Positions 1 through 34,156 of a DNA stretch of 34,156 bases are shown here, piece by piece. The translations under genes were made by a program, and so were the position numbers. The notes beneath the pieces were generated by a model, which worked only from the letters and a program-made list of their open reading frames with translations, searched no databases and had not been told where the DNA came from. Position 1 is the first letter of the stretch. Each line of letters opens with the position of its first letter. The DNA comes from an uncultured Alphaproteobacteria bacterium (lineage in GTDB: Bacteria; Pseudomonadota; Alphaproteobacteria; UBA8366; JADFVY01): NCBI GenBank assembly GCA_947259795.1, contig CAMYNJ010000151.1, positions 1-34,156 of the forward strand. Direction: 5' to 3'.

Positions 1-863
1 AGCGCCAGATCCAGCCGGTCGAGGTTCTCCTGCGTATAAGCGACGTAGTCGACGCCCGGCGCGTCGAGATGAAGCTCGGAGACCATGCTCCACATGGCCT
101 CGCGCAGCAGCGACGCGCATTTCATCGCCGCGTAGCGCCGCCGCATGGCGCCGTCCGGCAGTTCGCCGAAATAGGCTTGCAGCAGCCAGTCCTCCATATC
201 CGGCGTGAATTCGTTGTTGGAGGCCAGGTTCGCCAGGTCGAACAGCGGGCTGTTGAATCCCGCGTAATCCCAGTCGATCAGCCACAGCCGTTTCCCGTCG
301 TCGATGAAGTTCGCCGCCAGCAGGTCGTTATGGCCATAGACCAGGTCGATCGGCCCGATCCCGGCCTCCAGCGCCTCGGCAATTTCCATCAGCCGCGGCA
401 GATCGGGGATCATGCGGCTGTTTCCGTCGCGCAGTGTAGCCGCATAGTTGCGCAGCACATGGAACACCCAGAATACCAGCGCCGGGCCGCGCAGATATTT
501 CGGCACCTCGCCATGTACGCGCCGGACCAGGTCGACGATGGCGGCGAGGTTCTGCGGCTTGCGTACGTCTTTCGGCCCGAAGGTCTTGCCCTCGACAAAG
601 CGCAGCACCAGCGCCCCCCGCTCGGCGTACACCACTTCCGGCGAGATGCCGGCGGCATGGGCGGCGCGGCTCGCCGCCAGTTCGTTGAAGCGCATCACCT
701 GATGCAGCGGGATATCACCGCCGACACGTACAACGAATTTTTCGCCGGCATCCTCCACCGTGAAGTTGACGTTGGTGATGCCGCCGGAAAGCGGCTGCGG
801 ATCCACATCGCCCTTCCAACAGGACAGCGCCATCGCCTTTTCCTTCGCCGGGTCGTGTATCAT
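1..863 (-). CDS. Choline/ethanolamine-kinase-like phosphotransferase (3' end outside window)
   Basis: Reading leftward from an ATG at 863, 287 residues are present before the window edge, so the C-terminus is missing. The kinase-like phosphotransferase (APH/choline kinase) fold is shown by a glycine-rich N-lobe (PLSGGITNVNF, about 25-34), a Brenner-type catalytic motif YGHNDLLAANF (H178, D180, N185) and the metal-binding LIDWDYAG (D197). The ATG overlaps the stop of the permease gene as ATGA, so the gene is translationally coupled as the last member of the betaine/choline-type ABC operon. Family knowledge plus context suggest that it phosphorylates imported choline or a related amino alcohol in the cytoplasm using ATP. 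The substrate is inferred; aminoglycoside kinases share the fold but would not normally sit in such an operon. Confidence 0.85.
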   Translation of the reverse strand, partial: MIHDPAKEKAMALSCWKGDVDPQPLSGGITNVNFTVEDAGEKFVVRVGGDIPLHQVMRFNELAASRAAHAAGISPEVVYAERGALVLRFVEGKTFGPKDVRKPQNLAAIVDLVRRVHGEVPKYLRGPALVFWVFHVLRNYAATLRDGNSRMIPDLPRLMEIAEALEAGIGPIDLVYGHNDLLAANFIDDGKRLWLIDWDYAGFNSPLFDLANLASNNEFTPDMEDWLLQAYFGELPDGAMRRRYAAMKCASLLREAMWSMVSELHLDAPGVDYVAYTQENLDRLDLA

Positions 864-2875
864 TTTCCCCCTCCTTCTTCCGCAAGACCCAGGCGCCGGC
901 GCATATGGCCGCTGCCCGCGGCGATCAGCCGGTCGGCGATGATGGCGATGAAGGCCACCGACAGGCCGGCGACGATACCGCGCCCGGTATCCGCCTTGGT
1001 CAGCGCGATATAGACCTCCTGGCCCAGGTCGCGGGTACCGACCAGTGCGGTGATCACCAGCATCGACAGGGCCAGCATGATGGTCTGGTTGATGCCCAGC
1101 ATGATTTCCGGCAGGGCCAGCGGCAGTTTGATCTTGCCCAACACCTGCCACCGCGTGCAGCCTGCCGCGATGCCGGCCTCGACCAGGTTCGGATCGATCT
1201 GGCGGATGCCGTGGGCGGTATAGCGGATCGCCGGCGCCAGCGCATAGGCGACGACCGCGATCATGGCCGCGAAATCGCCGACCCGGAACAGCATGACGAC
1301 GGGCATCAGATAGACGAAGCTGGGCAGCGTCTGCAGCGTGTCGATGATCACTTGCACGACCTTGCCCGCACGCTGATTCTGCGCGGCGAGGATGCCGATA
1401 GGGATGCCGATCAGCGACGCGATGACGACCGAAATACCGCACAGATAGACGGTGACCATCGCCTTTTCCCACTGGCCGGTTGCGGCGATCAGGAGCGAGA
1501 GCGAGAATGCCGTCAGGGCGAGCTTCCAACCGCCAAGCCGCCAACCGGCCAACCCGGCCAACGCGGCGATAACCGCCCACGGAATATCCAGCAGGAATCG
1601 CTTGAACGGGATCAGCAGGTTCAGCAGGAAGAAGGTCTTTATGCCCTCGAGATAGTCGAAAAAGGTGATGTTGATGTATTTTACCAGCTCCCCCCAGAAC
1701 GAGGCGGTCGTCAACTCCAGCGTCTCGGGATAGGCCTGCACCGGCTCCAGCAGCAGGCCGCCGATTCCGGTCAGGGCGATCCACAAGATGGAAAAGGAAA
1801 GCCAGGGATGGCGGCGCACCCAGCCTTGCGGCTGGTCGTGATGCTGGGGCGGCGGGCGGCTCGCGAAGGCCTGGCTCAGCCGGTCCAGCGCAATCGCCAG
1901 CACGACGATGGCGATACCGGCTTCCAGCCCCGCGCCGATATCTAGGCGCCGCAATGCGGACAGAACGTCGAATCCCAGCCCGCCGGCGCCGATCATCGAG
2001 GCGATGATCACCATGTTCAAGGACAGCATGATGACCTGGTTGACGCCGACCATCAGCGACGGCATGGCGGCCGGCACCAGCACCTTCCAGGTCATCTGGC
2101 GCCGGGTGCAGCCGACCATGCGGCCGAAATCGACGATCTCGTCCGCCACTTGGCGCAGCGCCAGCACGGTCACGCGCACCATGGGCGGCATCGCATAGAT
2201 GATGGTGGCCGTCATCGCCGCCACCGGCCCGAAGCCGAACAGGAACAGGATCGGCACCAGATAGGCGAAGATCGGCACCGTCTGCATCAGGTCGAGGACC
2301 GGCCGGATCGCCTTCTCGAACCAGGGGCTGCGATAGGCCAGGATGCCCAGCATCAGCCCGCCGGCGACCCCGATCGGTACGGCGACGACGATCGAGGACA
2401 GGGTGACCATGGCGCTGTCCCACTGGCCGAACACCGCCAGATAGAGGAAACAGCCACCGACCAGCGCGGCCAGCTTCCAGTCGCGCGCGTAATGGCCCAT
2501 CGCCGCCAGGACCCCCAGCACCGCGAGCCAGGCCAACGGCGGCGTCAGCTGCACCGCATCCGATCCCTGCCCCTTCATGAGGCCGGTGCTGAACAGGCTG
2601 GTCGCCGCGGTCAACGGCCAGTCCAGCAGCCAGGAGACCGACCGCGTCAGCTCCTTGAAGGTGAACAGCCCGAAGGTCGCGTCGTTGACCAGCCATTTCA
2701 TGAAGGCGGTGATCTCGAAGCGGATCGGCCAGATCCAGTCGCGCGGATATTTGTGTGCCCAGGGCAAGAGATCGACGGTCAACTGACTGAACAGCCAGGC
2801 GGCGATGAGCGCCAGCCCCCAAACCGCCCAGCCGTTCCGGGAAAGGTCTCTGGTCTGGTGCAGGACCGAATTCAC
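860..2875 (-). CDS. Double-length ABC permease, glycine betaine/choline type (ProW-ProW fusion)
   Basis: The protein has 671 residues, twice the usual length for a ProW/OpuAB permease. Two homologous membrane modules each carry the BPD_transp_1 signature: residues about 150-330 contain a helix-rich segment ending GCTRRQMTWKVLVPAAMPSL, and residues about 450-650 contain GCTRWQVLGKIKLPLALPEI. These are the EAA-type loops that contact the ATPase. One chain therefore probably supplies both transmembrane halves of the importer. The start is a GTG at 2875 that overlaps the ATPase stop (GTGA), and the stop overlaps the next start, so the operon is tightly coupled. Tandem permease fusions of this type are known in alphaproteobacterial betaine/choline systems; the exact ligand is not shown by the sequence. 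Confidence 0.9.
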   Translation of the reverse strand: MNSVLHQTRDLSRNGWAVWGLALIAAWLFSQLTVDLLPWAHKYPRDWIWPIRFEITAFMKWLVNDATFGLFTFKELTRSVSWLLDWPLTAATSLFSTGLMKGQGSDAVQLTPPLAWLAVLGVLAAMGHYARDWKLAALVGGCFLYLAVFGQWDSAMVTLSSIVVAVPIGVAGGLMLGILAYRSPWFEKAIRPVLDLMQTVPIFAYLVPILFLFGFGPVAAMTATIIYAMPPMVRVTVLALRQVADEIVDFGRMVGCTRRQMTWKVLVPAAMPSLMVGVNQVIMLSLNMVIIASMIGAGGLGFDVLSALRRLDIGAGLEAGIAIVVLAIALDRLSQAFASRPPPQHHDQPQGWVRRHPWLSFSILWIALTGIGGLLLEPVQAYPETLELTTASFWGELVKYINITFFDYLEGIKTFFLLNLLIPFKRFLLDIPWAVIAALAGLAGWRLGGWKLALTAFSLSLLIAATGQWEKAMVTVYLCGISVVIASLIGIPIGILAAQNQRAGKVVQVIIDTLQTLPSFVYLMPVVMLFRVGDFAAMIAVVAYALAPAIRYTAHGIRQIDPNLVEAGIAAGCTRWQVLGKIKLPLALPEIMLGINQTIMLALSMLVITALVGTRDLGQEVYIALTKADTGRGIVAGLSVAFIAIIADRLIAAGSGHMRRRLGLAEEGGGK

Positions 2876-3909
2876 GTCTGCCCCCCGCCGCCGACTTCAC
2901 GGCCGACCAGGACGTCGATCACGATTTGCCGGGTCAATTGCCCGACGATAGTGCCGTCGCTGACCACCGCATGGGGCTTGTCCGCCGCTTCGACACGGGC
3001 CGCGACGTCCGCCACCCTGGCCTCCGCCGGAACCTCGCCCGCATAATCGCCGCCGGGCGGTTCCATCACCGAGGCCGCCGACAGCACCTTGGCGCGCGGG
3101 ATATCCTTGGTGAACTCGGCGACGTAATCGTCGGCCGGCGCGGTCACCAGTGCCTCCGGCGTGCCGATCTGGATGGTCCAGCCGTCCTTCATGATGGCGA
3201 CGCGGTCGGCCAGCCGGATCGCTTCGTCGAAATCATGGGTGATGAAGACGATGGTCTTCTTCAGCACGCTTTGCAGGCGCAGGAACTCGTCCTGCATTTC
3301 GCGGCGGATAAGCGGGTCGAGCGCCGAGAAGGGCTCATCGAGGAACCAGATTTCCGGCTCCACCGCCAGGCTGCGCGCAATGCCGACGCGCTGTTGCTGT
3401 CCGCCGGAAAGCTCGCGCGGGTAATAGCCCTCGCGGCCCTTCAGCCCGACCAGTTCGATGACTTCCAGCGCCCGGGCCTCGCGCGCGGCGCGGGCCACGC
3501 CCTGGACTTCCAGCGGGAAGGCGACATTGCCCAGCACGGTGAGGTGCGGCAGCAGCGCGAAGTGCTGGAACACCATGCCCATCTTGTGGCGGCGGATCTC
3601 GATCATCTCCGCCTCGCTGGCCGTCAGCAGGTCGCGATTGTCGAAGATCACCTCGCCGCCGGTCGGCTCGATCAGGCGCGACAGGCAGCGCACCAGCGTC
3701 GACTTGCCCGATCCCGACAGGCCCATGATGATGAATATCTCGCCTTCGCGAACCTCGATATTGGCGTCGCAGACCGCGCCGATCAGCCCGGCATCCGCGA
3801 TCGCGGCGTTATCCGGCGCATGATTGTGACGGGCCAGGAATCTCTTCGGGTCCGGGCCGAAAAGCTTCCACACACCACGGCAGGAAAGCTTGACCGGGCT
3901 GTCCTTCAC
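2872..3909 (-). CDS. Glycine betaine/choline-type ABC transporter ATPase with C-terminal CBS domain
   Basis: The ProV/OpuAA-like ATPase has 345 residues from a GTG at 3909. That start is preceded by GAGGA at good spacing, and the first residues KLSCRGVWKLFG are a typical family N-terminus; the frame is open further upstream but that part looks non-coding. Walker A is GLSGSGKST (about 63-71), the Q-loop FQHFALLPH (about 114-122), the signature LSGGQQQR (about 167-174), Walker B WFLDEPFSALD (about 188-198) and the switch His lies in THDFDEA (about 224-230). After about residue 285 a single CBS-like domain (VADVAARVEAADKPHAVVSDGTIVG) follows; in this family CBS domains sense ionic strength or nucleotides. 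It drives the permease encoded immediately downstream. Confidence 0.93.
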   Translation of the reverse strand: MKDSPVKLSCRGVWKLFGPDPKRFLARHNHAPDNAAIADAGLIGAVCDANIEVREGEIFIIMGLSGSGKSTLVRCLSRLIEPTGGEVIFDNRDLLTASEAEMIEIRRHKMGMVFQHFALLPHLTVLGNVAFPLEVQGVARAAREARALEVIELVGLKGREGYYPRELSGGQQQRVGIARSLAVEPEIWFLDEPFSALDPLIRREMQDEFLRLQSVLKKTIVFITHDFDEAIRLADRVAIMKDGWTIQIGTPEALVTAPADDYVAEFTKDIPRAKVLSAASVMEPPGGDYAGEVPAEARVADVAARVEAADKPHAVVSDGTIVGQLTRQIVIDVLVGREVGGGGQT

Positions 3910-3937
3910 GAAATCCTCGCTAGATGGGGAATCAAGT

Positions 3938-3967
3938 CGGGGCGGCCGTCCCCCACCGGCCGCCCCG
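3938..3967 (-). promoter_or_regulatory. Intercistronic hairpin between binding-protein and ATPase genes
   Basis: A perfect 11-bp inverted repeat (CGGGGCGGCCG / CGGCCGCCCCG) with an 8-nt loop lies in the 77-bp gap after the binding-protein stop. No T-tract follows on the minus strand, so it is better read as a 3'-end stabilising or partially terminating structure than as a full terminator. It would favour excess binding protein over the membrane components. Confidence 0.6.
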
Positions 3968-3986
3968 TCCCGAGGCCCTGACGTAA

Positions 3987-4940
3987 TTACTTGATCCACG
4001 CCTTCCAGCGCGACTCGTTCTTCTTCATCCAGTCGGCCACGACCGCGTCGAGATCCTTGCCCTCGAGGTCGGCATTCACGATCATCGCGCTCATCTCGTC
4101 GTTGCTGACGTTGAACGCCTTGACCGCCTTGTGCGCGCCCGGCCATTTGCCCTTCAGCCCGGCCCATGCGACCTTCCAGATCGGGCCGCGCGGCTTGCCG
4201 CAGTCATAGGCCATATTCTTGTTGGAACCCCAGGACGGATCGGTGTAGCACTCGGCCGTGTATTTCGGGAATTCGACCCATTCGCCCTCGTATTTCACCG
4301 GCGCCCAGTGCGGCGTATAGACCCATAGCAAGATTGGCGCCTGGCGCTGATAGGCCGATTCCAGTTCGGCGAACAGCGCCGCGTCGGTGCCGGCGTGGAT
4401 GACCTCGTAGTCGAGACCCAGCGCTTCCACGCGCTCGTCGTCAAAACCGCCCCAGGTCACGGGCGCGCCCAGATAGCGGCCCTTCGGCGCGGTCTCGGGC
4501 ACCGAGAAGGCCTCGGCGCATTCGTTGAGCGCCTTCCAGTCCGGCAGGCCCGGGCATTTTTCCTTCATGTAGAGCGGATACCACCACTCCTCGATCGCCT
4601 GCATGCCGGTCTCGCCCAGATTCTCGGTCTTGCCGGTCTTGAACGAGGCGTCCATCGCGTCGCGGCCCGTGGTCTCCCACATCTCCATGGCGACATGCAG
4701 GTCGCCCGATTCCAGGCCGGCGAACTGCGCGATATAGTCGGCCTGCACATAGTCGATGTTGTAGCCGGCCGCCTTCAGGACCTCGCCCATGATCCGCGTG
4801 GTCAGCAACTGGCCGGTCCAGTCATGCAGGGTGAGCTTGATCGGGTCCTTCGATTCCACGACGGCCCAGGCCGAGCCCGAAATGGCCAGCGATGCCGCGA
4901 CGACGCCGCCGATAACGGCGGCTCTCATGCGATTGAACAT
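3987..4940 (-). CDS. Quaternary-amine (glycine betaine/choline type) periplasmic binding protein
   Basis: This 317-residue OpuAC-family binding protein has a clear Sec signal peptide (hydrophobic stretch about 8-24, cleavage after AWA at about 26). Aromatic residues that can form a cation-pi box around a quaternary ammonium appear at HDWTGQ (W41), AMEMWETTG (W88), WWYPLY and LLWVYTPHW. The ATG at 4940 has GGGAG upstream at good spacing. It is the first gene of the operon and delivers ligand to the fused permease. The motif pattern (HDWTGQ, VQADYIAQFAGLESGD) belongs to the betaine/choline-type group. The adjacent choline-kinase-like gene makes choline or a similar amino alcohol a reasonable ligand, but the binding preference is inferred. 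Confidence 0.9.
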   Translation of the reverse strand: MFNRMRAAVIGGVVAASLAISGSAWAVVESKDPIKLTLHDWTGQLLTTRIMGEVLKAAGYNIDYVQADYIAQFAGLESGDLHVAMEMWETTGRDAMDASFKTGKTENLGETGMQAIEEWWYPLYMKEKCPGLPDWKALNECAEAFSVPETAPKGRYLGAPVTWGGFDDERVEALGLDYEVIHAGTDAALFAELESAYQRQAPILLWVYTPHWAPVKYEGEWVEFPKYTAECYTDPSWGSNKNMAYDCGKPRGPIWKVAWAGLKGKWPGAHKAVKAFNVSNDEMSAMIVNADLEGKDLDAVVADWMKKNESRWKAWIK

Positions 4941-5149
4941 GTTTCCGTCTCCCAGTTATGCCTTTTCCAGGCGGTCCCTTGCGGGACTTGGTCGTAGCGG
5001 TGGCGCCGCCCCCCAAGATCAGCCACGCCGCCGAAGATGATTGAAAACCGATGCGCGGACTATTACAAGAAGAAATTGCCAAAATTCCACAAAAAAGCAT
5101 ATTATTTCACACCTATATCCACATTTTCCCACAGAAAAGGCCGAACCCG
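4941..5149. promoter_or_regulatory. Divergent promoter region between the betaine-type ABC operon and the DeoR regulator gene
   Basis: A 209-bp non-coding gap between two outward-facing genes. The part from about 5037 to 5135 is strikingly A+T-rich for this genome (runs of A near 5070-5098, several T-rich stretches), as expected for promoters and operators of both units. No -35/-10 pair good enough to call was found, and no clear operator palindrome. Confidence 0.5.
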
Positions 5150-5905
5150 ATGCATCGCACCGCCCGCCACAGCGCCATTCTGGCGAAAATCACCAATACC
5201 GGTTCCTGCACGGTTGCCGACCTGGCGCAGCGGCTGGACGTGTCGGGCGAGACGATCCGGCGCGACATCAAGCGCATGGCCTCGCAGGGGCTGCTGCGCA
5301 AGGTCCATGGCGGGGCGACCCTGCCCGGCCTGCTGCACGAGGCCAGCTTCGAGCAGCGCATGACCGAGAACGCCGCCGCCAAGGAGGCGATCGCCCGCGC
5401 CGCGGCCGCCCATATCGCCGACGGCGAGACGCTGTCCTTCGATACCGGCACCACGACCGCCTGCGTGGCCCGGGCGCTGACCGGGCGGCGCGGCCTGACC
5501 GTCGTCACCAATTCGCTGGAGATCGCGCGAACCATGGCCGGGGCCAGCCGGGTCTTCATGGCCGGCGGGGAGTTGCATGCCGAGATCGGCGCCGGGCTGG
5601 GCCCCGCGGCGGTGGAGTTCGTCGGCCAGTTCCGCGTGCGCACCGCCTTCCTGTCGGCCGGGGCCATCGACGCCGAGGACGGGCTGACCGATTTCGACAT
5701 GGCCGAAGCACGCTTCAGCCGCGCCCTGATCGAGGCGGCCGAGCGGGTCATCGTGGTCGCCGACCAAAGCAAGTTCGGCAAGCGCGCCCTGGTCCGCGCC
5801 TGCGGCATCGAGGCTATCGATATGCTGATCACCGACGCCCCGCCCCCACCGGCCCTCGCCGATCGGCTGGACGAGGCCGGGGTGGTGGTGGAAGTGGCGG
5901 GTTAG
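5150..5905 (+). CDS. DeoR/GlpR-family transcriptional repressor
   Basis: A 251-residue DeoR-type regulator starting at the ATG at 5150 (AAGG nine bases upstream); the frame is open further upstream but that part is A+T-rich promoter DNA. The N-terminal helix-turn-helix has the family hallmark TVADLAQRLDVSGETIRRDIKRM followed by GLLRKVHGGA (about 20-57). The C-terminal DeoRC ligand-binding domain shows LSFDTGTTT, VVTNSLEIA, FMAGGELH and VVADQSKFGK, the usual sugar-phosphate-sensing motifs. It is divergent from the quaternary-amine ABC operon and probably controls it and itself; that is inference from position. A DeoR regulator, which normally senses phosphorylated sugars or polyols, beside a choline-type importer with a kinase is consistent with a phosphorylated effector. 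Confidence 0.92.
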   Translation: MHRTARHSAILAKITNTGSCTVADLAQRLDVSGETIRRDIKRMASQGLLRKVHGGATLPGLLHEASFEQRMTENAAAKEAIARAAAAHIADGETLSFDTGTTTACVARALTGRRGLTVVTNSLEIARTMAGASRVFMAGGELHAEIGAGLGPAAVEFVGQFRVRTAFLSAGAIDAEDGLTDFDMAEARFSRALIEAAERVIVVADQSKFGKRALVRACGIEAIDMLITDAPPPPALADRLDEAGVVVEVAG

Positions 5906-5941
5906 GGCATTTCAGGGTTGAAGTGAACCGAGTCCGGCCCG

Positions 5942-6838
5942 TTACTGCCGCGTAAGGTCGCCTTCTGACTCTTCCTTGATTGTCACGGTAGTTTTGGGCA
6001 CGGTAACTTTCATCCGAACGCTGTGTTCCCAATGGGTAGGGTCGCCGTTGGCGATGTCGATCAGCGTGAACCCGCCCAATTCACCTGTCATTTTCATTTT
6101 TTCCTTCTTGCTGCCGCCGGCAATCTTGCCCTGGACAATCAACACCAGATGAGTGCGGTCGCGATACGTCGTGGTTCCAGCAAAGCGATAGGAGGCCTCG
6201 CCCGTGCTTTTGAAATCCGCCGGCAGCTCGTCGCGGTCTTCAGAAAAAATATCGCTAAAATCGATTTCGATCACATCATCCGAGACAATGCGGTCCGGCA
6301 GCACCGGTTCGCGCTTGCGCCTTTTTTTCCATTGGTCGAGTTCGTCCTGGACAGACTGTTTGTGCTCGGATTCCAGTGACAGCCAACCTTCGGACATGAC
6401 ATCCACATCGAAAGCAATAAACTTTCCGTCACCGTCGAGGAAACCCGTATAGCCCAAGTCTTCTACCTTGAATGGCTTCACTTCGGACTCGGCTTTTCCA
6501 CCGACCGGCTTGGCGCTGATACTGTCGAACATAACCGCCATGACATAGCCTTTTCCGGCCGGGCCTACCGATGAATGGGCGGAAGCGTGGAAGCGAACCT
6601 TGCTGGTCCCGGTCATCGACATGCCGCCCCCGAAAAGGCTAAAGACCACCGAAGTCGTTGTCAGCGACGTTTCGGTAAAGGCGAACTTGCCGCCAATGAC
6701 AGGTTTCAGTTCGATCGGCTCCTCGATTTTTGATATCTCGCCGTCATATCGCGGCGGCTCGAACGAGGCGCAGCCTGCGAGCATCGTGAGCAGGACAAGC
6801 GAGGCCGCGAACCTGCAATAGTCTCGATCACTGAACAT
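5942..6838 (-). CDS. Lipoprotein of unknown function
   Basis: A 298-residue protein not matched to a family. A lipoprotein signal is clear: charged N-terminus, hydrophobic FAASLVLLTMLAGC with the lipobox LAGC (Cys about 22). The ATG at 6838 is preferred over one four codons upstream because GGAG lies 6-7 bases before it. The mature part is rich in beta-type sequence and has a charged middle (KKRRKREP, then DFSDIFSEDRDE) with no visible catalytic motif. Codon use is less GC-biased than the neighbours (many A/T third positions), hinting at acquired DNA. It is convergent with the DeoR gene, 36 bp away, and appears to be a single-gene unit. Confidence 0.75.
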   Translation of the reverse strand: MFSDRDYCRFAASLVLLTMLAGCASFEPPRYDGEISKIEEPIELKPVIGGKFAFTETSLTTTSVVFSLFGGGMSMTGTSKVRFHASAHSSVGPAGKGYVMAVMFDSISAKPVGGKAESEVKPFKVEDLGYTGFLDGDGKFIAFDVDVMSEGWLSLESEHKQSVQDELDQWKKRRKREPVLPDRIVSDDVIEIDFSDIFSEDRDELPADFKSTGEASYRFAGTTTYRDRTHLVLIVQGKIAGGSKKEKMKMTGELGGFTLIDIANGDPTHWEHSVRMKVTVPKTTVTIKEESEGDLTRQ

Positions 6839-7124
6839 GGCGATCTCCATCGTTGCGATTTAAAACCGACAACTGAAATTGCATGGTCCGTGCCGGAACG
6901 GTCGCCAAGACTATTCGGTAATCTATTGAAATACATCAAAAAAGATCACGCAGATTCTGAGGCCACCAGCGGCATCGGCAATATCCTGCCCAAACCCGTC
7001 CGGCGACCCGGAGTTTATCCGCCAGCACATGCCAAGGTAGCATGATAGCATATTTAGCCGGGCCGGGCGCCGCCGCTATGATGCATGCTCATGATTTCAC
7101 AACAAGACAGGGGGAGAGAATATC

Positions 7125-7533
7125 ATGGACGTAGAAGTGGGCCAGACGGCCACGCGCAGCCTTACGCTGATGCAGAAGCATGTGGATATGTATGCCGAGA
7201 TGACCGGCGGTTATAACCCGCTGCATTTCGATGTCGACTTCGCGGCCAAGACGAAGTTCGGCGGGCTGATCGTGCAGGGCGGGCTGACCACCGGGATATT
7301 GAATGCGCTGGTCGCGATGGATATGCCGGGGCCGGACACGGTGTTCCTGAGCCACGATTTCAGGTTCACCGGGCCGGTTTATATCGGCGACACCGTCACC
7401 GCGATGGCCGAGGTGCTGAAGGTCCATCCCAAAAAAGCCGGTCACCCAGCTGCAGATCGAAATCACCCGCCAGACCGGCGAAAGCGTACTGGAAGGCGAA
7501 GCCTGGTGCTTTACGATGGAGCCGGAGGATTAG
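7125..7533 (+). pseudogene. MaoC-like (hot-dog) hydratase, frameshifted at an A6 run and lacking the catalytic Asp
   Basis: The start at 7125 follows GGGGGAGA. The first 103 codons read as an (R)-specific enoyl-CoA hydratase/MaoC hot-dog protein (NPLHFDVDFAAKTKFGGLIVQGG, FTGPVYIGDTVTAMAEVLKVHPKK). At 7431-7436 there are six A residues; the open frame then becomes nonsense. If one A is skipped, the normal C-terminus appears (PVTQLQIEITRQTGESVLEG, then EAWCFTMEPED) and stops at 7531-7533. This gives the expected length of about 135 residues. The conserved catalytic Asp of the GDxNPLH motif is Gly here (TGGYNPLH), while the His is kept. Two defects in one gene suggest a decaying pseudogene, but a sequencing error in the homopolymer or transcriptional slippage remain possible. 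It ends one base from the convergent beta-barrel gene. Confidence 0.75.
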
Positions 7534-7534
7534 G

Positions 7535-8122
7535 TTAGAACCGCCGGCGGTAGCCCACCGCGACATAGTTGGAGCCGCCATTGTCGGTGCCGTAGAAGCC
7601 GTAGGCGGCGGAGCGGTGGTGCAGCCGCAGGACGATTTCGTGGGCCGGATTGTCCCTGAAGGAAAAAGCGGCCTCGAAGCCCAGGAAATGCAGGAACTTT
7701 TTGGTTGGCGGGTCGACGCGTTCCTCCAGTGCGGGCAGGCTGGAGGCCAAAGAAACGCCGCTCGAGGCCGCGAGACTGCCGGTCCAGAACGGGTCCGTCC
7801 AGCGCAGGCCGAGGGCCAGGTCGCCTTCCCAATAGCGCTGCTCGCCGAAATACCGGAGCGCCATGGCCTCGACCTCCCAGGCGAAATCCTCGCCCATGCG
7901 GCCGATCTCGCGCGTCAGGCCGACGCCCGCGAACCAGCTTTTCTCGAAATTCGACGAGACGCCGGGAATATCCTCGATTTCGCCGTCGGTGCCCCAGGCG
8001 CCCCAGAAAGTCACGGCCCAGGGGCCGGGTTCGGCCGGGGCCCTTTCCTGGGCGAGAGCCGCTGTGGGCAGCCACAACAGCAGCCCGGCCAGCAGATATG
8101 CTTGCCTGAATCGATTCCGCAA
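7535..8122 (-). CDS. Small outer-membrane beta-barrel protein, PagL-like in its C-terminal motif
   Basis: A 195-residue exported protein. The chosen TTG at 8122 has a strong AAGGGGAG six bases upstream and gives a normal signal peptide (AYLLAGLLLWLPTAALAQ); an upstream ATG at 8167 would overlap the dehydrogenase gene. The mature chain shows alternating strands and ends GYRRRF, with a C-terminal Phe as in outer-membrane barrels. Near the end, LHHRSAAYGFYGTDNGGSNY resembles the lipid A deacylase PagL active-site stretch (His-x-Ser kept), but the Glu expected about 12 residues later is Gly, so catalysis is doubtful. It lies 31 bp downstream of the alcohol dehydrogenase and may be co-transcribed. 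Confidence 0.7.
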   Translation of the reverse strand: MRNRFRQAYLLAGLLLWLPTAALAQERAPAEPGPWAVTFWGAWGTDGEIEDIPGVSSNFEKSWFAGVGLTREIGRMGEDFAWEVEAMALRYFGEQRYWEGDLALGLRWTDPFWTGSLAASSGVSLASSLPALEERVDPPTKKFLHFLGFEAAFSFRDNPAHEIVLRLHHRSAAYGFYGTDNGGSNYVAVGYRRRF

Positions 8123-8153
8123 AGGCGCTCCCCTTCTCCGGGGGCGCAGTCTA

Positions 8154-9329
8154 TCACAACCGGCCATGTACCGCGTTGAGGAACACGGCCTCCATGTCGG
8201 CGGCGTTCATCGGGCGCGGGTTGCCGCCGGTCGACGGGTCGGATTCCGCCAGCTTGCCGACATCGCCGGCGCGGTCCTCGGGCACATCCATATGGGCCAG
8301 CGTATCGGGAATGCCGAGGTCGCCGCGGAACTGCATGACCCATTCCAGCACCGCGCCGTAGCCGGCATCCTTCAGCCCCAGCACGCGGCACAGCAAATCC
8401 ATCCGCTCCTCGGTCGCCGGCCGGTTGAACTGCATCACATAGGGCAGCAGCACCGCGTTGGTCAGCCCATGATGGGTGTCGTACATGGCGCCCACCGCGT
8501 GGGCGATGGAATGCACCCCGCCCAGCCCCTTCTGGAAGGCGGTCGCCCCCATCGACGCAGCCACCAGCATCTGGCCGCGCGCCTCGATATCGCCGCCATC
8601 GTGATAGGCGCGGGGCAGGAACTCCTTGATCAGCCGCATGCCCTCCAGCGCGATGCCCTCGGCCATCGGGTGGTAGCCGGGCGCGCACCAGGCCTCGAAG
8701 CAATGGACGAAGGCGTCGATGCCGGTCGCCGCCGTGATATGCGGCGGCAGGCCGACGGTCAGTTCCGCATCCGAGATCACCACGCCGGGCAGCATCTTGG
8801 GGTGGAAGATGATCTTCTTCTGGTGGGTCTGTTCGTTGGTGATGACGCTGGCGCGGCCGACTTCGGAGCCGGTGCCCGCGGTCGTCGGTACCGCGACGAT
8901 GGGGGCCACGCCCGCCTCGTTGACGCGGGTCCAATTGTCGCCGACATCCTCGAAATCCCAGATCGGCCGGTCCTGGCCGGCCATCAGCGCCACCGCCTTG
9001 GCCGCGTCCAGGCCGCTGCCGCCGCCAAACGCGATGACCCCGTCATGGCCGCCCTCGCGGTAGGCCCTGACCCCGTCCTCGACATTGCGCCCGATCGGGT
9101 TGCCCTTGATATCGCTGAACAGGCCCGTGGGCAGGCCGGCGGCCTCGTTCGCCGCCACCGCGTCCGCCACCATCGGCAGCGCCGCGATGCCCGGGTCGGT
9201 GACCAGCAGCGGCCGCGCCATGCCCTGCGACCGGCAGGCGTCGCCCAACTCGGCGATGCGCCCCGGCCCGACGATCATCTTGGTGGGGTAGTTCCAGTTG
9301 CCGGAAACTTTCACCGGATCGAATGCCAT
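8154..9329 (-). CDS. Iron-containing (type III) alcohol dehydrogenase
   Basis: A 391-residue Fe-ADH, full length for the family, starting at 9329 after AAGGAAGG. The NAD(P)-binding GGGSGLDAAK (about 102-111) and TTAGTGSEV (149-157) are present. The metal ligands are visible as D205 and H209 in GIDAFVHCFE, H273 in GGVHSIAHAVG and H287 in DTHHG, with spacing close to that of FucO. It oxidises an alcohol to an aldehyde, or the reverse, in the cytoplasm with NAD(P)(H). The aldehyde dehydrogenase gene ends 16 bp upstream, so the two enzymes are almost certainly co-expressed and consecutive in a pathway. With the nearby GS-like ligase, an N-glutamylated amino alcohol is a reasonable substrate, but this is inference. 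Confidence 0.95.
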   Translation of the reverse strand: MAFDPVKVSGNWNYPTKMIVGPGRIAELGDACRSQGMARPLLVTDPGIAALPMVADAVAANEAAGLPTGLFSDIKGNPIGRNVEDGVRAYREGGHDGVIAFGGGSGLDAAKAVALMAGQDRPIWDFEDVGDNWTRVNEAGVAPIVAVPTTAGTGSEVGRASVITNEQTHQKKIIFHPKMLPGVVISDAELTVGLPPHITAATGIDAFVHCFEAWCAPGYHPMAEGIALEGMRLIKEFLPRAYHDGGDIEARGQMLVAASMGATAFQKGLGGVHSIAHAVGAMYDTHHGLTNAVLLPYVMQFNRPATEERMDLLCRVLGLKDAGYGAVLEWVMQFRGDLGIPDTLAHMDVPEDRAGDVGKLAESDPSTGGNPRPMNAADMEAVFLNAVHGRL

Positions 9330-9345
9330 GGTCTCGTTTCCTTCC

Positions 9346-10737
9346 TTAAACCGCCACCCTGAGATGGTAGCTCTTGGGCCGCGTCAGATGTTCGTAGCCG
9401 ACGACCGACAGCGTGCAGCCGCGGCCGGAATTCTTCACGCCGGTCCAGGCCAGCGCCGGGTCCAGGTAATCGCAGCGGTTCATGAACCAGGTGCCGGTCT
9501 CGACGCGGTCTCCCACCGCGATGGCGGCGTCCGCGTCGGCGGTCCAGACCGAGGCGGTGAGCCCGAACTCGCTGTCGTTCATGCATGCCACGGCCGCCTC
9601 GTCGGAGGCCACCTTCATGATGCCGATGACCGGGCCGAAGCTTTCCTCGGTCATCACCCGCATGGAATGGTCCACATCGACCAGCACCTGCGGCGCCATA
9701 TAGGGCGTGCCGGACGCATCGGCGGGGAAGTCCGACGGGTCGACCAGCGAGCGCGCGCCGGCCTTGACCGCGTCGGCCACCTGGCCGCGCACGAAATCGG
9801 CGGCGCTGGCGCGCACCATCGGGCCGAGATTGGTGTCGGCTTCCAGCGGATTGCCGAGCTTGTATTTGCGGGTTAGGTCCACGAAACCCTCGACGAAGGC
9901 GTCGTACAGGCTTTCATGCACATAGATACGCTCGATGCCGCAACAGGACTGGCCGGAATTGAAGAAGGCCCCGTCGACCAGGTTCTCCACCGCGAAAGCC
10001 AGATCCGCGTCGGCCCGCACATAGGCCGGGTCCTTGCCGCCCAGCTCCATGCCCGCGCCGATGAAGCGCCCGGACAGCGCCTTGGTAATCGCATGCCCGC
10101 CGGGTACCGAGCCGGTGAAGGCCAGGTAATCGACGCGTTCGTCCTGGATCAACTTCTCTGTACTGGCATGGCTCATATGCAGGACCTGGAACACGCCCTC
10201 GGGCAGGCCGGCCTCCGCCAGCGCCTCGGCATAGCGTTCGGCGCAAAGCGGTGTCTGGTGCGAATGCTTCAGCACCACCGCATTGCCGGCCATCAGCGCC
10301 GGCACCACCGAGTTTACCGAGGTCAGGTAGGGAAAATTCCAGGGCGCGACCACGGCGACCACGCCCAGCGGTTCGCGCTTGATGAAGCGGCGGAAACCTT
10401 CCTTCGGCTCGGCCTCGATCTCGGCGAGCGCGCGGGGCGCGGCGGCGATCATATAGCGGGCACGCTCCTCGAAGCCGCGCACCTCGCCCGGCGTTTGGCC
10501 CACCGGCCGGCCCATCTGCCAGGTCAGCTCCTCGGCGATGCCATCGGTGCGCGCGACGAAGGCATCGACCGCGCGCCCCAGCATCGCCTGCCGCTCGCCC
10601 ATCGGCACCGCGCGCCAGGCCGCTTGCGCCGCCACCGCGCGCCCCAGCGCCGCCTCGATCTCGGCGCCGCCAGCCAGCGGCCGCTCCACATAAACACTGC
10701 CGTCCACTGGTGAGATCGTCTTCAGCATATCGGCCAT
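9346..10737 (-). CDS. NAD(P)-dependent aldehyde dehydrogenase
   Basis: The ALDH proper is 463 residues from the ATG at 10737 (GGGGAG ten bases upstream); the open frame continues far upstream but over non-coding DNA and the divergent channel gene. Diagnostic motifs are APWNFPY (N134), FTGSVPGG (208-214), the general base Glu in MELGGKDPAYV (E231), the catalytic Cys in FFNSGQSCCG (C265) and EESFGPVIGI. It oxidises an aldehyde to the carboxylate in the cytoplasm. It is transcribed just ahead of the Fe-alcohol dehydrogenase, which would supply its substrate. The exact substrate is unknown; succinate-semialdehyde-like and gamma-glutamyl-aminoaldehyde substrates both fit the family. Confidence 0.95.
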   Translation of the reverse strand: MADMLKTISPVDGSVYVERPLAGGAEIEAALGRAVAAQAAWRAVPMGERQAMLGRAVDAFVARTDGIAEELTWQMGRPVGQTPGEVRGFEERARYMIAAAPRALAEIEAEPKEGFRRFIKREPLGVVAVVAPWNFPYLTSVNSVVPALMAGNAVVLKHSHQTPLCAERYAEALAEAGLPEGVFQVLHMSHASTEKLIQDERVDYLAFTGSVPGGHAITKALSGRFIGAGMELGGKDPAYVRADADLAFAVENLVDGAFFNSGQSCCGIERIYVHESLYDAFVEGFVDLTRKYKLGNPLEADTNLGPMVRASAADFVRGQVADAVKAGARSLVDPSDFPADASGTPYMAPQVLVDVDHSMRVMTEESFGPVIGIMKVASDEAAVACMNDSEFGLTASVWTADADAAIAVGDRVETGTWFMNRCDYLDPALAWTGVKNSGRGCTLSVVGYEHLTRPKSYHLRVAV

Positions 10738-10786
10738 GATGCCGCGCTCCCCTGTCGTTCGTATGCGGTCCGTTCCGCCTCGGCCC

Positions 10787-10815
10787 GTCATACTCCCGCG
10801 CCGCCGCCGGAGCAA
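10787..10815 (-). promoter_or_regulatory. Possible sigma70-type promoter for the ALDH/ADH pair
   Basis: On the minus strand TTGCTC (10815-10810) is separated by 17 bases from TATGAC (10792-10787), 50 bp before the aldehyde dehydrogenase start. The -35 match is poor, so this is a weak candidate. Confidence 0.25.
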
Positions 10816-10980
10816 GAGCAACCGCGCGCCCGAGATTATGCGAGGCAGCCCGAGCGGGCGGAGGCCCGCGCCCGGCGCTTGAGGGCGAAAAGAAAACCCC
10901 CTCCCCGGCGATTGATTGGCCGCCTTTCCCGGCCTACCATGGCCGCCTTCGTGCCCATGGCCGCAGCGGGAGGGCGCAGC

Positions 10981-11481
10981 ATGACCCGGTATCTCAGATT
11001 CGCACGATTCGTCAGATTGAGCCGGTTCTGGCGGTTCGCACGCGACGTCGCCACCCAAACACCGCTGATCTGGATGATCCTGGCCCTGGCCCTGCTTTGG
11101 CTCGCCTTTTCCGCGGGGCTCTACGAGGCCGAGCGCGGCGCCGCGGGCAGCGCCATCACCTCCTATGGGCGCGCGCTCTATTGGGGGGTCGCCGCCTTCT
11201 CGACCGCCGGCATCGCCGATACACCGCGCACTGGCACCGGACAGCTCATCGGCGGCATCTGGATCGTCGTCGGCTCGATCCTGTTTTTCGGCACCATCGT
11301 CGCCACCGTCACCGCCTGGTTCATGCGGCCGCTGCAGCGCCCGGCCCGCCAGATCGTCGAGACCATCGAATACAACCTCGAGCGAATGGACGACCTCTCC
11401 ATCGAGGAACTCGACCTGCTGAAGCAGACCACCGACGCGCTGATCGAGCATATGGAGGCCATGAAGGCGGCAAAAGAGTAA
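10981..11481 (+). CDS. Two-helix K+-channel-like membrane protein with altered selectivity filter
   Basis: A 166-residue protein; the start at 10981 follows GGGAGGG. A basic amphipathic N-terminus (RFARFVRLSRFWRFAR) leads to helix 1 (about 27-47), a pore-helix-like segment RALYWGVAAFST (about 62-73) and helix 2 (about 85-110). The cytoplasmic C-terminus is acidic and probably coiled (SIEELDLLKQTTDALIEHME). This is the Ion_trans_2 pore plan. Instead of the K+ filter TVGYGD it has TAGIAD, which lacks the Tyr and second Gly, so K+ selectivity is doubtful. It is a single gene, divergent from the aldehyde dehydrogenase. It could be a non-selective cation channel or a small-solute pore. Confidence 0.75.
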   Translation: MTRYLRFARFVRLSRFWRFARDVATQTPLIWMILALALLWLAFSAGLYEAERGAAGSAITSYGRALYWGVAAFSTAGIADTPRTGTGQLIGGIWIVVGSILFFGTIVATVTAWFMRPLQRPARQIVETIEYNLERMDDLSIEELDLLKQTTDALIEHMEAMKAAKE

Positions 11482-11526
11482 ACGCGCCGCGCTCAGCCGG
11501 CCAACGGGATGGCCACGGGAGTGGGT

Positions 11527-11544
11527 GGCGGATATCGATCCGCC
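11527..11544. terminator. Hairpin between convergent genes
   Basis: A 7-bp perfect stem (GGCGGAT / ATCCGCC) with a 4-nt loop lies in the 97-bp gap between the convergent channel and lipoprotein genes. There is no T-tract, so the terminator assignment is tentative. Confidence 0.3.
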
Positions 11545-11578
11545 GCCCCCGTCTCACCGTGAAAACCGCACGAAAAAA

Positions 11579-12160
11579 TCACGACCAGAGCCAGCGCGGG
11601 CTGCCGGGGTCACGGTCGGTGCCGCGGTCGGGCGGGAACAGGCCGTTGGTGACCTGGCCCAGCAATTCGCGGAAGGCAGGGTCGCCGGGGCCCGCCGCAC
11701 CCGATATGTATCCCTTGATTTCGGTCCGCGACCGCTTGCCCCGGCAGAAGGCCGCGAACAGCACGATGCCCTCGCCGGTGGACTCGCTCGGCAAGGTCGC
11801 GGGATCCTCGCGGCACAGCCGCGCGCCATTCAAGGAGCGTGGCGGATCGAACAGCAGCACCACGCGATACCGCACCTGGGCGCCCGGCCCCGGCGTCGTG
11901 GTGAAATTCGTGCGCTGCCCCCAGTGCCGGCCCTGCATCGCATCGGTGACCGACCCCTCGAAGGCGGCGCGGTCGCCGCCGAACGGGTTGCCCGCGACGA
12001 CGACCCACAGGTCGCGGCCGGCCCCGGCATAGGCGAATTCACCGGGCGAGTAGGTCGGGGCGATATTCTGCTGGGTCAGGCGCACGCCGCCGGCCGCACA
12101 GGCGGCGACGGCAAGGGCGGCGGCGAGGACGGCGGCGAGGAGGGTGTGGCGGATACGCAT
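11579..12160 (-). CDS. Small lipoprotein of unknown function
   Basis: A 193-residue lipoprotein. The start at 12160 is chosen because GGAG precedes it and it gives a compact signal (MRIRHTLLAAVLAAALAVAAC, lipobox VAAC, Cys 21). The mature domain contains RYRVVLLFDPPRSLNGARLC and GIVLFAAFCRGKRSRTEIKG, and two Cys residues that could form a disulfide. No family was recognised. It lies 117 bp downstream of the GS-like gene on the same strand and could be the end of that operon or independent. Confidence 0.75.
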   Translation of the reverse strand: MRIRHTLLAAVLAAALAVAACAAGGVRLTQQNIAPTYSPGEFAYAGAGRDLWVVVAGNPFGGDRAAFEGSVTDAMQGRHWGQRTNFTTTPGPGAQVRYRVVLLFDPPRSLNGARLCREDPATLPSESTGEGIVLFAAFCRGKRSRTEIKGYISGAAGPGDPAFRELLGQVTNGLFPPDRGTDRDPGSPRWLWS

Positions 12161-12277
12161 GCCGGGCTCCATCCTGGAGGAAGCATCCCGCCATGGTCAG
12201 CGATACGCGCCGTCCGGTCGATGACATGCATCAATCCGCCCGGAATTCGCCTGCGGGACCGCAGTGCCGCCGTCCTT

Positions 12278-13648
12278 TTACGCCTGTTCGAATCCGCGCC
12301 TGATCTCCCAGTCGGTCACCCGGCGGTCGTATTCCATCTGTTCCCAGGCGCCGGTGTGCAAATAATGCTCGATGGCCTCGTCGCCGAAGGCGGCGCGCAG
12401 GATCTTGCCGCGTTTCAGCCTGTCGAGGGCCTCGCGCAGGGTCTTGGGGATATGGCGGGCCTTCTTGCTTTGATAGACGTTGCCGGTCATCAGGGGCTCC
12501 GGCTCCAGCTTGTTTTCGATGCCGTAGAGGCCGGCGGCCAGGATTGCGGCGTAGGCGAGGTAGGGGTTCACGTCGCCGCCGGGGATGCGGCATTCGATGC
12601 GCTGGCCCGCGCCCTCGCCCAGCACGCGGAATCCGCTGGTGCGGTTGTCCATCGACCAGGCGATATGGGTCGGCGCGAAGCTGCCGGACTGGAAGCGCTT
12701 GTAGGAATTGACGTAAGGGGCCAGGAAATAGGTCATCTCCTCGGCCGCGGCCAGCAGGCCGGCGCAGTAATGGCGGAAGATGTCTGAGAACCCGTGCTCG
12801 TCCTTTGCATCGTGGAAGGCGGTCTTGCCGGATTTGGCGTTCCATAATGACGAATGGATGTGGCAGGAACTGCCGGCCAGATTGTAATCCCACTTGGCCA
12901 TGAAGGTGATGGCCTTGCCCTGGGCCCAGGCGATCTCCTTGGCGCCGTTCTTGTAGATCACATGGTTGTCGGCCGAAACCAGGGCCTCGGCATATTTGAA
13001 ATTGATCTCTTCCTGCCCCGGGCCCCATTCGCCCTTCGAGGTCTCCACCGGGATGCCGGCGCCGTCCATGGCGTTGCGGATGGCGCGGATCAGGCCCTCT
13101 TCCTTGCTGGTCTGCAGGATGTGGTAATCCTCGATGTAATAGCCGGCGGTCTTCATGTCGCGGTAGCCCTTGTCGTGGCAGTCGCGGAACGAATCGTCGA
13201 AGACGTAGAATTCCAGCTCCGAGGCCGTGTTGACGGTGAAGCCCATATCGCGGGCGCGGGCGAGCTGGCGCTTGAGCACAGAGCGCGGGGCGTGGGCCAG
13301 GTCATTGCCGTGATGGTCCTGCACGTCGCCGATCACAAGGGCCGTGCCCTCCAGCCAGGGAATGCGGCGCAGCGTGGACATGTCGCATTTCACCGCGAAG
13401 TCGCCATAGCCCTTTTCCCATGACGCGGCCTGGTAGCCGGGCACCGGCTCCATGCCGATATCGACGGCCAGCAGGTAGTCGCAGGCATGCATTTCATGGC
13501 GGATGGAATCGAGGAAGAAATGCCCGGTGACCCGCTTGCCGACGATGCGCCCCTGCATGTCGGGGAACACCGCCAGCACGGTGTCGATCTCGCCCGAATC
13601 GATCAATTTCTTCAGGGTCGGCAGGTCCAGCATTCCGCGCAAGGCCAT
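12278..13648 (-). CDS. Glutamine-synthetase-family gamma-glutamyl-amide ligase
   Basis: A 456-residue GS-fold ligase starting at 13648. Active-site motifs are intact: ELEFYVF (E144, E146), GEWGPGQEEINF (207-217), the CHIHSSLW pair of His (263, 265), NSYKRF (314-319), the ATP-site Arg in DNRTSGFRV (R336, R341) and IECRIPGGDVNPYL (E352, R354). The NSYKRFQSGSFAPTHIAW version belongs to the PuuA/GlnA3-like side of the family, which attaches glutamate to amines (polyamines, ethanolamine, alkylamines) using ATP, rather than to GlnA itself; the lack of the GlnA adenylylation loop supports this. It lies downstream of a TRAP transporter and near an Fe-ADH/ALDH pair, which fits gamma-glutamylation of an imported amine. 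The true amine is unknown. Confidence 0.92.
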   Translation of the reverse strand: MALRGMLDLPTLKKLIDSGEIDTVLAVFPDMQGRIVGKRVTGHFFLDSIRHEMHACDYLLAVDIGMEPVPGYQAASWEKGYGDFAVKCDMSTLRRIPWLEGTALVIGDVQDHHGNDLAHAPRSVLKRQLARARDMGFTVNTASELEFYVFDDSFRDCHDKGYRDMKTAGYYIEDYHILQTSKEEGLIRAIRNAMDGAGIPVETSKGEWGPGQEEINFKYAEALVSADNHVIYKNGAKEIAWAQGKAITFMAKWDYNLAGSSCHIHSSLWNAKSGKTAFHDAKDEHGFSDIFRHYCAGLLAAAEEMTYFLAPYVNSYKRFQSGSFAPTHIAWSMDNRTSGFRVLGEGAGQRIECRIPGGDVNPYLAYAAILAAGLYGIENKLEPEPLMTGNVYQSKKARHIPKTLREALDRLKRGKILRAAFGDEAIEHYLHTGAWEQMEYDRRVTDWEIRRGFEQA

Positions 13649-13719
13649 GATATTATCTCGCTGTTGGTTACGTCGGTTGATCGGGAGCCGGCCGAGGCCG
13701 GCGAGTCTCGTTTTTTCCA

Positions 13720-13813
13720 CCCCCTCCCCGGCCCTCCCCCGCCAGCGGGAGAGGGGGCTTTATTGCAGCCTTATAGCCCTCTCCCGCGCCCGCGGGGGAG
13801 GGTTGGGAGGGGG
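13720..13813. repeat. REP-like compound palindrome in the dctM-GS gap
   Basis: In the 195-bp gap between the TRAP permease and GS-like genes, outer arms CCCCCTCCC (13720-13728) and GGGAGGGGG (13805-13813) pair perfectly. They enclose two further hairpins of CCCTCNCCCGC/GCGGGNGAGGG type (13732-13755 and about 13778-13803). The same C/T-rich CCCTCTCCC core recurs at 30504-30655. This is a repetitive extragenic palindrome of a widespread bacterial type. It may also act as mRNA structure within the operon. Confidence 0.7.
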
Positions 13814-13843
13814 CAGAAGGCTGTATAAATTCACACTCACCCC

Positions 13844-15166
13844 TCACCTCCCGTAATGCCAGTTGGGCAGCCACAGGGCGATGTCGGGGAAGATCGTCAC
13901 CAGCGCCAGCCCCAGGGTCATCACCAGCACGAAGGGGATGATCGAGCGGTAGATGTCGGACAGCGTCACCTCGGGCGGGGCCATCGCGCGCATCAGGAAG
14001 AGGTTGTAGCCGAAGGGCGGCGTCATATAGGCGATCTGGCAAGTGATGGTGTAGAGCACGCCGTACCAGATCAGATCGAAGCCCAGCGCCTTGACCAGCG
14101 GCACGTAGAGCGGCGCCACGATGACCAGCATCGCGGTATCGTCCAGGAACATGCCCATCAGGATGTAGGACAACTGCATCATGATCAGGATTTCCCAAGG
14201 GCCCAGGCCCAGCTGATCGATGAAGAAACCCTCGATCGCCTTGACCGCGCCCAGCCCGTCAAAGACCGCACCAAAGGCCAGGGCGGCCATGATGATCCAC
14301 ATGAACATGGAGGTGACGCCCAGCGACTTGCGGATGGTGTCTTCCATCACCTGCCGGTTCAGCCGGCGCTTGACGGCGGCGGCGACGGTGGCCGCCACGG
14401 CGCCGACCGCCGAGCTTTCCACCAGGCTGGTGACGCCCATCACGAACAGGCCGGTCATCGAGAAGAAGATCAGCAGCGGCAGGATGCCGGCCTGCAGCAG
14501 GCGCAGCTTCTCGCCCCAGCCGACATTGCGCTCTTCGGCCGGCAAGGCCGGGCCAAGGTTGGGCTGCAGCTTGCAGCGCACGACGATATAGAGCACGAAC
14601 AGGCTGGCCATCATCAGGCCGGGAATCACGCCGGCGAGCCAGAGCTGGCCGACCGGCTGTCGCGCGATCATGCCGTAGAGCACCAGCACGACGCTGGGCG
14701 GCACCAGGATACCCAGCGAACTGCCGGCCTGGATGACGCCGGTGACCATCACCTTGTCGTAGCCGCGCCGCAACAGTTCCGGCAGCGCGATGGTGGCGCC
14801 GATCGCCATGCCGGCGACCGACAGCCCGTTCATCGCGGAAATCACCACCATCAAGAGGATGGTGCCGATCGCCAGCCCGCCGTTCAGCGGCCCGGCCCAG
14901 ACATGGAACATCTTGTAGAGGTCGTCGGCGATGCCCGATTCCGACAGCATGTAGCCCATATAGATGAACAGCGGCAGGGTCAGCAGCGGATACCATTTCA
15001 TCAGCTTCATGGCCGCGCTGAAGCCCATTTCCCCGCCGCCCTCGCCCCACAGCAGCAGCGCCGCGAGAACGGCGACGAAGCCGATCGCGCCGAACACGCG
15101 CTGGCCGGTCAGCAGCATCGCCATCATGGTGGAGAACATCAGGATGGCGATCAGTTCGTAGCTCAT
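13844..15166 (-). CDS. dctM: TRAP transporter large permease subunit (DctM)
   Basis: A 440-residue, strongly hydrophobic protein with about 12 membrane segments, full length for DctM/SiaM. It catalyses Na+- (or H+-) coupled uptake of an organic anion in the inner membrane. Family signs include LPLFIYMGYMLSESGIADDLYKM, AMNGLSVAGMAIGATIALPELLRRGY, SSLGILVPPSVVLVLYG and the C-terminal FLDDTAMLVIVAPLYVPLVKALGFD. The ATG at 15166 overlaps the dctQ stop (ATGA), so translation is coupled. It belongs to the FGase-like / dctP / dctQ / dctM / GS-like series on the minus strand. Confidence 0.96.
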   Translation of the reverse strand: MSYELIAILMFSTMMAMLLTGQRVFGAIGFVAVLAALLLWGEGGGEMGFSAAMKLMKWYPLLTLPLFIYMGYMLSESGIADDLYKMFHVWAGPLNGGLAIGTILLMVVISAMNGLSVAGMAIGATIALPELLRRGYDKVMVTGVIQAGSSLGILVPPSVVLVLYGMIARQPVGQLWLAGVIPGLMMASLFVLYIVVRCKLQPNLGPALPAEERNVGWGEKLRLLQAGILPLLIFFSMTGLFVMGVTSLVESSAVGAVAATVAAAVKRRLNRQVMEDTIRKSLGVTSMFMWIIMAALAFGAVFDGLGAVKAIEGFFIDQLGLGPWEILIMMQLSYILMGMFLDDTAMLVIVAPLYVPLVKALGFDLIWYGVLYTITCQIAYMTPPFGYNLFLMRAMAPPEVTLSDIYRSIIPFVLVMTLGLALVTIFPDIALWLPNWHYGR

Positions 15167-15714
15167 GACGAGGTCTCCCCGTTCCCGTCATCCAGCGGCT
15201 CGCCCTCGATCGTCATGCCGCGCGCCGCGGCCAGGTCGCGGAAGAAAGTGGCGACGGCCTGCAGCAGCATCAGGAATATGCCGAAGCTCATGACGACCTT
15301 GACCGGCCACATATAGGGCGACCAGGAGGAGTAGCTCGTCTCGCCATAGAAAATGGCGTATTCGGAACTGGAAAGGCCGCCATAGAGCAGCAGGACCAGG
15401 TAGAAGATCAGGCAGAAGGAGGTGATGGTATCGGTGAAGCCCTTGCGTTTTTGGCTCCAGCGGCCATAGAGCAGGTCCATCCGAACATGGGACTCCATCT
15501 GCATGGAATAGCCGCCGCCCAGCAGGAAGTAGGCCACCATCAGGAACTGGGCCATTTCCAGCGTCCAGAGCGACGGGGTCAGCCCCGGCAGTTTCGAGAT
15601 TGACGACCACAGGAGAATCGCGATCATGGCGAAGATCAAGTAGACGGCGATGCGGCCGAAGAACCAATTCACCGCCTCGACGCCCCTTACGTAGCTTACG
15701 ATTATCCCGGGCAT
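15163..15714 (-). CDS. dctQ: TRAP transporter small permease subunit (DctQ)
   Basis: A 183-residue protein with four predicted membrane helices (about 20-40, 50-72, 95-115, 140-162), the DctQ plan. RVEAVNWF-type N-terminus, GGGYSMQMESHVRMDLLYGRW and MWPVKVVMSFGIFLMLLQAVATF are family-typical. The ATG at 15714 is preceded by a G-rich ribosome binding site. It supports DctM in the inner membrane. The gene lies 131 bp after dctP, across a stable hairpin. Confidence 0.95.
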   Translation of the reverse strand: MPGIIVSYVRGVEAVNWFFGRIAVYLIFAMIAILLWSSISKLPGLTPSLWTLEMAQFLMVAYFLLGGGYSMQMESHVRMDLLYGRWSQKRKGFTDTITSFCLIFYLVLLLYGGLSSSEYAIFYGETSYSSWSPYMWPVKVVMSFGIFLMLLQAVATFFRDLAAARGMTIEGEPLDDGNGETSS

Positions 15715-15768
15715 TTCCCCCCCAGATTCCTTCAGTTCCCCGACCGGGCCGCCGCGCCGGGCGACGAC

Positions 15769-15796
15769 GGCCAGGAGATGCGGTTATCTCCTGGCC
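15769..15796 (-). promoter_or_regulatory. Intercistronic hairpin between dctP and dctQ
   Basis: A perfect 11-bp stem (GGCCAGGAGAT / ATCTCCTGGCC) with a 6-nt loop, extendable by three pairs beyond one mismatch, lies between the binding-protein stop and the dctQ start. There is no T-tract. It probably protects the dctP mRNA 3' end or reduces read-through, giving more binding protein than permease. Confidence 0.6.
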
Positions 15797-15845
15797 ATCG
15801 GGTCCGGGCCATTGCGCCGCGCCTCAAGATGCGGCGCCCGTTCCG

Positions 15846-16907
15846 TCAGTAACGATAGGGCGGGCCGGCTTTCCTCATGACTTCGTTGTATTCCTTGAGG
15901 ATTTTCACGACCTTGGCGCTGCGCGGGCTCTGGGTGGCGATCTCGTCCCAGAACTTCAACGCCTCGTCTTCCACTGTCTTCCATTCCGCATCGGGAATCG
16001 AGGTCAGCTTCAGTTTGGTGCCCTTGGTGCGCAGATGCGCCTCGCCGCCCCAGTACCAGTGCTGGCGGTAGTAGTGCGAGCTGTCCATGCAGAGTCTGAA
16101 CAGTTGCTGCAGATGCGCCGGCATCTCGTTCCAGCGTTCGGAATTGGCGAAGTAGGAGCCGATCCAGGCGCCGGAAATATTGTTGGTGAGGAAGTAGTTG
16201 GTCACGTCGGCCCAGCCGACCGTGTAATCCTCGGTAATGCCCGACCAGGCGATGCCGTCCAGCTCGCCGGTCTGTACCGCGACCTCGATATCTTCCCAGG
16301 GCAGGGTCACCGGCACGACGCCGAAGCGCGACAGGAACTTGCCCGCGGTCGGGAAGGTGAAGACGCGGATTCCCTTGAGGTCCGCAAGGCTTTTGATCGG
16401 CTTGACCGTGTTGAAATGGCACGGATCCCAGGCCCCGGCGCTGAGCCAGGTGACGTTCTCCACCTCGCCATAGGCCTCTTCCCAGATTTCCTTCAGGCCG
16501 TACTGGTTGAACAGCACCGGCACGTCCAGGCTGTAGCGGGTGCCGAACGGGAAATAGCCGCCGAACACCGAGACGTCCACCGGGGCGGCAATGGAATCGT
16601 CGTCGCTCTGCACCGCGTCGATGGTGCCCTTCTGCATGGCGCGGAACAGCTCGCCGGTGGGGACCAGCTGGTCGGCGGTATAGAGCTCGATGACCATGTC
16701 GCCGTTGGCCACCTTGTTGAAGGCGTCGATCGACGGCTTGATGACATGCTCGGCCAGCGCCGGGCCGGCATAGGTCTGCAGACGCCACTTGATCTGTTTC
16801 TGCGCCTTCACATAGGGCGCGCCCAGCGTGGCGGTCGCCGCGGCAGCCGCCGTTCCGACGCCGGCCTTCTTGATAAAGCTGCGTCTTTTCATGGCTTGTT
16901 TGGTCAT
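15846..16907 (-). CDS. dctP: TRAP transporter substrate-binding protein (DctP family, Tat-exported)
   Basis: A 353-residue DctP-family binding protein. The ATG at 16907 is preferred over one seven codons upstream because AGGAGATC sits just before it. The signal carries a twin-arginine motif (KRRSFIKK, R8-R9) and ends near YVKA, so export is probably by Tat, as in TakP-like members. The mature domain begins QIKWRLQTYAG, with DLKGIRVFTFPTAGKFLSRFG (the DctP Arg-containing ligand strand), PWEDIEVAVQTGELDGIAWS and EMPAHLQQLFR. TakP-like proteins bind carboxylates such as 2-oxo acids; here the ligand is unknown and may be a nitrogen-containing acid, judging from the GS-like and FGase-like neighbours. 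Confidence 0.94.
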   Translation of the reverse strand: MTKQAMKRRSFIKKAGVGTAAAAATATLGAPYVKAQKQIKWRLQTYAGPALAEHVIKPSIDAFNKVANGDMVIELYTADQLVPTGELFRAMQKGTIDAVQSDDDSIAAPVDVSVFGGYFPFGTRYSLDVPVLFNQYGLKEIWEEAYGEVENVTWLSAGAWDPCHFNTVKPIKSLADLKGIRVFTFPTAGKFLSRFGVVPVTLPWEDIEVAVQTGELDGIAWSGITEDYTVGWADVTNYFLTNNISGAWIGSYFANSERWNEMPAHLQQLFRLCMDSSHYYRQHWYWGGEAHLRTKGTKLKLTSIPDAEWKTVEDEALKFWDEIATQSPRSAKVVKILKEYNEVMRKAGPPYRY

Positions 16908-17007
16908 GCTCCCTGATCTCCTTGTCATTTGTTTCAGATTGAAACCCTATCCCAGTTTCATTGCCTCGTCAGCAATATCCGTGGGCGGGTTGCGATGCCG
17001 TTACCCT

Positions 17008-17835
17008 TCATGACGCCGCACCCGCGGCGCCCGCCTGGTTCGCCGCGCCCCCGCCATGCCAGGCGGACATCCGGTCGAGGGCGCGAAGCAGCAGCCCGGA
17101 CAGGCGGTCGGCCCATTCGTCCTGGCCCTGCTCCTTCTCGATGAGATCCTGGCGGACCTCGATCATCACATGGGGAATGGCGCGGCGCTCCCCGTGGACG
17201 GGGATCGTGTAGTCGGTCACGTCGCTCACCGAATAGGGCACGTTGTGGCCGACATTCAGGCCGCTGCCTTCCAGTTCGTTGCTGAGATTATGGGCGTAGC
17301 CGGGGTCGCGGTTATAGAGCAGCCCGAGATGCCATGGCCGGCTTTCGCCGTGGAAGACGGGCGTAAAGCTGTGCACCGAGACCAGCACCGTGCGCCGCAT
17401 GGCGCGCCGCCTGAGCTCCAGCTCGGCATCGATGCGGTCGTGATAGGGATCGAAGATTTCACGCAGGCGCGCATGGGCCTGATCCGGTGCCAGGTCGCGA
17501 TTGCCCCGCACCTCTGTACCCTCGCTGACGGTGGCGATGGAGGTGGCCACGGCGGGCGGGCGGTTGCAGTCGATGACGAGGCGCGAATAGCGTTGCATGA
17601 CGAGGGCGGCGCCGAGCGTTTCCGACAGCCGTTCCGCCAGCCCCGCCGCGCCGATGTCCCAGGCGATGTGCCGCGCCAGGTCGGCGTCGTTCAGGCCCAG
17701 GTCGCCCAATTGCCGCGGCAGGCGCCGGCCGGCATGGTCGCAGGTCAGGAAGAAATCCGCGGCGCCGTCGAGCCGCCGGCAATCGACCGGATGCGGTTCG
17801 TCGCTGTCGAGTAGCCGGTGGAACGGTTCCCCCAT
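17008..17835 (-). CDS. N-formylglutamate amidohydrolase family protein
   Basis: A 275-residue FGase-family (PF05013-type) metal hydrolase; the ATG at 17835 follows AGGAGC. The family's conserved blocks are intact: LTCDHAGRRLP (metal His), HIAWDIGAAG, YSRLVIDCNRPP, VLVSVHSFTPVFHG and MIEVRQDLI. The best-known activity is hydrolysis of N-formyl-glutamate to glutamate and formate in histidine breakdown, but no hut genes are present. It leads the TRAP / GS-like series, 100 bp before dctP. An amide-hydrolase role on a glutamyl or formyl amide connected with that pathway is inferred. It is expressed divergently from the RpiR regulator. Confidence 0.92.
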   Translation of the reverse strand: MGEPFHRLLDSDEPHPVDCRRLDGAADFFLTCDHAGRRLPRQLGDLGLNDADLARHIAWDIGAAGLAERLSETLGAALVMQRYSRLVIDCNRPPAVATSIATVSEGTEVRGNRDLAPDQAHARLREIFDPYHDRIDAELELRRRAMRRTVLVSVHSFTPVFHGESRPWHLGLLYNRDPGYAHNLSNELEGSGLNVGHNVPYSVSDVTDYTIPVHGERRAIPHVMIEVRQDLIEKEQGQDEWADRLSGLLLRALDRMSAWHGGGAANQAGAAGAAS

Positions 17836-17895
17836 GCCTGCTCCTGTTCACAGCCGCCACCCTGTTTTCCGGGCGACAGGCCGTCGCGATTTTGT

Positions 17896-17931
17896 TGTAT
17901 CATTTATTACAGGCATCCCCGATACTGTCAA
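17896..17931 (-). promoter_or_regulatory. Promoter with overlapping palindromic operator upstream of the FGase-TRAP-GS series
   Basis: Read on the minus strand, a perfect TTGACA (17931-17926) is followed after 16 bases by TAATAA (17909-17904). This is a strong sigma70-type promoter about 65 bp before the amidohydrolase start. The -10 lies inside TGTATCATTTATTACA (17896-17911), a TGTA-N8-TACA palindrome similar to the TGTAATT-type sites known for HexR, an RpiR-family protein. A repressor bound here would block the -10. The divergent RpiR gene is the obvious candidate. Confidence 0.6.
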
Positions 17932-18000
17932 TCCTGATGCAAACGTTATGGCCGGCGGAAGCTGCGGACGGCGGCAGAGGCGGTTGTGGGATAATCGGCG

Positions 18001-18900
18001 ATGGCCAGGACTGAAGAGGGATCGGGAGACGGCCCGCACGGCACGATCGCCGAGGCGATCCGGCATCATTACGGCGCGCTGACCACGACCGAGCGCAAGC
18101 CGGCGCAGACGCTGCTGGGCAGCTATCCCTTCGCGGGGCTGGAAACGGTGGCGAAGTTCGCCGAGCGCGCCGGCGTCAGCGGCCCGACCATCCTGCGGCT
18201 GGTCGCCAAGCTGGGCTATTCCGGCTACGCCGAATTTCAGCAGGAACTGCGCGACGAGCTGCAGGCGCAGCTACAGTCGCCACTGACCAAGCGGCCCGAT
18301 TCCGGCGGCGAGGCGGCCGGGCGCCGGCCCAATTTCCTGGAAAGCTTCGGCGCGGCGGTCACCGGCAACATCCAGCAAACCCTGGACTCGGTGCATCAGA
18401 GCGAATTCGACGCGGTGGTCGAGCTGCTGGCGGACGAAAAGCGGCCGCTCTACCTGCTGGGCGGGCGCTTCACCGGCGCGGTGGCGAGTTATTTCTACCA
18501 GCATCTCCACACGCTGCGCCCCAACGCACAGCTGATCTCGGGCCATGAATCGGGCTGGCGCAACTATCTGCTGGATGTCGGCCGGCGCCATGTGCTGGTG
18601 GTCTTCGACATCCGCCGCTATCAGCATGACGTCATCCGCTTCGCCGAGGAAGCGGCGCGGCGCGGCGCCACCGTGGTGCTGTTCACCGACCAGTGGCTGT
18701 CGCCGGTCAGCGGCGTCGCCCGGCACATGCTGACGGCCCGCGTCACCGTGCCGTCCAGCTGGGATTCAATGATCGGCATGTTCCTGATCGTCGAGGCCCT
18801 GATCGCGCGGGTCAGCGAAAAGATGTGGCCGACAGTCAAATCCCGGGTCGAGGAACTGGATATGATGCTGAACCCGCCGGAGGGCGGGAACGACGAATAG
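18001..18900 (+). CDS. RpiR-family transcriptional regulator (HTH + SIS)
   Basis: A 299-residue MurR/RpiR protein. The N-terminal HTH_6 domain (about 12-88) shows TTTERKPAQTLLGSYPFAGLETVAKFAERAGVSGPTILRLVAKLGYSGYAEFQ, written here only as a family description. The SIS domain (about 125-270) has LYLLGGRFTGAVASYF, HVLVVFDIRRYQHDV and ATVVLFTDQWLSPVS, where sugar phosphates or related anions bind. The start at 18001 has only a weak ribosome binding site. It is divergent from the amidohydrolase-TRAP-GS series, and the intergenic region contains a promoter with an overlapping palindrome, so it most likely regulates that series. Confidence 0.93.
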   Translation: MARTEEGSGDGPHGTIAEAIRHHYGALTTTERKPAQTLLGSYPFAGLETVAKFAERAGVSGPTILRLVAKLGYSGYAEFQQELRDELQAQLQSPLTKRPDSGGEAAGRRPNFLESFGAAVTGNIQQTLDSVHQSEFDAVVELLADEKRPLYLLGGRFTGAVASYFYQHLHTLRPNAQLISGHESGWRNYLLDVGRRHVLVVFDIRRYQHDVIRFAEEAARRGATVVLFTDQWLSPVSGVARHMLTARVTVPSSWDSMIGMFLIVEALIARVSEKMWPTVKSRVEELDMMLNPPEGGNDE

Positions 18901-18938
18901 CGCACGGCCTGCAGGAAGCTGAGAGAGGAACAACAGAA

Positions 18939-19289
18939 ATGATTGCCGTCATCTTCGAACTCTGGCCCGCCGAGGGCAAGACCGATACCTATCTGGACAT
19001 CGCCGGCGACCTGCGGCCGATCCTGGAGGATATCGACGGGTTCATCTCCATCGAGCGCTTCGAGAGCATTACGGAGCCGGGGAAATATCTCTCGCTGTCG
19101 ATCTGGCGCGACGAGGAGGCGGTGGCCGCCTGGCGCCGCACCGGCGAGCATCGCGACGCCCAGGCGGCGGGGCGGGGCGGGCTGTTCCGGGACTACCGGC
19201 TGCGCGTGGCGTCGGTCCTGCGGGACTACGGCATGACCGAACATCGCGAGGATGTGCCGGCGGATTCGCGCGAGGTGCACGGGGAATAA
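18939..19289 (+). CDS. Small ABM-domain protein (antibiotic biosynthesis monooxygenase-like)
   Basis: A 116-residue cytoplasmic protein starting at 18939, preceded by GAGAGAGGAA. MIAVIFELWPAEGKTDTYLD, then LRPILEDIDGFISIERFES and LSLSIWRDEEAVAAWRRTGEH are typical of the ABM dimeric ferredoxin-like fold. Such proteins are monooxygenases, heme- or quinone-modifying enzymes, or non-catalytic. It follows the RpiR gene by 38 bp and is probably co-transcribed. Its substrate cannot be deduced. Confidence 0.85.
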   Translation: MIAVIFELWPAEGKTDTYLDIAGDLRPILEDIDGFISIERFESITEPGKYLSLSIWRDEEAVAAWRRTGEHRDAQAAGRGGLFRDYRLRVASVLRDYGMTEHREDVPADSREVHGE

Positions 19290-19313
19290 ATCGGGCGGCG
19301 GCGCGACCTCGCC

Positions 19314-20366
19314 CTACTGGTAAACCTCCTGCCCGAAGACGTTCTGCAGGAAGAACAGGCCGACATAGCAGACCACGCCGGCGACCAGCGGGGTGACCAC
19401 CCAGCCCAGCGAGACGCTGCCGACGATGCGCCAGCGGATGCCCCGCCCGCCCTGCAGCAGGCCGATGCCCAGCACCGCCCCGACCACGGCCTGGCTGCTG
19501 GAGACCGGCACCAGCGGGATGGTCGGCAGGTCGTAGCTGAGCAGCAGCGCCTGCAGCCCGCGCGAGGCGAACAGGAACAGCACGATGGAATGCGCCATCA
19601 CCACGACCCAGGCGGCGACCGGCGACAGCGGCAGCATGCCGCCGCCGACGGTCATCATGACCCGCTCCGAATAGGTTATGACGCCGACCGCGATGGCCAG
19701 GCCGCCAAGCAGGAAGAGTTGCTCGATGGAGGTGAACTCCGCCACGCCCATGATCGACAGGTCCTTGAAAGGCGACGACGGCACGAAGACGCCCATCACA
19801 TTGGCGATGTTGTTGGCGCCCAGGCTGTAGGCCCCGAAGGCCCCTGCCAGCACCAGCGCCATGCGGGTATAGGCGTCCAGCCGGATCATGTGGAAATTGG
19901 CCCGGCGCAGGAACCAGATGGTCGCCTTGTACAGCAGCACGGCGATGATCGCGGCGAGGATCGGGCAAATCACCCAGGTGCCCAGGATCGTGCTCAGGGT
20001 CGCGGAATCGGTGTCGGTCACGCTGAACAGGTTCCAGCCGACGATGGCGCCGACGATGGCCTGGGTGGTGGAGACCGGCAGGCCGGCCTTGGTCATCAGA
20101 TAGACCGACAGGGCGGCGGCGAAGGCCGCCATGAAGGCGCCGCCCAGCGCGTTGATCGCGCCCAGCTTGCCCAGCGTATGGGCCGCGCCGCTGCCGCTCA
20201 TCACCGCGCCCATGATGACGAAGACGCTGCAGATCAGGGCGGCCGTGGAGAAGCGGATCATGCGCGACCCGACCGCCGTGCCGAACACGTTCGCGGCGTC
20301 GTTGGCGCCCAGCGACCAGCCGAGAAACAGGCCGCTGGACAGGAAAAACAGCGTGGCGACATCCAT
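19314..20366 (-). CDS. pit: Low-affinity inorganic phosphate transporter (Pit family)
   Basis: A 350-residue, highly hydrophobic PiT protein with the duplicated signature GANDAANV (about 21-28) and GANNIANV (about 183-190). It also has PVSTTQAIVGAIVGW and PVSSSQAVVGAVLG, the two inverted-repeat PVS(T/S)(T/S)QA loops. It imports phosphate, usually as a metal-phosphate with H+, across the inner membrane. It lies 13 bp downstream of the DUF47/PhoU-like gene, the standard Pit accessory arrangement. The stop is 24 bp from the convergent ABM gene. Confidence 0.96.
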   Translation of the reverse strand: MDVATLFFLSSGLFLGWSLGANDAANVFGTAVGSRMIRFSTAALICSVFVIMGAVMSGSGAAHTLGKLGAINALGGAFMAAFAAALSVYLMTKAGLPVSTTQAIVGAIVGWNLFSVTDTDSATLSTILGTWVICPILAAIIAVLLYKATIWFLRRANFHMIRLDAYTRMALVLAGAFGAYSLGANNIANVMGVFVPSSPFKDLSIMGVAEFTSIEQLFLLGGLAIAVGVITYSERVMMTVGGGMLPLSPVAAWVVVMAHSIVLFLFASRGLQALLLSYDLPTIPLVPVSSSQAVVGAVLGIGLLQGGRGIRWRIVGSVSLGWVVTPLVAGVVCYVGLFFLQNVFGQEVYQ

Positions 20367-20379
20367 GCGCTTACACCAA

Positions 20380-21042
20380 TCAGAAACGGCGCTTGATGGC
20401 GTAAATGGCCAGGCGGTCGGCCACGTCTTCCGAGCGGTCAGCGATATTGTCGATCAGTTCGACGAAATGGCGCAGATGCCATTTGTGGGCGAGATCAATG
20501 CCGGAATCGAAGACCCGCCGCTTCAGCTTGGTGGAAACCTTGTCGGCCTCCTTCTCGTAGAACATCACCTTGTGCATATGATCGCCGACCATATCCGCAT
20601 TGCGGAAGAAGGCGCGCGAGGCCAGCACCAGCGCATCGACCGCGGCCGTCACCTGCTCGGTCAGCACCTTGAAGTCGGCGTGATACTCTTCCGGAATATC
20701 CGGGTTCTCGATCGAGAAGCCCCACAGCGTGCCCTCGAAATTGTTCAGGACCGAGTCGAGATTTTCCAGCAGCCCGAGAACGTCGCCGCGTGATTCCGGA
20801 ATCAGCGTCTGGGTATAGAGCTTACGCTCTATGCTGCGGCGCAAATCGTCGGAACGGCTTTCCAGATTGTTGACCTGCGCCCGCTTTTCCTCGAACTCCT
20901 CTGAACGCCCGTCGACCAGGAAGATCTCCACGGCGCGCTTGAAGGCCATCGCCGACTGCGCCAGATTGTCCATGAATTCGTCGATCTCACCTTCCAGAGC
21001 ACGGGTGCGCCGGAAAATCGATATCGCTTTTGGCAAGGCCAT
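20380..21042 (-). CDS. DUF47/PhoU-like Pit accessory protein
   Basis: A 220-residue helical protein. The start at 21042 follows GGGGAGGAATT, in preference to an upstream in-frame ATG. Sequence such as MALPKAISIFRRTRALEGEIDEFMDN, RGDVLGLLENLDSVLNNFE and HKVMFYEKEADKVSTKLKRRVF shows the charged four/six-helix bundle of the DUF47 (YkaA) family with PhoU-like metal-binding acidic/His helices, described here only as motifs. Encoded immediately before pit, it probably regulates Pit activity. Confidence 0.92.
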   Translation of the reverse strand: MALPKAISIFRRTRALEGEIDEFMDNLAQSAMAFKRAVEIFLVDGRSEEFEEKRAQVNNLESRSDDLRRSIERKLYTQTLIPESRGDVLGLLENLDSVLNNFEGTLWGFSIENPDIPEEYHADFKVLTEQVTAAVDALVLASRAFFRNADMVGDHMHKVMFYEKEADKVSTKLKRRVFDSGIDLAHKWHLRHFVELIDNIADRSEDVADRLAIYAIKRRF

Positions 21043-21154
21043 GTTTAATTCCTCCCCGCATGCCCATATATCCGGGCGGCACATGTTGTCAGCCCGCGCC
21101 GACCGATAAACGCCGTTGCGCGGTTTTGCTTGATCGGGCGATCCGGTTAAATCG

Positions 21155-21207
21155 CTAGTGGAGTGAATCTAGCATATGGGTGCCATATGCTAGATTCACT
21201 CCACTAG
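21155..21207. repeat. Perfect 25-bp inverted repeat with 3-nt centre
   Basis: Arms 21155-21179 and 21183-21207 are exact reverse complements (25 of 25) around the trinucleotide GTG. The arms begin and end with CTAG, contain a second CTAG, and have CATATG next to the centre. Four CTAG tetramers in 53 bp is unusual in high-GC bacterial DNA. No T-tract follows on either strand. It lies in the divergent gap between the DUF47-pit operon and the antiporter gene, where no terminator is expected. It could be a cruciform, an operator or a short palindromic mobile repeat. Confidence 0.9.
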
Positions 21208-21284
21208 AGGTGCCCCGCCGGCCGGGGCCGGAGTGGTACGCATGGCTCACATTAGCAAACCTCGCGGAATACAAACAAGTTTTC

Positions 21285-21314
21285 TTGCACTGACCGGAAC
21301 TAAACCGCTATAGC
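21285..21314 (+). promoter_or_regulatory. Probable sigma70-type promoter for the Ca2+/Na+ antiporter gene
   Basis: TTGCAC (21285-21290) and TATAGC (21309-21314) are separated by 18 bases, 55 bp before the antiporter ATG, within a locally A+T-richer stretch. The rest of the 326-bp gap (21043-21368) holds the inverted repeat at 21155-21207 and nothing else that I can identify. Confidence 0.4.
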
Positions 21315-21368
21315 GGCGCTCATGCTGATTTGCCGGTCCCATATCCCCCGTGAGGCAATTTCCCCCCG

Positions 21369-22349
21369 ATGTTGATGGATTTCCTGTTCACCGCGGTCGG
21401 TCTCGGCGTTCTTGTGGTCGGCGGGGAATTGACGCTGCGCGGCGCCATCGGACTGGCCCGGCTGCTGGGCGTCTCGGCGGCAATGATCGGATTGACGGTC
21501 GTGGCCTTCGGCACGTCGGCGCCGGAGCTGGTGGTCAGCCTGCAGGCCACGATTGACGGATCGCCGGCGATCGCGATCGGCAACGTGGTGGGCAGCAATA
21601 TCGCCAATATCCTGCTGGTGCTGGGCGTCGGCGCGCTGATCGCGCCGCTGATTTGCGACCCCGGCTCGGTGCGCCGGGACGGTATGGCGATGATGGCGGC
21701 GCTGGTGCTGCTGGTGGGCTTCGGGCTGCTGGGCGTCATCGAAGCCTGGCAGGGCATGCTGATGATCGCGGTGCTGGTCGGCTACGTCATATGGTCCTAC
21801 CGCATTGACCGCCGGAACGGCGCGGCGGCCGCGGATCTGCATGCGCGCGAGGTCGAGGAAACCGGCGGCGTGCCGACCGCGACTTGGCTGGTGCTGCTTT
21901 ACGTCACGGTCGGGCTGATGGCGCTGATCGGCGGCGCCAAATTGCTGGTCGACGGGGCGATCGGGGTGGCGCGGGCGGCCGGCATATCGGAACCGGTGAT
22001 CGGGCTGTCGCTGGTCGCGATCGGCACCTCGCTACCGGAACTGGCGGCAACCGCCGTGGCCGCCTGGCGGCGCCATACGGACGTCGCCATCGGCAATGTG
22101 CTGGGCAGCAACCTGTTCAACGTACTGCTGATCCTGGGCGCGGCATCGCTGGCCGCACCGTTGCCTTTCGCCGAGGAATTCGTGCGCGTCGATCTGTGGG
22201 TGATGCTGGGCGCCGGGATCGTGCTGATACCGGTCATGATAACCAACTGGAACATATCGCGTAGAGAGGGAGTCCTGCTGCTGGTGCTCTACGCCGCCTA
22301 CATCGCCAGCATGGGCGCGGGCTGGGGCAGGGCGGTTCCCGGCGTGTAA
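21369..22349 (+). CDS. Calcium/sodium antiporter (CaCA family, YrbG-like)
   Basis: A 326-residue membrane protein with about ten helices and the two alpha-repeats of the CaCA family. Repeat 1 is VVAFGTSAPELVVSLQA plus GNVVGSNIANILLVLG; repeat 2 is LVAIGTSLPELAATAVA plus GNVLGSNLFNVLLILG. The Glu residues of GTSAPE and GTSLPE are the ion ligands. It exports Ca2+ or another divalent ion in exchange for Na+ or H+. A second in-frame ATG two codons later could be the true start. It is a single-gene unit, divergent from the phosphate genes. Confidence 0.95.
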   Translation: MLMDFLFTAVGLGVLVVGGELTLRGAIGLARLLGVSAAMIGLTVVAFGTSAPELVVSLQATIDGSPAIAIGNVVGSNIANILLVLGVGALIAPLICDPGSVRRDGMAMMAALVLLVGFGLLGVIEAWQGMLMIAVLVGYVIWSYRIDRRNGAAAADLHAREVEETGGVPTATWLVLLYVTVGLMALIGGAKLLVDGAIGVARAAGISEPVIGLSLVAIGTSLPELAATAVAAWRRHTDVAIGNVLGSNLFNVLLILGAASLAAPLPFAEEFVRVDLWVMLGAGIVLIPVMITNWNISRREGVLLLVLYAAYIASMGAGWGRAVPGV

Positions 22350-22355
22350 ACTGCC

Positions 22356-22371
22356 GCCGGCGAACGCCGGC
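22356..22371. terminator. Hairpin between convergent antiporter and permease genes
   Basis: GCCGGCG-AA-CGCCGGC forms a 7-bp GC stem immediately after the antiporter stop, in the 83-bp convergent gap. There is no T-tract, so it may be a weak bidirectional terminator or mRNA stabiliser. Confidence 0.35.
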
Positions 22372-22432
22372 TCCTGGCAAGCGACTGTCGAAAGAGTCAC
22401 AAGCTCCAGGAAACGGACAACGACCCTTGATA

Positions 22433-23629
22433 TTACTGCTGGTCGCCTTCCTGGGGTTCGCCTTCCGGAGGTCCGGCCTCTTCGCCTTCCTCGCCGACGC
22501 CGGCCTGGCCTTCCAGGTTTTTCGGATCGAACACATTGCCGAAGGCGCCCGCGCCCAGCCCCTGGGAGGCGGGCGCGCCGCCCGGTTCCTCTGCGCCGGT
22601 GGCGGGCTGCGACTGGCGGTACTGTTCTTCCAGTATGCGCTGCCGCTCCAGCTTCTGCTCCAGCAGGTCGGCCTTGCACTGCGTCGCGCTGTGGTTCATG
22701 GCCAGCCAGATGCCCCCCATCGTCGCCACGATCACCATCACGCCCATGATCATGGCCGGGTTCCGCCTGAACAGGCCGCGCATGTCGTCCCCCGCCACCT
22801 GGCGGGCCTTCTTCAGTTCCGCGCGCTTGTGCGCGCCCTCGTAGAACAGGGCGCCGATCAGCGTCAGCAGGATGATGATGAAGGCGACCGCCGAGATCGA
22901 CGGGTCGATGCCGAGGCGGACCTTCTGCGAGATGATGGTGGTGAATGTATGCAGGGACGAGATCGTGAAGACGGTGGTGTTGTAGTTCTCGAAAGACGCC
23001 AGGAAGGCGATGATCCCGGCCGAGATGATGGCGGGCTTCAGGAAGGGCAGCATGATCCGGCGGAAGGCCTGGGTATTGGTGGCGCCGAGATCCAGCGCGG
23101 CCTCGATCTGGCCATTGTCGAAGCGCTGCAGCCGCGAGATGATCACCAGCATGCAATAGGAAGAGATGAAACTCGACTGGCCGAGAACGGTCAGGAAGAT
23201 GCCGTTATAGAAAAAGCTGTCGGTCCCGAAACCGAGCATTTGCGCCGTGCGGTCCCAGAAGATCAGGGTGGAGATGCCGAGCACCACGCCGGGGATCAGG
23301 ATCGGCGCGGTAATCAGCGTATAATAGCTGGCCCGCGCCGACGGCCGGATCTGGGTCAGGAACAGCGCGCCGGCCAGCCCCAGCGACACCGACACCACGA
23401 CCACCGCGAGGCCGATCCCCAGCGAGGTCAGCAGGCCGGTCTGCAGCCGCTCGTCGGCGGCCAGCTTGGCGAACCATTCGAAGGTCAGGCAGTCCCACGG
23501 CGAGACGCGCGGGAAGCTGGAGCTGTTCAGGGCGGTGACCACCATGATGAACAGCGGCCCGAACAGGAAGCCGAAAAAGGCCAGCAGGTACAGCCCCGTC
23601 AATCCGCGCGCCAGGAGGCTCGGTTTCAT
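22433..23629 (-). CDS. Polyamine-type ABC permease (PotC/PotI-like) with extra C-terminal helix and acidic tail
   Basis: A 398-residue protein; PotC-type permeases are usually about 260-280. Residues 1-265 are a normal permease: helices at about 12-32 and 68-90, an EAA-type loop IEAALDLGATNTQAFRRIML (about 175-194) and further helices to about 263. The extension begins with the basic linker EGAHKRAELKKAR. It continues with a seventh helix (about 293-311, PAMIMGVMVIVATMGGIWLA), a charged probable coiled coil (about 318-340) and a Gly/Pro/Glu-rich low-complexity tail (341-398, ending GEPQEGDQQ). The same codon style continues into the tail, and no start or frame break marks a second gene. The start overlaps the stop of the preceding permease (ATGA). 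Confidence 0.92.
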   Translation of the reverse strand: MKPSLLARGLTGLYLLAFFGFLFGPLFIMVVTALNSSSFPRVSPWDCLTFEWFAKLAADERLQTGLLTSLGIGLAVVVVSVSLGLAGALFLTQIRPSARASYYTLITAPILIPGVVLGISTLIFWDRTAQMLGFGTDSFFYNGIFLTVLGQSSFISSYCMLVIISRLQRFDNGQIEAALDLGATNTQAFRRIMLPFLKPAIISAGIIAFLASFENYNTTVFTISSLHTFTTIISQKVRLGIDPSISAVAFIIILLTLIGALFYEGAHKRAELKKARQVAGDDMRGLFRRNPAMIMGVMVIVATMGGIWLAMNHSATQCKADLLEQKLERQRILEEQYRQSQPATGAEEPGGAPASQGLGAGAFGNVFDPKNLEGQAGVGEEGEEAGPPEGEPQEGDQQ

Positions 23630-24555
23630 CGGCCGATCTCACCCATCTTGACGCGGAACAGCTTCATGATCGAGAGCACGATGATCATGCAGGACACCAG
23701 CAGAATGATCGCGTAGGCCGCGCCGCGGTTCCAGTTGAAATATTCGAAGAAGCCCTGATAGATGATCTGGGTGAACCACAGGCTGGACGGCCCGCCGAGA
23801 ATCTGCGGCGCCGCCAGGGCCCCGGCCGACAGCATGAAGACCATGGTGCAGCCCGAGGTGATGCCGGCCTTGGCGAAGGGCATGACGATGCGCCAGTGGA
23901 TGCGCCACCAGGGCGAGCCCATGTCGCGCGCCGCCTCGATCTGGTTCTTGTCGAGGCTTTCGATGGCGCTGTAGAGCGGGAAGATCATCAAGAGGATGTA
24001 GGCGTAGCCGAGGCCGGCATAGAGCGCCACGTCCGCGCGGATGAAGTCGATCGAACTGTCGATGACCCCGATGGTTTTCAGCACCGTGTTGATCAGCCCG
24101 GCATCGCCGAAGATGATGCGGAAGGCGAAGGCGCGCAGGATTTCGTTGATCCAGTAAGGCACCACGAGGGACAGCGCCAGCAGCCGCGCCCAGCTGCCGG
24201 TGGCGACCTTGGCCATGTAATAGGCGATGGGGTAGCAGACGACGAAATTGAAGATCGTGACGAACAGCGCCGCGATCAGCGTGCGCCAGAAGACGGTCAC
24301 GTCGACCCGGTTCCAGCCATCGATGTTGCCGGGATTGCCGTTGACGAAATATTCGTAGTTGGTGGTGGTATAGACGTCCTGGGGGCCGCCGATGGCGTCG
24401 GGCGGCAGCTTGAAGCGGAACGAGAAATCGACCATCGTCAACTGCGGCAGGACGATCAGGAACAGAATCCAGAAACTGACGCCGAACATCATGAACAACG
24501 CCATGCCGACGCCGTTCTTCTCGAAAAACTTCCTGGCCAGCGTCCCGATATTCAT
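23626..24555 (-). CDS. Polyamine-type ABC permease (PotB/PotH-like)
   Basis: A 309-residue inner-membrane permease with six predicted helices and the EAA-type loop IEAARDMGSPWWRIHWRIVM (about 215-234). The N-terminal half carries the long periplasmic insert after helix 1 seen in PotB/PotH (DVYTTTNYEYFVNGNPGNID). It pairs with the PotC-like protein, whose start overlaps this stop. It begins 12 bp after the ATPase stop. Confidence 0.94.
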   Translation of the reverse strand: MNIGTLARKFFEKNGVGMALFMMFGVSFWILFLIVLPQLTMVDFSFRFKLPPDAIGGPQDVYTTTNYEYFVNGNPGNIDGWNRVDVTVFWRTLIAALFVTIFNFVVCYPIAYYMAKVATGSWARLLALSLVVPYWINEILRAFAFRIIFGDAGLINTVLKTIGVIDSSIDFIRADVALYAGLGYAYILLMIFPLYSAIESLDKNQIEAARDMGSPWWRIHWRIVMPFAKAGITSGCTMVFMLSAGALAAPQILGGPSSLWFTQIIYQGFFEYFNWNRGAAYAIILLVSCMIIVLSIMKLFRVKMGEIGR

Positions 24556-24567
24556 GTCCGCGCGCGC

Positions 24568-25680
24568 CTATTCTTGATCCGACAGGGCGCCGGACGGCAG
24601 GGCCACGGCCTGGTCCGGATTGTAGGACAGCGTCACCGCCGCGCCGACCGACGGCGCCCGGGACTGGCCCTGGTTGGTCAGGGTCATTTTGATCTCGCTG
24701 CCCCCCTCGGCCTTCAGGAATACGTGGTAGCTCTGGCCTTCGAATTCCTCGTTCGCGACGGTGGCGGCGAAGTGGTTGTCGCCGCCGGCGCCCGACTCGG
24801 CGACGGCCAGATTCTCCGGCCGGACGAAGACCATCGCGCTGTCGCCGGGCTGGAGGGCGCCGCGCGCCGCGGTGGCGATGCGTGCCGGCAGGTCGCCGGC
24901 GGCGGTGGAAACCACCGCGTGGCCGTTGTTGACCGATTTGACCGTGCCGGCGAAGGCGTTGTTCTCGCCCACGAAGGAGGCGACGAAGGCGGTCGCCGGG
25001 TCGTCGTAGATCTGTTTGCCGTCGCCGACCTGTTCGATCACGCCCTCGCGCATGACCGCGACATGATCCGACATGGTCAGGGCCTCGCCCTGGTCGTGGG
25101 TAATGTAGATGAAGGTCAGGCCGACGCGTTGCTGGATGGCGCGCAGCTCGGTGCGCATATGCTGGCGCAGCTTCAGGTCCAGCGCGGAAAGCGGTTCGTC
25201 GAGCAGCAGCACCTGCGGCTCGGCGGCGAGCGCGCGGGCCACGGCGACGCGCTGGCGCTGGCCGCCGGACAGTTCGTCGACCAGCTTGTCGCCCTGGTCG
25301 GGCAAGGCAATCAGTTCAAGCAATTCGTCGGCGCGCTTGCGGCGTTCGGCCCTGGGCACGCCCTTCACTTCCAGCGAGAAGGCGATATTTTCCCAGACCT
25401 TCATCAGCGGGAAGAGCGCCAGATTCTGGAAGATCAGCGCCGTCGGCCGCTTGTTCGGCCCCATACCGGCGACGTCCTGGCCGCCGATGCGCACGACGCC
25501 CTCGCTGGGTTCCTGGAAGCCGGAGACCGTGCGCAGGATCGTCGTCTTGCCGCAACCCGACGGTCCGAGGAACGAGAAGAACTCGCCTTGCTCGATCGTC
25601 ACGGAAGCGTTTCGTACCGCTGTGAAATCGCCGAACCTGATCGACAGATTGTCCAGTTCGACGCCGACGCCTGATTTCAT
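24568..25680 (-). CDS. Polyamine-type ABC transporter ATPase (PotA/PotG-like)
   Basis: A 370-residue ATPase starting at 25680 (GAGGGG ten bases upstream). Walker A GPSGCGKTT (about 39-47), Q-loop FQNLALFP (about 82-89), signature LSGGQRQRVAVARAL (about 137-151), Walker B LLLDEPLSALD (about 158-168) and switch THDQGEA (about 190-196) are intact. The C-terminal third is a TOBE_2-type domain (VFVRPENLAVAE and NEEFEGQSYHVFLK) of the PotA/Fe-type group. It energises the two permeases encoded downstream. Confidence 0.95.
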   Translation of the reverse strand: MKSGVGVELDNLSIRFGDFTAVRNASVTIEQGEFFSFLGPSGCGKTTILRTVSGFQEPSEGVVRIGGQDVAGMGPNKRPTALIFQNLALFPLMKVWENIAFSLEVKGVPRAERRKRADELLELIALPDQGDKLVDELSGGQRQRVAVARALAAEPQVLLLDEPLSALDLKLRQHMRTELRAIQQRVGLTFIYITHDQGEALTMSDHVAVMREGVIEQVGDGKQIYDDPATAFVASFVGENNAFAGTVKSVNNGHAVVSTAAGDLPARIATAARGALQPGDSAMVFVRPENLAVAESGAGGDNHFAATVANEEFEGQSYHVFLKAEGGSEIKMTLTNQGQSRAPSVGAAVTLSYNPDQAVALPSGALSDQE

Positions 25681-25759
25681 TGAATTTGACCCCTCGAATG
25701 GAGAGGGAACGCGGCGCGACGGATATGGCCGCCTGGCGGGCGCACCCTGCAAGAGGAAG

Positions 25760-25783
25760 TCCGGACCCCCGAAGGGGCCCGGA
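25760..25783 (-). promoter_or_regulatory. Intercistronic hairpin between polyamine-type binding-protein and ATPase genes
   Basis: TCCGGACCCC-CGAA-GGGGCCCGGA forms a ten-position stem with a single A-C mismatch and a CGAA tetraloop, 20 bp after the binding-protein stop in the 122-bp gap. There is no T-tract. It is the third example in this window of a hairpin placed right after a binding-protein gene inside an operon. Confidence 0.55.
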
Positions 25784-25802
25784 TTCTCTCAACTTAACGC
25801 GA

Positions 25803-26972
25803 TCAGGCGGCCTCGAACTTGTTGGTATATTCGGTGCGAATGTCCGAATACCAGGGCTGCGTCGGCGGCCAGGGGTTCAGATTGGCCAGCGCATTGCCCG
25901 GATAGGCGTCGCCGAAGTTCTTCGAGTACTGCGCACTGGCGAACTTCTCGGCACCCAGCACCGGCGTGTTGTAGCCGTGGGTATCGATCGCCTTGCCCGC
26001 GGCTTCCGCCTCGTAGGCGACTTCGATGAAGGCATAGACCTGGTCGATGTTCTTGGCGCCCGTGGGGATCGCGATGCCGTCGACCCAGGCCATCGCGCCT
26101 TCCTTGGGCGCGCGGTACATCACCGGCTCGCCCGCGCTCTTCAGCGCCAGCGGCGGGCCGTCCCAGGTCTGGCCGACGATGACGCCCTCGTTCATCAGGC
26201 CGTTCTTCTGGGTGTCGCCGTCGTTCCACAGGATCTTGACGTTCTTCTTGTGCTTGATGCACCAGGCGGTGACCTTCTCCCAGGCCTTGCGCATGGCGCC
26301 CTCGTCCTTGTAGCCCGCCCACATGGAGCCGGGCTCCAGCTCGCCGACGGACTCCATATAGAGGCCGGCGCAGAGCATCATCGAATGGGGCCGGCCCATG
26401 GTCTTGCCGGAATTCTCGTCGGCCCAGACGTCGCCGTAGCTGGGGAACTGGCCCTTCGGCTGCCATTTGTCGGTGCGCCAGGCGATGCCCTCGGTGCCCC
26501 AGATATGCGGCAGCCAGTGCGAGCCCTTGCCGGCGAAGTTCCACAGATCGTCGCCGATCTTGGCCATGGCGGGGTTCACCTTTTCGATCGGCACGCGCTT
26601 CATGTCGATCGGCTGAATCAGTTTTTCGACCTCCCACTGCGGGGCGCGGTCGTTGGTCGGGCTGACGATGTCGTAGCCCTGGCCCTTCGACGCCTTCAGC
26701 TTGTTGAGCAGCTCCTCGTTGGAGCCGATGCCGGTGAAGTTGATCTTGATGCCGGTCTTGGCCATCACCGCCTCGGTGAAGCTGGGCGGCAGATAGTCCG
26801 ACCACATCATGATGTTGATCTCGCCCGACGACGAGAAGGCGTTCTTGACATAGAACGGCCCGGCGGCCGCGACGGCGCCCGCCGCGGCGGCGCCCCCGAG
26901 GACCGTACGGCGCGTGAAGGCCTTCGCCGCACGCTGTGTTTCGATACTGGATTTCCCTGATGTCGTTGTCAT
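25803..26972 (-). CDS. Polyamine-type (PotD/PotF-like) ABC substrate-binding protein, probable Tat export
   Basis: A 389-residue binding protein starting at 26972 (GGGAG eleven bases upstream). The long N-terminus carries a twin-arginine motif (AFTRRTVLGGAAAAG, about residues 18-32) and an Ala-rich hydrophobic core, so Tat export is likely. The mature protein begins near GEINIMMWSDYLPPSF, the PotD/PotF-type first strand, with YDIVSPTNDRAP and LWNDGDTQKNGLMNEGVIVGQTWDGPP marking the cleft; these are motif notes only. It is the first gene of the operon. Polyamines are the family's usual ligands, but related members take other amines or opine-like compounds. Confidence 0.92.
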   Translation of the reverse strand: MTTTSGKSSIETQRAAKAFTRRTVLGGAAAAGAVAAAGPFYVKNAFSSSGEINIMMWSDYLPPSFTEAVMAKTGIKINFTGIGSNEELLNKLKASKGQGYDIVSPTNDRAPQWEVEKLIQPIDMKRVPIEKVNPAMAKIGDDLWNFAGKGSHWLPHIWGTEGIAWRTDKWQPKGQFPSYGDVWADENSGKTMGRPHSMMLCAGLYMESVGELEPGSMWAGYKDEGAMRKAWEKVTAWCIKHKKNVKILWNDGDTQKNGLMNEGVIVGQTWDGPPLALKSAGEPVMYRAPKEGAMAWVDGIAIPTGAKNIDQVYAFIEVAYEAEAAGKAIDTHGYNTPVLGAEKFASAQYSKNFGDAYPGNALANLNPWPPTQPWYSDIRTEYTNKFEAA

Positions 26973-27351
26973 ATCGACGTGTACTCCCGTTTTGTTGCAT
27001 GGCCCGGTCGGGCGCATTTTTTTTGCTCGGCGGGTGGCGCCGATTAACGCCATGTTAATGCCGGAAATTCCCCGACCGCAAGCGCCATGAGTCCGGGCGG
27101 CCGGCAACCGGCCCGGCAGCGGCGCCCCGGCGGACCCGCCAGACCCGTTGCAACGAATTGATCTTAAAGATAATTTTCGGATTTGTGACAGATTCATTAT
27201 TTTTTAGGGCCAGAAGAACCGCGCGATTTTTCGTTCGGTATCGAACGATTTTTTCATCGCCCTGTCGTTTTTCTGTGCTTTACTCCGCCCAACCGGACGC
27301 TGGCTGGCGCGCCGGGACCATCCAGAAAAAGCTTGGGAGGCTTTAACAAAG
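26973..27351. promoter_or_regulatory. Divergent control region of the polyamine-type operon and the aminophosphonate-type binding protein
   Basis: A 379-bp non-coding region. Toward the left operon, TTGCGG (27081-27076) and TAACAT (27057-27052) are spaced by 18. The -10 lies within the palindrome ATTAACGCCATGTTAAT (27043-27059, two perfect 6-bp arms), a good operator candidate. Toward the right gene, TTGCAA (27148-27153) and TAATTT (27171-27176) are spaced by 17. Downstream of that is a hairpin with T6 (27231-27254). The stretch 27150-27290 is much A+T-richer than the genome. Confidence 0.45.
27231..27254 (+). terminator. Attenuator-like hairpin with T6 in the leader of the aminophosphonate-type gene
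   Basis: TCGTTCG-GTAT-CGAACGA (7-bp perfect stem, 4-nt loop) is followed directly by TTTTTT on the plus strand. It sits about 100 bp before the ATG at 27352 and downstream of a possible promoter. It has intrinsic-terminator form, so it may attenuate leader transcription; alternatively the palindrome is a protein-binding site. Confidence 0.4.
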
Positions 27352-28398
27352 ATGAAAAGCAAAAGACTGATTGCCGGCGCCGCGCCGCTGGCGATGGCCT
27401 TCGCCATGACCCTGGTCGCGGGCACCGGGATGCGCAGCGCATCGGCGGCGACCGAACTGACCGTCTACACCGCCGTCGAGGCCGAGGACCTGAAGCGTTA
27501 CGGCGAGGCCTTCACCGCCGACAACCCGGACATCACCATCAAATGGGTCCGCGATTCGACCGGCATCATCACGGCCAAGCTGCTGGCCGAGAAGAACAAC
27601 CCGCAGGCCGACGTGATCTGGGGGCTGGCCGCGACCAGCCTCTTGCTGATGAAGGGCGAAGGCATGCTGGAGCCCTACGCGCCCGCCGGCCTGGACAAGC
27701 TGTCGCCGAAATTCCGCGACAAGGACAACCCGCCGACCTGGACCGGCATGGACGCCTGGATCGCGTCGGTCTGCTTCAACACCGTCGAGGGCGCGAAGAA
27801 CGGCCTGCCGGTGCCCACATCCTGGAAGGACCTGACCAAGCCGGTCTACCGGGGCCATGTGGTCATGCCGAACCCGAATTCCTCGGGCACGGGTTTCCTG
27901 GATGTGTCGTCCTGGCTGCAGATGTTCGGCGAGGATGGCGGCTGGGAGTTCATGGACGGGCTGCACGACAACATCGCCTGGTACACCCATTCCGGCTCCA
28001 AGCCCTGCAAGCAGGCGGCGTCGGGCGAAATCCCGATCGGCATTTCCTTCGCCTTCCGCGGCGCCAAGTCCAAGGCCCAGGGCGCGCCGCTGGAAATCAT
28101 CGTGCCCAGCGAAGGCGTCGGCTGGGACATGGAGGCGACGGCCATCCTGGCCGGCACGCCCAAGCTGGACGCGGCCAAGAAGCTGGTCGACTGGACGATC
28201 TCGGAGAAGGCCAACCGGCTCTATAACGAGGGCTATGCGGTGGTCGCCATCCCCGGCATCGCCAAGCCGGTGGAGCATTTCCCGCCCGGCATCGTCGACG
28301 CCATGTATGACAACGACTTCCTGTGGGCCGCCCAGAACCGCGGCCGCATCCTCGCCGAATGGCAGAAGCGCTACGATTCCAAGTCGGAAGCCAAGTAG
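27352..28398 (+). CDS. 2-aminoethylphosphonate-type ABC substrate-binding protein, without its transporter
   Basis: A 348-residue periplasmic protein with a Sec signal ending RSASA at about 32; GGAGG precedes the ATG. The mature sequence ELTVYTAVEAEDLKRYGEAF, IKWVRDSTGIITAKLLAEKN, VVMPNPNSSGTGFLDVSSWL and WYTHSGSKPCKQAASGEIPI is what I recognise from putative AEP-binding proteins (PhnS2/AepX group, within the Fe3+/thiamine-type binding-protein class). It would bind 2-aminoethylphosphonate, a C-P compound used as N and P source. No AEP permease, ATPase or C-P cleavage gene is adjacent: a strong terminator follows, so it is a one-gene unit. It might share the divergent ABC transporter or one elsewhere in the genome. 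Confidence 0.87.
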   Translation: MKSKRLIAGAAPLAMAFAMTLVAGTGMRSASAATELTVYTAVEAEDLKRYGEAFTADNPDITIKWVRDSTGIITAKLLAEKNNPQADVIWGLAATSLLLMKGEGMLEPYAPAGLDKLSPKFRDKDNPPTWTGMDAWIASVCFNTVEGAKNGLPVPTSWKDLTKPVYRGHVVMPNPNSSGTGFLDVSSWLQMFGEDGGWEFMDGLHDNIAWYTHSGSKPCKQAASGEIPIGISFAFRGAKSKAQGAPLEIIVPSEGVGWDMEATAILAGTPKLDAAKKLVDWTISEKANRLYNEGYAVVAIPGIAKPVEHFPPGIVDAMYDNDFLWAAQNRGRILAEWQKRYDSKSEAK

Positions 28399-28419
28399 CG
28401 GCCAAACCGCATGCATTCG

Positions 28420-28452
28420 GGCCCGGCCTCCCGCAAGGGGGCCGGGCCTTTT
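28420..28452 (+). terminator. Rho-independent terminator after the aminophosphonate-type binding-protein gene
   Basis: GGCCCGGCC (28420-28428) pairs with GGCCGGGCC (28440-28448); an inner CCC/GGG extends the stem and GCAA forms the loop. TTTTC follows. It sits 21 bp after the stop codon. Confidence 0.85.
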
Positions 28453-28476
28453 CATTTGCGCCCGTTCGGACCGGGC

Positions 28477-29445
28477 CTAATCGCTTCGCGGGTTGCCGGC
28501 CGACACCGGGGCCGCCGAGGCGTCGGCGCCGGCCGCTTCCGCCAGCGCCTGGCGGATCTCGTCGGGCGCGCACATGATGCTGGTGAAACCGTGGCTGCCC
28601 ACCATGCCGAGGTCGGGGAAATTGATGGCGATGCGGAACCGCCCGGCCAGCGCCGTGACATCGCCGCCGGTCACCAGCAGCTCGTAGGGCAGATGCCCGG
28701 TCTGGCGCATCTCCTTGAAGTCGATCCTTTCCATGATGTATTTGTCGCCCGAGCATTCGCGCGTCAGGCCGACGCCGAACAGCGTCTGCTGCTTGCCGGG
28801 GATGTCGACGCGATAGACCATCGAGGTGCCGGCCGCGCCCGCCGCCAGGCCTTCTTCGACCTTCTCCACCGCCGCCGCGTAAGTATCGTAGCGCGCCAGG
28901 TCGAAATGCTCGTCGAAGCGCTCGGTAAACATGGGAAAGCCCATATAGCGGTATGCCCCGAGGTCCTCTTCCGTCAGGCCGTCTTCCGAGCCATAGTCCG
29001 CCTCGGCGCCCAGTTCCGTCGCCAGGGCCTTGCGCAGATCCGCCAGGTCGCCGCCCATGCGGTAGGCATGCGCCATGTAGACCGGGTTGGTGTAGGTCAC
29101 CTGGATCGGCGCCGTCCCGCCCGCGCCCGTGGCGGTCAGCGAGACCCGCTGGACCGCGCCGTAAGCGCCGTAATCGGTGGCCGAGGCGGCCGCCTGCAGG
29201 GCCTCGCTGGTGACCGCGATGACCAGGGCGCCTTCATAGGGGCTGTATTCCCCGGCGATCGTCAGGCCGGCCGCGGCCAGGCTGGCGCGCACCGCCGCCG
29301 CCGCGGTATCCATATCGTCGCTGGTGTCGTAGGCATGCACGAAAGGCCTGTGCAGCGTTTCCTGGGCCTGCGCCGGCGCAAAGGACGAGACCGCCAGCAA
29401 CAGCGCGGCCGCCGCAACGGCAAGGCGCTTGCGATAATGAGTCAT
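28477..29445 (-). CDS. Secreted protein of unknown function
   Basis: A 322-residue protein; the start at 29445 follows a near-perfect AGGAGG. The Sec signal peptide (RLAVAAAALLLAVSSFAPAQA) is cleaved at about 27. The mature protein is acidic. It has MDTAAAAVRASLAAAGLTIAG followed by EYSPYEGALVIAVTSEAL near the N-terminus, faintly like DUF302 domains, and NPVYMAHAYRMGGDLADLRK in the next module. Two Cys (GLTRECSGDK and SIMCAPDE) could pair. It is a single gene, convergent with the aminophosphonate-type binding-protein gene across the terminator. I do not recognise a function. Confidence 0.75.
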   Translation of the reverse strand: MTHYRKRLAVAAAALLLAVSSFAPAQAQETLHRPFVHAYDTSDDMDTAAAAVRASLAAAGLTIAGEYSPYEGALVIAVTSEALQAAASATDYGAYGAVQRVSLTATGAGGTAPIQVTYTNPVYMAHAYRMGGDLADLRKALATELGAEADYGSEDGLTEEDLGAYRYMGFPMFTERFDEHFDLARYDTYAAAVEKVEEGLAAGAAGTSMVYRVDIPGKQQTLFGVGLTRECSGDKYIMERIDFKEMRQTGHLPYELLVTGGDVTALAGRFRIAINFPDLGMVGSHGFTSIMCAPDEIRQALAEAAGADASAAPVSAGNPRSD

Positions 29446-29601
29446 CGATAGCCTCCTGGATTCATGAGCCGCCTCCCGGCAGCCCCGGGATAACGCCGCA
29501 ATCTAGCAGGCCCGGGGGGCGAAGTCCCGGAATATTAGAATATCCGGATAAACTAATGTTACATGCGGCCAGCTGCCCCCTCGACGCCGGCTCCGCCACG
29601 C

Positions 29602-30204
29602 TCACCCCCCGGCCGCGCGCTTTCGCCCGCGGGCCAGGATGTGGAGGACTCTCTGGCTGAGCTCCATGTCGGAAAGCTGGCGCACCGCCGCCGCCGCGCC
29701 CTCGCCCTGCCCGCCCTTGCCCTTCGGATTGACCCGGGGCGCGGTGCGCGGGAACAGGCCGAGATGCCGGCCGATCAGTTCCAGGTTGCGCGACTTGTCG
29801 GCCAGCTTGACCTTGATCCGCCGCGCGCCTTCGCCCGCCTTGCCGCCCTGCTCCAGCTCCACCGCCGAGATCGCGGCGGCCTGCTCGCGGGTCAGCCCGG
29901 CGGGGTCCAGCCAGGCCGCGCCGTCCGCGCCGGTCTCGATATAGTCCTGGATGTTGGCGAAGCCCAGCAGGGCGATCTCCAGCAGCACCCGTTCGGCGGT
30001 GATGCCGACGACCCGCGCGCGGTCGGCCAGGGCGGCCTCGAGCTCGGCGGCCACCGCCGGGTTCTGCCGCAGCGTCGAGCCGCGCGAGCCCGCCCCGCGC
30101 CGCGAATAGCCCGCCCGGATCGCCGCCCGGGTTCCGTTCAGATCGACCATATATTCGCGCACGAACTGCCGCTGCCGGTCGGTGAGTTTCCGAAGAGTCT
30201 TCAT
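29602..30204 (-). CDS. Phage terminase small subunit (orphan)
   Basis: A 200-residue protein starting at 30204 (AGGA six bases upstream). The N-terminal part LTDRQRQFVREYMVDLNGTRAAIRAGYS followed by an Ala/Arg-rich stretch and NPAVAAELEAAL is the Terminase_2 (phage DNA-recognition HTH) pattern, mentioned here in pieces: LTDRQRQFVREY, NGTRAAIRAGYS. Then ERVLLEIALLGFANIQDYIE and IKVKLADKSRNLELIGRHLG continue the family layout. The small subunit recognises phage DNA for packaging. No large subunit, portal or other structural gene is adjacent, so this is a prophage leftover or a domesticated copy. Confidence 0.88.
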   Translation of the reverse strand: MKTLRKLTDRQRQFVREYMVDLNGTRAAIRAGYSRRGAGSRGSTLRQNPAVAAELEAALADRARVVGITAERVLLEIALLGFANIQDYIETGADGAAWLDPAGLTREQAAAISAVELEQGGKAGEGARRIKVKLADKSRNLELIGRHLGLFPRTAPRVNPKGKGGQGEGAAAAVRQLSDMELSQRVLHILARGRKRAAGG

Positions 30205-30249
30205 CTCGTTCCTGCCTCGTTTGTTATCGGGAAACCATAACCTCCCGCC

Positions 30250-30332
30250 CGTCATCGCGAGGCGCGCAAGCGCCGCGGCGATCCAGAAGGACGGCAAGGC
30301 TGGATTGCTTCGCCTGCGGCTCGCAAAGACGG
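30250..30332. repeat. REP-like palindrome pair (CGTCATCGCGAGG ... CTCGCAAAGACG type)
   Basis: CGTCATCGCGAGG...GGCGATCCAG (30250-30286) is faced by CTGGATTGCTTCG...CTCGCAAAGACG (30300-30331). The outer and inner parts are complementary with mismatches. This resembles a very widespread bacterial extragenic repeat of the CGTCATTGCGAG...GCAATCCAG type. Confidence 0.6.
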
Positions 30333-30349
30333 AAAAAAGGGGGACCACG

Positions 30350-30403
30350 AAAAAACCCGCCCCGGAAATCCCGGTGCGGGCTGTGCTCGCAGATCATGCG
30401 AGT
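30350..30403 (-). ncRNA. Candidate ~54-nt small RNA with own promoter and terminator
   Basis: Read on the minus strand, TTGACC (30438-30433), a 17-bp spacer and GAGAAT (30415-30410) form a good promoter, predicting a start near 30403. The short transcript folds into CTCGCA-TGATC-TGCGAG (30402-30386) and then a 10-position stem with one mismatch (30380-30356). TTTTTT (30355-30350) follows directly, the form of an intrinsic terminator. No convincing ORF with a ribosome binding site uses it. The next gene on this strand starts only at 30204, beyond the terminator. It could be an independent sRNA; comparison with short alphaproteobacterial sRNA families (suhB/mmgR type) has not been made. Confidence 0.5.
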
Positions 30404-30503
30404 CTTAAGATTCTCACTCGTTTTGCTGTCCCGGTCAAGCGCGGCTTGTCCCCGAGGGCCATGTCACCCACGCGATGCCGGCCGGCGCGGACGCACCGTT
30501 TTT

Positions 30504-30655
30504 CCCCCTCACCCTGCCCTCTCCCGCGTAGGGGAGAGGGTTTTATGGTGCTATCTCGATGGAAGAACCCTCTCCCGCAAGAGCCGCCTGTGCGGCTCGC
30601 ACACGATCGGCTGCGCCGATCTGCTCGGCGCATGGGAGAGGGCAGGGTGAGGGGG
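30504..30655. repeat. REP-like compound palindrome with perfect 22-bp outer arms
   Basis: Arms 30504-30525 and 30634-30655 are exact reverse complements (22 of 22). Inside, GGGGAGAGGG (30531-30540) faces CCCTCTCCC (about 30570-30579), and two small hairpins follow (AGCCGCCTGTGCGGCT and TGCGCCGA/TCGGCGCA). The CCCTCTCCC core is shared with the element at 13720-13813. Together with 30250-30332 and the sRNA candidate it fills most of the 530-bp gap 30205-30734. Confidence 0.8.
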
Positions 30656-30734
30656 ATGCCTGTGAATAAAGCGCCTGCCCCGGCAACCAACTGCTATCCT
30701 GCAACGACCCTCTTGTTCATGGAACCCCCGAGCA

Positions 30735-31058
30735 ATGATTTCCGCCCCCGCACTGGCGTCCCTTCTGAGCCACATCGAGGCCGCCACCGGCGCCGACCGC
30801 GCCCTAGACGCGGCGATCGAACAGGCACTGCGGGGCCGGGCGCAAGATCCGCCGGCCTATACCGCCTCCGTCGATCACTGCCTGGACTTGGCACACGAGC
30901 TGTTGCCAAACTGGCATTGGCATATCGGCCGCGGCGCGCGCGGCATCATGCCCTATGCATCGCTATCGAAGGGGGAGGTCACCGTCACCGCCGACGGCGT
31001 AACCGTGCCGCTGGTCCTGCTGGCGGCAATCGTCATGGCGCTGCGGAAGGAAGCGTGA
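30735..31058 (+). CDS. Phage ABA sandwich domain protein
   Basis: A 107-residue protein. LSHIEAATGADRALDAAIEQAL, PPAYTASVDHCLDLAHELLPNWHWHIG and VPLVLLAAIVMALRKE match the pattern of the small 'phage ABA sandwich' proteins found in prophages and gene-transfer regions (rough motif positions 10-30, 40-66, 90-106). The function is unknown. A decayed second copy of its C-terminal half lies 2 kb downstream (33018-33193), and an orphan terminase small subunit lies upstream, all pointing to prophage ancestry. Confidence 0.75.
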   Translation: MISAPALASLLSHIEAATGADRALDAAIEQALRGRAQDPPAYTASVDHCLDLAHELLPNWHWHIGRGARGIMPYASLSKGEVTVTADGVTVPLVLLAAIVMALRKEA

Positions 31059-31126
31059 CTGTTTGAGGAGTTCGAATTCGGCAATTGGACAGTGGAAACA
31101 GGCATACTGTCCGGTATTGCGCAAGC

Positions 31127-31861
31127 TCAACTCTGCCAGGACCTGGGCCAGGCCCACCAGCCAGTCGTCTCGAAGCGGCGGCGGATCAGGGGGCTCAATC
31201 CGATCAGCAGGATACCGATGGAAAAGAGACACCAGACCGCGGGGGCCTCGTTGGGGTTGGCCGTCAGGGCGTTGGCCAGAATGGGTCCTGCGAGGGCGTG
31301 GAAAATCACCAGGCGCCAGGCCCCATAGGCCAGCGGCATCACGAACGCCGCCAGCAGGTAGGTAGGAAAGCCCGATTGAATCCCCAGGGCATTCTCCAGT
31401 GGCAGCAGGAGGCCGTTATAGGGGATGTTCCACGCGATGTGCCACTCTCCGGAGACCAGGCAGAGTTCGGCACCGCAAAGCGCCGCCCCTGGGCGGCAGC
31501 TTCCCGCCCACTCGAAGGGATAGAGCTGAGCCAGCATCACCGCGGAGGAGGCCGCACAGCAGAGATAGACGCCGCGCCGCAGCCGCGCCTTCACCGGACC
31601 CGGCAGCAGTTCCATGGCGAAGGCGTTTATGAAGAAGGGCTGAAAGACGATGTGCAGGTAGGAGAGCATCGTTATCGCTTGATTGCTCGCGGTGCCGCAC
31701 TGGTCGACCACGGCATAGCCGGTCGCCTGCAGGGCTTCCATGACGGTGAAGTATCCGAGCGTCAGCCAGATCGCGCGGGGTTGCCCGCGCGACGCCGCCA
31801 CAACAGTAACCACAGTCCCGACTCCAACCATGCCGATCGAGGCGGTCGCACTCCAACACAT
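31127..31861 (-). CDS. DUF5765-like multi-pass membrane protein
   Basis: A 244-residue protein with about seven membrane segments. The start MCWSATASIGMVGVGT at 31861 is family-typical and preferred to an upstream in-frame start. Segments such as AIWLTLGYFTVMEALQATGY, FQPFFINAFAMELL, SGEWHIAWNIPYNG and VWCLFSIGILLIGLSPLI are recognisable. Conserved polar residues within helices (His, Asn, Glu) suggest a cofactor or small-molecule site, but no function is established. It stands alone, convergent with the ABA sandwich gene, inside a region with mobile-element debris. Confidence 0.8.
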   Translation of the reverse strand: MCWSATASIGMVGVGTVVTVVAASRGQPRAIWLTLGYFTVMEALQATGYAVVDQCGTASNQAITMLSYLHIVFQPFFINAFAMELLPGPVKARLRRGVYLCCAASSAVMLAQLYPFEWAGSCRPGAALCGAELCLVSGEWHIAWNIPYNGLLLPLENALGIQSGFPTYLLAAFVMPLAYGAWRLVIFHALAGPILANALTANPNEAPAVWCLFSIGILLIGLSPLIRRRFETTGWWAWPRSWQS

Positions 31862-31921
31862 GGCCTTTTTCTGCCGCCTCCCTTTTACCGGTCGGGTCGG
31901 GGTCGGCAACTGTCTTGGCGG

Positions 31922-32043
31922 TCAAGCCGATTCAGGTGCCCCGCGCCATTCCAAACCGTCGCGCATCATGGCGTTGAGCATGATCGACATCTTCCTCATG
32001 CAGGCGACGATGGCGACCTTTGGCTTCTTCCCGTTTTCGCGCC
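31922..32043 (-). mobile_element. IS110-family transposase C-terminal remnant
   Basis: The minus-strand reading ENGKKPKVAIVACMRKMSIML followed by NAMMRDGLEW and the stop at 31922-31924 is the characteristic C-terminus of IS110/IS902-type transposases (VA.VA..RK...ILNAM.RD). Only about 40 codons remain; upstream the frame runs into the antisense of the adjacent lipoprotein gene and shows no transposase motifs. It is therefore a small scar of a former insertion, ending exactly where the neighbouring lipoprotein gene stops. Confidence 0.8.
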
Positions 32044-32802
32044 TCAGGGCAGGCATTCGAGCCGGGCTTCCGGGGCGGGGTGGAGAAAGTTGCCGGCCGT
32101 ATCGTTTACCATGAGCCTGACCGAACCGGCGCCCGGCCGCAGGCATTTCCCGACGAAGGTGATTTCCGGCGGCGCTTCCTCTCCCCTCGCATGGGTCGGC
32201 GGGCCGGGGGGGATTCCGGCGAAATCCTTGACATTGACCGGCACGGCCGCCACGTCGCCCGCGCCGGTCATCGAGACGATGTCGATGCCGCTGACCCAGC
32301 CCACCATCCCGGGCCCGGCGTTTTTCGGGTCCTTGACGGTGATCTTCACATCGAAGTGCTGGCCGACCCTGGCATTGGCCGGCGCCGTCAGGTTCACCAG
32401 AACCGGGTCCAGGGTCTCGCGGACGACGATCTTGCCGGTGGCGGTTTCGGTTTTGCCCGCGGCGGTGACGAAGGTGCAGGTGACGTGGACGTCGCGCGAC
32501 AATCCCGTGCCCGGCGTCGGCCGATAGACCGTCGTCGCCCTGAACCCGGGGGCCGCCACCGCGGTCGGGCCCGGATTGCTCAAGGTTCCGTCCCCGGCCA
32601 GGGCAAAGGAAATCGTCCCGGCCGCATCGCCCTTGCAGGCGACCGTGGCGTTGGTGCTGGCGCTGTCGGAGATGTCCTTGCCGATGACGTCGATGGTCAG
32701 GCAGCCGCTCAGCAACGGCGCCAGGATCGCCATCGCCCAAAATGCCCTTGATTTCGTCCCGCCGGGCCCCGGCCCACGGCGCCTGTACCTGCTGCGATAC
32801 AT
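32044..32802 (-). CDS. Lipoprotein of unknown function with Ig-like beta domains
   Basis: A 252-residue protein. The start at 32802 (CAGGGGG before it) gives a longish basic N-terminus and then AFWAMAILAPLLSGC with lipobox LSGC (Cys about 34). The mature region is beta-rich with repeated strand patterns: ATVACKGDAAGTISFAL, DVHVTCTFVTAAGKTETATG, FDVKITVKDPKNAGPG, suggesting Ig-like folds with disulfides. No catalytic motif was seen. The stop abuts the IS110 remnant, so the original C-terminus may have been changed by that insertion. Confidence 0.7.
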   Translation of the reverse strand: MYRSRYRRRGPGPGGTKSRAFWAMAILAPLLSGCLTIDVIGKDISDSASTNATVACKGDAAGTISFALAGDGTLSNPGPTAVAAPGFRATTVYRPTPGTGLSRDVHVTCTFVTAAGKTETATGKIVVRETLDPVLVNLTAPANARVGQHFDVKITVKDPKNAGPGMVGWVSGIDIVSMTGAGDVAAVPVNVKDFAGIPPGPPTHARGEEAPPEITFVGKCLRPGAGSVRLMVNDTAGNFLHPAPEARLECLP

Positions 32803-33017
32803 AACCCCCTGCCTTTCCCTGCGCGCCCGGCGTTCGGCGGCCATGCGGACGCCCGATGCCGTGACGCAAACGCCGAACGCCTATCGTCCGGGCAATTCTC
32901 CAGGCGGCACATTCCCGCCCGGATAGAAATAATCGCCTGCGGATGGTATCGTGAATTGCACGGCATTTCAATCTGCACGAAAGCCGGAGATATTACGGCC
33001 GTGTCCCCGGAACTCCC

Positions 33018-33193
33018 CTGAACTTGCCTCACGAGCAGCTGCCGGGCTGGCACCGGCATCTCGGCCGCGGGCGCGCGGCATCATGCCCTATGCATCGCTA
33101 TCGAACGGCGAGACCACCGTTTCCGCCGACGGCACAACCGTACCGCTGGTCCTGCTGGCGGCCATCGTAAAGGCGCTGCAAAGGGAAGTGTGA
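33018..33193 (+). pseudogene. Decayed copy of the phage ABA sandwich gene (C-terminal half)
   Basis: This stretch aligns closely at DNA level with codons from about 50 to the end of the intact gene (30883-31058), including a shared core GGCATCATGCCCTATGCATC. One base is missing in the GGCCGCGG(G)CGCGCGGC run, so the N-terminal and C-terminal halves lie in different frames. Upstream similarity fades. It is a duplication remnant, not a working gene, although the last 45 codons still read ARGIMPYASLSNGET and VPLVLLAAIVKALQREV. Confidence 0.75.
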
Positions 33194-33269
33194 ATCACTC
33201 GACGCCGGCCGGTGGGATGGCGACGAGAGAGGGCCGCGCATTTTCATCGCGGCCGCGCAGCATTCCCGA

Positions 33270-33587
33270 TCACCGGCAGAGGGATGGCGGCACGAAGATG
33301 AGGCCGAGATCAAGCCCCGGCGCGTCGACAATAACGACGGTGACATCGCCTTGGCGGACGTCCTCGCGGCTGACTTCCCCGCCCTGGTCGCGGATCCTGT
33401 CGACGAGCTGGTCGGGCGTCGAAATGCCGTCCAGCACCGGGCGCCGCGCCGCCGCTTCCGCCAGCGTGACGCAGCCGCCCTCGCGTCCCATCAGCATCCA
33501 TTCTTCGGCCCCATCTTCGGCCCCAAGGCCGGTCGCCGACCCGGCAAGTATCGGTAAAATCACGACCGCGACAAACAGCGCCTTCAT
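33270..33587 (-). CDS. Small secreted hypothetical protein
   Basis: A 105-residue protein. The ATG at 33587 has GAAGG nine bases upstream; a GTG three codons earlier is possible. A signal peptide (MKALFVAVVILPILAGSATGLGA) leads to a short domain with GREGGCVTLAEAAARRPVLDG, STPDQLVDRIRDQGGEV and two Cys, one near the C-terminus (PPSLC). It is likely periplasmic and of unknown function. Confidence 0.65.
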   Translation of the reverse strand: MKALFVAVVILPILAGSATGLGAEDGAEEWMLMGREGGCVTLAEAAARRPVLDGISTPDQLVDRIRDQGGEVSREDVRQGDVTVVIVDAPGLDLGLIFVPPSLCR

Positions 33588-33675
33588 CCGCGCCACCCTT
33601 CATCCTTGTTCCGCCACACCTATCCCCCCGAATTCCCGGTCCCCGGAATTCCGGGAAATTACCGGCCGGCAGCGG

Positions 33676-34156
33676 TCAAGCCGGGCAGACACGGGGCAAT
33701 CGATGATTCTCCCGAACATCCATCAGTTTGGTGAGCGCGCCGCGCATCGCCTCCTCGGCCTGTGCTTCACTCTCGATCTTCCTGTCCTGCTCGACGATCT
33801 TCGGGAAGAGGTCGCGCGCCCTCGCTTCGTCCCGCCGGTCGGCATGGCTCAGTATCTCGAGCCACTGGCCCGCAAGCGCGTAATCCGGATTTTCCGATTG
33901 CTGTGCCTTCGCCGCCTGGCCGATCGCGGTATCATGGCTGCATTTGGCCAGGGCCTCGAGGCCGCCATACGCATCGTCGCCGATTTTCTGCCGCAGGGCC
34001 GCGAGACGCTGCTCCTCCTGCTCGGCAAGCGCGCGGTCCGCCTGGCTGCCGGCGATTGCCCCGCCCGTCGCTCCGGCCGCGCCTCCCCAGACCGCGCCGC
34101 GCGCCGCGCCTTCCGCCGGGTTTCCGCCGAATACCAGCGCCGTGAAGAAGCCACCG
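33676..34156 (-). CDS. Glycine-zipper-containing hypothetical protein (5' end outside window)
   Basis: The last 159 codons of a minus-strand gene whose start lies beyond the window. The visible part begins with a glycine-rich membrane-associating stretch (AARGAVWGGAAGATGGAIAG), typical of glycine-zipper domains of outer-membrane lipoproteins. A helical, charged region follows (QADRALAEQEEQRLAALRQK; KLMDVRENHRLPRVCPA at the end). The frame is supported by coding-type third-position GC and absence of stops. Function unknown. Confidence 0.65.
   Translation of the reverse strand, partial: GGFFTALVFGGNPAEGAARGAVWGGAAGATGGAIAGSQADRALAEQEEQRLAALRQKIGDDAYGGLEALAKCSHDTAIGQAAKAQQSENPDYALAGQWLEILSHADRRDEARARDLFPKIVEQDRKIESEAQAEEAMRGALTKLMDVRENHRLPRVCPA

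Follow-up and report, generated by a model that had tools for sequence, protein, structure and literature searches.

The known families of antiterminators are mutually unrelated. In phage lambda (pR'/tR'/Q) and in phage 21, the late genes stand behind a promoter-proximal terminator and a short terminated RNA is made by default; the leader of lambda is about 194 nt long. The Q protein of phage 21 (21Q) binds direct repeats between the -35 and -10 elements of the late promoter (PMC6606751). In Pseudomonas aeruginosa, the AlpA promoters (alpB / PA0807) are followed, before the first gene, by an intrinsic terminator whose first nucleotide lies 26 or 54 nt downstream of the start site (PMC7969949), and AlpA binds the sequence GGGACG between -35 and -10 (PMC9371919). 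At the gene transfer agent promoter of Caulobacter crescentus, the site of GafZ also lies between -35 and -10 and a terminator is bypassed (PMC11150451). The module described here is known in kind, and new in its sequence and in its multi-copy use. On balance, we favour the reading that it serves a late-type transcription unit of a phage as its 5' leader, most likely controlled by antitermination, with a short RNA as its default by-product.

The module lies on the minus strand of the window (the whole stretch of DNA analysed, 34,156 nt, from the genome G000) and spans about 104-105 bp, from a GGGGACAA box to a T-run (30350-30453). The same unit is found at four loci of the congener G002, giving five full copies in two draft genomes. 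Its promoter consists of a -35 element TTGACC (30433-30438), of which TTGAC is invariant in all copies, and, after a 17-nt spacer, a -10 element GAGAAT (30410-30415), where TGAGAATCTT is invariant. Two repeats 20 bp apart flank the -35: the upstream GGGGACAA box (30446-30453), kept in four of the five copies, and a second box, GGGACAG (30426-30432), which lies directly after the -35, before the -10, and is present as GGGAC(A/G) in every copy. The GGGACAG box is a candidate site for the binding of an antiterminator or activator; AlpA, for comparison, binds GGGACG in the same interval of its promoters (PMC9371919). A possible, weak -10-like pause element, AAGACT (30401-30406; CAGACT in G002), is placed around the start site, at about -3 to +3; it agrees with nAnnnT, the pattern of published -10-like sequences (PMC6606751; PMC9371919), which lie further from the -10. 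At about the predicted transcript start begins a 5' hairpin, CTCGCA-TGATC-TGCGAG (30386-30402); its stem has 6 bp in the window copy and 5 bp (CTCGC-N7-GCGAG) in the others. The module ends in an intrinsic terminator (30350-30382) with an 11-pair stem, one conserved mismatch or bulge and then T6; in the window, the stem (30382-30354) contains one A.G mismatch and the T6 occupies 30355-30350.

The promoter is the sole 9/12 match within 1.8 kb, where 0.3 would be expected, and a promoter followed by a stable hairpin and T5 within 110 nt occurs once in the 34-kb window, both strands included. In dinucleotide shuffles of the window, the combination of promoter and terminator had a mean of 0.03 and was present in 2 of 60. 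The 57-nt minus-strand sequence folds at -27.3 kcal/mol, compared to -16.9 ± 2.8 kcal/mol for shuffles (z -3.7). Overall, the promoter-terminator combination is beyond chance, moderately when taken alone and strongly once its relatives are counted. A sequence-only reading had described this promoter, hairpin and T6 terminator as a candidate stand-alone small RNA gene; the feature is real, with its elements where that reading had placed them, and the sRNA label is right in part. The near-palindrome GAGAATCTTAAGACTC next to the -10, which had been taken for a possible operator, is palindromic in the window copy only, the other four copies having GAGAATCTTCAGACTC, which breaks the central TCTTAAGA.

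Regulation by the RNA itself, as a riboswitch, a leader-peptide attenuator or a put-like antiterminator RNA, would be consistent with a 5' hairpin that precedes the terminator and carries an AUG in its loop. However, the two stems do not overlap, and a competing fold was rejected since none rivalled the terminator on truncation of the RNA or with the 3' arm blocked. A leader peptide was rejected as well, because a 2-nt difference between the copies disrupts the reading frame that follows the AUG. As no alternative fold competes with the terminator, we consider an RNA-only switch highly improbable; the lack of both a competing fold and a conserved leader peptide makes a protein acting on the polymerase the likeliest switch.

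We compared the copies by local alignment of regions of 700-800 bp. The window module is 81-82% identical to the G002 copies over 94-109 bp and is thereby better conserved than the coding DNA of TerS (phage terminase small subunit), which is 69% identical. Homology is limited to the module of about 105 bp, plus the TerS coding region at one locus, and the module thus recurs as a discrete block at unrelated flanks. The aligned block extends from the GGGGACAA box, which precedes the -35 by 15 bp, to the T-run, except for the copy C570b, where it starts at the -35 region and the upstream box is changed to GGGCCCCC. The five copies do not differ in TTGAC, in the stretch TGAGAATCTT-AGACTCGCATGA, in the two stems or in the T-run; the inner box reads GGGACG in one of them (C129). 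Conservation of a mismatch or bulge in the terminator stem is also what could be expected of a passive attenuator or insulator, in which a constitutive promoter and a leaky terminator would give a low basal level of phage gene expression with no dedicated antiterminator, and the antiterminator of this module is indeed hypothetical. Nevertheless, a bare promoter would not need the conserved pair of GGGGACA boxes on either side of the -35, and we regard a purely passive device as quite unlikely. All 16 stem pairs hold in the five copies, with no two-sided changes; as these copies are near-identical and come from two genomes, the covariation that had been suggested as a check has little power and is uninformative on structure or trans function.

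G002 also contains a half copy (C570c), which has no promoter and stands before a broken duplicate of one of the MPEPG genes described below, indicating that the module is also a site of recombination between copies. The duplicated piece belongs to a 398-aa MPEPG protein and is reminiscent of exchangeable toxin cassettes. In a third genome of the genus, G001, the contig that carries TerS begins inside TTTTCGTGG, the terminator tail of the window copy, at a distance of 72 nt from the TerS start codon; another copy of the module may have been present there and been lost to assembly.

Each of the five full copies is followed, a short distance downstream, by a co-oriented phage-type gene. The distance from the T-run to the start codon is 57 nt for C570a, about 91 nt for C570b, about 95 nt for C209 and about 105 nt for C129; in the window, the T-run is 145 nt from the start of TerS, an inserted repeat of 83 bp included. 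The copy C570b precedes TerS and then TerL, the module thus standing before TerS in both genomes and before TerL in G002, where it would control packaging genes. The three others (C570a, C129 and C209) precede genes whose proteins have a common N-terminus, MPEPG...LP.EY..F.L.DGR, and diverge beyond it. These MPEPG proteins had no family matches. We infer that they are phage genes, since on the contig C570 one of them is found together with TerS, TerL and a PBECR3 nuclease domain, a nuclease type described in phage polyvalent proteins that are thought to be packaged and injected (PMC5512222). The G002 prophage is split across short contigs; the phage region at 3432-6682 of L040 (C570) holds the gene with the PBECR3 nuclease domain and MPEPG-type genes.

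The position of the copies bears directly on the sRNA proposal. Transcription of the module alone would give a short RNA of about 53 nt by default, which a 5' hairpin would protect, and a trans-acting sRNA of phage or host whose place before phage genes is incidental would agree with the compact promoter-hairpin-terminator unit and its strong fold, with the invariance of the hairpin and of the ATGA of its loop in all copies, and with the promoterless half copy, where the parts are separable from the start of a phage operon. On the other hand, every full copy is near and co-oriented with downstream phage-type genes, the promoter-proximal boxes are conserved within the block, and Rfam gave no match; a stand-alone sRNA gene is therefore unlikely. 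What stands of the proposal is one conserved promoter-hairpin-terminator unit with a minus-strand RNA of about 53 nt expected by default, whereas its placement fits the leader of a phage operon better. The gap that had been called gene-free is followed directly on the same strand by TerS. The absence of a gene upstream of the terminator, which had been used as an argument for a stand-alone transcript, is accounted for, because the module itself heads a transcription unit and needs none. As all five full copies are co-oriented just before phage-type genes, a 5' leader (attenuator) fits better.

In the window, the gene behind the module encodes a complete TerS of 200 aa (29602-30204, minus strand; PF03592, phrog_51). 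It matched PF03592 (Terminase_2) with an E-value of 2.1e-27 (96.9 bits, above the curated cut-off of 26.1) and phrog_51 with an E-value of 2.8e-28. Among the four genomes of the genus, TerL was detected in G002 only, with no match in G000, G001 or G003. TerS is thus found with no detectable TerL in three of the four, at unrelated chromosomal positions; these orphan loci are at 29602-30204 of the window, at 2524-3113 of L056, and at L057 and L058. The TerS frame is open in the window and in G001, and the dN/dS between the two is about 0.5, which suggests that constraint is weak. It is possible, though it is not what we favour, that the unit of the window has lost its function as part of a prophage in decay, as suggested by a TerS that lacks a TerL match and is open but weakly constrained, and by the dispersed repeat between the module and TerS. 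This would be compatible with a regulated leader in the intact phage. By contrast, TerS is a full open frame, the promoter, boxes and terminator are all intact despite a divergence of about 18%, and TerL may be missing from the assembly only, since G000 is 66% complete. Orphan TerS genes at unrelated positions, with the frame open in the window and in G001, could also point to a minimal domesticated unit, in which related phages, whether incoming or resident, would operate the promoter-terminator switch through their antiterminator. Production of TerS would then be confined to phage growth, and the protein could poison packaging or send it astray. Such a unit would do with a single gene what phage satellites do when they hijack packaging; it is, in our opinion, very unlikely. 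Under the antitermination-controlled leader that we prefer, the window unit may have been left in a prophage remnant and is perhaps regulated no longer.

The surroundings of the module contain several repeats. The dispersed repeat of about 83 bp between the terminator and TerS (30249-30331) has matches at at least 15 places in the four genus genomes. Upstream of the module (30503-30656), there is a long inverted repeat of the CCCTCACCCTGCCCTCTCCC type with perfect arms of 23 bp, of which another copy is present in G000 (C90). A repeat of about 178 bp with 84% identity is found at 30881-31058 and 33017-33193 and overlaps the end of a 107-aa open frame. The sequence at 31898-32000 gave an 80% match to G002 (C71) and a partial match to G000 (C115), and may represent the end of a transposase gene. 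Finally, alpha_tmRNA was detected in G000 and one congener, and among 14 control genomes in Caulobacter only, indicating that the host is alphaproteobacterial.

We then considered the range of the module. No copies were found in 385 genomes of the class, with patterns in IMG/VR, in 80 viral contigs bearing TerL, in phages, in plasmids or in Rfam. With the covariance model R1, the own locus scored 103 bits, while no other match in the 385 class genomes exceeded 36 bits, and the top five of these matches were ordinary terminators with no promoter. On the 80 viral contigs with a related TerL, R1 reached at most 18 bits, and no comparable unit was present upstream of six distant TerS relatives in the class. 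These two absences suggest that the module layout is private to one phage lineage. An exact search of the hairpin 17-mer in 257 Gb of genomes returned 24 scattered matches, about the chance level, and thus no relatives. In IMG/VR, exact motif patterns gave one match, inside a coding region, and further patterns none, while gapped promoter patterns gave 40 matches, none with a convincing terminator. Phage and plasmid records held one terminator-like stretch of 36 bp and no module. Within the genus, a match in G003 (C179) has the appearance of a generic terminator behind a gene, and one in G001 (C516) is only a 23-bp terminator-like sequence and is not comparable. The Rfam check that had been recommended gave no family at the gathering score. 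The sole Rfam sRNA model aligning across the whole unit, RcsR1 (RF02552), scored 13.9 bits, below its gathering score of 60, so that the module is not a member.

The module resembles the Q, AlpA and GafZ systems in layout, and its sigma-70-type promoter is followed by an intrinsic terminator ahead of the first gene. With AlpA, the module shares a terminator located tens of nucleotides on from the promoter, a cis layout used at more than one operon, and the letters of the box (GGGACG for AlpA; GGGACA for the module, GGGACG in C129), although this likeness of letters may be a coincidence. In contrast to AlpA, the module has two boxes, one of them upstream of the -35; its inner box, assuming a start site at 30403, lies 3-4 bp further upstream, and the module is found in Alphaproteobacteria before phage packaging genes instead of the lysis genes of AlpA. 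The direct repeats near the promoter recall 21Q, with the boxes of the module as the putative site, but their spacing is 20 bp and they lie on either side of the -35; those of 21Q are both between -35 and -10. Compared to the single pR' of lambda, the module is present in several copies per genome and its leader is of about 53 nt. GafZ/GafY also acts in Alphaproteobacteria at a packaging-gene promoter with a site between -35 and -10, which in the module is putative. However, the GafZ site is an inverted repeat (GCGCCCG-CTGGCGC) not seen in the module, its terminator comes after the first gene, and its promoter needs IHF and GafY sites.

Taken together, we propose that a sigma-70-type promoter, which we infer to be active, would start transcription at about 30403. 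RNA polymerase would make the 5' hairpin, meet the strong intrinsic terminator and release the RNA of about 53 nt by default. Only upon read-through would the downstream genes be transcribed, namely TerS in the window, and TerS-TerL and the MPEPG genes in the sister phage. A processive antiterminator or activator encoded by the phage would most likely permit this read-through, presumably loading via the GGGGACA boxes that flank the -35, and the same module before several operons would switch these on together.

Should the proposal hold, the locus calls for caution, as what looks in a prophage remnant like a compact sRNA gene, complete with promoter and terminator, can be the leader of an operon. 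With its orphan TerS, the window also offers a question on retained packaging genes that can be put to the test. If the proposal is true, one cassette of about 105 bp would combine a promoter, a presumed regulator site and a terminator, copied before several operons of one alphaproteobacterial phage group, and the late regulon of such phages, together with its antiterminator, would be findable by sequence.
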